Assembly: GCA_947500415.1 (NCBI GenBank)
Contig: CANMRT010000001.1
Coordinates: forward strand, 1,452,982 to 1,516,981
Direction: 5' to 3'
Length of the DNA stretch: 64,000 nucleotides
Source: an uncultured Roseicyclus sp.
Lineage (GTDB): Bacteria; Pseudomonadota; Alphaproteobacteria; Rhodobacterales; Rhodobacteraceae
This document shows positions 1-64,000 of this stretch, piece after piece. Position 1 is the stretch's first letter, and every line of letters starts with the position of its first letter. The translations under genes were made by a program, and so were the position numbers. A model generated the notes under the pieces. The model made no database searches. It had not been told where the DNA came from and saw nothing but the letters and a program-made list of their open reading frames with translations.

Positions 1-1
1 G

Positions 2-1288
2 GAAATGCCCTTTATGGGCACGACGGCGGCGGAAACGTTCGAGACCGGCACCTTTGCCGCGGCGGCGGGCGGGACCACGATGCTGGTCGATTTCTGCCTG
101 CCCGGTGAGGATGGTTCGCTTCTGAACGCAATCGACGAATGGGACCGGAAGTCGAAGGACCAGATCTGCGTCGACATCTCGTACCACATGGCCATCACCG
201 GCTGGAACGAGAGCATTTTCAATGAGATGGAAGCCGTTGTTAAGGAACGCGGCATCAACACGTTCAAGCATTTCATGGCCTATAAGGGCGCGCTGATGAT
301 CGAGGATGACGAGATGTTCGCCTCGTTCAAGCGCTGCGCGGAACTAGGCGCGCTGCCGCTGGTCCATGCCGAGAACGGCGATATCGTGGCGGAGCTTCAG
401 CAGAAGTATCTGGCCGAAGGTGTGTTCGGGCCGGAAGGCCACGCGTATAGCCGACCACCCGAGGTGGAGGGTGAGGCCGCGAACCGAGCGATCATGATTG
501 CCGATGCAGCGGGCACACCTTTGTACATCGTGCATGTGTCCTGCGAGCAGGCCCATGAGGCGATCCGGCGCGCGCGGCAGAAGGGGATGCGGGTCTACGG
601 CGAGCCGTTGATCCAGCACCTGACACTGGATGAGACGGAATACTTCGACAAGGATTGGCAATATGCCGCGCGCCGGGTGATGTCGCCGCCGTTCCGGTCG
701 AAGGACCATCAGGACGGGCTTTGGAATGGCCTCGCAGCGGGCTCGTTGCAGGTGGTGGCGACCGACCACGCGGCCTTCACCGATGAGCAGAAGCGCATGG
801 GCGTGGACAACTTCGCCATGATCCCCAACGGGACTGGCGGGCTTGAAGAACGGATGGCGATGCTCTGGACGCGCGGTGTCGAGACGGGCCGCCTGACGCC
901 TGAGGAATTTGTAGCGGTGACGTCGAGCAACATCGCGAAGATCCTGAATATCTATCCGATGAAAGGTGGCATTAACGTGGGCGGCGACGCCGATGTGGTG
1001 GTCTGGGACCCGAAACTGGGCCGCACGATCTCGACGGCGACGGCGAAATCTATCCTTGATTACAATGTGTTCGAGGGGATGGAGGTAAGTGCGTCGCCTC
1101 GCTACACGCTGAGCCGTGGCGATGTGGTTTGGGCGGCGGGCCAGAATAGCCAGCCGCAACCCGGTCGTGGGCGTTTCGTGAAACGGCCCCCGGCGGCGAG
1201 CCCGTCTCAGGCGCTGAGCAAGTGGAAGGCGCTGAATACGCCGCGGAAGATTGAGCGGGATCCGTTGAATATTCCGGCGGGGGTTTGA
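2..1288 (+). CDS. hydA: Dihydropyrimidinase / hydantoinase-like amidohydrolase, 5' truncated by window edge
   Basis: Long ORF open at left edge; motifs such as HAENGDIV, VHVSCEQAHEAI, ATDHAAF, NGTGGLEERM, GGDADVVVWDP typical of D-hydantoinase/dihydropyrimidinase. Confidence 0.93.
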   Translation, partial: EMPFMGTTAAETFETGTFAAAAGGTTMLVDFCLPGEDGSLLNAIDEWDRKSKDQICVDISYHMAITGWNESIFNEMEAVVKERGINTFKHFMAYKGALMIEDDEMFASFKRCAELGALPLVHAENGDIVAELQQKYLAEGVFGPEGHAYSRPPEVEGEAANRAIMIADAAGTPLYIVHVSCEQAHEAIRRARQKGMRVYGEPLIQHLTLDETEYFDKDWQYAARRVMSPPFRSKDHQDGLWNGLAAGSLQVVATDHAAFTDEQKRMGVDNFAMIPNGTGGLEERMAMLWTRGVETGRLTPEEFVAVTSSNIAKILNIYPMKGGINVGGDADVVVWDPKLGRTISTATAKSILDYNVFEGMEVSASPRYTLSRGDVVWAAGQNSQPQPGRGRFVKRPPAASPSQALSKWKALNTPRKIERDPLNIPAGV

Positions 1289-1312
1289 GGCACTTAGTTT
1301 ACCAGATGAAGC

Positions 1313-1386
1313 GCCCGGCGGCCCGCCGGGCAGCCCCCGACCGCTCCCATGGGCGGGGGCTTTACCCCCACCCGCGGTCGGGGGCT
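1313..1386. repeat. Composite nested palindromic element (E1)
   Basis: GCCCGGCGG-C-CCGCCGGGC (1313-1331); outer arms AGCCCCCGACCGC (1332-1344) / GCGGTCGGGGGCT (1374-1386) enclosing GGGCGGGGG-CTTTA-CCCCCACCC. Confidence 0.75.
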
Positions 1387-1391
1387 TCCCT

Positions 1392-1901
1392 ATGAGAGTT
1401 TCATTGGCTTTTCCGCGCCTCGCCGACCTCTGGGCCAACCTCCCCTCCATCGAGTCCATCGAGCCTTACGCCACAACCTTTGCGGCTTTCGCGATCATCG
1501 GGATTGCCATTCAGGTGCTGCTCCAGCGCCGCTCGGTCAATGCAGACGAAGCACGTCTTGCGCGGGAAAGTGCCGTGTTCCTCTACTCAGTCTTCGGCGA
1601 CGAAGCCTTCCGCGAAGAGCGGCGGGTTTTGGGGGCGAAGGCGGAGCAGCCACAAGAGAAGATGAGTGAGGAGACGCGGGCCGCCTTTAAAGCGGTGCTG
1701 CATCGATATGGTCTCGTATCGCTGGCCCATGTGCATGGTGGGGTGAAGGCCGAGATGATCAATTCTTACTGGGGCAATGTGCTTTTGAAGGATTGGGAGC
1801 GGCTCGAGCCATTCGTAAGGGCCGAGCGGGTGAAATACCCGTTTCTGCACCGCAATACCGAGCTTATGGTGGCGCGCATCCGTGAGATGGACCGCGCCTG
1901 A
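1392..1901 (+). CDS. Hypothetical protein with one N-terminal TM segment (DUF4760-like)
   Basis: 169-aa ORF with a hydrophobic segment (TFAAFAIIGIAIQVLL); between hydA and the ABC genes on the same strand. Confidence 0.7.
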   Translation: MRVSLAFPRLADLWANLPSIESIEPYATTFAAFAIIGIAIQVLLQRRSVNADEARLARESAVFLYSVFGDEAFREERRVLGAKAEQPQEKMSEETRAAFKAVLHRYGLVSLAHVHGGVKAEMINSYWGNVLLKDWERLEPFVRAERVKYPFLHRNTELMVARIREMDRA

Positions 1902-1952
1902 CGGCGTGCGCTTTCCGGGGAGACTGGCTCGAAAAATGGGCGCATTCTGACT

Positions 1953-1976
1953 TTTTTTGACCTAACGATCAAAAAA
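1953..1976. promoter_or_regulatory. RutR-like palindromic operator candidate
   Basis: TTTTTTGACC-TAAC-GATCAAAAAA; 10-bp arms with one mismatch, 50 bp before the ABC ATPase ATG at 2026. Confidence 0.55.
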
Positions 1977-2025
1977 TGTGCTGGTGGGCTTGCCGGGAGG
2001 GACGGGAAGGGCAAAACTCCGCGCC

Positions 2026-2802
2026 ATGAGTGTGATATCTGCCAGCCAACTGGACCTGACCTTCGAAACGAATGACGGGCCGGTGCAAGCGCTTTCCGAC
2101 GTGTCTTTGAACATCGAGAAGGGTGACTTCGTGTCGTTCATCGGGCCGTCCGGCTGCGGGAAGACCACTTTCCTACGGGTTATCGCAGCGCTGGAGCAAC
2201 CCACGGGCGGCGAGGTTTTGGTCAACGGGATGACCCCGGACGAGGCGCGGCGGGCGCGGGCTTATGGGTATGTGTTCCAAGCCGCCGGTTTGTATCCTTG
2301 GCGAACGATTGAGAAGAACATCAAGCTGCCGCTGGAGATCATGGGATACTCCGCCAAGGACCAGAAGGATCGCGTGAACCACGTCTTGCAACTGGTTGAT
2401 CTGGAAGGATTTGGAAAGAAGTTCCCGTGGCAATTGAGCGGAGGGATGCAACAGCGTGCCTCCATCGCTCGGGCGCTGGCGTTTGATGCGGATATCCTTC
2501 TGATGGATGAACCGTTCGGCGCGCTGGATGAGATCGTGCGGGACCGGTTGAATGAGGAGCTTCTGAAGCTTTGGGCGCGGACGGAGAAGACGATTGGCTT
2601 TGTGACCCACTCGATCCCGGAGGCCGTTTATCTAAGCACGAAGATTGTGGTGATGAGCCCGCGACCGGGGCGGATCACGGATGTGATCGAGAGTAACCTG
2701 CCGCGCGAACGCCCGCTTGATATCCGCGACACGCCGGAATTTTTGGCGCTGGCGCATCGTGTGCGGGAAGGTCTGCGCGAGGGGCACGCTTACGATGAAT
2801 GA
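2026..2802 (+). CDS. ABC transporter ATP-binding protein, NitT/TauT family
   Basis: Walker A GPSGCGKTT, signature LSGGMQQR, Walker B ILLMDEPFGALD. Confidence 0.95.
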   Translation: MSVISASQLDLTFETNDGPVQALSDVSLNIEKGDFVSFIGPSGCGKTTFLRVIAALEQPTGGEVLVNGMTPDEARRARAYGYVFQAAGLYPWRTIEKNIKLPLEIMGYSAKDQKDRVNHVLQLVDLEGFGKKFPWQLSGGMQQRASIARALAFDADILLMDEPFGALDEIVRDRLNEELLKLWARTEKTIGFVTHSIPEAVYLSTKIVVMSPRPGRITDVIESNLPRERPLDIRDTPEFLALAHRVREGLREGHAYDE

Positions 2803-3235
2803 GCTGCCTGACATCCGACCGGCCCGCGTAGAGGACACGGATGCTTGCGCCGATATTCTGAACGATTGGATCGACGGGCGCGATTGGATGCCCCGGGTGC
2901 ATACACCGCAAGCGGTGCGGGATTTCTACCGCGATTTCGTCTTTCCCAGGCGCGACCTCTACGTGGCGGGTGAACCGCCGGTTGGGTTTATGGCGCTGGA
3001 CCGGGATGAGGATTTTGTGACGGCCCTTTATGTCGCTGAACCGGGCAGGGGGCTTGGCAAACGGTTCCTTGATTTCGCCAAGGCCGGGCGAGCGGTGCTG
3101 CGGCTTTGGACGTTTCAAGCGAACCTCGCCGCGCAGGCTTTCTACAAGCGTGAGGGTTTCGTGGAGGAGCGACGGACGGACGGCGAAAATGAGGAAGCTC
3201 TGCCGGATGTCTTGCTGAGGTGGGAGGCCGCATGA
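2795..3235 (+). CDS. GNAT-family N-acetyltransferase
   Basis: PDIRPARVEDTDACADILNDWI...VAEPGRGLGKRFLDFAK...LAAQAFYKREGFVE; overlaps both neighbouring ABC genes. Confidence 0.85.
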   Translation: MNELPDIRPARVEDTDACADILNDWIDGRDWMPRVHTPQAVRDFYRDFVFPRRDLYVAGEPPVGFMALDRDEDFVTALYVAEPGRGLGKRFLDFAKAGRAVLRLWTFQANLAAQAFYKREGFVEERRTDGENEEALPDVLLRWEAA

Positions 3236-4179
3236 GCGCAATCGACGCCAACCCGCCTTGCGCCTTCTGTTTGCGGATGCGCGCGATCAGCATGGCGGTT
3301 CTGCCGGTGCTTGTGGTGGTCGGTGTGATCGTGGCGATCTGGTACGGCGGCGCGTATTTGATGAACCGATGGGTCACGCTGGATACGGCGGAACGGCGGG
3401 GCGTTGAGATGACCTTTGAGGAGGTCTTTGCCGACACCATGGCGCAGGAGCGCCCAAGGTTGCCCGCGCCGCACCAGGTGGCGGTGGAGTTGTGGAACAC
3501 GACGGCGGGTGAAGAGATTTTCCGCGAACGAAGGGGGGAGCTTCGGCCAAATCCGCGCAGTCTGTTTTTCCATGCCTATCAGACGCTTGCGCCGACTTTG
3601 CTTGGGTTCGTGATCGGGTCGTTGGCGGGGCTGATGCTGGCCATCGGGATCGTGCACAACCGGGCGATGGACCTGAGCGTGATGCCCTGGGCGATTGCCT
3701 CGCAGACCATTCCGATCCTGGCCGTGGCGCCGATTGTGATTGTGGTGCTGAATGCGGTGGGGCTTACCGGGATGGTGCCGAAATCGCTGATCTCGGCTTA
3801 CTTGAGCTTTTTCCCGGTGGTCGTGGGCATGGTGAAGGGCCTGCGGTCGCCCGGCGCGATGGATTTGGATTTGTTGCGGACCTATTCGGCGAGCCAGCCT
3901 GAGACGTTGTTCAAGCTGCGCCTGCCTGCGTCGGTGCCGTTTCTTTTTGCCTCGCTGAAGGTTGGGATCGCGGCGGCTTTGGTGGGGACGATTGTGGCGG
4001 AGTTGCCTACCGGCGCGCGGTTCGGGCTTGGTGCGCGGTTGCTAACGGGGAGCTACTACGGGCAGACGATCCAGATTTGGAGCGCGCTTTTCATGGCGGC
4101 GATTTGCGCGGCCTGTTTGGTGGCGATCCTTGGGCTTGTTGAGCGGGCCACGCTGCGCCGGATGGGGTTGGACCGATGA
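3232..4179 (+). CDS. ABC transporter permease, NitT/TauT family
   Basis: BPD_transp_1-like multi-TM protein; ATGA overlap with GNAT stop. Confidence 0.93.
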   Translation: MSAIDANPPCAFCLRMRAISMAVLPVLVVVGVIVAIWYGGAYLMNRWVTLDTAERRGVEMTFEEVFADTMAQERPRLPAPHQVAVELWNTTAGEEIFRERRGELRPNPRSLFFHAYQTLAPTLLGFVIGSLAGLMLAIGIVHNRAMDLSVMPWAIASQTIPILAVAPIVIVVLNAVGLTGMVPKSLISAYLSFFPVVVGMVKGLRSPGAMDLDLLRTYSASQPETLFKLRLPASVPFLFASLKVGIAAALVGTIVAELPTGARFGLGARLLTGSYYGQTIQIWSALFMAAICAACLVAILGLVERATLRRMGLDR

Positions 4180-5099
4180 TGGCGCGGCTCGCCAATCTGC
4201 CGCGTCACGGTGCATGGCCCGGGCTTATCATTCTGGGCATTGTCTTCGTCTGGGCGATGGATTGGCGTGCGGCCTTGATGTTGGCGGTTTGGCTCACGGC
4301 CTGGGGGATAAACGTGATCCTGTCCAAGTCAGACATGTCCGGCGCGCGCATCCTTGTGCCGGTGATCTTTGGCGTGACGCTGCTGGCGCTGTGGGAAATG
4401 GCGGTGGTTTTGTATGACATCTCACCCGTGATCCTGCCCGCGCCAAGCGACATTGGCGTGGCCTTCTGGGAGAACCGAGGCATCCTTTGGGCGGACTTCG
4501 TGCAGACGATCCTGAAAGGCGCACTGGTGGGCTATGTGATCGGCTGCGGGGCTGCGTTTCTGGTGGGTTTGGCGGTGGATCGCTCGATGTTCTTGCAAAG
4601 GGGGCTGCTGCCAGTGGGGGCGTTTCTTGCGGCGCTGCCGATTGTGGGCACGGCCCCGATTTTCGTGATGTGGCTGGGGTTTGGACCTGCGTCGAAAGCG
4701 GCGGTGGTCGTGGCCATGGTGTTCTTCCCGATGCTGGTGAATGCGGTGCAGGGGCTGAAGGCCAGTGACGCGATGCAGCGCGATTTGATGCACACCTATG
4801 CGGCGAGCTACTGGCAATCGCTGATCAAACTGCGCTTGCCCACGGCGCTGCCATTCCTGTTCAACGGGTTGAAAATTTGCACAACCCTTGCGCTCATTGG
4901 TGCTATCGTTGCTGAATTCTTCGGCTCCCCCACGGTTGGCATGGGCTTTCGGATCAAGATTGAGGTGGGGCGGCTGGCCATGGATGTGGTCTGGGCCGAG
5001 ATTACCGTGGCGGCACTGGCGGGAACCGGGTTTTATGGCCTGATGACGCTGTTGGAACGGCAACTGACATTCTGGCACCCGTCGCAAAGGCGGGGCTAA
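4176..5099 (+). CDS. ABC transporter permease, NitT/TauT family
   Basis: Second multi-TM permease, 4-bp overlap with preceding permease. Confidence 0.93.
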   Translation: MMARLANLPRHGAWPGLIILGIVFVWAMDWRAALMLAVWLTAWGINVILSKSDMSGARILVPVIFGVTLLALWEMAVVLYDISPVILPAPSDIGVAFWENRGILWADFVQTILKGALVGYVIGCGAAFLVGLAVDRSMFLQRGLLPVGAFLAALPIVGTAPIFVMWLGFGPASKAAVVVAMVFFPMLVNAVQGLKASDAMQRDLMHTYAASYWQSLIKLRLPTALPFLFNGLKICTTLALIGAIVAEFFGSPTVGMGFRIKIEVGRLAMDVVWAEITVAALAGTGFYGLMTLLERQLTFWHPSQRRG

Positions 5100-5135
5100 T
5101 ACCAAATAATAGAGTCCAACTTGGAGGGAAAAACG

Positions 5136-6131
5136 ATGAAGAAACTGACACTTGCGGGGGCCGCACTTCTGGCCTCGGGCGGTATGGCCGCGGCTGACGG
5201 GCACCTCGATGAGGTGAACTTGCAGCTTCAGTGGGTCACCCAGGCGCAATTCGCAGGCTACTATGTGGCGCTAGAGAATGGCTACTATGAGGACGAAGGT
5301 CTGGCCGTGAACATCATTCCCGGCGGGCCGGATATTGCCCCGCCGCAGGTTCTGGCCGGTGGCGGCGCGGACGTGATGCTGAATTGGATGCCATCGGCGC
5401 TTGCCGCGCGTGAAGGTGGTCTACCGGTGGTCAACATCGCGCAACCGTTTGTCCGCTCGGGCCTGATGCTGACGTGTTGGGCCGACAGCGGCATTGTGGA
5501 ACCTGCCGATCTGGCCGGACACACGGTCGCGCATTGGTTCTTCGGAAACGAATATCCGTTCCTGAGCTGGATGTCGCAGCTTGGCATCGGCGTTGAAGGC
5601 GGCGACGACGGTGTGACCTTGCTGCAGGCCGGTTTCAACGTTGACCCGCTGATCCAACGGCAGGCTGATTGCATGTCGACCATGACCTACAACGAATATG
5701 GTCAGGTCCTGGATGCCGGTGTGTCGGAGGATGAGCTGGTGACGTTCCGCTATGAAGACTATGGCGTTTCGACGCTGGAGGATGGCATCTGGGCGCTGGA
5801 AGAGAATCTGGAAGACCCTGAGTTCGTTGATCGGATGACCCGCTTTGTCCGCGCCTCCATGGCCGGTTGGACCTGGGCCGCTGCGAACCCCGACGACGCG
5901 GCGATGATCGTGCTCGACTATGACGAGACCGGCGCCCAGACCGAGGCGCACCAGCTGCGCATGATGGGTGAGATCGCGCTTCTGGTTGAGGGTGGCGATG
6001 GCCGCCTGGACGAAGAGGCCTATCAGCGCACGGTTGATACGCTTCTGGCGGGTGGCTCGGATCCAGTGATCTCTGCCGCGCCTGAAGGTGCCTTTACGCA
6101 TGCGATCACGGATGCGGCGCTGGCCGAATAA
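5136..6131 (+). CDS. ABC transporter substrate-binding protein, NMT1/THI5-like
   Basis: Signal peptide MKKLTLAGAALLASGGMAAA followed by NMT1-type LQWVTQAQFAGYYVALENGYYEDEGL. Confidence 0.93.
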   Translation: MKKLTLAGAALLASGGMAAADGHLDEVNLQLQWVTQAQFAGYYVALENGYYEDEGLAVNIIPGGPDIAPPQVLAGGGADVMLNWMPSALAAREGGLPVVNIAQPFVRSGLMLTCWADSGIVEPADLAGHTVAHWFFGNEYPFLSWMSQLGIGVEGGDDGVTLLQAGFNVDPLIQRQADCMSTMTYNEYGQVLDAGVSEDELVTFRYEDYGVSTLEDGIWALEENLEDPEFVDRMTRFVRASMAGWTWAAANPDDAAMIVLDYDETGAQTEAHQLRMMGEIALLVEGGDGRLDEEAYQRTVDTLLAGGSDPVISAAPEGAFTHAITDAALAE

Positions 6132-6150
6132 GCCTGTAAACACGCGTTAG

Positions 6151-6186
6151 AATTGGCCTCGTGCGATGGATCGTGCGGGGCCTTTT
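6151..6186 (+). terminator. Probable intrinsic terminator after the ABC operon
   Basis: GGCC...GGGGCC imperfect dyad followed by TTTT. Confidence 0.45.
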
Positions 6187-6210
6187 CATGCGATGCGCCC
6201 CTGCGGGGGT

Positions 6211-6627
6211 TTAACGTCGGATGTCGACGGTTGGGTTCACAGGCTCCGCTGTTCCGCTCTGATAAGGCTCAGCGGCAAGGGCTGGGTCGCGCGTCGGCGC
6301 CGCAGCTACTTGCTGCGGAATGTCCGAGGGTTCCTCAGCCTCGGGATCCGGCTCGGACGGTTCCAGTTGTGCCACGGCGACCATCGCAAGCGATTGGCGC
6401 GGCGGGTCGGGTGGCACGGGCAGGTCGTCGTTGTCGCCGACCTGAAACACATCAAGCGGTTCCGGTCCCTGGCGCGCCACTGCACTGGGATCGCCGGTTT
6501 TCGCGGCAGCAGTCACGGGGTTGGCCGTTTCCGGGCGACCCGTCATGGCTTGATCCGGCAAACGGGCCTCTTTCGGGGCCAGCGGCACGGCGATTTCCAC
6601 CCTCGGGGGGGCATTGGTGATATCCAT
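6211..6627 (-). CDS. Hypothetical Pro/Ala-rich, probably disordered protein
   Basis: 138-aa ORF of low complexity; no recognised domain. Confidence 0.5.
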   Translation of the reverse strand: MDITNAPPRVEIAVPLAPKEARLPDQAMTGRPETANPVTAAAKTGDPSAVARQGPEPLDVFQVGDNDDLPVPPDPPRQSLAMVAVAQLEPSEPDPEAEEPSDIPQQVAAAPTRDPALAAEPYQSGTAEPVNPTVDIRR

Positions 6628-6765
6628 CTCTCGCTCTCCTCAATTGCAAAATGCACTGAGTTTCCCACGACATGATTTTTTATCGGTCGTGTGTAAACGC
6701 AAGGTTAACGGCGAGCCGTGGAGTGAGCGGCTTTTGACGCAAATTGTGGCGTGCGGAGGGGCGGC

Positions 6766-7473
6766 CTACCAGCGCGCGTGAAGACCGAGGAACAGGCCGT
6801 GGATCAAAAGATCAGAGGAGCCTTCATTGCCTCCGACGCCTGTATTGTCGCTGGTTGCAACCGTGACATCTTGCCAGAGTTGGGCTTGATAGCCACCGAC
6901 CAAATCGAGGCCGCTGGTCAATTCATACTGCGCTGCAAGCCGAAGATCCGCCCCAAAGGCCGTGACATCGGTTGGTGTGGCGTCAGAGAAAAACCAAGCG
7001 CCGCGGCCGGATGATTCGATTGTTCCTGGCACAAGAGAAAGGCCCGCAGCGCCGGACCACGAAAGACCTTGTACAGCACCAATCTCACCCCCCGTATCAG
7101 CGCCAATGCGCACGCCTGTTCCGGAGAAATCGTGGACCGGACCGTTGCCTGCGGAAAAGTTGTCGGTCATCGTCGTGAATTCAACGTAACGCAGGCCTGC
7201 GGACCAGGCGAAATCCATATTGCCGAGCATGATGTCGCGAGAGTAGGCGAGATCGATGATCGTACCGTCGATGCCCATTTCCGGTGCAGCACCACCGAAA
7301 AAGGGCACACCAGTATCGACGTCGATGTTTTGGATAACAAGAGAAATATCGTAGCTACCCGGCCCGTAAGACACGCCAGCCTCGGTCCAGAGACCACCGC
7401 CTGAGACGCTCTCAGGTTGGTTGGCCAACACGACCGGTCCGAAGTGGAGGTGCCCTTGTGGGGCATTTTCCAT
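6766..7473 (-). pseudogene. Outer-membrane beta-barrel protein (Lpg1974-like), apparently N-terminally truncated
   Basis: Alternating beta-strand pattern ending in aromatic residue (LGLHARW); no signal peptide; in-frame stop just upstream of the first possible starts. Confidence 0.5.
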
Positions 7474-7606
7474 TCGGGGCAGATGGGCCAAGATTTAGCA
7501 TGTCTCCCTTGCGTCAAGAACTGATCAAAGACTCCAGTACGCGCGAGTGTCGCCTTGATGCCACAGAGCGGATCGCCTTGGCGCCAAGGCGTGTTGCGCA
7601 AGAGTC

Positions 7607-7645
7607 ATTGCAAATTCAGTAAAGAAATTGAAAACTCTGTAAAGA
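7607..7645. promoter_or_regulatory. 20-bp-period direct repeat at start of the XRE regulator
   Basis: ATTGCAAATTCAGTAAAGA (7607-7625) and ATTGAAAACTCTGTAAAGA (7627-7645), 16/19 identical. Confidence 0.6.
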
Positions 7646-8937
7646 TGGCCATTGACACGAGCACAGATCTGACCGGCAGCCGCATTCGCGAGCAGCGGAT
7701 GGCGCGTGGCCTAAAGCAGGGCGCGTTGGCGGAAGCGGTCGGCGTCTCACCGTCGTATCTGAACCTGATCGAACACAACCACCGTCGCATCGGCGGCAAG
7801 CTGTTGCTGAAGCTGGCGCGGGTGTTGGATGTCGAGCCCTCAACCTTGACGGAGGGCGCCGATGCGGAGCTAAGCGCGCTACTGGACGCTTCGGCGCGGG
7901 CGCAGGCTGGATTGGGGGCAGAGACGGACCGGATTGATGAGATGGCCGCGCGCTTTCCCGGTTGGACCGCGTTGATAGCAGCGCAGGAGCGGCGGGTGCA
8001 GCGGTTGGATGCCCAAATCGAGGCGCTGCGGGATCGTCTAGCCCATGATCCGGTGCTGTCGGAGGCAATGCATGAGGTCCTGTCCTCCGTCGCGGCGATC
8101 CGGTCGACGGCGGATATTCTGGTGCGGGAGGCGGATCTTGATCCGGCCTGGCGCGGGCGGTTCCACCGAAACCTCCACGAGGAAGCCGAGCGATTGTCGG
8201 AACAGGCGACGGGGCTGCTGGCGCAGTTTGAGGCGCCGGATGCGGAAGGCGGCTCCCCCGCGGAATCGGTTGAGGCAATGTTTGAGGCGGCGGGACACTT
8301 CTTTCCGGCGGTTGAGGCGGAGGGGCAGGCGGCGATTGCCGGCATTTTGGATCAGGCGCCGGGCATGGACAGTGCGGCGGCGCGCGCGATGGGGCAGACG
8401 CGGCTTGAGGAGTATGCCGAGGATGCGAGCGCCCTTCCGATGGAACGCTTTGCGGAGGCGGCGGAGGCCTGCAATTTCGATCCGGTGCGTTTGGTGATGC
8501 GGCTAGGGGCCGAGGTGGCCCCGGTGCTGCGACGAATGGCGAGCCTGCAGCCCGAAAGCGGTGTGCGGCCCCTTGGGCTGGCGATCTGCGATGCAGCTGG
8601 TGCGATGGTGCATCGGCGGCGGCTATCAGGGTTTGCGCTGCCGCGGGTGGCGGCGGGCTGTCCGCTTTGGCCGCTTTACACGGCACTGGCCCGCCCCGGT
8701 CAGGCGGAGGTGGCCGAGATTGAGATGCCGCATGGTGCAAGGTTCCAATCCTGGGCGGTGGCAGAGATGCGCGGCGGCGCCGGTTTCGGCGTGGCCCCGC
8801 AGGTGCGCGGGGTGATGCTGGTGATGCAGATGCCGCCCGATGCAACGGGTGCTCAGGCGATTGCGGCGGGGCCGGGATGCGAAACCTGTACGCGCGCAAA
8901 TTGTGGCGCGCGGAGGAGCGGCGCACCCGCCGTTTAA
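7645..8937 (+). CDS. XRE/short-chain fatty acid-type transcriptional regulator (ScfR/RamB-like, DUF2083 C-terminus)
   Basis: N-terminal HTH (GSRIREQRMARGLKQGALAEAVGVSPSYLNLIEHNHRRIGG), C-terminal CETCTRANCGARR Cys motif. Confidence 0.9.
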   Translation: MAIDTSTDLTGSRIREQRMARGLKQGALAEAVGVSPSYLNLIEHNHRRIGGKLLLKLARVLDVEPSTLTEGADAELSALLDASARAQAGLGAETDRIDEMAARFPGWTALIAAQERRVQRLDAQIEALRDRLAHDPVLSEAMHEVLSSVAAIRSTADILVREADLDPAWRGRFHRNLHEEAERLSEQATGLLAQFEAPDAEGGSPAESVEAMFEAAGHFFPAVEAEGQAAIAGILDQAPGMDSAAARAMGQTRLEEYAEDASALPMERFAEAAEACNFDPVRLVMRLGAEVAPVLRRMASLQPESGVRPLGLAICDAAGAMVHRRRLSGFALPRVAAGCPLWPLYTALARPGQAEVAEIEMPHGARFQSWAVAEMRGGAGFGVAPQVRGVMLVMQMPPDATGAQAIAAGPGCETCTRANCGARRSGAPAV

Positions 8938-9027
8938 CGCTTATTTCTTGTGCGGAGCCATGGCTTTGGGCAAAGTAACGCGACCTGGCCCGGGATGAAC
9001 GACCACTACCCGGGGGGAGGACTGGGT

Positions 9028-9477
9028 ATGAAACAAGACAACGACACCCTTGGGGCGGCGCAACCGCTTGGAACAGGGCCGGGCACAATCCTGATCGTCG
9101 AGGATGAAAGCAACATCCTTGAGGCGCTAACCTTTATCCTGAGCCGTGCGGGTTGGGACGTGCGGGGGCATGGCAAAGGCGATAGTGCCCTTGGCGAAGT
9201 GGCGAGGCTTGGGCCGGATTTGCTGGTGCTGGACGTGATGCTACCGGGCATGTCGGGGTTTGACATCCTGCGAAGCCTGCGCGCCGCGCCTGAGACAAAG
9301 GATTTGCCGGTTGTTATGCTAACAGCGAAGGGGCAATCCCAGGACCGCGATCAGGCGCGTGCGCTTGGGGCGGACGCCTTTCTGACGAAGCCGTTCTCGA
9401 ATGACGAGCTATTGCAGGTAATAACAGAATTGACCCCGAGCATCGCGGCGCGGCGGGCCGTAGCAGGGCAGGGCTGA
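9028..9477 (+). CDS. Single-domain response regulator (receiver only)
   Basis: ILIVEDESNILEAL, LLVLDVMLPGMSGFDILRSLR, MLTAKGQ, TKPFSNDELL; ends shortly after the receiver domain. Confidence 0.92.
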   Translation: MKQDNDTLGAAQPLGTGPGTILIVEDESNILEALTFILSRAGWDVRGHGKGDSALGEVARLGPDLLVLDVMLPGMSGFDILRSLRAAPETKDLPVVMLTAKGQSQDRDQARALGADAFLTKPFSNDELLQVITELTPSIAARRAVAGQG

Positions 9478-9480
9478 GCG

Positions 9481-9759
9481 ATGGCGCGGCACTTGTTTCT
9501 GGAACGACGCAATTACCGCCGCAATCGCCTGCAGGATGCGGCGCGGCTGCTGCCGCTGCTGGGGCTCGTGCTGATTTTTGGGCCGATCTTCATTCGCGGG
9601 GCAGGGGCCGAAGCTGAAAGTCTATCGGTCACGCTGGTCTATTACTTTGGCATCTGGTTGGGGCTGATTGTCCTGTCTGCACTGGTTAGTCGCGCGCTGA
9701 CCGCGATGTCCGGCCCAGACGAGCCCGTTCCCACGCCGCCCGCGTCAGAGGACAGCTGA
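9481..9759 (+). CDS. Small two-TM membrane protein, possible symporter small subunit
   Basis: 92 aa with two hydrophobic segments; 3 bp after response regulator, 1 bp before the symporter-kinase gene. Confidence 0.75.
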   Translation: MARHLFLERRNYRRNRLQDAARLLPLLGLVLIFGPIFIRGAGAEAESLSVTLVYYFGIWLGLIVLSALVSRALTAMSGPDEPVPTPPASEDS

Positions 9760-9760
9760 G

Positions 9761-12442
9761 ATGTTGGGCTTCAACGGTCTTGTTGCGGTCTGTATCGTCT
9801 ATGTTTTGGTCCTGTTCGCGGTGGCGTTCTGGGCCGAACGCTCAGCCAAAGCGGGGCAGGTGCGGTGGCTGAATTCGCCGATCACCTACACGCTATCACT
9901 TTCGATCTACGCAACGGCCTGGACATTCTACGGCGCCGTCGGATCGGCGGCGCGCTCTGGGCTCGAATATCTGACGATCTACCTTGGCCCCACGCTGATT
10001 TTCGTGGGCTGGTTCTGGCTGCTGCGCAAGATGGTGCGGATTGGGCGCGCGCAGCGCGTGACGTCGATTGCGGACATGATTTCAAGCCGTTACGGAAAGT
10101 CGAGCGGGCTGGCCGTGATGGTGACGCTGCTCGCGGTACTGGGAACCACGCCCTACATTGCTCTGCAATTGCAGTCCGTCACCCTGTCGTTTTCCGTTTT
10201 CACCAGTGCGGGTGCTGAAGGAGGGCAGGATACGGTTAATACGGCAGTCTGGATCGCGGCGGGATTGGCTCTGTTTACAATCATTTTCGGCACCCGGTCG
10301 CTCGATCTGAATGAACGCCACCCCGGCCTCGTCAGTGCTATTGCGGCGGAGGCCATTGTGAAACTGGCGGCGATATTGGCGGTGGGGGCTTACGTGGTGT
10401 GGGGCGTGGCCGATGGGCCGGCGGATATGCTGGCGCAGATTGAAGCCTCACCGATTGCAGCAGCGCCCCTGAATGGCGCGCGGTGGATTGGCCTGACAGC
10501 GCTGGCCGGGGCCGCGATCCTGTGCCTGCCACGCATGTTTCAGGTGCTGGTGGTTGAGAATTCCGACGAGCGGCATCTGGCGACGGCAGGGTGGGCCTTT
10601 CCGCTGTACCTGATGCTGATCTCGCTGTTTGTGGTTCCGATTGCCGTGACGGGGATGAGCTTGCCGGGAACGGGCGACAACCCCGATCTCTACGTTCTGA
10701 CCGTGCCCTTGAGCCTTGGTCAGGATGGTTTGGCGCTGCTGGTCTTCCTGGGAGGTTTTTCAGCGGCCACGTCGATGGTGATTGTCGCGGCTTTGGCCCT
10801 TTCGACGATGGTGTCGAACCACATCATCATGCCGCTGTGGCTGCGATCTGCCCACGGGAACAATCCGTTCAGTCGCGATATGCGCTCGGTCGCGCTGACA
10901 GCGCGGCGCGTCTCTATCGCGGCAATCCTGTTTCTGGGATGGGTATACTACCGCTTGTCCGGAGGGACGGCGGCGTTGGCGTCGATTGGCTTGATCTCGT
11001 TTCTGGGCGTGGCGCAAATCCTGCCCGCATTGGTCGGCGGTATCCTGTGGAGGGGGGCGACAAGGATTGGGGCGGCGCTTGGCATCGGCGCAGGCTTCGT
11101 CGTCTGGGCGTGGCTGTTGCTGCTGCCCAACATCGCGGAAAGCGGTGGGCTGATGCCTATCGTGATGGCGGAAGGGCCGTTCGGGATTGGTTGGCTTGCG
11201 CCATCTTCGCCGCTCGGGCTGCAGGCAAGCGACCCGCTTTTGACGGCTATGGTGCTGTCGTTGGGGATCAACACAACGCTGTTCATTCTGGGCTCGCTTT
11301 TCAGCTTTCCCAGCCCGTTGGAGCGGTTGCAGGGTGCGCAATTTGTCAACGTTTTCGACCATTCGCGGGCGGTGCGGGGTTGGACAGGGGCGGCGGGGGC
11401 GGCTGATGATTTGCGGATCATGGCGCAGCGGATCATGGGGGATGAGCGCGCGATTGCGCTGTTCCGCGTGGCGGCGGAGAAGCAGGGATTGGACGGTGGT
11501 TTGCCCGAACCCACGCCGGATTTCCTGGATGAGCTGGAGCGGGAACTTGCGGGCTCGGTTGGGGTAGCGACTGCTCACGCCATGGTGGCGCAGATTACAG
11601 GTGCTGCGAGCGTTTCGGTCCGCGATCTATTGGCGGTGGCCGATGAGACCGCGCAGATCATGGAATATTCGAGCCAGTTGGAGGCGAAATCTGAGGAACT
11701 TGCCCAAACCGCTGGCCGCTTGCGCGATGTGAACGCCAAGCTGACGGAATTGTCGGTGCAGAAAGACGCGTTTCTCAGCCAGATCAGCCATGAATTGCGC
11801 ACGCCGATGACGTCGATCCGGTCATTTTCGGAAATTCTGATGCAAACCGAGACGGTCGATGATGCGGCCCGCGCGCGGTTCAGCCGGATTATCCACGACG
11901 AAAGCCTGCGCCTGACGCGGCTGCTGGATGATTTGCTGGACCTGAGCGTGCTGGAAAGCGGGCATGTGACCCTGAACAACGGTCAGGCCCGGTTGGGCGA
12001 TGTGCTGGACCGCGCGATCAATGCGGCGGGCGCCGAGGCGGGCGGTGGGATCACGATCAGCCGCGACCGAGCGCAGGAGAATGTGACGCTTTGGACGGAT
12101 GCGGATCGGTTGGCGCAGGTGTTCATCAACCTGATCTCCAACGCGCGAAAATACTGCGACGCGGAGGTGCCGGAGCTGGTTATTTCCGTGATTGACCGGG
12201 GGCAAGGAGTGGATGTGGAATTCCGCGACAACGGAAGCGGCATCCCGACCCGGCAGGAAGCGCTGATTTTTGAGAAGTTTGCGCGACTTGAGACGGCGAA
12301 GGGTGCGCCGGGGGCTGGTCTTGGTCTGGCGATTAGCCGTGAGATCATGACCCGGTTGGATGGCGATCTGCGTTATGTGCCGAGGGAGGGTGGGGCCACG
12401 TTCCGCGTGCGTCTTCCGGCCCGCGCGAGCCAGGCGGCTTGA
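9761..12442 (+). CDS. Sodium:solute symporter-histidine kinase fusion (CrbS-like)
   Basis: N-terminal ~500 aa multi-TM PutP/ActP-like; C-terminal H-box SQISHELRTPMTSIRSFSEIL, N-box NLISNARKYCD, GAGLGLAISREIM. Confidence 0.92.
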   Translation: MLGFNGLVAVCIVYVLVLFAVAFWAERSAKAGQVRWLNSPITYTLSLSIYATAWTFYGAVGSAARSGLEYLTIYLGPTLIFVGWFWLLRKMVRIGRAQRVTSIADMISSRYGKSSGLAVMVTLLAVLGTTPYIALQLQSVTLSFSVFTSAGAEGGQDTVNTAVWIAAGLALFTIIFGTRSLDLNERHPGLVSAIAAEAIVKLAAILAVGAYVVWGVADGPADMLAQIEASPIAAAPLNGARWIGLTALAGAAILCLPRMFQVLVVENSDERHLATAGWAFPLYLMLISLFVVPIAVTGMSLPGTGDNPDLYVLTVPLSLGQDGLALLVFLGGFSAATSMVIVAALALSTMVSNHIIMPLWLRSAHGNNPFSRDMRSVALTARRVSIAAILFLGWVYYRLSGGTAALASIGLISFLGVAQILPALVGGILWRGATRIGAALGIGAGFVVWAWLLLLPNIAESGGLMPIVMAEGPFGIGWLAPSSPLGLQASDPLLTAMVLSLGINTTLFILGSLFSFPSPLERLQGAQFVNVFDHSRAVRGWTGAAGAADDLRIMAQRIMGDERAIALFRVAAEKQGLDGGLPEPTPDFLDELERELAGSVGVATAHAMVAQITGAASVSVRDLLAVADETAQIMEYSSQLEAKSEELAQTAGRLRDVNAKLTELSVQKDAFLSQISHELRTPMTSIRSFSEILMQTETVDDAARARFSRIIHDESLRLTRLLDDLLDLSVLESGHVTLNNGQARLGDVLDRAINAAGAEAGGGITISRDRAQENVTLWTDADRLAQVFINLISNARKYCDAEVPELVISVIDRGQGVDVEFRDNGSGIPTRQEALIFEKFARLETAKGAPGAGLGLAISREIMTRLDGDLRYVPREGGATFRVRLPARASQAA

Positions 12443-12546
12443 GGCGGAAAACCGAGGCTCTCGTAAGGGGTTCGTTAACGGCTTTCGTGCAATAGCTTGC
12501 GCGCCCGAGATCCCGTTTCCCTGCGCCAGAAGGCCGCCCTGCACCC

Positions 12547-13716
12547 ATGTCTGAGTCCTCTCCACGTTCCGTTCTGGCCCGCAAGATCGCGGCTCACAAT
12601 GGTGTAGGTGCGCGACCCGATAATCTGGTGCCCGCGCTTGAGGCCGGGTTGACGCGGGCCGTGCGGCGGGCCGGTGCGCCGCTGGACGGATTGGCGGTCA
12701 CCGTCGGAAAGCTCGACATTGCGTTGGAAGCCAGCCTTGATGCGGCGCTTGAGGCTTTGCCGGAGCAGGGCTTGGTGGCCGCGACGGAGGATCACGAAGG
12801 GCGTCGCGGTTTGCTTGCGCTGGAACACTCTCTGGTCGATGCGCTGATTGAGGTGCAGACCACCGGCCGCGTTGAAGAGGTGCAGGGACCGCCTCGCCGC
12901 GTTACGCGCATCGACGAGGCCTTGTGCCGCGATTTCATCGATCTTCTGTTCAGCGCATTTGCCCATGAAACATCCGGGATCACGGGTCGCGATTGGCCGG
13001 ATCGCATGGGCTACGGAAGCCAGCTGAAGGAGCGCAGCCAGATCAACCTGTTGCTGCCCGCGCGCGGCTATCATCTGTTGCAAGTTGAGGTGACGGCGGC
13101 AGGATTGAAAACTGGGAAATTGTTGATCCTGTTGCCTGCCGATCCGGAGTTGGCGCGGCGTACGGCGAAACCAGCGAAGGCAACGCCGCCGCGCCCAGAG
13201 ACGTGGCGCGAAGATGTATTACGCGCGCTCGGTCAGGCCCCTTTGGCGCTGGATGCGGTGTTGATGCGCCTGCACATGCCGCTGTCAAAGGTAGAGGCGT
13301 TGGTGGACGGCGATCTGATCCCCTTCGACCATGCGGACCTGAGCAGCGTCACATTGGAAGGGGACGGGGCCCATGTGCTGGCCCGTGGCAAACTGGGCCA
13401 GATGAGCGGACGCCGCGCGTTGCGGCTGGCTTCGGGCAAGGAGGCGCCCAAGGCAGGAAGGCCGGCACAACAGGCAGTGGCAAAGACGCCGACTATGCCG
13501 AACCCGGAAGCGATGGCAGGTCAGAATGCGTCAGACCCCGCAGGTCTAGCCGATATTCCTGGGCTTGGGGCGGATGTGGCTTCCGGCTCTGCACCTGATA
13601 TGCAGAGCAATCTCGGCTCTGGGGGGATGGCGGGTGACGGCCCACCGATGGATATGGCGTCGGCGCTGCCAGATTTGCCGATGGGCGAATTTGACCCGGA
13701 CGCGCCGATCGCCTGA
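12547..13716 (+). CDS. FliM/FliN (SpoA)-family motor switch-like protein
   Basis: FliM-like middle domain (INLLLPARGYHLLQVEV) and SpoA-like WREDVLRALGQAPLALDAVLMRLHMPLSKVEALVDGDLIPF...LARGKLGQMSGRRALRL. Confidence 0.78.
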   Translation: MSESSPRSVLARKIAAHNGVGARPDNLVPALEAGLTRAVRRAGAPLDGLAVTVGKLDIALEASLDAALEALPEQGLVAATEDHEGRRGLLALEHSLVDALIEVQTTGRVEEVQGPPRRVTRIDEALCRDFIDLLFSAFAHETSGITGRDWPDRMGYGSQLKERSQINLLLPARGYHLLQVEVTAAGLKTGKLLILLPADPELARRTAKPAKATPPRPETWREDVLRALGQAPLALDAVLMRLHMPLSKVEALVDGDLIPFDHADLSSVTLEGDGAHVLARGKLGQMSGRRALRLASGKEAPKAGRPAQQAVAKTPTMPNPEAMAGQNASDPAGLADIPGLGADVASGSAPDMQSNLGSGGMAGDGPPMDMASALPDLPMGEFDPDAPIA

Positions 13717-13920
13717 TCCAAATTGGAACGATTGCGGTGCTGCGGGCAGTGATTGTATCGGCGAATATTCAGCCCAATAGCTCCAAGTGCTGCCATGAAC
13801 CGCACGAGCAGATGGTGGCGGCACGCGCCCCACTTGGCAGTTGCCTTCCCTACCACGTCCGGCCAATCTGCTGCCCGCATGCGTGGGCTAAAACCGCGCC
13901 CCAACAAAGAGTGCGCGCCT

Positions 13921-14685
13921 ATGTCGATTGCTGATTTCCGCTCCAAGGTGCTGGCTGGAACGCCGTTGGCCGGAACCTTCATGAAGACCCCAACGGTCGA
14001 CATGCTTGAAGTGCTGATCCTTTCGGGCCTCGATTTCGTATGTCTCGATTGCGAACATGCGCCCTTTGACCGGGGCGCAATCAGCGCCTGCATGGCCCTG
14101 TCCAGGGCGGCTGACTTTCCGGTGTTGGTTCGCGTGCCATCGTCGGCCCCTGAGAACATCAGCAAAGCCTTGGACGACGGGGCCTGTGGTGTCGTAGTGC
14201 CCCATGTCACCAGCGCCGAAGTCGCGCAACAGGTCGCGCGCGCGTCGCGGTTCGGCCGTGGCGGGCGGGGCTATGCGGGTTCGACACGGTGGTCTGGCTA
14301 CACAACCAGCGCAATGCCGGACCTTTTGGAAAGAAGCGCATCCGAAACACTTGTGATCGCCCAGATTGAAGACCCCGAAGGCGTCGAGGCCGCTGACGCA
14401 ATCGCCGCGACCGACGGCATTGATGCGTTGTTTTTGGGGCCTGCGGACTTATCAGTGGCCTACGGGCATTCACACCAGGAAAGCGATGACCTCTTCGCCG
14501 CGATGGAGAAAACCGGCAAGGCCGCGCAGGCCCACGGCAAGGGATACGTCACCTTCGTGGCCAATGCCGAACGGGCGAGCGCATTGCGCAAATACGGCTT
14601 CTCAATGTTCTTCATCGCGTCGGAGCACACGTGGATCATGCAAGGGGCGCGGGCCCAGGTTGCGGGCATTCGCGCCCTCGATTGA
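13921..14685 (+). CDS. HpcH/HpaI aldolase / citrate lyase family protein
   Basis: GTFMKTPTVDMLEVLILSGLDFVCLDCEHAPFDRG, FLGPADLSVAYG. Confidence 0.92.
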   Translation: MSIADFRSKVLAGTPLAGTFMKTPTVDMLEVLILSGLDFVCLDCEHAPFDRGAISACMALSRAADFPVLVRVPSSAPENISKALDDGACGVVVPHVTSAEVAQQVARASRFGRGGRGYAGSTRWSGYTTSAMPDLLERSASETLVIAQIEDPEGVEAADAIAATDGIDALFLGPADLSVAYGHSHQESDDLFAAMEKTGKAAQAHGKGYVTFVANAERASALRKYGFSMFFIASEHTWIMQGARAQVAGIRALD

Positions 14686-14921
14686 CGCCTGTCTGACTGG
14701 CCGTTTCGCCACAAACCTGCCGCATTTGTCTAAAATCTGCCTCAAACTGGGCGGATTGTTTCCATTCATTCACCCTGCAATGAACGCATCCGCACCGCCT
14801 TTGCGCCCTGTATCACCTGCATAACTCATGTGTGGCGGCACCAAACGACCGCAACGCGTAAAGTATAGTTGAGTTCGGCAAGACAGGATGCGCGTGACGC
14901 ATCCAGTGCAGGAGAAGACCA

Positions 14922-15548
14922 ATGATGAAGATCCGTTTCATCCCCGCAATCATCCTCGGCGCAGCGCTGGCAGTGTCCGGTTGTGTTGGAGGCACAGACG
15001 TGTCGCGCGACCTTGGGTTTGACGCACCGCCCGTGATCCAGAACGTCGCCATCCAGGATTGGGACGTCGTGGCCGTTGAGGTCGAAGTGCCCTATACCTT
15101 GAGCGTTTCCGAGGCCAACACCATCAAGCCGCGCGCTGATATCGTTTGGCGCGAAGACCCATATGGCGACCGCCATCAACAGGTCGATGCCCTGATGACC
15201 GAGGCGCTTGAGCCCGTCTTTGAAAGCGTCACCGGCGCGATCCCGGTCGTTGTCACCCTCGACGTGACGCGGTTCCATGCCCAGACCCAGCGCGTGCGCT
15301 ACTCGAACCTGCCCTCGGAGCAGGAAATCGAATTCGTATTGACCGTCCGCCACGCTGAAACTGGTCAGATCCTGTCCGGACCGCGCGACATGGACCTGAC
15401 CTTCCCGGCCCTTGGTGGCCAGGATGCCGTTGCTGCAGATGCCCGTGGCGAGACGCAGCGCGTCCGGATCACGCAGCGCTTGCAGAATTGGGTGATCGAA
15501 GACTTCATCGGCCCGGCGCAGGACCTGTTGCTGGCCGAAGCAGGCTAA
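14922..15548 (+). CDS. Lipoprotein, DUF6778-like
   Basis: Lipobox signal (FIPAIILGAALAVSGCVGG). Confidence 0.75.
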   Translation: MMKIRFIPAIILGAALAVSGCVGGTDVSRDLGFDAPPVIQNVAIQDWDVVAVEVEVPYTLSVSEANTIKPRADIVWREDPYGDRHQQVDALMTEALEPVFESVTGAIPVVVTLDVTRFHAQTQRVRYSNLPSEQEIEFVLTVRHAETGQILSGPRDMDLTFPALGGQDAVAADARGETQRVRITQRLQNWVIEDFIGPAQDLLLAEAG

Positions 15549-15578
15549 GCCTTCCCCCCCATTGAAGAACCCGGTAGA

Positions 15579-15605
15579 GGGGGCGCCATGACAGCGCCCC
15601 CTTTT
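15579..15605 (+). terminator. Terminator-like hairpin overlapping the rlmI start codon
   Basis: GGGGGCGC-CATGACA-GCGCCCCC-TTTT; perfect 8-bp stem; ATG (15588-15590) in the loop. Confidence 0.65.
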
Positions 15606-16784
15606 CCCGTTTTGCGCCTGAAACCAAAGGCCGACGCCCGCCGTATCCGTTTTGGCCATCCTTGGGCTTGGGCCGATGACCTCGTGCTTGATCGGCGCTC
15701 AAAGGCCATTCCCGCTGGCGCTTTGGCGGTTTTGCAGGACGCAGATCGCGCGCCGATTGGGCTGGGCGTGGCAACGGTTGAGGCGCGCATCGGGTTACGT
15801 GTGCTGGATCGTAACCCGGACGCGGTGATTGATCGGGATTGGTTGGCTGAAAAGGTGACGCGTGCGCTGACCTTGCGCGAGGCACTTTATGACGCGCACT
15901 TCTATCGCATGATCCATGCCGAGGGTGACGGCCTTCCGGGACTGATCGTCGACCGCTTCGGCGATACGCTGGTTGTGCAACCCAACGCGATCTGGCTGGA
16001 GGAACGGCTGGACGATCTTGTTGCGGTGCTGAGCGATGCCACCGGCTGCTCCAACATCCTGAAAAACGGAACGTCGCGCGCGCGCGCTGCTGAGGGCCTG
16101 CCGGAGGAGATGGTCGTTTTGGCCGGTGATGCGCCCGAAGGCCCGATTGAGGTGCCGATGAACGGGGCCACCTACATGGCGGACGTCATGGGCGGCCAGA
16201 AAACGGGGCTCTTCTACGATCAACGCCCGAACCATGCTTTCGCGGCGCGGCTGGCCGAAGGTGCGCGCGTTCTGGATGTTTTCAGCCACGTGGGGGGCTT
16301 CGCGTTGGCAGGTCTTGCAGCGGGCGCAAAATCGGCACTTGCTGTCGATGCCTCCGCGCCCGCATTGGCATTGGCCGACGCCGGTGCAGAGGCGATGGGT
16401 GCGAGCGACCGCTTCACGACACGCGCGGGTGACGCCTTCGCGGTGATGGAGGCGCTGGCCGGGGAAGGCGCCCAATTCGAGCTGGTCATCGCCGACCCAC
16501 CGGCCTTCGCGCCGTCCAAACCCGCGCTCGAAAAGGGCCTGCGTGCCTATGAACGTGTGGCCCGACTGGCCGCGCCTTTGGTGGCCGAGGGCGGAACTCT
16601 GATCCTGTGTTCCTGTTCCCACGCAGCCAGCCTCGACAAGTTCCGCGCGTCTTGTCTGCGGGGCATTGGCCGCGCAGGACGTGAGGCGCGCGTGATCCAC
16701 ACAGGCTTTGCCGGGCCGGACCACCCGGTGCACCCAAGCCTGAGTGAGACCGGCTACCTCAAGGCCATCGCGTTCCGCCTATGA
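15588..16784 (+). CDS. rlmI: Class I SAM-dependent rRNA methyltransferase (RlmI-like)
   Basis: N-terminal PUA-like PVLRLKP...GHPWAWADD, GLFYDQRPNH, VLDVFSHVGGFALAGLA, VIADPPAFAPSK. Confidence 0.92.
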   Translation: MTAPPFPVLRLKPKADARRIRFGHPWAWADDLVLDRRSKAIPAGALAVLQDADRAPIGLGVATVEARIGLRVLDRNPDAVIDRDWLAEKVTRALTLREALYDAHFYRMIHAEGDGLPGLIVDRFGDTLVVQPNAIWLEERLDDLVAVLSDATGCSNILKNGTSRARAAEGLPEEMVVLAGDAPEGPIEVPMNGATYMADVMGGQKTGLFYDQRPNHAFAARLAEGARVLDVFSHVGGFALAGLAAGAKSALAVDASAPALALADAGAEAMGASDRFTTRAGDAFAVMEALAGEGAQFELVIADPPAFAPSKPALEKGLRAYERVARLAAPLVAEGGTLILCSCSHAASLDKFRASCLRGIGRAGREARVIHTGFAGPDHPVHPSLSETGYLKAIAFRL

Positions 16785-17320
16785 TCGCGGTGCTTGACGC
16801 CAATGTCCTTTACCCGACGGTGCTGCGTGAAGTGCTGTTGGGCTGTGCGGGGCGGGGCCTCTTCCAGCCGATCTGGTCAGACCGCCTGCTTGAAGAATGG
16901 CGCCGCGCCGCTGATCGCAACGGGGGTGCGGCGGACGCCCAGATCGCCGCTGCTGAAGCTGCGCGCGCGAACCGCCGCTTTCCGGAGGCGCTGGTGTCAC
17001 CCGGCGATGAGGCGCCCCTTTGGCTGCCCGATCCTGCCGACATCCACGTCCTTGCCACCGCTATCGCTGCGCGTGCGGAAACCATCATCACCATGAACCT
17101 GCGCGATTTTCCGGCGCGAGAATTGTCAGGCCACGGGGTTGTGGCACGGCATCCGGACGCTGTTTTGATGGATCTTTGGCTGGAGCATGCAGATTCGGTG
17201 GAGGTCGTCGTGCGCGGCGTGCATGCGGAGGCGGAGCGGCTATCGGGCGAGGCGCTTGCCCTTCGGGCGCTGATGAAACGGGCGCGGTTGCCACGGTTGG
17301 GAAAGGCGCTTTCGCGCTGA
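16781..17320 (+). CDS. PIN-domain protein
   Basis: VLDANVLYPTVLREVLLG, LPDPADIHVLATAIAARAETIITMNLRDFP; ATGA overlap with rlmI. Confidence 0.85.
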   Translation: MIAVLDANVLYPTVLREVLLGCAGRGLFQPIWSDRLLEEWRRAADRNGGAADAQIAAAEAARANRRFPEALVSPGDEAPLWLPDPADIHVLATAIAARAETIITMNLRDFPARELSGHGVVARHPDAVLMDLWLEHADSVEVVVRGVHAEAERLSGEALALRALMKRARLPRLGKALSR

Positions 17321-17354
17321 TCGCTCCTCGAGCCTTCCGGCTCTCCTCGCAGCT

Positions 17355-18053
17355 TTATTGAGGTTGATCGCTTGTGCGCCACCGCGCTTCCAGCGCTTCG
17401 ATGGCCGAAATCCGTTCTGCCGTTTTCGGATGGCTCATCAACCAAGCTGGCGCGCCGCCGCCTTTGAGGCCGACCAACCCTTCCAGCTTCTCGAACAACG
17501 ACTTCTGCGGTGCGGTCCCAACGCCTGCTGAGACAAGCAAGGCCGAGGCATAGGCGTCGGCCTCATATTCATCCTGCCGCGACAAGCGCGCTGCAAGAAG
17601 CGAGGCGACAAGGCCTGCGATCCATGGACCAATTCCGGGAATGAACCGGCCAAGCACCCCCGCCAGCACCGCGCGGATGGCATTTTGGCCCGAGAAATCG
17701 ATCATGCGGCGCCGCGAATGGCCCAAGGCCACATGGCCCAATTCATGGGCGATTACGCTGGCCAATTCCTCGGCGCTGACTTCGCCCGCCTGATAGCGAT
17801 TGTAGAAGCCGCGCGTGATGAAGATACGCCCGTCCGGAGCCGCGAGCCCGTTCACAGCGTCCACCTCGTATAGGTTCACGCGGATACGTTCGACATCCAG
17901 CACTTCGGCGAATTTGTCGGTGATCCGTTTCAGGCGCGCATCGGCCAGTTCGGTCGAGCGCTGGTCCAGCTCGCGCTTGGTGCGCCAGGACGAGAACAGA
18001 TACATCACCAGGCCATAGCCCACGGCCAAAAGGATCGGAGTCAGTTTCAACAT
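17355..18053 (-). CDS. M48 family metalloprotease
   Basis: HELGHVALGH zinc motif; N-terminal TM. Confidence 0.92.
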   Translation of the reverse strand: MLKLTPILLAVGYGLVMYLFSSWRTKRELDQRSTELADARLKRITDKFAEVLDVERIRVNLYEVDAVNGLAAPDGRIFITRGFYNRYQAGEVSAEELASVIAHELGHVALGHSRRRMIDFSGQNAIRAVLAGVLGRFIPGIGPWIAGLVASLLAARLSRQDEYEADAYASALLVSAGVGTAPQKSLFEKLEGLVGLKGGGAPAWLMSHPKTAERISAIEALEARWRTSDQPQ

Positions 18054-18093
18054 GGCACTGATATGGGGCGCGGGAGGGGCTTCGGCAATGCGG

Positions 18094-19260
18094 TCATTGC
18101 ACGGAAAGCAGTCCGGTCCCGTGTCGTGACAGTCGTTCGACCCCGCCTTCGCGCACCAGCACCGTGTGGCCAAGCGTCATGGCAAGGCCCGCGTCGCTGT
18201 CCATCACGATCATATGCAGAAAGAACGCCTGATTTTCCTGCATGATCTGGGGGTTGCCCTCATAAAACATCGGGAATTCCACCCAGATCGGATTGTAGGC
18301 AATGCCCATCCCGTATCCGCAGGCCTGAAGGCGGGCGTGGCCGAGGCCGCGTTTGTCGAACACTTCTGCGTGGGCGGTGTAGACCTCAGACATTGGCGCG
18401 CCGGGGCGGATGGCAGCCTCGCAGGCCTCAAGCGTTTCATCGCAGGCAGCGTGCATCGCGCGTTGCTGGTCCGAAACTTCGCCGACCACGATCGTGCGCA
18501 TCGCGGCAGCATGGTAACGCGCAGCGGAACCGGACCATTCGAGCGTCAGTTGATCATTGGCGTCCAACCGTCTGCGCCCCGCGAAGGAACGACAGAGGAG
18601 CGCGTTGGGACCGGAGCCGATGACGGTTTCGTTGCCCGCAGGCTCGCCCCCCATCGACAGGATGGCGCCTTGCATTGCGGCGTGGATGTCGCCCTCATAT
18701 GCGCCCGGAGTGGTGGTTTCCAGGGCCGCATCAAGCGCGGCATCGGTCATCTGCGCTGCCTGGCGGATCATTGAAACTTCAGCGTCGGATTTCACCCGGC
18801 GCAGCCCTGCGATTAGCTCGGAGGCGTCGGTCAACCCAGGCACGGCGTCTGAGACCGCAAGCCCATTGGCGTGGGTCAGCCCGGCGGTGCGTGTCTCCCA
18901 GCCGATGCGTTTGCTGCTAAGCCCGAGGGTGCCGAGGAGGGCGGCTAGGTCACGTGCGGGGTTTGCACCCTGATGCTCGGGCCAGATGTGGATACGGTCG
19001 TGTGGAATGACAGAGGTATTCTGCGCCTGTCGCAGGTCGGGCAGGCGGGTCAGCAAGTCGATGCGCCCGTTGGCATCCAGCACCATCGCTTGAAACATGG
19101 CGAAACCAAAGGTGTCATACCCCGTTAGCCAGACCATACTTTCGGGGGCGAAAATCAGAAGGGCGTCGAGGCCGCGCTCACGCAGGGCGGCAGCGGCCCG
19201 TGCTTGTCGATCGGCGTATTCAGTGTCGGAGAATAGCGGTGGATTGGCTTCAAAGATCAT
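18094..19260 (-). CDS. M24 family Xaa-Pro peptidase
   Basis: Creatinase-type N domain and pita-bread fold motifs. Confidence 0.9.
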   Translation of the reverse strand: MIFEANPPLFSDTEYADRQARAAAALRERGLDALLIFAPESMVWLTGYDTFGFAMFQAMVLDANGRIDLLTRLPDLRQAQNTSVIPHDRIHIWPEHQGANPARDLAALLGTLGLSSKRIGWETRTAGLTHANGLAVSDAVPGLTDASELIAGLRRVKSDAEVSMIRQAAQMTDAALDAALETTTPGAYEGDIHAAMQGAILSMGGEPAGNETVIGSGPNALLCRSFAGRRRLDANDQLTLEWSGSAARYHAAAMRTIVVGEVSDQQRAMHAACDETLEACEAAIRPGAPMSEVYTAHAEVFDKRGLGHARLQACGYGMGIAYNPIWVEFPMFYEGNPQIMQENQAFFLHMIVMDSDAGLAMTLGHTVLVREGGVERLSRHGTGLLSVQ

Positions 19261-20445
19261 CTATTTCCCAAGCTCCCGCATCCCGCGATCAATCCCTTCG
19301 AGCGTCATCGGCACCATGCGACCCTCGAAAATTTCGTCGATCATCTGCGTCGATTGCGTGTAACGCCAGTGCCGCTCCGGTGTCGGGTTGATCCAAAGAT
19401 GGTCGGGCCATTGCGTTCGAGCGCGTTGCAGCCAGGTGCTGCCGGCTTCCTCGTTCCAATGCTCATTCGCGCCGCCTGGGAAGGCGATCTCATAGGGCGA
19501 CATCGCCGCGTCCCCCACGAAGATGCATTTGTAGTCTGAGCCGTAGGTGTTCATCACCTCGAAGGTCGGGATTTGCTCGGACCACCGGCGGCGGTTGTCG
19601 CGCCAGACGGCCTCATAAAGGCAATTGTGGAAGTAGTAGTATTCGAGGTGTTTGAATTCGGCTTTGGCGGCGGAGAACAGTTCTTCGACGACCTTCACGT
19701 GATCGTCCATTGAGCCGCCCACGTCGAGGAACAGGATCACTTTCACCGCATTGCGGCGTTCGGGGCGGGTCTTCACATCCAGCCAGCCTTGTTCGGCGGT
19801 GGCACGGATAGTGCCGTCGAGGTCGAGCTCTTCCGCGGCCCCATCGCGGGCCCATTGGCGCAGGCGTTTGAGGGCGACCTTGATGTTGCGGGTGCCCAGT
19901 TCCACATCGCCGTCGAGGTTCTTGAATTCGCGTTGGTCCCAGACCTTCACCGCGCGTCTATGGCGCGATTCATCCTGCCCGATGCGGACACCTTCGGGGT
20001 TGTAGCCATACGCGCCAAAAGGGGAGGTGCCAGCGGTGCCGATCCATTTTGAGCCGCCCTGATGGCGTTTTTCCTGTTCCTTCAGGCGCTCGCGCAGGGT
20101 CTCCATCAGTTTGTCGAACCCGCCAAGTGCTTCAATTTCCGCGCGCTCTTCCTCGGACAGGTGCTTTTCGGCCAGCTTCTCCAGCCACTCGTGCGGGATT
20201 TCGGTCGCTTCCATCACGTCGTCCATGGTGATGGCCTCCAGCCCGCCGAAGGCATGGGCGAAGGCTTGGTCGAAGCGGTCGAGGTGGCGTTCGTCCTTCA
20301 CCATCGCTGTGCGGGCGAGGTAGTAGAAGCCATCAACGTCATAGGTCACGAGGCCGCGCGACATGCCTTCAAGGAACGCGAGGTATTCACGCAAGGAAAC
20401 GGGGATGCGGGCGGTACGAAGGGTCTCGAAAAACGGCAGGAACAT
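19261..20445 (-). CDS. VWA-domain protein (CoxE-like)
   Basis: VILFLDVGGSMDDHVKVVEELFSAAKAEFKHLEYYYFHNCLYE. Confidence 0.92.
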   Translation of the reverse strand: MFLPFFETLRTARIPVSLREYLAFLEGMSRGLVTYDVDGFYYLARTAMVKDERHLDRFDQAFAHAFGGLEAITMDDVMEATEIPHEWLEKLAEKHLSEEERAEIEALGGFDKLMETLRERLKEQEKRHQGGSKWIGTAGTSPFGAYGYNPEGVRIGQDESRHRRAVKVWDQREFKNLDGDVELGTRNIKVALKRLRQWARDGAAEELDLDGTIRATAEQGWLDVKTRPERRNAVKVILFLDVGGSMDDHVKVVEELFSAAKAEFKHLEYYYFHNCLYEAVWRDNRRRWSEQIPTFEVMNTYGSDYKCIFVGDAAMSPYEIAFPGGANEHWNEEAGSTWLQRARTQWPDHLWINPTPERHWRYTQSTQMIDEIFEGRMVPMTLEGIDRGMRELGK

Positions 20446-20547
20446 GGGCGTTTTCTAGCCTGTGAAACGGCCCGCGTCGAATAGGGAATTTGGGTGCGTT
20501 CAGCGAGTGCAAAACAGAACGGTTGCAAGGAGCGCGTGAGGTGACGC

Positions 20548-20712
20548 CTACGTCGGCGCCGGGACGATCAACATGACGATGGTGCCCATCAAAAACCCGA
20601 TCAGCGCGAAGACCGCCGCCCATTGTGCGATGTCCTGAAAGTTACCCTTGCGTCGCCAGGCCAGCAAAGCGCCAACGACAAGGCCAATGCCTGCCCCGAT
20701 GAAATTCAGCAT
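20548..20712 (-). CDS. 54-aa two-TM membrane protein (not in supplied ORF track)
   Basis: Manual translation: MLNFIGAGIGLVVGALLAWRRKGNFQDIAQWAAVFALIGFLMGTIVMLIVPAPT. Confidence 0.7.
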   Translation of the reverse strand: MLNFIGAGIGLVVGALLAWRRKGNFQDIAQWAAVFALIGFLMGTIVMLIVPAPT

Positions 20713-20730
20713 GATCCGTTCCGGTATGGT

Positions 20731-22101
20731 TTACGAGCGACCCGGCGACAATGCCGCCACTTCCGTCAGGCGTGCGCCAACGGCCGCCTGACCGCCGAAG
20801 CCATACCGGCCCCAGGCGAGGCTGTCGAGACGCACGGTCCGTGCCTCGGACGCGCGGCCTGCATCTTCCAGCGCTTCTGCGCGGATCATCAGAAGCGTCG
20901 ACAGGAGCGAGGCGTTTTGTGCCCGCGTGGCTGCTGGCATAGCCCGGGCCGTCAGGCTCAGCGCCTGATCGGTTTGCCCGGCGCTCAACGCGAAGGCCGC
21001 AAGTTGCATGTCCACATGGGCAGAATGAATGCCGCCAGGGGCCACGCGATCGAAGATGCCGGAGGCCTGTTGGAACGCCTGGATAGAGGCCTCCACATCG
21101 CGGCTGAGGGTCAAACGGCCAAGCGCGAAGTAAGCGAAGGCCAGCCGAGTGTCGGACCAGTTTTGTTGCTGAGCCAGACGAACGGCCCGTTCGGCGGCTT
21201 GAATGCGCGCGCTGTCGGACGACCCCGGCCCAAGGGCCGTCTCAATCGCGGTAATCCACGGTCGCGGTGTCTGCGATCCGCGTCCGCCGCCGACGGCCGA
21301 ACCACCACGCGGGTTCAGACGTGACAGGATCGCGGGAAGGCGCGCCGCCACCTCACCCCGTGACATGCCCGATTGCAGCGCATCATCGTAGTAGGTGCGC
21401 AGGATAAGCATGTCGAAACCGGTTAGTACGGCGTTGAAATTGTCGTCGTTGAAGACGCTATCGGGCAAGCGGTAGAGGTCATTGAGCGGGCCGAGCGCCT
21501 GGGCAATTTCCTCATGCAGGCAATCGCGCATCTCTTGGGGTGAGACGTCAGAAGGGATGAAAACCGCAACCCGTTCGCGGGTGTCCAAGGTGGTCCAATC
21601 CAACGTGCCGCCCGAGCGGTTGCGCCGGAACTCCGCCCAAGAGCTGACCCGTGGCACCACGAAACAAGCGGCCTGCGGCACAACACGCTGCATCCGGGCG
21701 CGGGGCATCGTCTCGATGGTGATCGAAGCGCCGGAGGAGACACGGCTGATGGAAATTCCCGCTTCACCGCGCAGGCGCACGAGCAGTTGATCGAGATCCG
21801 CGCTCATCGAAGGGGGCACAGTGCCGGTGATGGCCACGGTCACGGGCCCCTCGAACCGGCTGAGGTTCTCGATCACACGTCCCGATTCCATCTGAAAGCT
21901 GAGGTCTAGGAAATCGGCAGCGATGGATGTGTTTGACCGCGTAGGCCCCGGAACACGGGCTTGGCCAAAGGTGTTCATCGGCGGCAGGTCCGCCGGAAGG
22001 GCGGCTGCGCGCCGCTCAGCGACATCGGCACCGGTCGTGGGCGCACACGCGGCGAGGGCCAAGGCAAATACAGGCGCAACAAGGGTCAGGATACGGGACA
22101 A
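20731..22101 (-). CDS. DUF2927-like lipoprotein
   Basis: Lipobox ALALAACAPT; CLHEEIAQALGPLNDLYRLPDSVFNDDN motif. Confidence 0.85.
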   Translation of the reverse strand: MSRILTLVAPVFALALAACAPTTGADVAERRAAALPADLPPMNTFGQARVPGPTRSNTSIAADFLDLSFQMESGRVIENLSRFEGPVTVAITGTVPPSMSADLDQLLVRLRGEAGISISRVSSGASITIETMPRARMQRVVPQAACFVVPRVSSWAEFRRNRSGGTLDWTTLDTRERVAVFIPSDVSPQEMRDCLHEEIAQALGPLNDLYRLPDSVFNDDNFNAVLTGFDMLILRTYYDDALQSGMSRGEVAARLPAILSRLNPRGGSAVGGGRGSQTPRPWITAIETALGPGSSDSARIQAAERAVRLAQQQNWSDTRLAFAYFALGRLTLSRDVEASIQAFQQASGIFDRVAPGGIHSAHVDMQLAAFALSAGQTDQALSLTARAMPAATRAQNASLLSTLLMIRAEALEDAGRASEARTVRLDSLAWGRYGFGGQAAVGARLTEVAALSPGRS

Positions 22102-22111
22102 ATCAGGCGCC

Positions 22112-22561
22112 TCATACTCGGGAATATTTCATAAAGTCAGTAGGTTGCGCTACGCGGTCGTAAAGCGTGCGCGCCGTGGTGTTCGACTGCCTAGTCATCC
22201 AATAGACCGTTCCGCGACCGGCCGCATCGGCATCGGCATAGACCTTCTCAATCAAGGCTCGACCCACACCGGAGCCGCGAACGCGGGGCAGGGCGTAGAG
22301 GTCTTGCAAGTAAGTCACATCCTCGGCCCGCCACGTATGCGCATGCACGATGATCTGCACGAGCCCCATCAATCCGCCATCATCTTCGGCCACCCAGGCC
22401 TGCATCGCGGTGTTTTCAGGGTCGGTGAGCCGATCAAAAAGCCCATCATCATGGGATGCGTCGATCTCAGCGCTGTAGAAATCCAGATACCCACGCCAAA
22501 GCACGCCCCATTGGGACCGATCCCGCCGCCCGAGGGGGCGGATATCGAAAGCTTTGGTCAA
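22112..22561 (-). CDS. GNAT-family N-acetyltransferase
   Basis: LYALPRVRGSGVGRALIEKVYADADAAG. Confidence 0.9.
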   Translation of the reverse strand: MTKAFDIRPLGRRDRSQWGVLWRGYLDFYSAEIDASHDDGLFDRLTDPENTAMQAWVAEDDGGLMGLVQIIVHAHTWRAEDVTYLQDLYALPRVRGSGVGRALIEKVYADADAAGRGTVYWMTRQSNTTARTLYDRVAQPTDFMKYSRV

Positions 22562-22716
22562 ATTGCGGCTACCTTGATCCAGGGTGCGGCGATGGGTGTT
22601 TCACTACGCACGATGCCGCTGGATTATGGCAGGAATCGGGCAACGTGGTAGTGGGTGGGTCGCTTTTTGCGCGCAGGTTGTGGCGCGCGCGCCATGGGCA
22701 TCGGCAAAAGCCCGCC

Positions 22717-23556
22717 TCAGCGCTGTCCGCGCGCCATGAAAGCCAGCCGTTCAAACAGTGCCACGTCCTGCTCATTCTTCAAAAGCGCACCATGTAGCTT
22801 CGGCAAGGCATTGGCCCCGTCACGACGCAGATCTTCTGGCGAGAGATCTTCGGCCAGCAGCAGCTTCAACCAATCAAGCACTTCCGAGGTAGAAGGCTTT
22901 TTCTTCAACCCCTGTTGCTCCCGGATCTCGTAGAATTGGGTCAACGCGGCGGTCAAAAGGTCTTGTTTGATTTTCGGATGATGGACCTCAACGATTTTGC
23001 GCATCACATCGGCGTCGGGGAAACGGATGTAGTGGAAGAAGCAGCGCCGCAGGAAAGCGTCAGGCAGCTCTTTTTCGTTGTTGGATGTGATGATGACGAT
23101 GGGGCGGACCTTGGCGCTGATCGTCTCGCCCGTCTCGTAGACGAAGAACTCCATACGATCGAGTTCCTGCAGCAAGTCGTTCGGGAATTCGATGTCGGCC
23201 TTGTCGACTTCATCAATCAGGAGGACGCATTTCCCCTCAGCCTCAAACGCCTGCCAAAGCTTGCCCTTGCGGATGTAGTTCTTGACGTCGTGCACACGCT
23301 CCTCACCCAACTGACTGTCGCGCAAGCGGGAGACGGCGTCATATTCATAAAGCCCCTGCTGGGCGCGGGTGGTGGATTTCACGTGCCATTCGATGATCGG
23401 GAGGCCAAGGCTTTGAGCAACCTGGCGCGCGAGTTCCGTCTTGCCGGTACCGGGTTCACCTTTCACCAGAAGCGGGCGTTCCAACGTGACGGCGGCATTT
23501 ACCGCAACAGTCAGATCGTCGGTGGCAACATAATCCTCGGTGCCCTGAAACTGCAT
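22717..23556 (-). CDS. MoxR family AAA ATPase
   Basis: Walker A GEPGTGKTELA, Walker B VLLIDEVDKAD. Confidence 0.94.
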   Translation of the reverse strand: MQFQGTEDYVATDDLTVAVNAAVTLERPLLVKGEPGTGKTELARQVAQSLGLPIIEWHVKSTTRAQQGLYEYDAVSRLRDSQLGEERVHDVKNYIRKGKLWQAFEAEGKCVLLIDEVDKADIEFPNDLLQELDRMEFFVYETGETISAKVRPIVIITSNNEKELPDAFLRRCFFHYIRFPDADVMRKIVEVHHPKIKQDLLTAALTQFYEIREQQGLKKKPSTSEVLDWLKLLLAEDLSPEDLRRDGANALPKLHGALLKNEQDVALFERLAFMARGQR

Positions 23557-23827
23557 GACCTATTCCCCACGTGTGAGTTGCGCAAATTCAGGTATTCGCC
23601 GCCGCACGGAAAGGCAAGGCGACGGGGTTTTTCACGGAACCGGCTGTTTTTGCCCAAGATTGCAGCCAATCGGGCGTTCAACCAAAATTCATTTCGTCTG
23701 AAACGAGATTCGGGCTTATCGATGCGTGACAAACCGGCCCGGCTTGTGTAATCGACGCGCCAAGGGCTGCATGGACTGGCAAAGGTTAGACACCATGAAC
23801 GACACCAGCCCCGTTGAGGGGAGCACG

Positions 23828-24250
23828 ATGAAAGCAGAGATTTTCCTGCCGGACGATTACCGTCCTGCCGAGAACGAACCATTTATGAACGACAAGCAGC
23901 TGGAGTATTTCCGGCGCAAGTTGCTGAACTGGAAGAACGACCTTCTTGATGAAAGCCGTTCGACCGTCACCACCCTGCAAGATGGCACGCGCAACATTCC
24001 GGACGTCGCAGACCGCGCCTCGGAAGAGACCGACCGCGCGCTCGAACTGCGCACACGGGACCGCCAGCGTAAGCTGATCGCCAAGATCGACCAGGCGCTG
24101 CGCCGCGTGGAAGAAGGCGAATACGGCTACTGCGAAGTGACGGGTGAGCCGATTTCGCTGAAGCGCTTGGACGCCCGCCCGATCGCCACGATGAGCCTTG
24201 AGGCGCAAGAGCGCCACGAGCGCCGTGAAAAGGTCCACCGCGACGACTGA
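23828..24250 (+). CDS. dksA: RNA polymerase-binding transcription factor DksA
   Basis: ADRASEETDRALELRTRDRQRKLIAKIDQALRRVEEGEYGYCEVTGEPISLKRLDARP. Confidence 0.95.
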   Translation: MKAEIFLPDDYRPAENEPFMNDKQLEYFRRKLLNWKNDLLDESRSTVTTLQDGTRNIPDVADRASEETDRALELRTRDRQRKLIAKIDQALRRVEEGEYGYCEVTGEPISLKRLDARPIATMSLEAQERHERREKVHRDD

Positions 24251-24273
24251 CCGCTTGGTCACGGAAGCATTTG

Positions 24274-24302
24274 AAGGGCATCCCCAGCGGGTGCCCTTTT
24301 TC
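24274..24302 (+). terminator. Intrinsic terminator after dksA
   Basis: AAGGGCATCC-CCAGC-GGGTGCCCTTTTT. Confidence 0.75.
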
Positions 24303-24316
24303 ATTGGAGGTGGCCC

Positions 24317-25468
24317 TTGTTGATCGGAAAACCCATCACCGTGATCGGCGGCGGCATTGGCGGGCTGGCGGTGGCCTTGGCCTGCGCGCAGCGGGGCGCG
24401 TCCGTGACTGTGCTGGAGCAGGCGGCGGAGATTTCCGAGGTGGGGGCCGGCCTGCAGATTTCCCCCAATGGCTGGGTGGTGCTGGAGGCTTTGGGTGTCG
24501 CTGACCGGATTGCGGAAAATGCACCGCGTGCGACGGCCGTGCGCCTGCGCGATTTTCGCCGTGGGGCGGAGGTCTTTGCGATGAAGCTGTCGGGTCCGTT
24601 CCACCTGACGCACCGCGCGGATTTGATCGATGCTTTGCACGGCGCCTGCATTGAGGCCGGCGTCACCATCCGTCTGGGCATTCAAGTGACAGAGGTTGCG
24701 GTCGAAGACACCGAAACCACGCTGACGCTCGCGGACGGAAGCCCGGAAACCCACGGCCTGACACTCGCCGCCGACGGGATCAACTCCGCTGCCCGCCGTG
24801 TTCTGAACCCGAAAAGCCGCGCCTTCTTCACCGGTCAGGTTGCCTGGCGTGCCACGTTGCCCGGGGCCGATCTGCCGCCTGAAGCGCATGTTTTCATGGG
24901 GCCGGGCCGCCATTTGGTCCGCTACCCGCTGCGCGGTGGGGCGCTCACCAATATCGTGGCGGTCGAAGAGCGTGATAGTTGGGCTGCCGAGGGCTGGCAC
25001 CACGCAGATGACCCCAAGAACTTGCGCGCTGCTTTCACAGACTTCTGCCCAGAAATCAGGGATTTTCTGGCCGACGTTGAAGCCCCAAACCTATGGGGCC
25101 TGTACCGCCACTCCGTGGCGTCTAACTGGCACAGCGGTGCCTTGGCGCTTTTGGGCGACGCAGCCCATCCGACACTTCCGTTCCTGGCACAGGGCGCAAA
25201 CCTCGCGCTTGAAGACGCTTATACGCTGGCCCGCTTTCTTGGCGATGAGGCGGACACGTCCACGGCGCTTGCCTCATACCAGGCCGCCCGCAAACCCCGC
25301 GCCTTCAAGGTCATCGAGGCGGCAAACGATAATGCCACCAACTATCATCTGCGCCCGGGGCCATTCCGCTTCGCTGCGCACTCGGCATTGCGATTGGCTT
25401 CGCGCTATGCCCCTCACGTCGTCGCCAACCGCTACCGCTGGATCCACACCTACGATGTAACGCGCTGA
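24317..25468 (+). CDS. FAD-dependent aromatic monooxygenase (salicylate/3-hydroxybenzoate hydroxylase type)
   Basis: GGGIGGLAVALACAQRGASVTVLEQ, LLGDAAHPTLPFLAQGANLALEDAYTLA. Confidence 0.93.
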   Translation: MLIGKPITVIGGGIGGLAVALACAQRGASVTVLEQAAEISEVGAGLQISPNGWVVLEALGVADRIAENAPRATAVRLRDFRRGAEVFAMKLSGPFHLTHRADLIDALHGACIEAGVTIRLGIQVTEVAVEDTETTLTLADGSPETHGLTLAADGINSAARRVLNPKSRAFFTGQVAWRATLPGADLPPEAHVFMGPGRHLVRYPLRGGALTNIVAVEERDSWAAEGWHHADDPKNLRAAFTDFCPEIRDFLADVEAPNLWGLYRHSVASNWHSGALALLGDAAHPTLPFLAQGANLALEDAYTLARFLGDEADTSTALASYQAARKPRAFKVIEAANDNATNYHLRPGPFRFAAHSALRLASRYAPHVVANRYRWIHTYDVTR

Positions 25469-25505
25469 CGAAACCGCCCTTTGATGGGGGCGCATCCAAC
25501 TTAAA

Positions 25506-26246
25506 CTAGTCGAGGGAATAATCCGGCAGAGTGTCGAAGGCTTCGCGCAACTTCTGGCCCCAGCCTGAAGAGATTTCCGCAAAGAATGCATCCTCCGCGT
25601 CGATCCGCCGTTTAGCGCCGTGACGGAAGCTATCGGCCTCATAGAGATGAAGATCGAGGGGCATGCCGACGCTCAAATTCGCCTTGATGGTGGAATCGAA
25701 ACTCAGAAGCAGCAGCTTCACCGCCTCTTCAAACCGCATCTTGGGGTCATAGGCCCGCACTAGAATGGGCTTGCCGTATTTCGTTTCACCGATTTGGAAG
25801 AACGGCGTGTCATCGCAGGCCTCAACGAAATTGCCTTCTGGGTATACCAGAAACATCCGCGGCTCCCCGCCGCGCACTTGGCCGCCGAGGATGATGGTCG
25901 CTCCAAACGGGCTGTCGGCTTGCGGGCCTTCGCGACCGGATTGTTCCGAGATCACCTCGCGCAGGGTCTCGCCCACCAGCCGCGCCACTTGAAACATCGA
26001 GGGCGCTTCGAGAATCGACAAAACCCCGCGTTCATCGGCGGGCAGGGCGCGTTCGTTGAGCAGGCTGACGACGGCCTGGGTGGTGGCCAGATTGCCCGCC
26101 GTCATCATGGTGATGGAGCGTTCGCCCTCCACCTCCCACTGGAACATCTTCTTGAAAACACTGATATTATCGACGCCAGCATTGGTGCGGGTGTCCGACA
26201 TGAACACCAGCCCGCGATCAAGCTTCATTCCAACGCAATAGGTCAC
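25506..26246 (-). CDS. Proteasome-type peptidase (Anbu/BPH-like); GTG start
   Basis: VTYCVGMKLDRGLVFMSDTRTNAGVDNISVFKKMFQWE; DPKMRFEEAVKLLLLSFDSTIKANLSVG. Confidence 0.9.
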   Translation of the reverse strand: MTYCVGMKLDRGLVFMSDTRTNAGVDNISVFKKMFQWEVEGERSITMMTAGNLATTQAVVSLLNERALPADERGVLSILEAPSMFQVARLVGETLREVISEQSGREGPQADSPFGATIILGGQVRGGEPRMFLVYPEGNFVEACDDTPFFQIGETKYGKPILVRAYDPKMRFEEAVKLLLLSFDSTIKANLSVGMPLDLHLYEADSFRHGAKRRIDAEDAFFAEISSGWGQKLREAFDTLPDYSLD

Positions 26247-26301
26247 TGCGCGATCCCCCGAATGCCAGCGGTCATTGTTGTGCCGTCTGGTTAATTTCGG
26301 T

Positions 26302-27105
26302 TTACTGCTGCGCGACCTGAATGTCGACGGCCATCGCTTCGCCTTCCGCCCCGTAATGGAGCCCGGAAATCGGCGCGGCCTCGGCGTAGTCGAGCCCCGT
26401 CGCAACCCGCACGTAACGCGGATCAGGCGAGATGCCGTTGGACACATCGAAGCCCACCCATCCTAGGCCTGACACATGGGCCTCCGCCCAAGCGTGAGAG
26501 GCATCTTGGTGCACGCGGTCGTTCATCATCAGATAGCCCGAGACATAGCGCGCGGGATGCCCTAGCGCGCGGGCGGCGGACAGGAAGATATGCGTGTGGT
26601 CCTGGCAGACACCGGCGCCTTCCGCGATGGCATCTTCGGCAGAGGTTTCCGCCCCGGTACGCCCAATCTCATAGGGCACGGCCTCAAGTATACGCGCCGA
26701 CAGAGCGTGCAAGCGGGCAACATCCTCAGCTTGCTCTTCGGCCAGCCCGGCCACCAGCGCGCGCACGCGATTGCCGGCTTGGGTTAATTCGGTAGAGCGC
26801 TGGAAGTACCACAGAGGGGCGAAGCCGCCGTGTTTGCCGATCACGCCGGCGATGTCGTCGGTTTCCACCACACCTTCGCAGACCAGACGCACCTCATGCG
26901 CGTCCGGGTCCAACGACACAAGGCTTACCCGGTTCTGGTTCTGGTCCATGAACGCGGTTTCCACTTTGGCGCCATCGACTCTCATCTCCCATTCAACAAC
27001 GTTCTGGCCGTTGTGGGATTTGGGCGTCAGCCGCAGCTGTTGCAGCCCGTAGGCGGCAGGCGCGTCGAAGCGGTAGGTGGTGGTATGAAGGATCGAAAGT
27101 CGCAT
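26302..27105 (-). CDS. Transglutaminase-family protein
   Basis: GAGVCQDHTHIFLSAARALGHPARYVSGYLM; DASHAWAEAHVSGLGWVGFDVSNG. Confidence 0.93.
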   Translation of the reverse strand: MRLSILHTTTYRFDAPAAYGLQQLRLTPKSHNGQNVVEWEMRVDGAKVETAFMDQNQNRVSLVSLDPDAHEVRLVCEGVVETDDIAGVIGKHGGFAPLWYFQRSTELTQAGNRVRALVAGLAEEQAEDVARLHALSARILEAVPYEIGRTGAETSAEDAIAEGAGVCQDHTHIFLSAARALGHPARYVSGYLMMNDRVHQDASHAWAEAHVSGLGWVGFDVSNGISPDPRYVRVATGLDYAEAAPISGLHYGAEGEAMAVDIQVAQQ

Positions 27106-27112
27106 CAGTTCA

Positions 27113-28054
27113 TCACCCCAAAAACCTGTAGTCTTGTTCGATCTGCCCGCCCAAATGACCCAGATCGTTCATGATCTCGGTCAGGAATTCGTGCAGACCC
27201 TCATCAAAGACGTCATCGATGGTGCCATGGCGCAGGCGCGCCTCCAGCACGTCCACCTGATCGTGGCACGCGTGGCGTGTGCCGTAGTTTTCTTCCAGAT
27301 AAGACAGATTCGATTTGATCTTGCGCGCGGCGAAGCGAAGGCTGCGCGGCATGCGTCCGTCGAAGATCAGGAACTCCGCGATGCCGCGTGGCGTGATTTC
27401 CCCCTGCGTCAACCAGCGGTAGGATCGTGCCCCCGCAACGGACCGCAGGATCGTCTCCCACTGCACATTGTCGAGGCTTGAGCCGATCTGCGTGACCGAC
27501 GGCAACAGGACGTAATACTTCACATCCAAGATGCGGGCTGTGTTGTCGGCGCGTTCCAGAAATGTGCCCAAACGGCAGAAATCGAAGATGTCATTGCGCA
27601 GCATCGTGCCGTGCATCGCCCCGCGCACTTGCGCGGAATGCTGGCGGATCTGGTTGAGCACCTCGGGCAGATGCTTCGGTGGTACGGGACGCGACAGCGT
27701 TTCTTTCAGGCCCATGTAGGCGTCGTTGATCGCCTCCCACACCTCGCGCGTCAACGCGGTACGGGTCAGACGTGCATTCTGGCGGGCGTTGGCAATGGCT
27801 GACAGCACAGAGGACGGATTGTCCTTGTCGCGCAGCAGGAAATCGATGGCTTGGGCCTGGTCGATCTCATCATATTTGGTGGCGTAGAGCTGATCGACGG
27901 CTGCGGTCTGCAGCACCGATTGCCATTCATCATCCGAGCCAGAGGGCCGGGTCAAAGCGATGCGAAAGCCGGTTTCAATGAGCCGCGCGGAATTCTCCGA
28001 GCGTTCGAGGTAACGGAAGAGCCAGAAGAGGCCACCTGCGGTTTTGCCTAACAT
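27113..28054 (-). CDS. Alpha-E domain protein (DUF403)
   Basis: MLGKTAGGLFWLFRYLERSENSARLIETGFRIAL start typical of alpha-E family. Confidence 0.93.
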   Translation of the reverse strand: MLGKTAGGLFWLFRYLERSENSARLIETGFRIALTRPSGSDDEWQSVLQTAAVDQLYATKYDEIDQAQAIDFLLRDKDNPSSVLSAIANARQNARLTRTALTREVWEAINDAYMGLKETLSRPVPPKHLPEVLNQIRQHSAQVRGAMHGTMLRNDIFDFCRLGTFLERADNTARILDVKYYVLLPSVTQIGSSLDNVQWETILRSVAGARSYRWLTQGEITPRGIAEFLIFDGRMPRSLRFAARKIKSNLSYLEENYGTRHACHDQVDVLEARLRHGTIDDVFDEGLHEFLTEIMNDLGHLGGQIEQDYRFLG

Positions 28055-28058
28055 GTGC

Positions 28059-29486
28059 CTATTCCTCCAACACCCAAGTGTCCTTGGTGCCGCCGCCCTG
28101 GCTTGAGTTCACCACAAGCGACCCTTCCTTGAGCGCCACGCGGGTCAATCCGCCCGGCGTCATGGTGATCTGTTCGGGCGACATCAGCACGTAAGGTCTC
28201 AGGTCCACATGGCGCGGGGCGAGGCCCTTGGAGGTCAGGATCGGGCAGGTCGAGAGCGCCAGAGTGGGCTGCGCGATGTAGTTCGACGGGCGTGCGGTCA
28301 GTTTGGCGCGGAACTCCTCGATCTCGCGTTTCGAAGCTGCGGGGCCAACAAGCATTCCGTATCCGCCAGACCCATGCACCTCTTTCACGACCAGCTCTGC
28401 CAGGTTGTCGAGCACGTATTTCAGCGCCTCTGGTTCTGAGCAGCGATGGGTTGGCACGTTCTGCAGGATCGCCTTCTCACCCGTATAGAACTCAACGATA
28501 TCAGGCATGTAGCTGTAGATCGCCTTATCGTCCGAGATGCCGGTGCCGGGTGCATTGGCGATGGTGATCCCGCCTGCCCGGTAGACATCCATGATGCCGG
28601 GCACGCCAAGCATCGAGTCCGGGTTGAAATTCAGCGGGTCGAGGAAATCGTCATCCACGCGGCGGTAAAGGACGTCGATGGCCTTGTAGCCTTCCGTCGT
28701 GCGCATGGCGATCCGCCCATCGACGACGCGCAAATCGTTGCCTTCAACAAGCTCCACGCCCATCTGGTCCGCAAGAAACGCATGCTCGAAGTAGGCGGAG
28801 TTGTGGATGCCGGGCGTCAGTACCGCAACCGTGCAATCGCCATCGCAGGCCTGGGGCGAACAAGCCGCAAGCGAACGACGCAAGCTGGCGGGGTAGGTGC
28901 CCACAGGCTGCACCTTGATCCGGCTGAAGAGCTCGGGGAACATCTGCAGCATCGTCTCACGGTTCTCCAGCATGTAGCTGACGCCGGAAGGCGTGCGGGC
29001 ATTGTCTTCCAGGACGTAGAACTGGTCTTCGCCGGTGCGCACCAGATCTGTGCCCACGATATGGGTATAGACGCCGCCGGGGGGCGAGACACCGATCATC
29101 TGGGGCAGGAACGCTTCGTTCTTGTCAATCAACTCGCGCGGTACACGGCCTGCGCGCAGGATTTCTTGGCGGTGATAAATGTCATAAAGGAACGCATTGA
29201 TCGCGCGCACGCGCTGCTCGATGCCTTTGGTCAGCTTCGACCATTCGCGGGCAGAGATAATGCGGGGCACGATATCGAAGGGGATCAGGCGTTCGTCGGC
29301 CTCAGCCGCGCCATAGACGTTGAAGGTGATCCCCGTGCGGCGAAAGAAGCTTTCGGCCTCAGCAGATTTCTTGCGCAGGTCCTTCAGGTTCTCTCCGCAG
29401 AACCACTCATCGTATGGGCCGTAGGGTTGGCGCGGGCGATCTTGCCCGCCGGTCATTTCGTCGAAAAATCGGCTTTGATCAGTCAT
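28059..29486 (-). CDS. Circularly permuted type 2 ATP-grasp protein (DUF404/407)
   Basis: Conserved GSGGYGMLVGP, VYTHIVGTDLVRTGEDQFYVLEDNARTPSGVSYMLENRE. Confidence 0.95.
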   Translation of the reverse strand: MTDQSRFFDEMTGGQDRPRQPYGPYDEWFCGENLKDLRKKSAEAESFFRRTGITFNVYGAAEADERLIPFDIVPRIISAREWSKLTKGIEQRVRAINAFLYDIYHRQEILRAGRVPRELIDKNEAFLPQMIGVSPPGGVYTHIVGTDLVRTGEDQFYVLEDNARTPSGVSYMLENRETMLQMFPELFSRIKVQPVGTYPASLRRSLAACSPQACDGDCTVAVLTPGIHNSAYFEHAFLADQMGVELVEGNDLRVVDGRIAMRTTEGYKAIDVLYRRVDDDFLDPLNFNPDSMLGVPGIMDVYRAGGITIANAPGTGISDDKAIYSYMPDIVEFYTGEKAILQNVPTHRCSEPEALKYVLDNLAELVVKEVHGSGGYGMLVGPAASKREIEEFRAKLTARPSNYIAQPTLALSTCPILTSKGLAPRHVDLRPYVLMSPEQITMTPGGLTRVALKEGSLVVNSSQGGGTKDTWVLEE

Positions 29487-29593
29487 TGGTCCTCCAAGCC
29501 CCTGACCCTAACAGACAGGCCCTTGAGCGAAAGGGCCAGCCTTTTTGGGTGTGTTTGCAGGGGTTTGCAGGGCGGATGCCCGAAATTTGTGCG

Positions 29594-30037
29594 CTATGCG
29601 GACGTGTCGAGCCAGAGCGTGACAGGCCCATCATTCACAAGGCTCACCGCCATATCTGCACCGAATTGGCCGGTTTCAACGGCGATCCCATGGCTGCGCA
29701 GGGCCTCGGCGAAGGCAAGGTAAAGCGTTTCACCCTCGTCGGGGCGCGCGGCGGTAGAAAATCCGGGCCGGTTGCCGCGAGAGGTGTCGCCCGCAAGTGT
29801 GAACTGGCTGACCACAAGGGCCGAGCCGCCGATGTCCAACAGCGAGCGGTTCATCTTGCCGGCGTCGTCTTTGAAGATCCGCAGCTTGGCGATTTTCGCG
29901 GCAAGCTTTTCGCCCTCCGCCTGCGTGTCGCCCTGCATCGCGCAAACCAGCACAAGCAAGCCCCGGCCACATTGCCCAATGGTCGCGCCGTCGACATCCA
30001 CGCGGGCTTCCGTGACCCGTTGGATAAGCGCCCTCAT
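29594..30037 (-). CDS. dtd: D-aminoacyl-tRNA deacylase
   Basis: [17 protein letters not shown]...[25 protein letters not shown]...[15 protein letters not shown]. Confidence 0.95.
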
Positions 30038-30963
30038 GCAAGCTCATCCAAACGGGGCGGATTTGCGCCTGCGCGGCTGACTGTGACGGCGGCGGCTTTC
30101 ACGCCAAGCGTCATCGCCTCGCGCAGGGTGTCATCGGTCAGCCCTTGGCGCACGAGGCCCTTTTCCAACGCGCCGGCCTGCGCCAGCCCGGCCAGAACGC
30201 CTGCGTTGAAGGTGTCGCCTGCGCCTACGGTATCAACGACTTGAACCATCTGCGCATCTACATGAACCGCACCGCCCGCATGGTAACCGGTGACGCCATC
30301 CTTGCCCTGCGTGACCAATACCAACGCAGGGCCCTTCGCGAGCATCTTTTCCGCCAGCATCGGCAGACCCTGATCCTCACCCATGAGCCAGTGCAGGTCT
30401 TCGTCCGAAGCCTTCACGATGTCAGAGGCCGCGAGCATCCGATCCATCCGGGCACGGAAGCGGTCTTCATCGGCAATGAAAGAGGGGCGGATATTCGGGT
30501 CAAGCATCACGACACGGTTACGTGTCGCGGCCTCAGCCAGGGCGACGTAAGCCTCGGCGCAGGGCTCCACAGCGAGAGAGATGCCACCGAAGAAGCAGGC
30601 CTTTGCTTCCTCGGGGACTTCAGGCAGATCGGCCTGCGTCAGCATCCGACCAGCGGTGTTCTCATCGTAAAAGGCATAGCTGGCTTGGCCATCGGTCAGG
30701 GTCACAAAAGCCAGTGTCGTGGGTCGATCCGCGCGATGGGCCAGCGAGGAGCCCACGCCATTGGCCATCAGCACACCTTCCAGCCGCTCTCCGAACAGGT
30801 CGGTCGAGAGGCCGGTGAAGAATTCCACCCTTTGCTCCAGCCGCGACAGCGCCACGGCGGTGTTGAAGACCGATCCGCCGGGGTAAGGCGCAAAGGCGGC
30901 CTCTCCGCTTTCGGTCTGGCGGGGCAACATGTCGATCAGGGCTTCGCCGGCACACAGGATCAT
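30034..30963 (-). CDS. PfkB-family carbohydrate kinase (fructokinase-like)
   Basis: [45 protein letters not shown]. Confidence 0.92.
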
Positions 30964-31092
30964 GGGAACCTCCATCGTTCGGCCCCCGTGTTAGCGGTAA
31001 CGCACGCGATGGGGAAGCCCGACAACGCAACTGATGCGAGGAGGTGACAAGCCCCAGCGCAGGCGCGCAGCCGAGGAGCGGTTGAGGGGCCG

Positions 31093-32214
31093 CTACTGGT
31101 CCATCAGCTCAAGACCGTAGAAGACCGCCGCCGCAAGGGCCACTGCGCCAACCACCGCGATCGCGATCTTGATCGCGCTCCAGGGCCGTTCGCCCTGCAC
31201 CTTGCCGGATTGGGCGTTGACCACAAAGCGGTAGCTCTTGCCGCGATACTTATAGGCCGCAATCCAGACCGGCAGCAGAATGTGTTTAAAGGTCGTCTTG
31301 TCGACATGGGTGTTCATCGAGTCGATACGTTGCGCGTCGCCGCCGATGTCGCGGCGGATGTCACGCTGGATCTGCGCATCCATGATCTGACGCGCCTCGT
31401 TCATGCCTTCGTCCAGCTCAACCGTGTAGCCTTCAGCCCGGAAACCGGACAGGAACTCAGGCTTGTATTCGGCCAAGGCAGACAGGTCCCAAGGAGCCAA
31501 GGCATCGGTGTAGCGCTTGGGTAGGGACTTGGAGGCCAGCACAAGAATGTCGTCAAAGAACCGGCTGACCCGCCCCCGAGCCGGGCTCCAGCGGATACGG
31601 CGCTCTTGCCTGGGTTTGCCGTCGGGGCCATTGACAGTCACATAGTACGCCGTCCCGCGCTGGCCGCGATATTGCGTGTCGGTGTCGGCGTCGTAGGTCC
31701 AGTAGGGCACATAGATGCCGTTCAACTCGCGCCCCTGACGGGCGTATTCCTTCAGGCCATTGGGCGCGAACCAGAGCTTGCCGAGCCAGTCGTTCATCGC
31801 CTTGTGCGCCTCGCGCTCCTCAAGTTGGAACGGGACGAGACCCTTGGGTTTGATATGGCGGTGCGTGCCGGTGTCGGTCACCACTGGCGTGGCGCAGAAG
31901 GGGCACTCCTGACTGTGGGTGTCTGCGTCGAACTGGACCTGAGCGCCACAGGAGGGGCATTGCGATACGCGGGTTTCTTCGATCTCCAACCCGTCCATCT
32001 GGCCACGTACGGCGGCCTCGAAGTCATTCTCGACATTGGCCTCGCCAGCCATGTCTTCGGGCACCTCGATGGCTTCTTCATTGCCGCAATGGTCGCAGAC
32101 CATTTTCCCCTCGGTCGGCGCATAGCGCATGTCCGAGCCGCAATTGGAGCACGGAAAGCGATGTTCGTCAGCGGGGCGGGCCGTTTCCGGCTCTTGATCA
32201 AATGTATCGGACAT
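31093..32214 (-). CDS. Zinc-ribbon protein with C-terminal TM (annotated in relatives as primosomal N'-like)
   Basis: CSNCGSDMRYAPTEGKMVCDHCGN and CPSCGAQVQFD...CPFCATP zinc knuckles; C-terminal hydrophobic helix. Confidence 0.75.
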   Translation of the reverse strand: MSDTFDQEPETARPADEHRFPCSNCGSDMRYAPTEGKMVCDHCGNEEAIEVPEDMAGEANVENDFEAAVRGQMDGLEIEETRVSQCPSCGAQVQFDADTHSQECPFCATPVVTDTGTHRHIKPKGLVPFQLEEREAHKAMNDWLGKLWFAPNGLKEYARQGRELNGIYVPYWTYDADTDTQYRGQRGTAYYVTVNGPDGKPRQERRIRWSPARGRVSRFFDDILVLASKSLPKRYTDALAPWDLSALAEYKPEFLSGFRAEGYTVELDEGMNEARQIMDAQIQRDIRRDIGGDAQRIDSMNTHVDKTTFKHILLPVWIAAYKYRGKSYRFVVNAQSGKVQGERPWSAIKIAIAVVGAVALAAAVFYGLELMDQ

Positions 32215-32301
32215 GAAGGGCATTTCGTTTCGATGAAGGGTGAATGCACCTTCCCGTGAGTTGGGCCGCGATTCAAGCAAGGAAAACCCGATGTTGGCGG
32301 G

Positions 32302-32847
32302 CTAAAGATACCGGTGGAGCGCGCGCGGGGCCATGATGCGCAGCGCGTTGTCGCGCAGCGCGACATGCCGCCAGACATGGAATGCCGCGTGGGCCGCCAC
32401 AATCAGGGCCAGCGCATAGAACTGGTAGATGTGCAGCCACGAGACGATTGCATGGGCCTGCGGCAGGTTCAGCGGTGGCGCGATGGGCAGGACGCCACCC
32501 GCACGCAGAAGAACGGCGGATGTTAGCCCCAAACCAAAGCCCGTAAGCGCCACGAAAAAAAGTCCCCAAATCAGGGTCTTATGCAGAATTGGATGTATGA
32601 CGCGCGCCGTCTGCGGCAGTTTCGGGCCGGGGCGGGACGCCAAGCCCTTTTGTAGATAAGTGCCCGTCCAGATCAGCGCCAAAGTCACAAAGATCAGACC
32701 GTTGACCGAATGCAGTTGGAACCAGCCGGGACCCATCCGCCGCAGCGCATCAGGGTCCGCAAACATGAACCAGATGAAGAACGGCACGATCCCCCAATGG
32801 AGCACCTTCAGCACCGTTCGGCGGTGGGGCAGGCGGATCGCGGGCAT
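32302..32847 (-). CDS. Cytochrome b/b6-type membrane protein
   Basis: Multi-TM with VLHWGIVPFFIW and W-LH-IYQFYALALIVAAHAAFHVWRH heme-ligand-like histidines. Confidence 0.8.
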   Translation of the reverse strand: MPAIRLPHRRTVLKVLHWGIVPFFIWFMFADPDALRRMGPGWFQLHSVNGLIFVTLALIWTGTYLQKGLASRPGPKLPQTARVIHPILHKTLIWGLFFVALTGFGLGLTSAVLLRAGGVLPIAPPLNLPQAHAIVSWLHIYQFYALALIVAAHAAFHVWRHVALRDNALRIMAPRALHRYL

Positions 32848-32926
32848 GGGCGGGTCACTCCGGGAATGGTGGGCTTTGGTTAGGGTAGCCACGAGACGGA
32901 GAGCGGAAAAGTTGCAGATGTTGCCA

Positions 32927-34117
32927 TCATAGGTGCAAACGAAGGGTTGCTGGCGCGCGCAGACCGGGGCGACGCAGGTAAGCCGGGGTTTGTGCCAATT
33001 GCAGATCAGGGTGACGCGCAACCAGGCGCTCTAGCGCCACGCTTGCTTCGATCCGGGCCAGTTGCATCCCAAGGCAAACATGGGGGCCGAACCCAAATCC
33101 CAGATGTGCGTTCGGACGGCGATCGGGGACGAAGTCCTCTGGCGCGTCGAAATGGGCGGGGTCGTGGTTCGCTCCTATCAGCAGCGGGGCCACCATCTCT
33201 CCCTTTTTGATGGGCGCGCCGAGGATTTCGGTGTCCCGCGCTGCAAACATCATTTTGGTGGTCATCACCGGCGACGCATGACGGACGACCTCTTCCACGA
33301 ACAAGTGCCGCGTTTGTGGGTTGTCCGTGAAATGCGTGCGCAAGCCCGACTCCGTTGCCAGCGTCACAATGGCGTTGTTGATCAGATGCACGGTCGTCTC
33401 ATGGCCCGCGAGGAACAGCAGCAGGACCATCGCCAGCAATTCCTGTTCGTTCAGCTGCGCGCCGTCCTCTTCCGCGTGGACGAGGGCGGAGATCAAGCCC
33501 GGACGCGGGTGCGCGCGGGCTTCCGCAAAGAGCGCACGGAAGTCGGCCAACACGCCGCGCAATCGGAGGATGGCGTAGATCGCGCCAAAGGGGTTCGTGA
33601 CGGAGGAAAGTGGCGCGACCCGTTTGGCGAGTGAGGCGCGTGCGTCGTCGGGGATGCCCAGAAGCGCGCAGATCGCGAGGAAGGGCAGGGGGCGGGTGTA
33701 GTGGCGCACAATATCGACCTCTCCACCCGGCAGCTCGTCAAGCAGTCGGTCGGCCATCGCCTCCAGCTCCGGCCGCAAATCCTCCATCGTCGTGCGGGCA
33801 AAGGCCTGATCCACCAGCCCGCGCAGGCGTTTGTGCTTCGGGTCATCCGCGACGATCATCGTGTCGAGCAGCGGTTTGAAGAAACCCGGCATCCACCAGA
33901 ACCGCTGCGCAAGGGGTTTGCCGGTGATCGGGCCGGGGTCACGGCGGAAAAGGTCGGGGTTCTTCAACAAAGCTCGCGCGCCCGCATCGTCTGTGGTCAT
34001 CCAGATCTTGCCGACAATCGGCATTTTGACCTGCACCAAAGGCCCCTCGGCCCGCATCTGAGCTAGCACGGGCGCGGGTTCGTTCAGGAAGCTGGGATCA
34101 TTCAGGCGGTAGATCAT
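32927..34117 (-). CDS. Cytochrome P450
   Basis: LLFLAGHETTVHLI I-helix and heme loop HLGFGFGPHVCLGMQLARIE. Confidence 0.95.
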   Translation of the reverse strand: MIYRLNDPSFLNEPAPVLAQMRAEGPLVQVKMPIVGKIWMTTDDAGARALLKNPDLFRRDPGPITGKPLAQRFWWMPGFFKPLLDTMIVADDPKHKRLRGLVDQAFARTTMEDLRPELEAMADRLLDELPGGEVDIVRHYTRPLPFLAICALLGIPDDARASLAKRVAPLSSVTNPFGAIYAILRLRGVLADFRALFAEARAHPRPGLISALVHAEEDGAQLNEQELLAMVLLLFLAGHETTVHLINNAIVTLATESGLRTHFTDNPQTRHLFVEEVVRHASPVMTTKMMFAARDTEILGAPIKKGEMVAPLLIGANHDPAHFDAPEDFVPDRRPNAHLGFGFGPHVCLGMQLARIEASVALERLVARHPDLQLAQTPAYLRRPGLRAPATLRLHL

Positions 34118-34234
34118 GGCGGTGCCTATTTCGGCGTCATGTGCGCAAATGCGCCGCACTCTGCGCGCGGCCACGCCTTTTCCTTCGGGCGCTTCACCGT
34201 TAGGTAAGGTTTCATCTGCAAAGTTGGAAGAAGC

Positions 34235-35014
34235 ATGCGCAAACCTGTCATCGGTATCATCGGAAACTTTTACCTCCTCAATGATGAGTATCCGACCCAT
34301 GCGGGCGGGACGATGAATTCCGAGGCTGTGGCCGAGGTCTGCGGTGGTTTGCCCATGATCATCCCTTCCGACCCTCGTTTCGTGGATGTGGACGAGTTGA
34401 TGGAGGTCTGCGATGGCTTCCTCTTCACCGGCGGACGGCCCAACGTGCATCCCGAAGAATATGGCGAGACTTATACCGAGGCGCACGGAACGATGGACCG
34501 GGCCCGCGACGGTGTGGCCCTGCCACTGGTCCGCGCTTGCGTGGATCGCGGCCAGCCGTTCCTCGGTGTCTGCCGCGGTTTTCAGGAGGTGAACGTGGCC
34601 ATGGGCGGCTCGCTTTACCCTGAGATCCGGGACCTGCCCGGGCGGATGAACCACCGGATGCCGCCCGATGGCACAATTGAAGAGAAATTCGCCCTGCGCC
34701 ACGATGTGACCTTCTCCGAAAACGGGCCGTTCCATCGGCTGATGGGATCTCAAACGGTGCTGACCAACACGCTGCACGGGCAAGGCATAAAAGTCCCGGG
34801 GCCACGCATCGTGATTGACGGCCACGCGCCCGATGGCACGCCCGAGGCGATCTATGTGGCCGATGCGCCCGGCTTTACGCTCGCCGTTCAGTGGCACCCC
34901 GAATATCGCGCCGCCGATGATCCAGTCAGCCGTCCGCTCTTCGCAGCTTTTGGTGAGGCTGCGAAGGCATGGGCTGCGGGCCAACGCCCAGTGGCCGTCA
35001 GCGACGTTGCCTGA
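34235..35014 (+). CDS. Gamma-glutamyl-gamma-aminobutyrate hydrolase family (class I GATase-like)
   Basis: LGVCRGFQEVNVAMGGSLYPEI; VQWHPEYRA. Confidence 0.92.
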   Translation: MRKPVIGIIGNFYLLNDEYPTHAGGTMNSEAVAEVCGGLPMIIPSDPRFVDVDELMEVCDGFLFTGGRPNVHPEEYGETYTEAHGTMDRARDGVALPLVRACVDRGQPFLGVCRGFQEVNVAMGGSLYPEIRDLPGRMNHRMPPDGTIEEKFALRHDVTFSENGPFHRLMGSQTVLTNTLHGQGIKVPGPRIVIDGHAPDGTPEAIYVADAPGFTLAVQWHPEYRAADDPVSRPLFAAFGEAAKAWAAGQRPVAVSDVA

Positions 35015-35190
35015 CAGGTCAGGTTTTCCTTATGCCAGATAACCCTTGCCCGCCCAACACCGCTCGGGGCAGGCTCGGAGCCATGAAACGGCAATAGACG
35101 CGCTGTGCGCTGTCTTCCCTTTTGCCGTGATCGCCTATGCTTGGTCTGCCACGCGATGCCCAAGCGCGACGAATTTGAAAGGCTCGCCTT

Positions 35191-35877
35191 ATGATCCCAC
35201 GCATTTTCAGCACAACCTTGGCCGCATTGGCCTGTATGACGGCCCCCGCGCTTGCCGATTGGGGCGCCAGCGCGATTTCACTGGGCGCTGACGGCGCAGG
35301 CGCGACCGGCACCGTGGAGTGCACCCCCGGCGGTGTAACAGGTGCCGTCTGGGGCACCGGTACGTATACCTCCGACAGCTCCATCTGTTCGGCCGCGGTG
35401 CATTTCGGCTGGATCACCCAAGCTGAGGGTGGGCGCGTCAGCTTCCGCCAAGTGCCTGGAATGGACGCTTATTCCGGGTCGGTGCAGAACGGCGTGACTT
35501 CGTCCGACTACGGCAGTTGGTCATCCAGCTTTCAGATCACCGGGGCCGAGCCCATTGGCGGCGGTGCAGCGATCGAGGCCATTGATTGGTCCACCAGCAT
35601 CGACAGCACGGGCTACGCCGAGGATGCAGGCGCAACCCACAGCTTCTTGTGCCCACCCGGCGGCAGCACAACTTCGAGCATTTGGGGCGTTGACGTCTAC
35701 ACCTCCGACAGCGCGATTTGCGTGGCAGCGGTGCATCGCGGATTGATTGATGCAGCAACAGGCGGCCCCGTGACGGTCATGGTTCTAGGCAACCAGCCTG
35801 CCTATGGCGCGTCTGATCGCAACGGCGTGGGGTCCTCCGAATACCCCGAATGGCCGCGCAGCTACGTGTTCCAATAA
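35191..35877 (+). CDS. Secreted protein with two LCCL-like domains
   Basis: Signal peptide; two copies of VWGTGTYTSDSSICSAAVHFGWI / IWGVDVYTSDSAICVAAVHRGLI. Confidence 0.85.
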   Translation: MIPRIFSTTLAALACMTAPALADWGASAISLGADGAGATGTVECTPGGVTGAVWGTGTYTSDSSICSAAVHFGWITQAEGGRVSFRQVPGMDAYSGSVQNGVTSSDYGSWSSSFQITGAEPIGGGAAIEAIDWSTSIDSTGYAEDAGATHSFLCPPGGSTTSSIWGVDVYTSDSAICVAAVHRGLIDAATGGPVTVMVLGNQPAYGASDRNGVGSSEYPEWPRSYVFQ

Positions 35878-35887
35878 TCTGAAATGC

Positions 35888-35921
35888 TTCCGCCCCGATG
35901 CTATGATTGGCCGGGGCGGAA
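35888..35921. terminator. Hairpin between convergent genes
   Basis: TTCCGCCCCG (35888-35897) / CGGGGCGGAA (35912-35921), perfect 10-bp arms. Confidence 0.6.
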
Positions 35922-35931
35922 ATCGCTCTCC

Positions 35932-36105
35932 TCAAGTCTGATGCGCGCCGCGCATTTCCTTGATGTGAAGCCGTATCTTCTCCCACTTCTTGCTTTCGGC
36001 GGCATTCTGCGCATTGCGCGCGTTTTGGGCCGCTTCGGCCTCTGCCTTGTCGCCGTGGACAGCGTAGAGCGCGTGGGCGTGTTGAGTGATATCACTTTGA
36101 AGCAT
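35932..36105 (-). CDS. Hypothetical 57-aa protein
   Basis: MLQSDITQHAHALYAVHGDKAEAEAAQNARNAQNAAESKKWEKIRLHIKEMRGAHQT; plausible short charged helical protein. Confidence 0.6.
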   Translation of the reverse strand: MLQSDITQHAHALYAVHGDKAEAEAAQNARNAQNAAESKKWEKIRLHIKEMRGAHQT

Positions 36106-36331
36106 CTTCCAAATCCTCCAGGTCCGGGGTTCGGGAGGGCCAATATAGCAGATTTTGGATGGATTTTGCAGGGGCGAGGCCCGGCACCTCAATATGGGGA
36201 GTCTCCCCCAGTGCTGGGCAAAGGCGGGTTGGATAGGAATGGGACATACCGCAAGACATCGCGGTTCTTGAGATACCTGAACCCCTTCTGATCCGGCAAA
36301 ACCGGACGCCCTTCATTTGAAAGACACTACC

Positions 36332-37063
36332 ATGTTTAAACCCCTTCTTCTGTCTGCCGTCACCCTTGCAAGCCTTGCCTTTGGAACCGGTGCCGCCGTT
36401 GCTAACACTGGGCTCACGATCATAGGCGGCGGTCACGCCCAAGCCGCTGGCGCCTGGGCCGTTTCGCCCGACAGCCTGAACCTGAATTCGCACGGTGGAA
36501 CGGTTACGCACGTCTGCCCGCCCGGCGGCTCGGCCCATACGATCTGGGGCGCGGGGGATTATACCTCCGACAGCTCCATCTGTACCGCAGCGGTTCACGC
36601 AGGCCACATCAGCTTTGCCAACGGCGGGCGTGTGACGATCCAGGTGAACCAGGGACTTGCGTCATTTTCGGGCGCGACCTGGAACGGTGTGACGTCGCAC
36701 AGCTATGGCTCCTGGCCGCGCAGCTTCCGTGTGCTTGGGTCACAATATGTGCAGCCCGCCCCCGTTATCGGAGCAACGACGAACCTGATCGACCTTGGGA
36801 TCGATGGGCAAGCGGGCTCGGTCCATTCCTTTGTCTGCCAGCCATTTGGCGCCGCCACTTCGACGATCTGGGGGGACGGCATCTACACCTCCGACAGCGC
36901 GATCTGTGTGGCAGCGGTCCATGCGGGCCGAATTTCGGCGAGCACGGGTGGCCGCGTGTCGATTGACGTGAGCGGCGGGCGGTCGGCCTATTCCGGGTCG
37001 TTCCGCAATGGCATCTCTTCGCAGCCCTATGCGGCGTGGGGTTCCTCTTATAGCTTCCGCTGA
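36332..37063 (+). CDS. Secreted protein with two LCCL-like domains (paralogue)
   Basis: Signal peptide MFKPLLLSAVTLASLAFGTGAAVA; IWGAGDYTSDSSICTAAVHAGHI and IWGDGIYTSDSAICVAAVHAGRI. Confidence 0.85.
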   Translation: MFKPLLLSAVTLASLAFGTGAAVANTGLTIIGGGHAQAAGAWAVSPDSLNLNSHGGTVTHVCPPGGSAHTIWGAGDYTSDSSICTAAVHAGHISFANGGRVTIQVNQGLASFSGATWNGVTSHSYGSWPRSFRVLGSQYVQPAPVIGATTNLIDLGIDGQAGSVHSFVCQPFGAATSTIWGDGIYTSDSAICVAAVHAGRISASTGGRVSIDVSGGRSAYSGSFRNGISSQPYAAWGSSYSFR

Positions 37064-37094
37064 TGCCATAACTTTTTGATTTTCATAAGCTTCC

Positions 37095-37120
37095 GCCGCG
37101 CGAGGGTTCTTTCGCGCGGC
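37095..37120. terminator. Hairpin between convergent LCCL gene and ligase
   Basis: GCCGCGCGA-GGGTTCTT-TCGCGCGGC, perfect 9-bp arms. Confidence 0.6.
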
Positions 37121-37131
37121 AATTTCTCGTT

Positions 37132-38730
37132 CTATCCGTATTGCGCAAGCATCTGGTTCAGATCGTCCAATGTATTGGCCTCCTGCAACGGCTTGTCCTT
37201 GCGCCAGCGGGCCATTCGGGGGAACCGCAGTGCTACGCCGGATTTGTGGCGGGGGGAGGCCTGGATGCCCTCAAACGCGATCTCGAACACATGGTGTGGC
37301 GTGACCTGCCGCACGGGTCCGAAGCGGTCGGTGGTGTTCTTGCGGACCCATGCAGTGATCTCGCGGAATTCGGCATCGGTCAGGCCGGAATAGGCCTTGG
37401 TGAAGGGGACCAGATCGTTCCCGTTCCAGACCGCAAAGGTGAAATCAGTGTAAAGCGTCGCGCGCCTGCCGGACCCTGCCTGCGCGTAGATCATCACGGC
37501 GTCGATGGTCAGCGGATCGACCTTCCATTTCCACCAATCCCCCTTCTTTCGGCCCGCCAGATAGGGGGCGTTCAGTCGTTTGAGCATTAGCCCCTCGGCC
37601 CCGATATCGCGGCTGATCGCACGCGCCTCGGCCAAACCGTCCCATGTCGTCGCGTTTACGCGAGGCGAGATGCGGATGGGCAGGTCTTTCGGAAGGGCGT
37701 CGATGGCCTCCTCAAGGATTGCTCGACGATCCGCCAGCGGTGTCTGCCGCAGGTCCGCGCCCTGCCATTCCAGCAGATCGTAGGCCATCAGGATGCAGGG
37801 CGCCTCGGCCAGAAGCTTTTTGGGCACCGTCTTGCGCCCAATGCGCGGCTGCAGCTTGTTGAAACTGAGCGGGGCCTCTGCGTCACGGTCATAGGCCAAA
37901 ACTTCGCCGTCCATAACGGTGCCGGAGGGGAGGAAATCGACGAGCTGCGCGAATTCCGGGAAGCGTTCCGTCATCAACTCCTCCCCGCGCGACCAGAGGT
38001 AACGTTCCCCGCCGCGAAGGATCAATTGGCCCCGGATGCCATCCCATTTTCTCTCTGCCAACCAATCGTTTACGTCGCCAAGCTCATGCGGTTCCTGTTC
38101 CAACTGATAAGCAAGGTAGAACGGATACGGGCGGCTGAGGTCGGCGGTCGGATCAGGCGCTTCGATCAGGCTTTCCCAAGACACATTGTCAGGCGACCAA
38201 TCCCCCATCAGCCGGTGCGTCAGTTCCGCCTCTTCAATGCCAGTGGCCTTGGCCAGCGCCCGTGTCATCAGCTTTTGCGACACGCCCATACGCCAGCCGC
38301 CGGTGATGAGCTTGTTGAAAACGAACCGCTCGATGGGCGGCAGCCCATCCCACGCTTCTAGGATGGCGGCCTTACGCGCGTCTTCCTCGGCGTTGTCGAG
38401 ACCGCGGAGTGTGGCAATCCAGCCGCTCAGCGACTTCTCGATGCGGTTCTTGGGCTCGGGCAGGACAAGGGCGATCGTTTCCGAAAGGTCGCCCACGACC
38501 GGGTAGCAGGCTTCGAACAACCAAAGCGGGATGCCCGCGTGTTCCGCGGCCCATTCGCGCAGCTTGGTTGTGGTGATCGCGCGCCGAGGGCGGCGACCGG
38601 ACAACAACGCGATGGTCCAGATCTTATCGTCTTCGGGGGCCGTGGCGAAGTAGTCAGCCAGCGCTGCCGTTTTCACACTGGTCTTGGTGGTTTGGTCCAG
38701 CGCAGTGAAAAGGGCCGCGAACTCCTTCAC
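37132..38730 (-). CDS. ATP-dependent DNA ligase
   Basis: Adenylation motif ERKWDGIRGQL; EGLMLKRLNAPYLAGRKKGDWWKWK. Confidence 0.95.
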   Translation of the reverse strand: MKEFAALFTALDQTTKTSVKTAALADYFATAPEDDKIWTIALLSGRRPRRAITTTKLREWAAEHAGIPLWLFEACYPVVGDLSETIALVLPEPKNRIEKSLSGWIATLRGLDNAEEDARKAAILEAWDGLPPIERFVFNKLITGGWRMGVSQKLMTRALAKATGIEEAELTHRLMGDWSPDNVSWESLIEAPDPTADLSRPYPFYLAYQLEQEPHELGDVNDWLAERKWDGIRGQLILRGGERYLWSRGEELMTERFPEFAQLVDFLPSGTVMDGEVLAYDRDAEAPLSFNKLQPRIGRKTVPKKLLAEAPCILMAYDLLEWQGADLRQTPLADRRAILEEAIDALPKDLPIRISPRVNATTWDGLAEARAISRDIGAEGLMLKRLNAPYLAGRKKGDWWKWKVDPLTIDAVMIYAQAGSGRRATLYTDFTFAVWNGNDLVPFTKAYSGLTDAEFREITAWVRKNTTDRFGPVRQVTPHHVFEIAFEGIQASPRHKSGVALRFPRMARWRKDKPLQEANTLDDLNQMLAQYG

Positions 38731-39608
38731 AAGCGGGCCTTGATGAAGTCGGCCAGTTGCCCAATGGCGCCGTCTGCTGAGGGCATGAAACCCGCATGAA
38801 GGTGCCAGACGTGCATCAGGCCAGGCCAGAGGTCGAGCGTGGCGTCGCCCATCGCCTCTGCAACGCGTGCGCTGTCTTGGGCGAGCGCCTCCCCCTCTGC
38901 CGCCTGGATCAGGGTCGGCGGCAAGCCAGTCAGGTCGCCGTGAAGTGGCGAGACGATGGGATCTGTCGGGTGAATTCCGGGCAAGTAGACCTGTTCAATG
39001 CGGGCAGGCCATTCGGGCGGGATAAGCAGCTCGTTCGTGGCCCCGGCGAAGCGTTCCTCAATACCACCGGACAGATCCGCAACTGGGCCGATCAAGCAGG
39101 CGGCTTTGGGTAAGGGCAGGCCCGCGTCCCGGGCGTGTTGCAAGACACTGAGCGCAAGGCATCCGCCCGCGCTGTCGCCTGCGATAGCGACCGGGGGCGT
39201 GCCAGCCTCAACCAATCGCTCATAGGCGGCGATGACATCGTCGCGCGCGGCCGGGAACGGGTGTTCGGGGGCAAGCCGATAGCGCGCGGCGTAGGCGCGC
39301 AGGCCCGTGGCCTTAGCCAAAGCGCCGACCAGAGGGGCGTGGGTGCGGGGGCTGCCAATCGTGAAGCCGCCACCGTGGATGTAGAGGATGACGGGCGCGT
39401 CGCGATCCACACCATCGGGGCGAAACCAAAGGCCGTCGTGTTCGTCTCGTATAGGGATCATCCCGCGCGGCATTTTTCCGCCAAGGCGCGTGCTGATCGC
39501 GAAAAGCACGCGCAAAACACGCTGGGGGGCGACGAACCGCAAGACGGCACGTTCCAAGGTGCGGGCTTGGAACACAAAGAAGCGGTCTGCGAAGGACAAT
39601 TCAGTCAT
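38727..39608 (-). CDS. Alpha/beta hydrolase (HSL-type esterase)
   Basis: YIHGGGFTIGS oxyanion motif and IAGDSAGGCLALS nucleophile elbow. Confidence 0.93.
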   Translation of the reverse strand: MTELSFADRFFVFQARTLERAVLRFVAPQRVLRVLFAISTRLGGKMPRGMIPIRDEHDGLWFRPDGVDRDAPVILYIHGGGFTIGSPRTHAPLVGALAKATGLRAYAARYRLAPEHPFPAARDDVIAAYERLVEAGTPPVAIAGDSAGGCLALSVLQHARDAGLPLPKAACLIGPVADLSGGIEERFAGATNELLIPPEWPARIEQVYLPGIHPTDPIVSPLHGDLTGLPPTLIQAAEGEALAQDSARVAEAMGDATLDLWPGLMHVWHLHAGFMPSADGAIGQLADFIKARL

Positions 39609-40615
39609 GCGGCGGATTCCTCTGCTTCATCAAGGTCTTCACCGCCGAATTCGGTCTGGACGATGCCCGCGTCGTAGCCTTGCTCGCGCAGCCATTGGCT
39701 GAATTGCGCAGTGTAGCCGTGGGTCACGAAGACGCGCTCGGCCCCGGTTTGCGCGATGGCCCAGTTGAGACCCTTCCAATCGGCATGGTCACTGACGACA
39801 AAGCCCCGATCGGCCGCACGACGTCGGCGCACCCCGCGCAGGCGCATCCAGCCGGACGCGAATCCGGTGGAGACCGCGCCGAAGCGTTTCATCCAATTGG
39901 ACCCAAGGGCAGAGGGCGGGGCCAAGACGATGGCGTTGGGATGCGATTTGGCATCGACGCCGTCCACGACAGGCACGGTTTCGGGCAAGATAAGACCCTG
40001 ACCTCGAAGCACTTTGTTCGTGGCTTCAACCGCGCCGTGGGTCAGGATTGGGCCGATGGACGGGTCCAGAAGCTTCATGATCCGTTGCGCTTTCCCCAGA
40101 GCATAAACACCAAGCACCGCGCGTTTACCTTCAGCCACGCACTGCGCCCACCAAGCGTTCAAATCGCGGGCGAGCACATCTTGCTCGGGCCAGTCGTATA
40201 TCGGCAGGCCAAAGGTGCTTTCCGTGATGAAGGTGTGGCATTTGACTGGCTCAAACGGCTCACTCAGCCCATCGTCGATCACCTTGTAGTCGCCCGAAGC
40301 GACCCAGACCTCGCCATCAACCTCAACCCGGATCTGGGCCGAGCCCGGCACATGGCCTGCGGGATGAAAGCTGATATTGGCGTCGCCGATGCGATGCGTG
40401 ACACCATAAGGTGTTGTTTCCATACGAATATCTGCGCCAAGCCGGTGATGGATCACGGGGGCTGCGGCCTGCGTTGCCATGTAGGCGCCCATGCCGGGGC
40501 GGGCGTGGTCGGAATGGCCGTGCGTGATCAACGCGCGGGGCACGGGGCGCCACGGGTCGATATAGGCATCGGCGGGAGGGCAGTAGATGCCTGCTTCGGT
40601 AAATTCCAGAACCAT
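39605..40615 (-). CDS. Ligase-associated MBL-fold DNA exonuclease
   Basis: ALITHGHSDHARPGMGAYMAT; DHADWKGLNWAIAQTGAERVFVTHGYTAQFSQWL. Confidence 0.92.
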   Translation of the reverse strand: MVLEFTEAGIYCPPADAYIDPWRPVPRALITHGHSDHARPGMGAYMATQAAAPVIHHRLGADIRMETTPYGVTHRIGDANISFHPAGHVPGSAQIRVEVDGEVWVASGDYKVIDDGLSEPFEPVKCHTFITESTFGLPIYDWPEQDVLARDLNAWWAQCVAEGKRAVLGVYALGKAQRIMKLLDPSIGPILTHGAVEATNKVLRGQGLILPETVPVVDGVDAKSHPNAIVLAPPSALGSNWMKRFGAVSTGFASGWMRLRGVRRRRAADRGFVVSDHADWKGLNWAIAQTGAERVFVTHGYTAQFSQWLREQGYDAGIVQTEFGGEDLDEAEESAA

Positions 40616-40701
40616 GGGGGAAAGATAGGGTGAAGCGTAGCCCATGGCGAGGGCCGTCCCTGAGAAGGGTGTTGTAACGTCATCGAGATTCAGCGCGCGC
40701 G

Positions 40702-41781
40702 TTACTCTCCCGGCGGTAACAACGTGATCTCGCCTGCCGACTCCAACTCTCGGATCGCGGCGATAACCTCTGCCATGGCAGCTTCGCCCTCTTCCGGTTT
40801 GGTGGCTGAGCGCGCCTCTGCGTCGTCGCGCAACTGCTCGGCTAGGCGTTTTGACATGTTTTCCAACAAGAATTCGACTGTCAGGGGTGCACTCGTTTTG
40901 CCTGCGGCCAATGCCGTGACGGCCGTATCACCATCCACTTTGCGCATGATGAGGGGCACATCCGCCGGTTCCACGCGCGTTGGGATGTGTGGGAAGGCAA
41001 AGATGGATTTGCGAACTTCGGATGCGAAAGGTGCATCACGAGATTCCAGCCCTTCAAGCATTCGATCCCGCGCTTCTTGCGGCGTGGCATTAAGGATGGC
41101 ACCGACCCTTTCGGCGGCTGCTTTGTCAAATGCGCTGACCGGTTCGGCATCCAGCACGCCTGCAATATGCAAACCGATCCTGTCCACGATGTCAGGCGTG
41201 ATGGTTTCGGTCAGTGCCATGGAGTGGGCTACGATTTCGGACCGGTCCGGCGGCACATCAGCCAGCAATTCTGCCGCCTTCACCACACTGAGTTTCGATA
41301 GCATTACGGCACAAACCTCAGCGCTTTCGCTGGAAAGGAGCGGGCGCAAACGCTCAACCGGTTGGCGCGCGATGCGGCCCCAAGGATCGGTTGTGTCGCG
41401 TTGTTCAGCCGTTGCTCGCAATTTGCTGAGCGTTCCTGGTGCGAGGTAAGGTTCAAGCAATTCAACAGTTTCGGAAAGGTCCTGCGGAAAGCTGAGCGCG
41501 AGATTGTCGATCTGCCGAGTGAATTCATGGACCACTTCGGCCAGCGTCGGCTTGTCGATATTTCCAAGCGCGGCGATGGTGTAGGCCAACTTTGTTTGAT
41601 CATCTGGGGACAGTTTACTGACGCCAAGGGACACGCCGTGGCCTAGAAGCAGGCGCACGATCACGGCGGCCTTCTGCTTCTTCGACAGATTGCGTGGCGT
41701 CACATCAAGCATGTGAAGGCCGTCTTCGACCTCTCCATCCAGAATGAATGTGGAATGATCCGATGCCACGGCAGATTGCAT
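40702..41781 (-). CDS. fliG: Flagellar motor switch protein FliG
   Basis: LSKKQKAAVIVRLLLGHG N-terminal domain; C-terminal FAFPHIPTRVEPADVPLIMRKVDGDTAVTALA...MSKRLAEQLRDDAE. Confidence 0.85.
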   Translation of the reverse strand: MQSAVASDHSTFILDGEVEDGLHMLDVTPRNLSKKQKAAVIVRLLLGHGVSLGVSKLSPDDQTKLAYTIAALGNIDKPTLAEVVHEFTRQIDNLALSFPQDLSETVELLEPYLAPGTLSKLRATAEQRDTTDPWGRIARQPVERLRPLLSSESAEVCAVMLSKLSVVKAAELLADVPPDRSEIVAHSMALTETITPDIVDRIGLHIAGVLDAEPVSAFDKAAAERVGAILNATPQEARDRMLEGLESRDAPFASEVRKSIFAFPHIPTRVEPADVPLIMRKVDGDTAVTALAAGKTSAPLTVEFLLENMSKRLAEQLRDDAEARSATKPEEGEAAMAEVIAAIRELESAGEITLLPPGE

Positions 41782-41876
41782 GTGGGAGACCCCGTTTCGA
41801 TACCCTTGTCCTTGCATAGGCAATTCGGGTTAACGCGAGGTTTTTCTGGTCGGAGTCGCTAATATTCGAATGAAAA

Positions 41877-41907
41877 GGGCCGGGACGCGATTGCGCGGCC
41901 CCGGCCC
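41877..41907 (-). terminator. Intrinsic terminator after the 55-aa gene
   Basis: GGGCCGGG (41877-41884) / CCCGGCCC (41900-41907), followed on minus strand by TTTTC. Confidence 0.65.
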
Positions 41908-41927
41908 GAAAAGTCGTGTTGCGCGGA

Positions 41928-42095
41928 TCAGCTAGAGGCGACAGCCACGCAAGTCATTGAGGTGGCGTCCCACGTCGTGCCTTCGGCACAGCTGATCGCG
42001 GCTTCCTGTGTGCCGTAGTCCCACATGCATTGGGCGTTGGCCATCAAAGGTGTGGCCACAAGCACCGCTGCCGTCAGAAGGGTCTTGATCGTCAT
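41928..42095 (-). CDS. Small secreted cysteine-containing protein
   Basis: MTIKTLLTAAVLVATPLMANAQCMWDYGTQEAAISCAEGTTWDATSMTCVAVASS. Confidence 0.7.
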   Translation of the reverse strand: MTIKTLLTAAVLVATPLMANAQCMWDYGTQEAAISCAEGTTWDATSMTCVAVASS

Positions 42096-42157
42096 ATCAT
42101 TCTCCCGTTCGAAACCGTTGCACCTGAAAGGTAGCACGAGGAGGCGGTTGGTCAAAA

Positions 42158-43465
42158 TCAACTGTCGCCAAAGACCCGGGCGAAGATCGTGTCGACGTGT
42201 TTGGTGTGGTAGCCCATGTCGAATTTCTCGCGGATCGCGTCTTCGCCAAGGGCCGCGACGACCTCTGGATCATCCAAAAGCAAAGTCTGGAAATCGAGGC
42301 GTTCTTCCCAAACCTTCAGCGCATTGCGTTGCACCATTGCATAGGCATCTTCACGGCTGACACCTGCTTGCGTGAGCGCCAGAAGCACACGCTGCGACAT
42401 TACGAGGCCGGGGAATTTATTCATATTCTCCAGCATGTTCTCGGGGAAGACTAGCATCTTCTCGACTACGCCAGCCAGGCGATGCAGCGCGAAATCGAGG
42501 GTAACCGTCGAGTCCGGCCCGATCATCCGCTCAACGGAGGAATGCGAGATGTCGCGCTCATGCCAAAGCGCGACGTTTTCCATCGCGGGCACCACGCCCA
42601 TGCGCACCAGACGCGCAAGGCCGGTGAGGTTTTCGGTCAGAACTGGGTTCTTCTTGTGCGGCATTGCACTTGAACCCTTTTGGCCCATGGAGAAAAATTC
42701 AGCGCCTTCCAGAACTTCCGTCCGCTGCATGTGGCGGATTTCCACGGCGATGTTTTCGATGCTGGACGCAATCACGCCGAGCGTTGCAAAGAAGGCCGCG
42801 TGGCGATCGCGGGGGATGACCTGGGTGGAAATGGGTTCAGGCTCCAGCCCCAATTGCGCGCAAACATGCTCTTCCACGCGCGGGTCGATGTTGGCGAATG
42901 TGCCCACGGCGCCAGAAATGGCCCCTGTCGCGATTTCAGCGCGCGCGGCCTGCATCCGGGTCCTGTTGCGATCCATCTCGGCGTAGAAACGCGCGAAGGT
43001 CAGGCCCATGGTCGTGGGCTCGGCGTGGATGCCGTGGGAGCGGCCAACACGCAGTGTGTCCTTGTGCTCCATCGCGCGCGTCTTCAGGGCGGCGAGGACG
43101 CGGTCGAGACCGGCCAGCAGGATGTCCGCCGCGCGCACCAGTTGTACGTTGAAGCAGGTGTCGAGCACGTCCGAAGACGTCATGCCCTGATGCACAAATC
43201 GCGCCTCTTCAGATCCCACATGTTCCGCCAGATGGGTCAGGAAAGCGATGACGTCATGTTTCGTCACGGCCTCAATTTCATCAATCCTCGCAACGTCGAA
43301 CTCCACATCCTTGGCTTTCCACACCGCCTCCGCGTTCTCACGCGGGATCACGCCCAGATCGGCCATGGCATCGCAGGCGTGCGCCTCGATCTCGTACCAG
43401 ATGCGGAACTTTGTGGCGGGCTCCCAGATGGCGGTCATCTCGGGGCGGGAATAGCGGGGGATCAT
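42158..43465 (-). CDS. purB: Adenylosuccinate lyase
   Basis: FSMGQKGSSAMPHKKNPVLTENLTGLARLVR signature; HEVGS-like segment. Confidence 0.96.
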   Translation of the reverse strand: MIPRYSRPEMTAIWEPATKFRIWYEIEAHACDAMADLGVIPRENAEAVWKAKDVEFDVARIDEIEAVTKHDVIAFLTHLAEHVGSEEARFVHQGMTSSDVLDTCFNVQLVRAADILLAGLDRVLAALKTRAMEHKDTLRVGRSHGIHAEPTTMGLTFARFYAEMDRNRTRMQAARAEIATGAISGAVGTFANIDPRVEEHVCAQLGLEPEPISTQVIPRDRHAAFFATLGVIASSIENIAVEIRHMQRTEVLEGAEFFSMGQKGSSAMPHKKNPVLTENLTGLARLVRMGVVPAMENVALWHERDISHSSVERMIGPDSTVTLDFALHRLAGVVEKMLVFPENMLENMNKFPGLVMSQRVLLALTQAGVSREDAYAMVQRNALKVWEERLDFQTLLLDDPEVVAALGEDAIREKFDMGYHTKHVDTIFARVFGDS

Positions 43466-43529
43466 GGGCTTGCCTTTCGCGGTGGCTTTCGGCTGTCTGA
43501 TAGGCGGATGCAGCGGAGGGAACAAGGCG

Positions 43530-43868
43530 ATGCGGGCGATATTGGTGGCTTTGATGGTGTTGTCTGGCCCGGCGGTGGCGCAGGACTGGATCGTGATGAA
43601 CGGCGAAGAGATTGCGGAGGTTCTGACCGACCGTTCCGTCACCTATGACAACGGGGCCACACAGCGATTCTTTTCGTCAGGTCGTACGCTTTACTCCCAC
43701 GGAGAACCTTCATGGGGTTCGTGGGAGGTGCGCGGCAACGATTACTGCTCCCTCTGGCCGCCGTCGCCCACCTGGGACTGCTACGCCGTGCAAAGCGCAA
43801 ACCCCGACGGGATCGTGTTTCTGGACGGGTTCGGCAATCGCTTCGAAGGGCGGATCGAGGCGGAATGA
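43530..43868 (+). CDS. Hypothetical secreted protein
   Basis: Signal peptide MRAILVALMVLSGPAVAQ. Confidence 0.7.
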   Translation: MRAILVALMVLSGPAVAQDWIVMNGEEIAEVLTDRSVTYDNGATQRFFSSGRTLYSHGEPSWGSWEVRGNDYCSLWPPSPTWDCYAVQSANPDGIVFLDGFGNRFEGRIEAE

Positions 43869-44272
43869 TCCGATTGGATGATCTGGAAGGCCGTTGGCTT
43901 TTGTCGCGCGTGATCGACGATGCGCGTGCGGGCGTGACGGGGCGGCTGGTGGGGGAGGCCGAGTGGCGCGCGGGCGCGAATGGCCTCATTCAGGAAGAGC
44001 AGGGCACCTTGCACTATGGCGCGGCCGCGCCGATGCAGGCGTCGCGGCGCTACTTGTGGCGCCAGACTGGGTCTTGCGTTGAGGTTCTATTTGAAGATGG
44101 GCGTCACTTTCACATCGTGCCGGACCCGGGAGCGGAGGCAGTGCATCTCTGCGATCCGGACCTTTACCGCGTGACCTACGATTTCTTCCTTCCGCAAGCC
44201 TTCACCCAAACCTGGCGCGTGACCGGCCCGCGCAAAGATGCGCGGATTACCAGCAAGTTCCGGCGCGCTTGA
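43865..44272 (+). CDS. DUF6314-like protein
   Basis: LEGRWLLSRVIDD...WRVTGPRKDARITSKFRR; ATGA overlap with upstream gene. Confidence 0.75.
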   Translation: MIRLDDLEGRWLLSRVIDDARAGVTGRLVGEAEWRAGANGLIQEEQGTLHYGAAAPMQASRRYLWRQTGSCVEVLFEDGRHFHIVPDPGAEAVHLCDPDLYRVTYDFFLPQAFTQTWRVTGPRKDARITSKFRRA

Positions 44273-44338
44273 GGGAATCCTTGCCTCGCGCAGGGTGAGC
44301 CGCGAAACTGCTGATATTTCCGCCTCAGGAGTTTTCAT

Positions 44339-45721
44339 ATGCGCCTTTTCCACGCCTTGCCTCTCGCTCTTTGCCTCGCCGCGCCTGTATCGGCGCAGGA
44401 GGCTTTCACCTGGGTTTTCAACGCCCATCACCCCTTCTCGGGCGGTGGTCCCGCGCTGGATTTGGTGGCCACCCAGACATTTGATGCGGGCCAAGCGGAA
44501 GCCGCAGGTGCCCGTATCCCAAGAGGCTTGATCTGGGCCACATGCACAGGCGGGGGTTCCGCGAACATCCGGTTTGAGGCTTTTGCCGGCGCTGCCGTCG
44601 CAGGCGATCTGGTGGCGTTCCAGATGACCGACGATGCAGGCACGGTGCTGACCTTGGAGGCGCAGATTTTCAATGCGGAGGATGACCCCGTCGGCGGGCC
44701 GGAGATCAATGTGCTGGCTGAAGGCCCAGAGCTGGCCATGCTCGCCACAGCACCTGTGGTGCGCTACGGCCTTGTGGGGCTGACGGATTTCAACATCCCC
44801 TTCAATCTGACGACTAACCAGAGCTATGTGGCGGAGTTCGTGACGGCCTGTGCTGCGGCAAGCACGGCCGCTGATCCCGTGGTGCCAGCAACAGAAGAAC
44901 CGGTGGCTGAGGTTCTGACACCCGATCTGGGCCCCGATATCTCGGGCCATGTCTGGGCGCGGGCGACACTTGTTGATGAGGGCAATCCCGAAGGCACCGT
45001 TGTGAGCATGGGATACGGCGTGCCGGAAACCGATGACATCGTGATCTCTGGGCAATGCATCTATGACGCCGAAGATCCGTTCGTTCAGCTGCAGGTCAGC
45101 GCGGACGTGGCGGGTCTGACCAATGGCGCGCCTGCGCAATTGCGGGCCAGTATACCCGACGGACGTTCGGTGGTGCTGGACGGCTCCGTCGTGGGCGTTG
45201 ACGCGGAAGTTGGCATCAGCGGGATTGAGTATATCGCCTCGGTCTCTGACCCCGCGTGGCTCGTGATTGCGGGCGACAACACGGTGCGGTTTGACCGACC
45301 AGACACAGGCACCGGCCTTACGATCACCGGCAATGGTCCCAACACCATCGGCCCGTTCCTCGCCGATTGCGCCGAAATTGCGCGGCTGACGCCCGAAAGC
45401 GGCGGTCGGCCCAGTGCGCCGATTGAGGCCCAGGCGGGATATCTGGCGTGTGACAACTTCGGCCGTGTTTCTTCACGCGATACCGGGCCAGTGCAGGTGG
45501 TGAATTTCATCAATGCGACTGACGACTACCGAGTTTTGATGTGGATCGATCCCGAGGGCAGTGTGGTCGATGTGACGAACCTCACCTCTGGGCAGGCGGC
45601 GGCCTTCAATACGAACCCCGGACATATTTGGATGGCCACCGATGGCATCGGAAATTGCCAAGAGATGATGCAAGTACCCGCTGGTGTCACGGACTATCGG
45701 ATAACAGCGGTGTCCCAATAA
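44339..45721 (+). CDS. Hypothetical secreted protein
   Basis: Signal peptide MRLFHALPLALCLAAPVSAQ; 460 aa; no recognised domain. Confidence 0.75.
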   Translation: MRLFHALPLALCLAAPVSAQEAFTWVFNAHHPFSGGGPALDLVATQTFDAGQAEAAGARIPRGLIWATCTGGGSANIRFEAFAGAAVAGDLVAFQMTDDAGTVLTLEAQIFNAEDDPVGGPEINVLAEGPELAMLATAPVVRYGLVGLTDFNIPFNLTTNQSYVAEFVTACAAASTAADPVVPATEEPVAEVLTPDLGPDISGHVWARATLVDEGNPEGTVVSMGYGVPETDDIVISGQCIYDAEDPFVQLQVSADVAGLTNGAPAQLRASIPDGRSVVLDGSVVGVDAEVGISGIEYIASVSDPAWLVIAGDNTVRFDRPDTGTGLTITGNGPNTIGPFLADCAEIARLTPESGGRPSAPIEAQAGYLACDNFGRVSSRDTGPVQVVNFINATDDYRVLMWIDPEGSVVDVTNLTSGQAAAFNTNPGHIWMATDGIGNCQEMMQVPAGVTDYRITAVSQ

Positions 45722-45770
45722 ATCATTTAGGGTTGGGGTATTGCGGGAATAAGTTCATGCATCACTTGAA

Positions 45771-46196
45771 CTATTCCGCAGCGTCCTCCGCCGCCCGGGC
45801 CTCGGCCATCAGGCGGTCTGCTTTCTTGCGCACCAATACTCCGCGCAAATCGTGCATTGCCAGCAGCAGGCGGTCTGTCACATCCTCCAGATCCTCGTCC
45901 GAGGCGCGGCTCTGCGCCCAATGGGTCGTGAGGTTCAGGTAGTCAACGGCCCGGTGGATGTCGTCGATGTCGCGCTCGGCCAGAACCGCGCGCCGTTCTT
46001 CCATCCAATCGGCGATAACCGCGCTTTCCTCGTCACTCAGAACGTGATCGCCGTGGGGTTTGACGTTGCCGTTGCGGGTATTCACGACGGCGATCTCGTC
46101 CATCTCGATCCGGCGCTGCCGGTTCTCGGTCGATACCCGAAAGACCGCCGCGCCGTTTTCACGGATACGGAAGTAGAATTCGGGAAGTTCCGTCAT
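45771..46196 (-). CDS. Hypothetical protein
   Basis: MTELPEFYFRIRENGAAVFRVSTENRQRRIEMDEIAVVNTRNGNVKPHGDHVLS... Confidence 0.7.
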   Translation of the reverse strand: MTELPEFYFRIRENGAAVFRVSTENRQRRIEMDEIAVVNTRNGNVKPHGDHVLSDEESAVIADWMEERRAVLAERDIDDIHRAVDYLNLTTHWAQSRASDEDLEDVTDRLLLAMHDLRGVLVRKKADRLMAEARAAEDAAE

Positions 46197-46275
46197 GTTT
46201 AAGGGCCTGATCTGCGCGATTATTGTTGCTTCGGACAATCCGCCCAAAGCACGCGCAGGTCAAGGCAAGGCGGCG

Positions 46276-46911
46276 TCAAGGTTTGCGAGCCACAATGAAG
46301 TGTGAGGGCATTTTGTTGGGGTAGTCACCGGTTTCTACGATCTCGAACCCGGTTTCGGTTATAATCTGCTCCAACTCTGCCACGCGGAAGAAACGCACAT
46401 CTGGTGCTTTGCCGACCATACGCATCGCGCCGACCAATGGCCCAAGAAACCAGCGCTTTCCTGCCATGCAGGGCGTTTTCGAGATGAAATGCCCGCCCGA
46501 GGGCAGTTGCGCAAAGGCCTGCGCGATGGCGCGTTCGGCCTCGGGCATGAGATGCAACAGGTTGAAGGCGAGGATCGCATCATAAGGGCCATCGAGGCCT
46601 GGATCGCCGATCACACCATGGACGGGCGTGACATTGGTGATGCCGTCGTCCCAAACCTTCTCCTTGCCTATCGCGATCATCTCACCGGAGATGTCGGAGG
46701 CGGTGATATGGGCCACATCCGGGGCGAGGAGCAGGGCGGTCGAAGCCGTGCCGCAACCCATCTCTAGCACCCGATCCGTGGCGCGCAGATGCACGCGGGT
46801 GCGGGCCATTGTGGTCTCATAGGCAGGAACGTCACCGATCTTGCTTTTCGCATATTTGCGCGCGGCGCGGTCCCAGAAACTGGCGTGATCGGTTCGGGTC
46901 ATGGCGGTCAT
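46276..46911 (-). CDS. Class I SAM-dependent methyltransferase
   Basis: VLEMGCGTASTALLLAPD; YDAILAFNLLHLMPE. Confidence 0.92.
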   Translation of the reverse strand: MTAMTRTDHASFWDRAARKYAKSKIGDVPAYETTMARTRVHLRATDRVLEMGCGTASTALLLAPDVAHITASDISGEMIAIGKEKVWDDGITNVTPVHGVIGDPGLDGPYDAILAFNLLHLMPEAERAIAQAFAQLPSGGHFISKTPCMAGKRWFLGPLVGAMRMVGKAPDVRFFRVAELEQIITETGFEIVETGDYPNKMPSHFIVARKP

Positions 46912-47000
46912 TGCAGGCTCCGGTTTTGATGTAGCCGTTGTAACCTGTGTCGATGTCAAACGAAATTGCATGGTTTGGAATGTATGCTATGCACTAATGC

Positions 47001-47888
47001 ATGAATTGGGATGCGATCAGCTTTGACTGGAATCAGGTTCGCGCCTTTTTGGCGACGGCGGAAGAGGGGAGTCTTTCGGGAGCAGCTCGCGTGTTGCAAA
47101 CGACGCAACCCACGGTTGGCCGGCAGGTCAGCGCGCTGGAGGCCGCCCTTGGTGTGGCTCTGTTTGAGCGGGTGGGGCGTGGCTTGATGCTGACGCCCTC
47201 GGGCGCTGAAGTGTTGGAGCAGGTCCGCGCAATGGGCGACGCAGCGGCGCGTGTGTCGCTGGTGGCGGCGGGGCGCAACGACGACATCGCCGGGCGCGTG
47301 GCGATCAGCGTGTCTGACATGATGGCGATCCATGTAATGCCGGAGGTGCTTGGCAAGCTGACAGAGGTTGCGCCTGCGTTGGAGATCGAGCTGATCGTGA
47401 CAAACGACATCTCGGATCTGTTGCGCCGGGAGGCAGATATTGCCGTGCGCCATCTGGCCCCGACCGAGCCGGAACTGATCGGGCGCGAGTTGGAGGGCAG
47501 CAAAGCGCGGTTCTACGCCAGCGAGAGTTTCGTTCAGCGTCACGGCAATCCGCGCACCATGGAAGACGCGCGGGAGATGCCCTTCATCGGCTTCGGCCCG
47601 CCCGAGGATATGGCGCGCGAGATGGGCTTGCGCGGGATCGACCTGCCGCCGGGGTCAGGCAAGCTTTATTCCAAGACGATCTTCGCGGCCTGGCAAATGG
47701 TCTGCGCGGGCCTTGGTATCGGGATCATGGCGGATGATATCGCAGGGCGCAGTCGCGGGATTGTGCCCGTACTGGCGGACGCCAAGCCGATGCCCGTGGA
47801 TCTATGGATTGTGACCCACAGGGAGTTGCGCAATTCGCGCCGGATCAGGGTTGTTTGGGATATTTTGCTGGAGCATTTCGGAGCTTAG
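47001..47888 (+). CDS. LysR-family transcriptional regulator
   Basis: FDWNQVRAFLATAEEGSLSGAARVLQTTQPTVGRQVSALEAALGVALFER. Confidence 0.95.
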   Translation: MNWDAISFDWNQVRAFLATAEEGSLSGAARVLQTTQPTVGRQVSALEAALGVALFERVGRGLMLTPSGAEVLEQVRAMGDAAARVSLVAAGRNDDIAGRVAISVSDMMAIHVMPEVLGKLTEVAPALEIELIVTNDISDLLRREADIAVRHLAPTEPELIGRELEGSKARFYASESFVQRHGNPRTMEDAREMPFIGFGPPEDMAREMGLRGIDLPPGSGKLYSKTIFAAWQMVCAGLGIGIMADDIAGRSRGIVPVLADAKPMPVDLWIVTHRELRNSRRIRVVWDILLEHFGA

Positions 47889-48643
47889 TCGCGCACCGGT
47901 GCGAGCCCCCGCACGATCCAGCGTTGCGCGATAATGAAGACCACGAGCGGCGGCAGCATAGCCACCGCGGCGAGCGCCAGAGACGGGGGAGATCCGATCC
48001 GCATCAGCGCCAGCCCGCTGACCACCGTGGCGCGGTCCGGCACCGATGGGCTGGCGACCAGGGGCCAGAGGTATTGGTTCCATCCCAGCACGAAGAAAAA
48101 CGCCAGAAGGGCGGCGATCGAGGGCAGGCTGAGGGGCAGGTAGATGTCCACCATGGCCCGCATGGGTCCTGCGCCGTCGAGGCGGGCGGCCTCAAGGATT
48201 TCTGGCGGCATCTGCTTGAACTGCGCGCGCAGGATCAAGGTGCCGAGGCCGGTGGCGACGACGGGCAGGATCAAGCCGGTGTAGGTGTTCAGAAGGCCCA
48301 GGGCGTCGGTCACGAGAATGGTCGGCAGCAAGCGCGACTCGATGGGCAGGAACAGCGGAAGCAACAGAAGCGCCATCAGCGCGGATGTATAGGGCACGCG
48401 GAAGACGGATAGGGCAAAGGCCGCAAGAAAGGAGACGGCTGTTTTCAAGACTGCGACGCCCACGGCAATGGCAAGCGACGTGCCGAGCATCTGCCAAAGC
48501 GACGGGCGATGGGGCGCGTCGGCCACAAGCGGGGCCATGGCGTCAGTACTGAATCCCGCACTTAGCACAAGCGCCACGGGGCCGATCATCACGACGCAGC
48601 CGAGGATCAGGATCAAGTGGTCGGTGAAGCGCGCGCGGGGCAT
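47885..48643 (-). CDS. Carbohydrate ABC transporter permease (UgpE/MalG-like), without neighbouring partners
   Basis: EAARLDGAGPMRAMVDIYLPLSLPSIAALLAFFFVLGWNQYLWPL EAA-loop. Confidence 0.92.
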   Translation of the reverse strand: MPRARFTDHLILILGCVVMIGPVALVLSAGFSTDAMAPLVADAPHRPSLWQMLGTSLAIAVGVAVLKTAVSFLAAFALSVFRVPYTSALMALLLLPLFLPIESRLLPTILVTDALGLLNTYTGLILPVVATGLGTLILRAQFKQMPPEILEAARLDGAGPMRAMVDIYLPLSLPSIAALLAFFFVLGWNQYLWPLVASPSVPDRATVVSGLALMRIGSPPSLALAAVAMLPPLVVFIIAQRWIVRGLAPVRD

Positions 48644-48760
48644 GGGATCGGCCTATAGGGAGGCGGGGCGGGGGACAAGGTTCTCAAGGTTGATCACGCG
48701 TGATAACGAGGCAAAGAAAAAGGGAAACAAATAAAAATCAGATACTTACGATTTCAAACA

Positions 48761-48778
48761 TTTCTATGATTATAGAAA
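48761..48778. promoter_or_regulatory. Palindrome upstream of orphan permease
   Basis: TTTCTAT-GATT-ATAGAAA, perfect 7-bp arms in an AT-rich stretch. Confidence 0.45.
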
Positions 48779-48869
48779 CGTCCTGTGCGTGGTTAACGGG
48801 CGGAGAGCGGCATCGGTCCGCGTCCATCGTGTGCCGCAACCTTTCATGGCGAGGGAGGTTGAAATACAA

Positions 48870-49424
48870 TCACCTGGTCGGCTCAGGCCCTAAAATCCGA
48901 TCCATCAGAGCCACCAAGGCCCCGCCCGTATCCACGCGCCCGCGCGCCTGGAGATCATCGAGGCCGAGAAAGGCTCCGTAAAACAGCACAGCGAGGGCGC
49001 GGGGCTGACCACAGGCCTCCAGCAGGTCGGCGGTGTAGTCGATGCGTTTGCCGTCGATCTCGACCACCGCCTCGGCCACGTTCGGGTCATGCAACGACCA
49101 TGCGCGGATGGCAGGCTCGATGAGGAGCCCCCCAAAACGATCCGGCGCGCCGTCATTGGCGATCTGTGCCAGTGCGCGCAGCTTGCTCTCTGCGTTCGGG
49201 ATATCGGCCAGCCCTTCGACAATGCCGGTGAATGCCTTTTCCTGCCAAAGCGCCAGCATGGCGGCGTGGTAGGCGGGGACATCCTTGAAGTGGTGGTAAA
49301 AGCTGCCTTTGGTTGTCTTCAGGCGGCGGGCCAAAGCCTCGGCCTTGAGCGCTTGTGGACCGGTTTCGGCGAGCGCGCGAAAGCCCGCAGCGACCCAATC
49401 TTCCTTGGTGAGGCGATTTGACAT
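48870..49424 (-). CDS. TetR-family transcriptional regulator
   Basis: N-terminal HTH KEDWVAAGFRALAETGPQALKAEALARRLKTTKGSFYHHFKDVPAYHAAML. Confidence 0.95.
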   Translation of the reverse strand: MSNRLTKEDWVAAGFRALAETGPQALKAEALARRLKTTKGSFYHHFKDVPAYHAAMLALWQEKAFTGIVEGLADIPNAESKLRALAQIANDGAPDRFGGLLIEPAIRAWSLHDPNVAEAVVEIDGKRIDYTADLLEACGQPRALAVLFYGAFLGLDDLQARGRVDTGGALVALMDRILGPEPTR

Positions 49425-49433
49425 CCACACACC

Positions 49434-49447
49434 ATACGGTTGCGTAT
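49434..49447. promoter_or_regulatory. TetR operator copy 1
   Basis: ATACG-GTTG-CGTAT, 10 bp upstream of the TetR start codon. Confidence 0.7.
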
Positions 49448-49466
49448 TGTTTTGCGCAATGAGATG

Positions 49467-49488
49467 TTCCATACGGTAGCGTATGGAA
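49467..49488. promoter_or_regulatory. TetR operator copy 2
   Basis: TTCCATACG-GTAG-CGTATGGAA, perfect 9-bp arms. Confidence 0.8.
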
Positions 49489-49506
49489 TCAATTGGAGGA
49501 TATCCC

Positions 49507-49902
49507 ATGGACCAGAAACGGTTGAACCTTGGCTACGCGATTGCGGGCGGATTGTTTGTGGCGACGGCCGCGATTCACGCCTTTGTGGGCGGACCGGAAG
49601 TGAATGCGCCAGTGCAGGGCAGCGGCCTTGACCCGCTGGTGCGCGCGGTCTCTGCCGTGGTGTGGCACGCGCTGACGGCGTTGTTTGTGGTGTTCGGGGT
49701 GGCGCTGCTGTGGACAGCACGGAGGCCAAGCGCGGCGCTGGTCTGGGTGGTGCTGGCGGTGTCGCTGGCGTTTGTGGGGTTGTTTTTGGGGGTCGGCATT
49801 GCGGCGCTGGGGAGCGTGTGGCCGATGCCGCAGTGGGTGCTGTTTGGGGGGATTGCGGGGGTTTTGGTTTGGGGGGTGAGGGGTGGTGAAATTCGGGAAT
49901 GA
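49507..49902 (+). CDS. Four-TM membrane protein divergent from TetR
   Basis: 131 aa hydrophobic ORF beginning MDQKRLNLGYAIAGGLFVATAAIHAFVGG. Confidence 0.85.
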   Translation: MDQKRLNLGYAIAGGLFVATAAIHAFVGGPEVNAPVQGSGLDPLVRAVSAVVWHALTALFVVFGVALLWTARRPSAALVWVVLAVSLAFVGLFLGVGIAALGSVWPMPQWVLFGGIAGVLVWGVRGGEIRE

Positions 49903-50106
49903 AGCGGATTTACTTGCTAGCGTCACAAATCAAAAGGGTAGCAAAGAGTATAGAACAGATTAAGAGTCACCAATGCCACTCCAAACAGAACTTTAGGCTC
50001 GAGTGCAAACCGCCTCTAATTGTATCTTGCCAGTCGCAACGTTCGGCGAGTAGCCTTTTAAGGATTGACGGGATTCCCTCGTCCATTTTTTCGAAAAGGA
50101 TTCTAG

Positions 50107-50475
50107 ATGCCCGAGATTCAGAATAGCCCCCTATATACGAATGAAGAAGCAAGCTTTGATGGCACTCTTCAGATCGAGCACGATATTGAAGCTGTAACTC
50201 ATTCGAAGGGAGGCATCACAAGTCTCCTTCATGTTCTCCCAAGAACATATCGTGGGTCCACCGAGCTCAGGCTCAATAACCTACCAGCAGGTCTGAAAGT
50301 ATTTCATGCCGAAGCAACTGAAATAGACATTCATACTGGACTGCCTTATCGCGGTGGCGCGGTGGTCTTCACAACTAGCGTCAATTTGCACTCTGATCAA
50401 AGGTTTGCTGTGATTAGGTTCAACGTTTCTTGGCGAGCGCCATTGAAAACTGGTCTAATGATTTTAATGTCGTAA
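50107..50475 (+). CDS. Orphan hypothetical protein in AT-rich island
   Basis: 122-aa ORF with AAAGGA-like RBS before ATG; atypical low-GC composition. Confidence 0.55.
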   Translation: MPEIQNSPLYTNEEASFDGTLQIEHDIEAVTHSKGGITSLLHVLPRTYRGSTELRLNNLPAGLKVFHAEATEIDIHTGLPYRGGAVVFTTSVNLHSDQRFAVIRFNVSWRAPLKTGLMILMS

Positions 50476-50617
50476 GTCACTGAACGAAGCCCAAGAAAAA
50501 AATACCTCGCACTGAACGTAAGATCCAATATCAAGTCTTTGAATTTCAGCTTTAAATGTAGGATTTAGCCGCAATGCCGCTATGGCTTCGGTTAAGGCTA
50601 TTCAATTCACTGCACTC

Positions 50618-50774
50618 CTGCCAAATCTTTGATTTGGCAGCGCCCGAACCGCCCCCGTCGTGCCCAAGGCACGCCTTTGGCGCGACGCGGGCGCTTTACG
50701 CCCACCCCATCGGTTCGGGCGCGGTGGCGCGTAGGGGTGAGGTTGGGTTTCGGTAGGCGGGACAAGTCCCGCCC
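50618..50774. repeat. Composite nested palindromic element (E2)
   Basis: CTGCCAAATC-TTT-GATTTGGCAG (50618-50640); outer arms GCGCCCGAACCG (50640-50651)/CGGTTCGGGCGC (50711-50722); inner CGTGCC-CAA-GGCACG and GGGCG-CTTTA-CGCCC; GGCGGGAC-AA-GTCCCGCC near 50757-50774. Confidence 0.8.
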
Positions 50775-50781
50775 CGACCGT

Positions 50782-52008
<1,227 letters not shown>

Positions 52009-52089
52009 TTACCCGAATTCGGGCTATATGAACGTGGGCACTGATACGGGCGTGCCTGCACGCATTCAACCTATCTAAAGGACATTCTC

Positions 52090-52488
52090 ATGGGCGATCT
52101 GTCGCTATCCGCCGTCGATTGGTTCGACGCTGAGACCACTACCTTTGGCGATCGTGTCACTGGCGCGCGCGAGGCGGCCGGTTTGGGCCAGGCGGAATTG
52201 GCCAAGCGGCTTGGCGTGAAGGTCAAGACCGTGCGTGGCTGGGAGAATGACCAGAACGAGCCGCGGGCCAATAAACTGTCTATGCTTGCGGGCATTTTGG
52301 GCGTATCGATGATGTGGCTGCTGAGCGGGCAGGGTGAGGGGCTTGATAGCCCCGAACAATCAGAGCCGGTGGATGAGGATATGGAGCGCTTGCTGCTCGA
52401 TATTCGCCAGATGCGTCAGGAACAGACGCAATTGGCCGAGCAGATGGGACGTCTGGAAAAGCGCCTGCGCGCGGCGATGGCGGGCTGA
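52090..52488 (+). CDS. XRE-type helix-turn-helix protein
   Basis: FGDRVTGAREAAGLGQAELAKRLGVKVKTVRGWENDQNEPRANKLSMLAGILGVS; C-terminal coiled-coil. Confidence 0.92.
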   Translation: MGDLSLSAVDWFDAETTTFGDRVTGAREAAGLGQAELAKRLGVKVKTVRGWENDQNEPRANKLSMLAGILGVSMMWLLSGQGEGLDSPEQSEPVDEDMERLLLDIRQMRQEQTQLAEQMGRLEKRLRAAMAG

Positions 52489-52763
52489 TGGTCGAGACGC
52501 CGGAGATACGGCTAAAGCGGTTGCGGATGCGGGCGTGGCACCGGGGCATCAAGGAGATGGACCTGATCTTGGGCGGTTGGGCGGACCGGTTTATGGCGGA
52601 TGCGGATGCGGCGACCGTCGATGCCTTTGAAGTGGTGTTGGCCGAGGCCGATCACGACCTTTATCAATGGGTGTCAGGGCAGGCAGAAGCCCCGGCTGAA
52701 TTGGCGCCGATGATTGAACGTCTTGCAGCAGACATGAAGCCCACATTGGGCCAAGGCGCCTGA
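52488..52763 (+). CDS. sdhE: Succinate dehydrogenase assembly factor (SdhE)
   Basis: RLKRLRMRAWHRGIKEMDLILGGWADRF...LYQWVSGQAEAP. Confidence 0.93.
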   Translation: MVETPEIRLKRLRMRAWHRGIKEMDLILGGWADRFMADADAATVDAFEVVLAEADHDLYQWVSGQAEAPAELAPMIERLAADMKPTLGQGA

Positions 52764-52847
52764 TTTCAAAGGCTTTTTCCGGTTTAACGGAATTTTTTCG
52801 TTTTTGAGCGAATCTTTGGCGAAAGCAGTGATTGCGGAGCCAAAATC

Positions 52848-53345
52848 ATGAGTATGCACGCGCCCCTAGCGACGCCCGCCCAGACCGGTTTTCTGGCGTC
52901 GTATCTGGATTCCCTTTCTATGGTGGAGCGCCTGCATCGGCTGCTTCTCGACGTCATCAAGGATGAATTCGAACGCCTCGGAATCCTCGACATCAACGCC
53001 GTTCAGGCGCTGTTGTTGTTCAACATTGGCGAGAATGAAGTGACCGCGGGGGAGTTGAAGTCTCGCGGTTACTATCAGGGCTCAAACGTCAGCTACAATC
53101 TTAAGAAGCTGGTCGACATGGGTTACATGCACCACCAGCGTTGTGAAATCGATCGCCGCTCGGTCCGTGTGCGCCTGACGGAAAAGGGCCGCCACGTGCG
53201 CGAAACGGTGGATTTATTGTTTGCGCGCCACGCTGAAGGTTTGGAGAAGCAGGGTGTTCTTGACGCCGATGGTGTCGACCGGATGAACCATTCGCTCAAG
53301 CGCGTGGAGCGGTTCTGGACCGATCAGATTCGCTACATCTATTGA
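52848..53345 (+). CDS. MarR-family winged-helix regulator (LdtR-like)
   Basis: AVQALLLFNIGENEVTAGELKSRGYYQGSNVSYNLKKLVDMGYMHHQRCEIDRRSVRVRLTEKG. Confidence 0.92.
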   Translation: MSMHAPLATPAQTGFLASYLDSLSMVERLHRLLLDVIKDEFERLGILDINAVQALLLFNIGENEVTAGELKSRGYYQGSNVSYNLKKLVDMGYMHHQRCEIDRRSVRVRLTEKGRHVRETVDLLFARHAEGLEKQGVLDADGVDRMNHSLKRVERFWTDQIRYIY

Positions 53346-53384
53346 GGCGCGCTGCTCAGGTCGCGGCATAGGGCCAAGACAGGT

Positions 53385-53984
53385 TTAGTTGGTTTCGATA
53401 TCCGAAATGGGGGCAATAGGCGGAAGTATGTAGCCAGCTTCTTCTAACGCTGGTCGGACCTGATTTTCCAAAGACCGACGTACAATCGGTCCGCGGAAGT
53501 GGAGCACCACTACTCCTTCCGCATTCACAAAGAACGTCTCCGGCATCGCGATGACACCCCAATCCCGACCATTGGTGGCAGAGGGATCTGCACCGATCAG
53601 GTCGTAGGGATTGCCTAATTCTTCCAAAAAACCCAACGCCTGCGGATCGCGGTCGCGATAGTTGACACCGTAAAGCGGCACGCCGGCTTCGGCCAATGCT
53701 GTCAGGGTGGGGTGTTCGGCGCGACATGGTGGACACCAAGACGCGAAGAAATTCACGATCGCGATCTCTTCGCCTTCTAGTGCCTCGCGGGTCAAAACCG
53801 GAGTGTCGCCCAAGGCGACAAGATCGAGTGGCGGGGCAGGGAGACCCTCTTGCGCCGAACGAAGAGCGGTCGTGTCGACACCTGCCGTCAGATCATCGCG
53901 GTTGTTGGCAAGCTGCCAGCCGGCGATACCGAAAAACCCGGTCGTCAGTGCCAGCGGCAATACCATGAGCCAATTGATTTTCAT
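53385..53984 (-). CDS. ccmG: Thiol:disulfide interchange protein CcmG/DsbE
   Basis: VNFFASWCPPCRAEHPTLTALA; N-terminal TM anchor. Confidence 0.94.
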   Translation of the reverse strand: MKINWLMVLPLALTTGFFGIAGWQLANNRDDLTAGVDTTALRSAQEGLPAPPLDLVALGDTPVLTREALEGEEIAIVNFFASWCPPCRAEHPTLTALAEAGVPLYGVNYRDRDPQALGFLEELGNPYDLIGADPSATNGRDWGVIAMPETFFVNAEGVVVLHFRGPIVRRSLENQVRPALEEAGYILPPIAPISDIETN

Positions 53985-54142
53985 CTCTGCCGGGCCGCCC
54001 TGCGTTCTTCAGTTTCAGCTAAACGACGGGCAACACTGCGCGCGCGGACAACAGAGGCCGCAATGACACCGGCCAAGAGGATCAGGGCACCAGCATAGGC
54101 CGACAGAACCTCAATCGCGTATCGGCCCAGATCGACGCTCAT
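53981..54142 (-). CDS. ccmD: Heme exporter protein CcmD (53 aa, not in supplied ORF track)
   Basis: Manual translation MSVDLGRYAIEVLSAYAGALILLAGVIAASVVRARSVARRLAETEERRAARQR; 4-bp overlaps with ccmC and ccmG. Confidence 0.9.
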   Translation of the reverse strand: MSVDLGRYAIEVLSAYAGALILLAGVIAASVVRARSVARRLAETEERRAARQR

Positions 54143-54897
54143 GCCATCTGCTCCTGCGCGATAAGCGCCTTGAGACGACGGGCGCGGATTTCAGTCCGAG
54201 TGCGATAAAGGACGAGGGCCAGGAACAGGAATGCAAAACCCGCAAGCGACGTGAGCATCGGATAGAGGAAGACACTGGAAACGCCCTCGCTCTCCTCCAC
54301 CCCCACGCCGACTGTGCTTACGGTTGTTCCCTGATGCAGGCCCTCGTTCCAAAACACCAAAGCGTAGCGAGAAATCACTGCAAAGACCGATCCCACAAGG
54401 CACAGGACGGAGGTCAGGTCGGCGCCCTGATCGGGGTTCTCGATCGCTTCCCACAGCGCCATGTAGCCCAGATAAAACAGGAACAGGATTAGGAACGATG
54501 TCAGACGTGGGTCCCACTCCCACCACGAGCCCCACATCGGTTGGCCCCAAACGGCCCCGGTGAACAGCGCGATCAGTGTAAACACCATGCCTACGGGTGC
54601 CGCAGCCTTCGCGGCCAAAGCGCTGACGTGGTGACGACGGATCAGCCAGATCAGCGAGCAGACCAGCATCATGAACCAGGCGTTGATTGCCATGACTGCA
54701 GACGGCACATGAATGTAGATGATCTTGACCGTTGCCCCTTGCCGGAAATCGTTGGGTGTGTAGAAAAAGCCCCAGATCAATCCGCCGATCAGGCAGATCG
54801 CCGCAATCACGCTAACCCAGGGCAACAGCGCGGCGGAGGTGGCCATGAAGCGGCGCGGATTGGCATATTCCCAGATCGACGACATGTGCGCGAACAT
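54139..54897 (-). CDS. ccmC: Heme ABC transporter permease CcmC
   Basis: WGQPMWGSWWEWDPRLTSFLILFLFYLGYMAL tryptophan-rich motif. Confidence 0.96.
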   Translation of the reverse strand: MFAHMSSIWEYANPRRFMATSAALLPWVSVIAAICLIGGLIWGFFYTPNDFRQGATVKIIYIHVPSAVMAINAWFMMLVCSLIWLIRRHHVSALAAKAAAPVGMVFTLIALFTGAVWGQPMWGSWWEWDPRLTSFLILFLFYLGYMALWEAIENPDQGADLTSVLCLVGSVFAVISRYALVFWNEGLHQGTTVSTVGVGVEESEGVSSVFLYPMLTSLAGFAFLFLALVLYRTRTEIRARRLKALIAQEQMA

Positions 54898-54984
54898 AGG
54901 CAGGGGCGTGCAACCTCACAATGGGGCGTTCCGGCGCGGGGGCCAGACAAAGGGTCGCGGGTCAACCAATGGATTTTCGAGTGG

Positions 54985-55641
54985 TCAGCGCAGGTTAACA
55001 CGCAGGACGGCTGCTGCGGCAAAGGGCAACAAGGCGAGGCATCCGAGCGTGATACCGAGCGTCAGAACCAGCGGCACGGTTGAATCCAGACCCTGGGCAC
55101 CTCGGGTTGCGGCCAAGGCCCCGAATATCAGCGTGGGCACGTAAAGCGGCAGCACGAGCAATGACAGCAAAAGCCCGCCCCGCTTTATTCCCACGGTAAG
55201 CGCTGCGCCGAATGTACCGATGGCCGACAAGGCCGGCGTACCTGCCAGAAGCGATGCAATGAGCGGTAGGTAGGCTGGGCCGGGCAGGTTCAGCATCAGG
55301 CCGAGGATGGGGGCAGCCACCACCAGCGGAAGGCCAGTTGTCAGCCAATGGGCCAGCGCCTTGATCGCAGCCAGGCCTTCGAGGGGGAGGGGGGAGGTGG
55401 CGAGAAGGTCTAGGGAGCCGTCTTCCCAGTCCAGTTGAAAGATTCGGTCCAGAGAAAGGAGGCACGCGAGCAGTGCGCCGAGCCACAGGAGGCCCGGGGC
55501 CATGTCGGCCAGACGCCCGGTCTCGGGCCCGATGCCAAAGGGCACGAGAGCCGTGAAGATCAGGAAAAACGCAAGCGACAGGCCAAAACCACCGCCTGCG
55601 CGGATTGCCAGCGCGAGGTCGCGTTTCAGCAGGCCGATCAT
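54985..55641 (-). CDS. ccmB: Heme exporter CcmB
   Basis: [56 protein letters not shown]. Confidence 0.95.
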
Positions 55642-56258
55642 GACAACGCCTCGGCGAATGGATCGGCTTGCGACAGGCCCTTTGCGATAAAGGGCGTGAT
55701 GTCGAGGACACGTGCGGTGGGCAGACCGAGGTCGATGTGCGTTGCGATGACGGCTGAGCCGCCATTGGCCAGGTGGGCTTTAACGGTTGCTGCGAAACGA
55801 GTCGTGTTTTCGGCGTCAAGCGAGACGGTTGGTTCGTCGAGGCACCAGATGGGGCGGCCCGTGACCAAAATGCGCGCGAGGGACAGGCGGCGCTTTTGGC
55901 CTGCCGAAAGCTCTCCGGCGCGGCGATGGGCGAGGGCGGCAAGATCGAATGCCTCGATTGCGTGGGCCGTTGAACTGGTTCCGAAGACTTGCGCCCAGAA
56001 CATCAGGTTCTCAAAAACCGTAAGCTGGGATTTCAGCCCGTCAGCGTGGGCGGCGTAGGCGATGGCGCCCTCTACATGGTTGATTGAGCCGGACATGGGT
56101 GGCGTTAGGCCAGCCAGTGTTCTGAGCAGTGTGGTTTTTCCCGCACCGTTGGGGCCGCGCAGGATCAGGGCCTCTCCGACCGCGACGGAAAAGGACACAT
56201 TCGCAAGGACTTGCGCGGGCCCGCGGGCGCAGGCGAGATCGGTGACGGTGAGCGCCAT
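55638..56258 (-). CDS. ccmA: Heme ABC exporter ATP-binding protein CcmA
   Basis: [34 protein letters not shown]; overlaps ccmB. Confidence 0.95.
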
Positions 56259-56377
56259 GGGCAAAAGCGGTAGCGGGTTTGGTGGGCTTGGGAAAGGGGC
56301 GGCATGGCACCCCACCCAGCCACCCACCCCGGCGGGCATGCCGCCATAAGGCGTTTGGTGCGTAATTTTCCGAGTAT

Positions 56378-56435
56378 GGGGGCGCTGCCCCCGTCGCCCA
56401 GGGCGACTCTCCGAGGATATTTTTGAACCAAGGAA
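56378..56435. repeat. Tandem-hairpin intergenic repeat
   Basis: GGGGGC-GCT-GCCCCC (56378-56392) directly followed by GTCGCCC-A-GGGCGAC (56393-56407), then TCTCCGAGGATATTTTTGAACCAAGGAAG. Confidence 0.65.
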
Positions 56436-56476
56436 GGACGCAAGTAGATGCGAACTGCGCTAGGGCTTGCCAATAC

Positions 56477-56492
56477 GGTATGCAATGGCATA
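56477..56492. promoter_or_regulatory. Palindrome upstream of acnA
   Basis: GTATGC-AATG-GCATAC, perfect 6-bp arms. Confidence 0.45.
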
Positions 56493-56601
56493 CAGAGCGC
56501 GGGAGAGACGTTTTGTTCCATTGTTGTGGCGGCCTTTGAGTGGCACTTCGGGACAGAACTTACCCAATTCCGCAGCTAGACCCGGATCAGGAGGCGCTTT
56601 C

Positions 56602-59307
56602 ATGCCCATCACCGTTGGCCACGATTCATCGAACACTCGCAAAACACTGACCGTTGGGGGCCAGTCTGTCGCCTATTATTCCATCGACGCCGCTGAGGCC
56701 GCGGGGCTGGGTGATTTCTCCAAACTGCCCGCCGCGTTGAAGGTGGTGCTTGAGAATATGCTGCGGTTTGAAGACGGCAAAACCGTCTCGGTCGACGACA
56801 TTAAGGCGTTTAGCGAATGGGCCGCCAAAGGCGGCAAGAACCCCCGCGAGATCGCTTACCGCCCCGCGCGCGTGCTTATGCAGGACTTCACCGGCGTGCC
56901 AGCGGTTGTGGACCTCGCCGCCATGCGCGACGGGATCAAGGCGCTGGGCGGTGATCCGCAAAAGATTAACCCACTTAATCCTGTTGATCTGGTCATCGAC
57001 CACTCCGTCATGATCGACGAATTCGGCAACCCGCGCGCGTTCCAGATGAATGTCGACCGTGAGTATGAGCGCAATATGGAGCGCTATACCTTCCTCAAGT
57101 GGGGCCAGACCGCGTTCAACAACTTCCGCGTCGTCCCCCCCGGCACCGGCATCTGCCACCAGGTAAACCTTGAATATCTGTCCCAGACCGTTTGGACCGA
57201 CACGGACCAGAGCGGCGCTGAGGTTGCATACCCCGATACGCTGGTGGGCACGGACTCCCACACCACCATGGTTAACGGCGCCGCCGTTCTGGGCTGGGGT
57301 GTTGGCGGGATTGAAGCTGAAGCTGCAATGCTGGGTCAGCCGATCTCCATGCTGATCCCCGAGGTCGTGGGTTTCGAGCTGACCGGCGCGATGATGGAAG
57401 GCACGACCGGCACCGACCTTGTGCTGAAAGTTGTGGAGATGCTGCGCGAGCGCGGAGTTGTGGGCAAATTCGTGGAGTTCTACGGCAAGGGCCTCGACAC
57501 CCTGCCGCTGGCCGACCGCGCTACAATTGCGAACATGGCACCCGAGTATGGTGCGACCTGTGGCTTCTTCCCGATCGACGGTGAGACGCTGCGTTACCTG
57601 CGCACCACGGGCCGGGACGAGGATCGGATTGCGCTGGTCGAGGCCTACGCCAAGGAGAACGGCTTCTGGCGCGGCGACGATTACGCGCCCGTCTATACCG
57701 ACACGCTGCACCTCGACATGGGCACCATCGTGCCCGCGATCTCGGGCCCCAAGCGGCCCCAGGACTACGTTGCGCTCACCGGCGCAAAAGAGGCGTTCAC
57801 CAAGGAGATGGCAGAGACCTTCAAGCGCCCGATGGGCAAGGAAGTGGCCGTCGACGGCGAAGACTACACGATGGAAAGCGGCAAGGTTGTGATCGCCTCG
57901 ATCACGTCCTGTACCAATACATCGAACCCCTACGTGATGATCGGCGCGGGCCTTGTGGCGCGCAAAGCACGTGAGCTTGGACTTGATCGCAAACCTTGGG
58001 TGAAGACCTCGCTGGCACCTGGTTCCCAAGTGGTGTCGGCTTATCTGGAGGCGGCGGAGTTGCAGGACGATCTTGACGCCATCGGCTTCAACCTTGTGGG
58101 CTATGGCTGCACGACGTGCATCGGTAACTCTGGCCCCTTACAGGAGGAGATCTCCAAGGCCATCCATGAGGGTGATCTGGTCGCCACCTCAGTTCTCTCG
58201 GGCAATCGCAACTTTGAGGGCCGCATCAGCCCTGATGTGCGCGCAAATTACCTCGCTTCTCCTCCGCTGGTCGTCGCCTACGCCTTGGCCGGTACGATGG
58301 ACATCAATCTGGCCACGGACCCGATCGCGCAGACGCCGGACGGCAAGGATGTTTATTTGAAAGATATCTGGCCTTCGACCCAGGAGATCGCGGAGCTGGT
58401 GGAAGAAACCGTGACCCGCGAGAGCTTCCAGGAGAAATACGCAAGCGTCTTCACGGGCGATGAGAAGTGGCAGGGCGTTAGCGTTCCCCAGCAGGAAACC
58501 TACGACTGGCCGGCGACCTCGACATACATCCAGAACCCGCCCTACTTCCAAGGCATGACCATGGCGACCAAAGAGATCGAGAATATCGAAGGCGCGAAAG
58601 TGCTGGCGCTGCTCGGTGACATGATCACGACGGACCACATCTCTCCTGCCGGCTCGTTCAAGGACACGCATCCCGCTGGCCAATATCTGGTGGAGCGCCA
58701 GGTACCGGTGCGGGAGTTCAACTCTTACGGCTCCCGCCGCGGCAACCACGAGGTTATGATGCGCGGCACGTTTGCCAACATTCGCATCAAGAACGAGATG
58801 CTGGATGGCGTGGAAGGCGGCTATACCTTGGGGCCGGACGGCAACCAGACGTCGATCTTTGATGCGGCCATGGCCTATCAAGAAGCGGGCACGCCGCTGG
58901 TGATCTTTGGCGGTGAGCAGTATGGCGCGGGCTCGTCCCGTGACTGGGCCGCAAAGGGGACGAACCTTTTGGGCGTGAAGGCTGTGATCGCGGAGAGCTT
59001 TGAGCGTATCCACCGGTCCAACCTCGTGGGTATGGGTGTAATCCCGTTCGAGTTCACGAATGGTGACACCCGCAAGTCGCTTGGTCTGAAGGGTGATGAG
59101 ACCGTCTCCATCCATGGTCTCGATACCGTGACGCCCCTTGCCGAGGTGCCCTGCACGATCACCATGGGCGACGGTTCCACCAAGGAGATCACGCTTAAAT
59201 GCCGGATCGATACGGGTGTGGAGATCGAATATATTGAGAACGGCGGCGTGCTACACTACGTGCTGCGCAACCTCGCGCGGGAAGACGCGCCCATGGCGGC
59301 TGAGTAA
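56602..59307 (+). CDS. acnA: Aconitate hydratase AcnA
   Basis: VGTDSHTTMVNGAAVLGWGVGGIEAEAAMLGQP, GYGCTTCIGNSGPL, GAGSSRDWAAKG. Confidence 0.97.
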   Translation: MPITVGHDSSNTRKTLTVGGQSVAYYSIDAAEAAGLGDFSKLPAALKVVLENMLRFEDGKTVSVDDIKAFSEWAAKGGKNPREIAYRPARVLMQDFTGVPAVVDLAAMRDGIKALGGDPQKINPLNPVDLVIDHSVMIDEFGNPRAFQMNVDREYERNMERYTFLKWGQTAFNNFRVVPPGTGICHQVNLEYLSQTVWTDTDQSGAEVAYPDTLVGTDSHTTMVNGAAVLGWGVGGIEAEAAMLGQPISMLIPEVVGFELTGAMMEGTTGTDLVLKVVEMLRERGVVGKFVEFYGKGLDTLPLADRATIANMAPEYGATCGFFPIDGETLRYLRTTGRDEDRIALVEAYAKENGFWRGDDYAPVYTDTLHLDMGTIVPAISGPKRPQDYVALTGAKEAFTKEMAETFKRPMGKEVAVDGEDYTMESGKVVIASITSCTNTSNPYVMIGAGLVARKARELGLDRKPWVKTSLAPGSQVVSAYLEAAELQDDLDAIGFNLVGYGCTTCIGNSGPLQEEISKAIHEGDLVATSVLSGNRNFEGRISPDVRANYLASPPLVVAYALAGTMDINLATDPIAQTPDGKDVYLKDIWPSTQEIAELVEETVTRESFQEKYASVFTGDEKWQGVSVPQQETYDWPATSTYIQNPPYFQGMTMATKEIENIEGAKVLALLGDMITTDHISPAGSFKDTHPAGQYLVERQVPVREFNSYGSRRGNHEVMMRGTFANIRIKNEMLDGVEGGYTLGPDGNQTSIFDAAMAYQEAGTPLVIFGGEQYGAGSSRDWAAKGTNLLGVKAVIAESFERIHRSNLVGMGVIPFEFTNGDTRKSLGLKGDETVSIHGLDTVTPLAEVPCTITMGDGSTKEITLKCRIDTGVEIEYIENGGVLHYVLRNLAREDAPMAAE

Positions 59308-59328
59308 CGTCCAATACAGAACAGCGTG

Positions 59329-59356
59329 CGGGGCCCTTTGGGGCCCCGTTTGCGTT
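59329..59356 (+). terminator. Intrinsic terminator after acnA
   Basis: CGGGGCCC-TTTG-GGGCCCCG followed by TTTGCGTTT. Confidence 0.75.
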
Positions 59357-59956
59357 TCAGGAGAGCGCGGCCGGATCGTATTGCGTGCGCACCCAGTCTT
59401 CCATCGTTATGCCCGTTTCGGCATTTGCTAACGCGAAAGCATCGAGCAGTCGGTTTACAACCCGCGCCTTGCCCCATGGATTATGGATGAAGCGCAAAGA
59501 CAATTGTTTGCGGGCTTCCTCCAATGGCACATCCTTGAAGGCATGCACGTAGATGGCCGATGCCAACCCGGTGCGGTCCGAGCCAGACTTGCAATGTACG
59601 ACCATGGGTTTCGGCATGTCGCGAAAGGCATCGAACAGGGCAACGAGTTGATCGCGTGCGGGCAGGGCGAGGGCGCGGAGCGAGACGGTCTTGAATGGAA
59701 GGTCGAGCGCGGCGCAGGCCTCGGCCTCCATCTTGCTGACATCTCCATTGGCCCCCCGAAGCGACAAAACCGAGGCCGCGCCCATTGCCTTTAGCTGCGC
59801 GAGGCGTGCGGGGCTGGGATGGTTTTGCCGCCAAACCTGATCGTCGAGCTTCTCGAAATTCGTCCAGATCGTGCGCAAAAAGCCGTGATCTTTCAGCCAA
59901 TACAGCTGTCGCACCTCAGCACGTGAGTAGATGGAAGAGGGGGCAGCAGGCTCCAT
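59357..59956 (-). CDS. Tyrosine/dual-specificity phosphatase family protein
   Basis: VVHCKSGSDRTGLASAIYVH (CX5R signature). Confidence 0.93.
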   Translation of the reverse strand: MEPAAPSSIYSRAEVRQLYWLKDHGFLRTIWTNFEKLDDQVWRQNHPSPARLAQLKAMGAASVLSLRGANGDVSKMEAEACAALDLPFKTVSLRALALPARDQLVALFDAFRDMPKPMVVHCKSGSDRTGLASAIYVHAFKDVPLEEARKQLSLRFIHNPWGKARVVNRLLDAFALANAETGITMEDWVRTQYDPAALS

Positions 59957-60022
59957 GGCGGGGCGGTATCACGGGTCGCGCCGCGGCGTCCAGCGGACTT
60001 GCGCTATAGATGTTGTCCAGTG

Positions 60023-60484
60023 CAGATGGTCGACATGAAGGGTTTTCCTGATCTCCCGCCCCTGTGGCTGCTCCTGTTCATGGCCTTGGCTTGGGGCCTT
60101 GCTCGCTTCGCACCGCTTGCCGAAACGGTCGATCCGCTGCTGCAACGCTTTGGCATGATGATGGCCGGTCTGGGCGTCGCGTTCATTTTTTGGGCGGCGG
60201 CGTGGTTTTGGAAAAAGAAGACCACGATCGAGCCCCACCATGCCCCTGGCACATTGATCGTTGAGGGGCCCTACCGGCTAAGCCGCAATCCCATATACCT
60301 TGGGATGCTTTTGATATTGTTTGGGCAAATCATGTGGCTGTCGGCCCTGACGCCTGCGATCCTGCTGCCATTCTTCTACACGATTCTGACGATCCGTTTT
60401 GCGATCCCTGAGGAAATTGCGCTGGCAGACACCTTCGGCGACGAGGGCGTGGCCTATCTGGAGGCGACAAGACGCTGGATTTGA
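60023..60484 (+). CDS. Isoprenylcysteine carboxyl methyltransferase-like membrane methyltransferase
   Basis: LIVEGPYRLSRNPIYLGMLLILFG; EEIALADTFGDEGVAYLEATRRWI. Confidence 0.88.
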   Translation, partial: QMVDMKGFPDLPPLWLLLFMALAWGLARFAPLAETVDPLLQRFGMMMAGLGVAFIFWAAAWFWKKKTTIEPHHAPGTLIVEGPYRLSRNPIYLGMLLILFGQIMWLSALTPAILLPFFYTILTIRFAIPEEIALADTFGDEGVAYLEATRRWI

Positions 60485-60585
60485 AGGGGCTTGTTACATC
60501 CCCTCGCAAAGGCTTGATTAGCAAATCTGCCCCCCATGGCCTACTTCAGGCGCGTAGGGACACCAGCAGTACAACAGGCATGAAT

Positions 60586-61287
60586 ATGCGACAGCTTACT
60601 TTGATGGCAGCACTGGGCGGCAGCATTGCCGCGGCACCGGCATTGGCCGACGGCCCAGTTGTCGTGGAATTGTTCACCTCACAAGGCTGCGCCTCGTGCC
60701 CGCCGGCGGATGAATTGCTGGCGGAATTGGCGACCCGTGATGATGTCATCGCGTTGGCCCTGCACGTCGACTACTGGGATTATATCGGGTGGGCTGATAC
60801 GTTCGCCGACCCTGCGTTCACCGAGCGACAGCATCACTATGCCCACACCGCTGGGTCTACTGTCGTCTACACGCCTCAGATGGTGATCGGAGGCGTCGAT
60901 CACGTTGTCGGCACCCGACCTATGGAGGTTGCCGATCAGATCGCGGCCCATCGCGCAGCCCCGAACCCGGTCATGGTTGAGGCCGTCGAGGCCGGAGACG
61001 GTTGGCAAGTGCGCGCTACTTGGACTGGTGCCAGCAGCGATATGCCAGAGATGATGGTGCAAGTTGTCAGCTATTTGCCCGCGCAGAATATCGAGATCAC
61101 GCGTGGCGAAAATGCCGGGCTGACAACCGAATACCACAACATTGTACAATCGTGGCAGATGGTGGCGAACTGGGCGGGCAATGTGCCGTTCGAGGCCCAA
61201 GTCGCACCAGCGGGCGATTTGCCCCATGTGGTGATCGTGCAGGCCAGCGGCTACGGGGCCATCCTGGGCGCTGCTCGGCTCGACTAA
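60586..61287 (+). CDS. DUF1223-family secreted thioredoxin-like protein
   Basis: VVVELFTSQGCASCPPADELLAELA; LHVDYWDYIGWADTFADPAFTERQ. Confidence 0.93.
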   Translation: MRQLTLMAALGGSIAAAPALADGPVVVELFTSQGCASCPPADELLAELATRDDVIALALHVDYWDYIGWADTFADPAFTERQHHYAHTAGSTVVYTPQMVIGGVDHVVGTRPMEVADQIAAHRAAPNPVMVEAVEAGDGWQVRATWTGASSDMPEMMVQVVSYLPAQNIEITRGENAGLTTEYHNIVQSWQMVANWAGNVPFEAQVAPAGDLPHVVIVQASGYGAILGAARLD

Positions 61288-61290
61288 GCT

Positions 61291-62259
61291 TCAGCCGTAA
61301 GTCGCCGCCCTCGTTTCGGCTTTTTCCTTGCGAGCTGGCTTCCAACGATCATGAACCCAAAACCATTGATCCGGTGATGAGAACACCCGTGCGGCCAGGC
61401 TATCGTTGAGTGCTTGGGTCATTGTGCGGGCGTCGGAATGGGGGATGGGTGCTTCAAGCTCAATCGTGAAGTCGAGGCCGTTTTCGCATCGCGTGGAGTA
61501 GATCGGGATCAGGAGCGCGTCGTATTTCAAGGCCATCTCGGCCGCTGCGGGCGAGGTCGGGGCAGGCTGGCCCATGAAATCGTGAATCGGGCCGCCGAAG
61601 AAATATTGGTCGATCAGGATCGCCCCCTGACCTCCGCCGCGCAGGTGTTTGACAAAGCCTGCCAAGCCGCGCCTGTCGCGTGAAAACGCGCCACCGCCGA
61701 CGTTTTCGATTGTCGCGATGTAGTGGTCGTTCAGGAAATCGTTGTTGAGGGGACGGTAAAGCCCACCCATCTGATAGCCGCGCGCATTCAACGCTGCACG
61801 GCCTGCCTGATAATTTCCGAAATGCCCCGAGATGAAGAGGATAGGACGCCCGACAGCGCGCGCCTCCTCTGCTGCGGTCCAACCGGGGCCGGTGGGTTGC
61901 CAGGTTGCGGCGCGGGCCATTTGGTCCTCGGTCGCATAGTTCTCCATCACCACGCGGCCTACGTTATTGGTGACGGAACGGGCAATCTGGCGCCGATCAT
62001 GCTCAGACAATTCCGGCAAGACCATCGCAAGGTTTCGACGCGCCAGCGCCGTCCGTCCGGTGAGGGGGCCAACGACGGTCGCAAAGAACCACCCCATGGA
62101 TGCCACGCGCATACGGTGTGGCAGGCGCAATGCGCACCAGATGAGCCCGCGCCACAGGCGGTCGATCAGCCAATCCCCGGCTGAACGCCCTTGGCGCGGA
62201 TCAGTGGGGGGGCTGGATTGCGCGATGGTTTCGGTTCCGGAATAGCGTCGATGGGGCAA
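61291..62259 (-). CDS. Lysophospholipid/lipid A acyltransferase (LpxL/HtrB-like)
   Basis: GHFGNYQAGRAALNARGYQMGGLYRPLNN; LIDQYFFGGPIHDFMGQPAPTS. Confidence 0.92.
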   Translation of the reverse strand: MPHRRYSGTETIAQSSPPTDPRQGRSAGDWLIDRLWRGLIWCALRLPHRMRVASMGWFFATVVGPLTGRTALARRNLAMVLPELSEHDRRQIARSVTNNVGRVVMENYATEDQMARAATWQPTGPGWTAAEEARAVGRPILFISGHFGNYQAGRAALNARGYQMGGLYRPLNNDFLNDHYIATIENVGGGAFSRDRRGLAGFVKHLRGGGQGAILIDQYFFGGPIHDFMGQPAPTSPAAAEMALKYDALLIPIYSTRCENGLDFTIELEAPIPHSDARTMTQALNDSLAARVFSSPDQWFWVHDRWKPARKEKAETRAATYG

Positions 62260-62313
62260 GCGCAGACATAAAGCCCACCGTGGGGCTTCACAAGCGAGGG
62301 CCCGATGTCAGAA

Positions 62314-62748
62314 TTATCCGGTGTTCTGGGCGGCTGCTGCTTCAAGGGCCGGACGCAATTGCTCAAAAGCATAGCCGTAGGACGTGGCCGTCTCGATAAT
62401 CTGGTCCACCGGCACGTGGCCTGCAGCCCCAAAGGCCCAGACAATGGTGCAGCGGTTCCCCGACGCGCAATAGGCGACCACAGGTCCGTCCGAACCTGCG
62501 ATGGCATCGGCCTGTTCATCCACATTATCCTGGGTCAGCGTGTGGCCCTGAAACGGGTTGAACACGTAAGCGATGCCGTGTGCTTCAGCCTCTGCCTGGA
62601 TGGCAGCGGCCTGCAGTGGCGGCGGCACTTCTGTGTCGGGGCGGTTACATATCAGCGTTTTGACGCCCATTTCGGCCAGCGTTGCTACATCCGAGGGCTC
62701 GATCTGAGGGGTGACGGTGTATCCGTCGACAATCTGGCGCAAGTCCAT
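62314..62748 (-). CDS. TIGR01244-family sulfur transferase / phosphatase-like protein
   Basis: DLRQIVDGYTVTPQIEPSDVATLAEMGVKTLICNRPD; VVAYCASGNRCTIVWA. Confidence 0.9.
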   Translation of the reverse strand: MDLRQIVDGYTVTPQIEPSDVATLAEMGVKTLICNRPDTEVPPPLQAAAIQAEAEAHGIAYVFNPFQGHTLTQDNVDEQADAIAGSDGPVVAYCASGNRCTIVWAFGAAGHVPVDQIIETATSYGYAFEQLRPALEAAAAQNTG

Positions 62749-62821
62749 GGATGGGGGCTCCGGCTGAGGCGTTTGGATTTCTGCGTGAACCTGCCCGAAA
62801 CCTCGACGAAGGAAAAGGCCT

Positions 62822-63799
62822 TCAACCGCTTGGCAGCAGGTCGACACCCAGTTGTGATGCCATTCCGAGGATGTCGAAAGGCAACCAGTTTTCGATGATC
62901 AGACCGTCTTCATCGAAATGGTAGAAATCCATCACATCCATTCCGACGGATTTGCCGGTGGCTTCGATTCCCAAATAGGGGCCGGTATGAGTGGCATAAA
63001 GGCGTCCGCCCGTCAGTGCGAAAGGACCATCGGCGATGCGCACGAAGTGCCCCCGCGATTCGCGGTCGGGCACCGCGATGCGGAAAGGGATTTGGTGGTT
63101 TTGGCGGAAGCCTTCCACGCCGCGACAGATGCCGATCCCGGCGGCGGCATAATACATGAAATGGGGGTGCCAATGGTCCATGGACAGGTTGGAGACATCG
63201 GCGCCGGGGTTGTTGTTAAGGTTATCGTGCATATCCAGAACGCGGGCCATCGACGCCGCACCACCCGCCGGATCACCTGGCCCCATACGCACTCCTGCGC
63301 CGCCTTTCGGTCCCGGCCAAAGGCCACGTGCGCCAGGCATGGGTGGTAACGGATTGCAGCCCGCCTGATCCATCAGGTCAATCAGGTCTGGCAAGATCCA
63401 ACTGCGTGCGATCTGGCCCGCATCGTTCAGATGATGCACCTCACAAATTCGCAAATGCACCACCCCGCCAGTGGGTTGGATGCCAAGAAGCGGATCCGAG
63501 AATGTGCCCTGCCAATGTCCGAAGGACCCCACAAGCGGCGAATACCGCACCATGTCGGTCCGTGAATCGGGATGATTTTCGCCCGCCAGAAAGATCTCCG
63601 GTCGCCAATCCGCATCGGGCAGGGCACGCGTGAGGGCGCTATAGAACTGGCTGATCTGTTCCGGGCCATGGCTGACTCCCCAGGGATGGGCGATTTGTGC
63701 CTCGGCATCCGGTGCGAAGATCCCCGCAATATCGGCGCCTTGCGCCAAATCCGTTAGATGTGCCCAAATCCGCGCTTTTTCCTGTTCCAAGTCCCGCAT
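62822..63799 (-). CDS. NTF2/SnoaL-like polyketide cyclase-family protein (two repeats)
   Basis: SnoaL-like YAAAGIGICRGVEGFRQNHQIPFR; GMDVMDFYHFDEDGLIIENWLPFD. Confidence 0.85.
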   Translation of the reverse strand: MRDLEQEKARIWAHLTDLAQGADIAGIFAPDAEAQIAHPWGVSHGPEQISQFYSALTRALPDADWRPEIFLAGENHPDSRTDMVRYSPLVGSFGHWQGTFSDPLLGIQPTGGVVHLRICEVHHLNDAGQIARSWILPDLIDLMDQAGCNPLPPMPGARGLWPGPKGGAGVRMGPGDPAGGAASMARVLDMHDNLNNNPGADVSNLSMDHWHPHFMYYAAAGIGICRGVEGFRQNHQIPFRIAVPDRESRGHFVRIADGPFALTGGRLYATHTGPYLGIEATGKSVGMDVMDFYHFDEDGLIIENWLPFDILGMASQLGVDLLPSG

Positions 63800-63906
63800 G
63801 CCTGCCCTCTGGCTTGTCTTTGCAATCCTATGCAAAAGCCTTGCGTCATGGGAAGTCGGCTGTCTAGATGGCTCAAGCGAATTCTCGGGTAAGGGGGGCA
63901 CGACCC

Positions 63907-64000
63907 ATGGCACAGATTCGATTGAAACATGTCTCGAAACGTTGGGGCAGTTTCGTGGGTGTGGATGATTTCCACCTCGATATCGCGGATCAGGAGTTCC
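63907..64000 (+). CDS. ABC transporter ATP-binding protein, 3' truncated by window edge
   Basis: Manual translation MAQIRLKHVSKRWGSFVGVDDFHLDIADQEF typical of UgpC/MalK family; absent from ORF track. Confidence 0.8.
   Translation, partial: MAQIRLKHVSKRWGSFVGVDDFHLDIADQEF

Follow-up and report, generated by a model that had tools for sequence, protein, structure and literature searches.

A conserved hairpin over the start codon of an RNA methyltransferase gene: a probable terminator laid over a predicted leaderless promoter

Introduction

What does a strong RNA hairpin do at the boundary of two genes when the start codon of the second gene lies in its loop? The question is raised by a window of 64,000 nucleotides (the whole stretch of DNA analyzed here) from an uncultured Roseicyclus sp., in which a perfect 8-bp GC stem, a CATGACA loop and a TTTT tail occupy positions 15579-15605. 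The original prediction described this hairpin as having the form of an intrinsic terminator for the upstream lipoprotein gene, and further proposed that it could act as an attenuator and ribosome-binding site (RBS) switch for an rlmI-like gene whose ATG sits in the loop and whose purine-rich RBS sits in the left arm. Its sequence and coordinates proved exact, and the 398-aa ORF offers no earlier start than this ATG, as no in-frame ATG, GTG or TTG lies upstream. Here we ask which of these functions fits the hairpin, using folding, the neighboring genes, and the corresponding region of 120 homologues.

The Gene Boundary and its Hairpin

The features of the locus are collected in Table 1. The upstream co-directional gene encodes a DUF6778 lipoprotein, and its TAA stop codon lies 30 nt 5′ of the core stem. 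The downstream gene turned out not to be rlmI; it fits the RSP_2647 family of RNA methyltransferases, and the identification as RlmI proper (23S C1962) was rejected with a score of 154 bits against 712 for the RlmI equivalog model. No mention of RSP_2647 was found in the open-access literature searched. The start of the following PIN-domain gene overlaps the methyltransferase stop codon as ATGA (16781-16784), an overlap that is also seen in 49 of the 120 family loci.

Table 1. Coordinates of the features at the gene boundary (positions in the window).
Feature	Position	Strand	Details
DUF6778 lipoprotein gene (PF20569), upstream, co-directional	14922..15548	+	Pfam 178 bits
-35-like element of the methyltransferase promoter	15552..15557	+	TTCCCC
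-10-like element	15575..15580	+	TAGAGG, no T at -7, 17-bp spacer
Hairpin left arm	15576..15586 (core 15579-15586)	+	AGAGGGGGCGC, core GGGGGCGC; folding, covariation
Predicted transcription start	15586..15588 (~15587)	+	6 bp past the -10 element; inferred
Hairpin loop	15587..15593	+	CATGACA, methyltransferase ATG at 15588-15590
RSP_2647-family RNA methyltransferase gene (NF046099)	15588..16784	+	660 bits vs cut-off 600
Hairpin right arm	15594..15604 (core 15594-15601)	+	GCGCCCCCTTT, core GCGCCCCC
U-tract	15602..15605	+	TTTT
RSP_2648-family PIN-domain protein gene (NF046100)	16781..17320	+	243 bits vs cut-off 170

The GC core is extended to 11 bp by pairing of AGA (15576-15578) with TTT, including one G-U pair, and the right arm is at the same time coding sequence for residues 3-6 of the methyltransferase N-terminus. 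In RNA folding the stem is formed at about 100% in read-through RNA and is near-certain in any RNA that holds both arms, where the purine-rich left arm is fully paired and the AUG, being in the loop, is not. A stable GC-rich stem of 11 bp with a short loop of 7 nt is what an intrinsic terminator calls for. The stem is followed by TTTT and then CCCGTTTT, and a simple terminator scan missed the hairpin because it needs five T in eight bases and the first eight bases past the stem read TTTTCCCG.

The 4.0 Mb genome has no second copy of the exact 23-mer. Strong hairpins are no rarity in themselves, with 10 in the window and 141 in 800 kb, and a start codon falls in the loop of 2 of these 10 and of 5 of these 141. 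Across 864 kb, six start overlaps were found at five hairpins with a T tail, mostly involving weak or GTG ORFs, and a genome-wide habit of placing starts in loops was discarded, given the few other cases in the 864 kb. One of them is the start of a DctQ gene (L153:13237-13791), where CATCGCCGCGG-CCATGC-TTGCGGCGATG carries the ATG in its loop and is followed by TTCTTT. The window itself holds another strong hairpin at 6154-6182, GGCCTCGTGCGA-TGGA-TCGTGCGGGGCC-TTTT, directly 3′ of a 336-aa transporter-type ORF (5121-6131); no Pfam family matches the ORF that starts within it (6166-6675), which is unlikely to be a gene.

Conservation and Covariation of the Stem

For the comparison we took the upstream regions of 120 homologues: 12 belong to the genus, and each of the others represents a different genus of the taxonomic family; a homologue search at the level of the order returned only this same family. 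To be called a hairpin, a stem across the ATG needed 8 bp or more and a folding energy of -15 kcal/mol or lower. The hairpin with the ATG in its loop is kept in all 12 loci of the genus. Across the family the arms vary in sequence and the pairing is retained, as seen in the arm pairs GGGGGCGT/ACGCCCCC (L018), GGGGACGGC/GCCGTCCCC (L034), AGGAGGGCTGC/GCAGCCCTCCT (L069) and AAAGCGGAGGTC/GACCTCCGCTTT (L102). With the register fixed around the loop, 536 of 696 cells are paired and 114 show changes on both sides, versus 319-436 paired cells and 23-40 both-sided changes in slid registers; at loci where the upstream neighbor is a divergent edd gene, 148 of 384 cells are paired. Arms folded with their own partner reach -21.8 kcal/mol, compared with -15.4 kcal/mol for arms swapped between loci. 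The slid registers and the arm swaps control for base composition, with relatedness not fully controlled.

Conservation of the stem in relatives had been proposed as a check of the original prediction, and it was borne out, with compensatory changes, in 63 of the 74 loci where a DUF6778 homologue lies upstream. Judging from this covariation the hairpin is no chance palindrome, and compensating mutations have preserved the arrangement of a hairpin over the start in much of this bacterial family. The case for coincidence would be that a G-rich discriminator beside C-rich codons (Ala-Pro-Pro) pairs by composition alone, and swapped arms do still fold, at -15.4 kcal/mol on average. Against this stand the covariation, which is specific to one register and refutes chance unless the alignment is wrong, the divergent-edd loci, which have the same promoter and lack the hairpin, and the N-terminal residues, which themselves follow the presence of the hairpin. 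We regard coincidence as extremely improbable.

The protein N-terminus typically reads MTAP(P/S)FP where the hairpin is present, and MT(D/E) followed by variable residues where it is not. T is enriched at +14 and +15 in hairpin loci (0.73 and 0.81) versus hairpin-less loci (0.32 and 0.25), and 19 of the 63 hairpin-bearing relatives have no T directly past the last G-C pair.

The Hairpin Follows the Upstream Gene

A DUF6778 homologue lies directly upstream on the same strand in 74 of the 120 family loci. The hairpin tracks this neighbor, being present in 63 of these 74 and nearly absent, in 4 of 32, where edd is divergent (Fisher's test, 1e-12), which supports the proposal that the structure has the form of a terminator for the lipoprotein gene. 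At one of the four hairpin-bearing edd loci (L049) a co-directional frame apparently ends just upstream, as judged by eye. A 75th DUF6778 locus (L059), recognized by Pfam and standing outside the 74, also carries a hairpin.

The exceptions among the 74 are informative natural variants. In L062 and L114 the start hairpin is absent and is replaced by a separate conventional terminator 5′ of the promoter; in L039 and L045 the hairpin and its T-run are at the same place and the ATG has shifted downstream, and L042 and L057 resemble these two less cleanly. The relatives thus amount to a natural gain and loss experiment. On the best methyltransferase tree, 24 independent pairs could be compared: hairpin and upstream gene go together in 16.2, disagree in 1.2 and tie in 6.6 (median p of 3e-4 in a sign test). 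Hairpin states are interleaved on this tree, which was built by a quick method and has many weak forks; the well-supported branches alone leave five pairs, 3.4 pointing the same way and 1.1 the opposite way, which are too few for a test.

Eight loci have some other co-directional frame upstream (class C), and seven of them lack the hairpin, most without an obvious substitute, an absence that a terminator-insulator model leaves unexplained. In L090, with a small unrelated frame upstream, a variant hairpin GCCCCGCC-GCTTGCTA-GGCGGGGC lies just 5′ of the ATG and overlaps the -10 element. At six loci without DUF6778 (L052, L067, L086, L088, L112, L113), palindromes of the GTTAGCGCTAAC type are found between edd and the methyltransferase gene, and these look like operators of sugar regulators.

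A Promoter-Like Pair Before the Start Codon

Overlooked by the original prediction was a promoter-like pair, TT(T/C)CC and TAnnnn separated by 17 bp, at -35 and -12 from the ATG, of which the -10-like element overlaps the left arm of the hairpin. In the 98 loci that offer a single ATG candidate, positions -35 and -34 are T in 87% and 79%, respectively, and C-rich positions follow; with the same loci anchored at the ATG, TA is enriched at -12/-11, and the spacer is near background. This geometry is present in 63 of the 74 DUF6778 loci and in 23 of the 32 divergent-edd loci, compared with 0.4 and 0.15 in shuffles, and at 10 of 619 other starts of the same genome. The motif was picked after viewing the sequences, and these figures accordingly describe its strength rather than a blind test. 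In both classes of loci the pair would set +1 at the start codon.

Start-site maps have established a 17-bp spacer and a distance of 6 bp from the -10 element to the start, and more than 60% of alphaproteobacterial promoters have no T at -7 (PMC8407463). The spacer, the 6-bp distance and the missing T at -7 all fit these published rules. The -35 element, TTTCC or TTCCC, is unlike the usual TTG of the same maps (PMC8407463). A general class of TTTCC -35 elements was considered for this genome and rejected, in view of no enrichment at -35 of other starts, where TTGAC/TTGM is enriched. That enrichment falls exactly 35 bp 5′ of the start codons (864 kb of the same genome, 676 called starts), suggesting that the organism has a set of leaderless genes. 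Leaderless RNAs are known in alphaproteobacteria (PMC7566282).

The predicted start, at about 15587, lies in the loop of the hairpin, and therefore the methyltransferase's own mRNA would be leaderless and without the left arm. The purine-rich string that had been read as an RBS coincides with the conserved -10-like element, a caution that a Shine-Dalgarno (SD)-like string 5′ of an ATG can be promoter sequence.

Which Function Fits?

We consider it probable that the hairpin is the intrinsic terminator of the DUF6778 gene and that it shares its DNA with the -10 element, the start site and the ATG of the methyltransferase-PIN operon, forming a compact one-way insulator. A polymerase arriving from upstream would make both arms, and the hairpin with its short U-tract would end the transcript; in any RNA that reads through, the purine-rich region would be fully paired and the AUG held in a closed 7-nt loop, and translation would be poor. 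A polymerase starting from the operon's own promoter would begin in the loop (~15587) and give an mRNA that lacks the left arm, therefore cannot form the hairpin, and would be translated leaderless. Folding of RNA from 15587 leaves the AUG open. A leaderless mRNA would make sense here because the inhibitory arm is left behind. The role is likely insulation from upstream transcription and not a sensing switch, and the second gene apparently owes its expression to its own promoter alone, with residual transcription from upstream kept out.

The regulated switch of the original prediction would instead have a long lipoprotein-gene transcript carry the methyltransferase gene, with the hairpin answering to read-through or ribosome occupancy. 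A stable T-tailed hairpin with a purine-rich left arm does form in upstream-derived RNA, yet the conserved promoter places the predicted start at the ATG and is retained where hairpin and upstream gene are both gone, and of the 32 divergent-edd loci, which mostly lack the hairpin, only 10 contain the SD core. No mutually exclusive antiterminator fold was found in the 15500-15660 RNA and there was no Rfam match, so that an attenuator or riboswitch was set aside as quite unlikely. Somewhat less unlikely, though still not favored, is that the main effect of the hairpin, as in phage T4 gene e, is to block translation of upstream-derived RNA, with weak termination at this site. The start codon is centered in the loop at most loci and many relatives have poor U-tracts, including those without a leading T; however, T is enriched past the stem, and L062, L114, L039 and L045 have a terminator-type hairpin with a T-run away from the start codon. 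The palindrome also overlaps the -10 element and the predicted start site, as would be expected if it were a DNA operator through which a regulator controls the methyltransferase promoter, but its arms differ widely between genera (GGGGGCGC, AGGAGGGCTGC, AAAGCGGAGGTC) with pairing kept through changes on both sides, and its loss accompanies that of the upstream gene rather than that of the promoter. Conserved pairing without conserved arm sequence led us to reject the operator, which we hold to be very improbable.

Comparison with Known Systems

The closest parallels are found in phages. In T4 gene e and I-TevI, RNA made from a late promoter is, owing to the position of that promoter, without the 5′ strand of an inhibitory hairpin, and a promoter inside a start-region hairpin, as predicted here, is shared by T4 gene e (lysozyme), soc, 49, I-TevI and Aeh1 mobE (PMC3014915, PMC2988022). 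In those systems, and by folding also at this locus, upstream RNA closes over the translation start and RNA from the proximal promoter, without the 5′ strand, does not. Different here are the chromosomal gene pair with no early/late sigma switch known, the terminator-type U-tract, the predicted leaderless proximal mRNA, and the position of the start codon in the loop. What would be new in relation to T4 is a chromosomal gene boundary and a hairpin of terminator form, the likeness being one of working only.

With an ordinary intrinsic (Rho-independent) terminator the hairpin shares a GC stem of 8-11 bp, a short loop, a U-tract, if a short one, and a position 30 nt past the stop codon. It differs in lying on the -10 element, start site and first codons of the next gene, and therefore constrains the N-terminal residues of the protein, and in having a U-tract that is cut short by codons. 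IS10/Tn10 is protected from external promoters by a fold-back in read-through RNA. There, as here, read-through RNA hides the start and transcription from the element's own promoter begins within the repeat; our locus differs in that it is a single gene boundary with no mobile element, and the terminator role is apparently primary. The promoter-like pair resembles alphaproteobacterial sigma-70 promoters without the T at -7 in its TAnnnn -10 element and 17-bp spacer, and departs from them in having TTTCC/TTCCC, not TTG, at -35 (PMC8407463).

Implications

One short stretch of DNA appears to serve under three constraints at once, as a terminator stem, as the -10 element and start site of a promoter, and as codons, and it offers a clear case in which the N-terminal sequence of a protein is apparently set by a terminator. 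As a tentative generalization, which we think possible but doubtful, the fused terminator and leaderless promoter would be one conserved element that blocks read-through twice, by termination and by closure of the start codon, constrains the first residues of the protein, and is kept through sequence turnover as long as the co-directional neighbor exists; such an element may be a general means of gene packing in the family.
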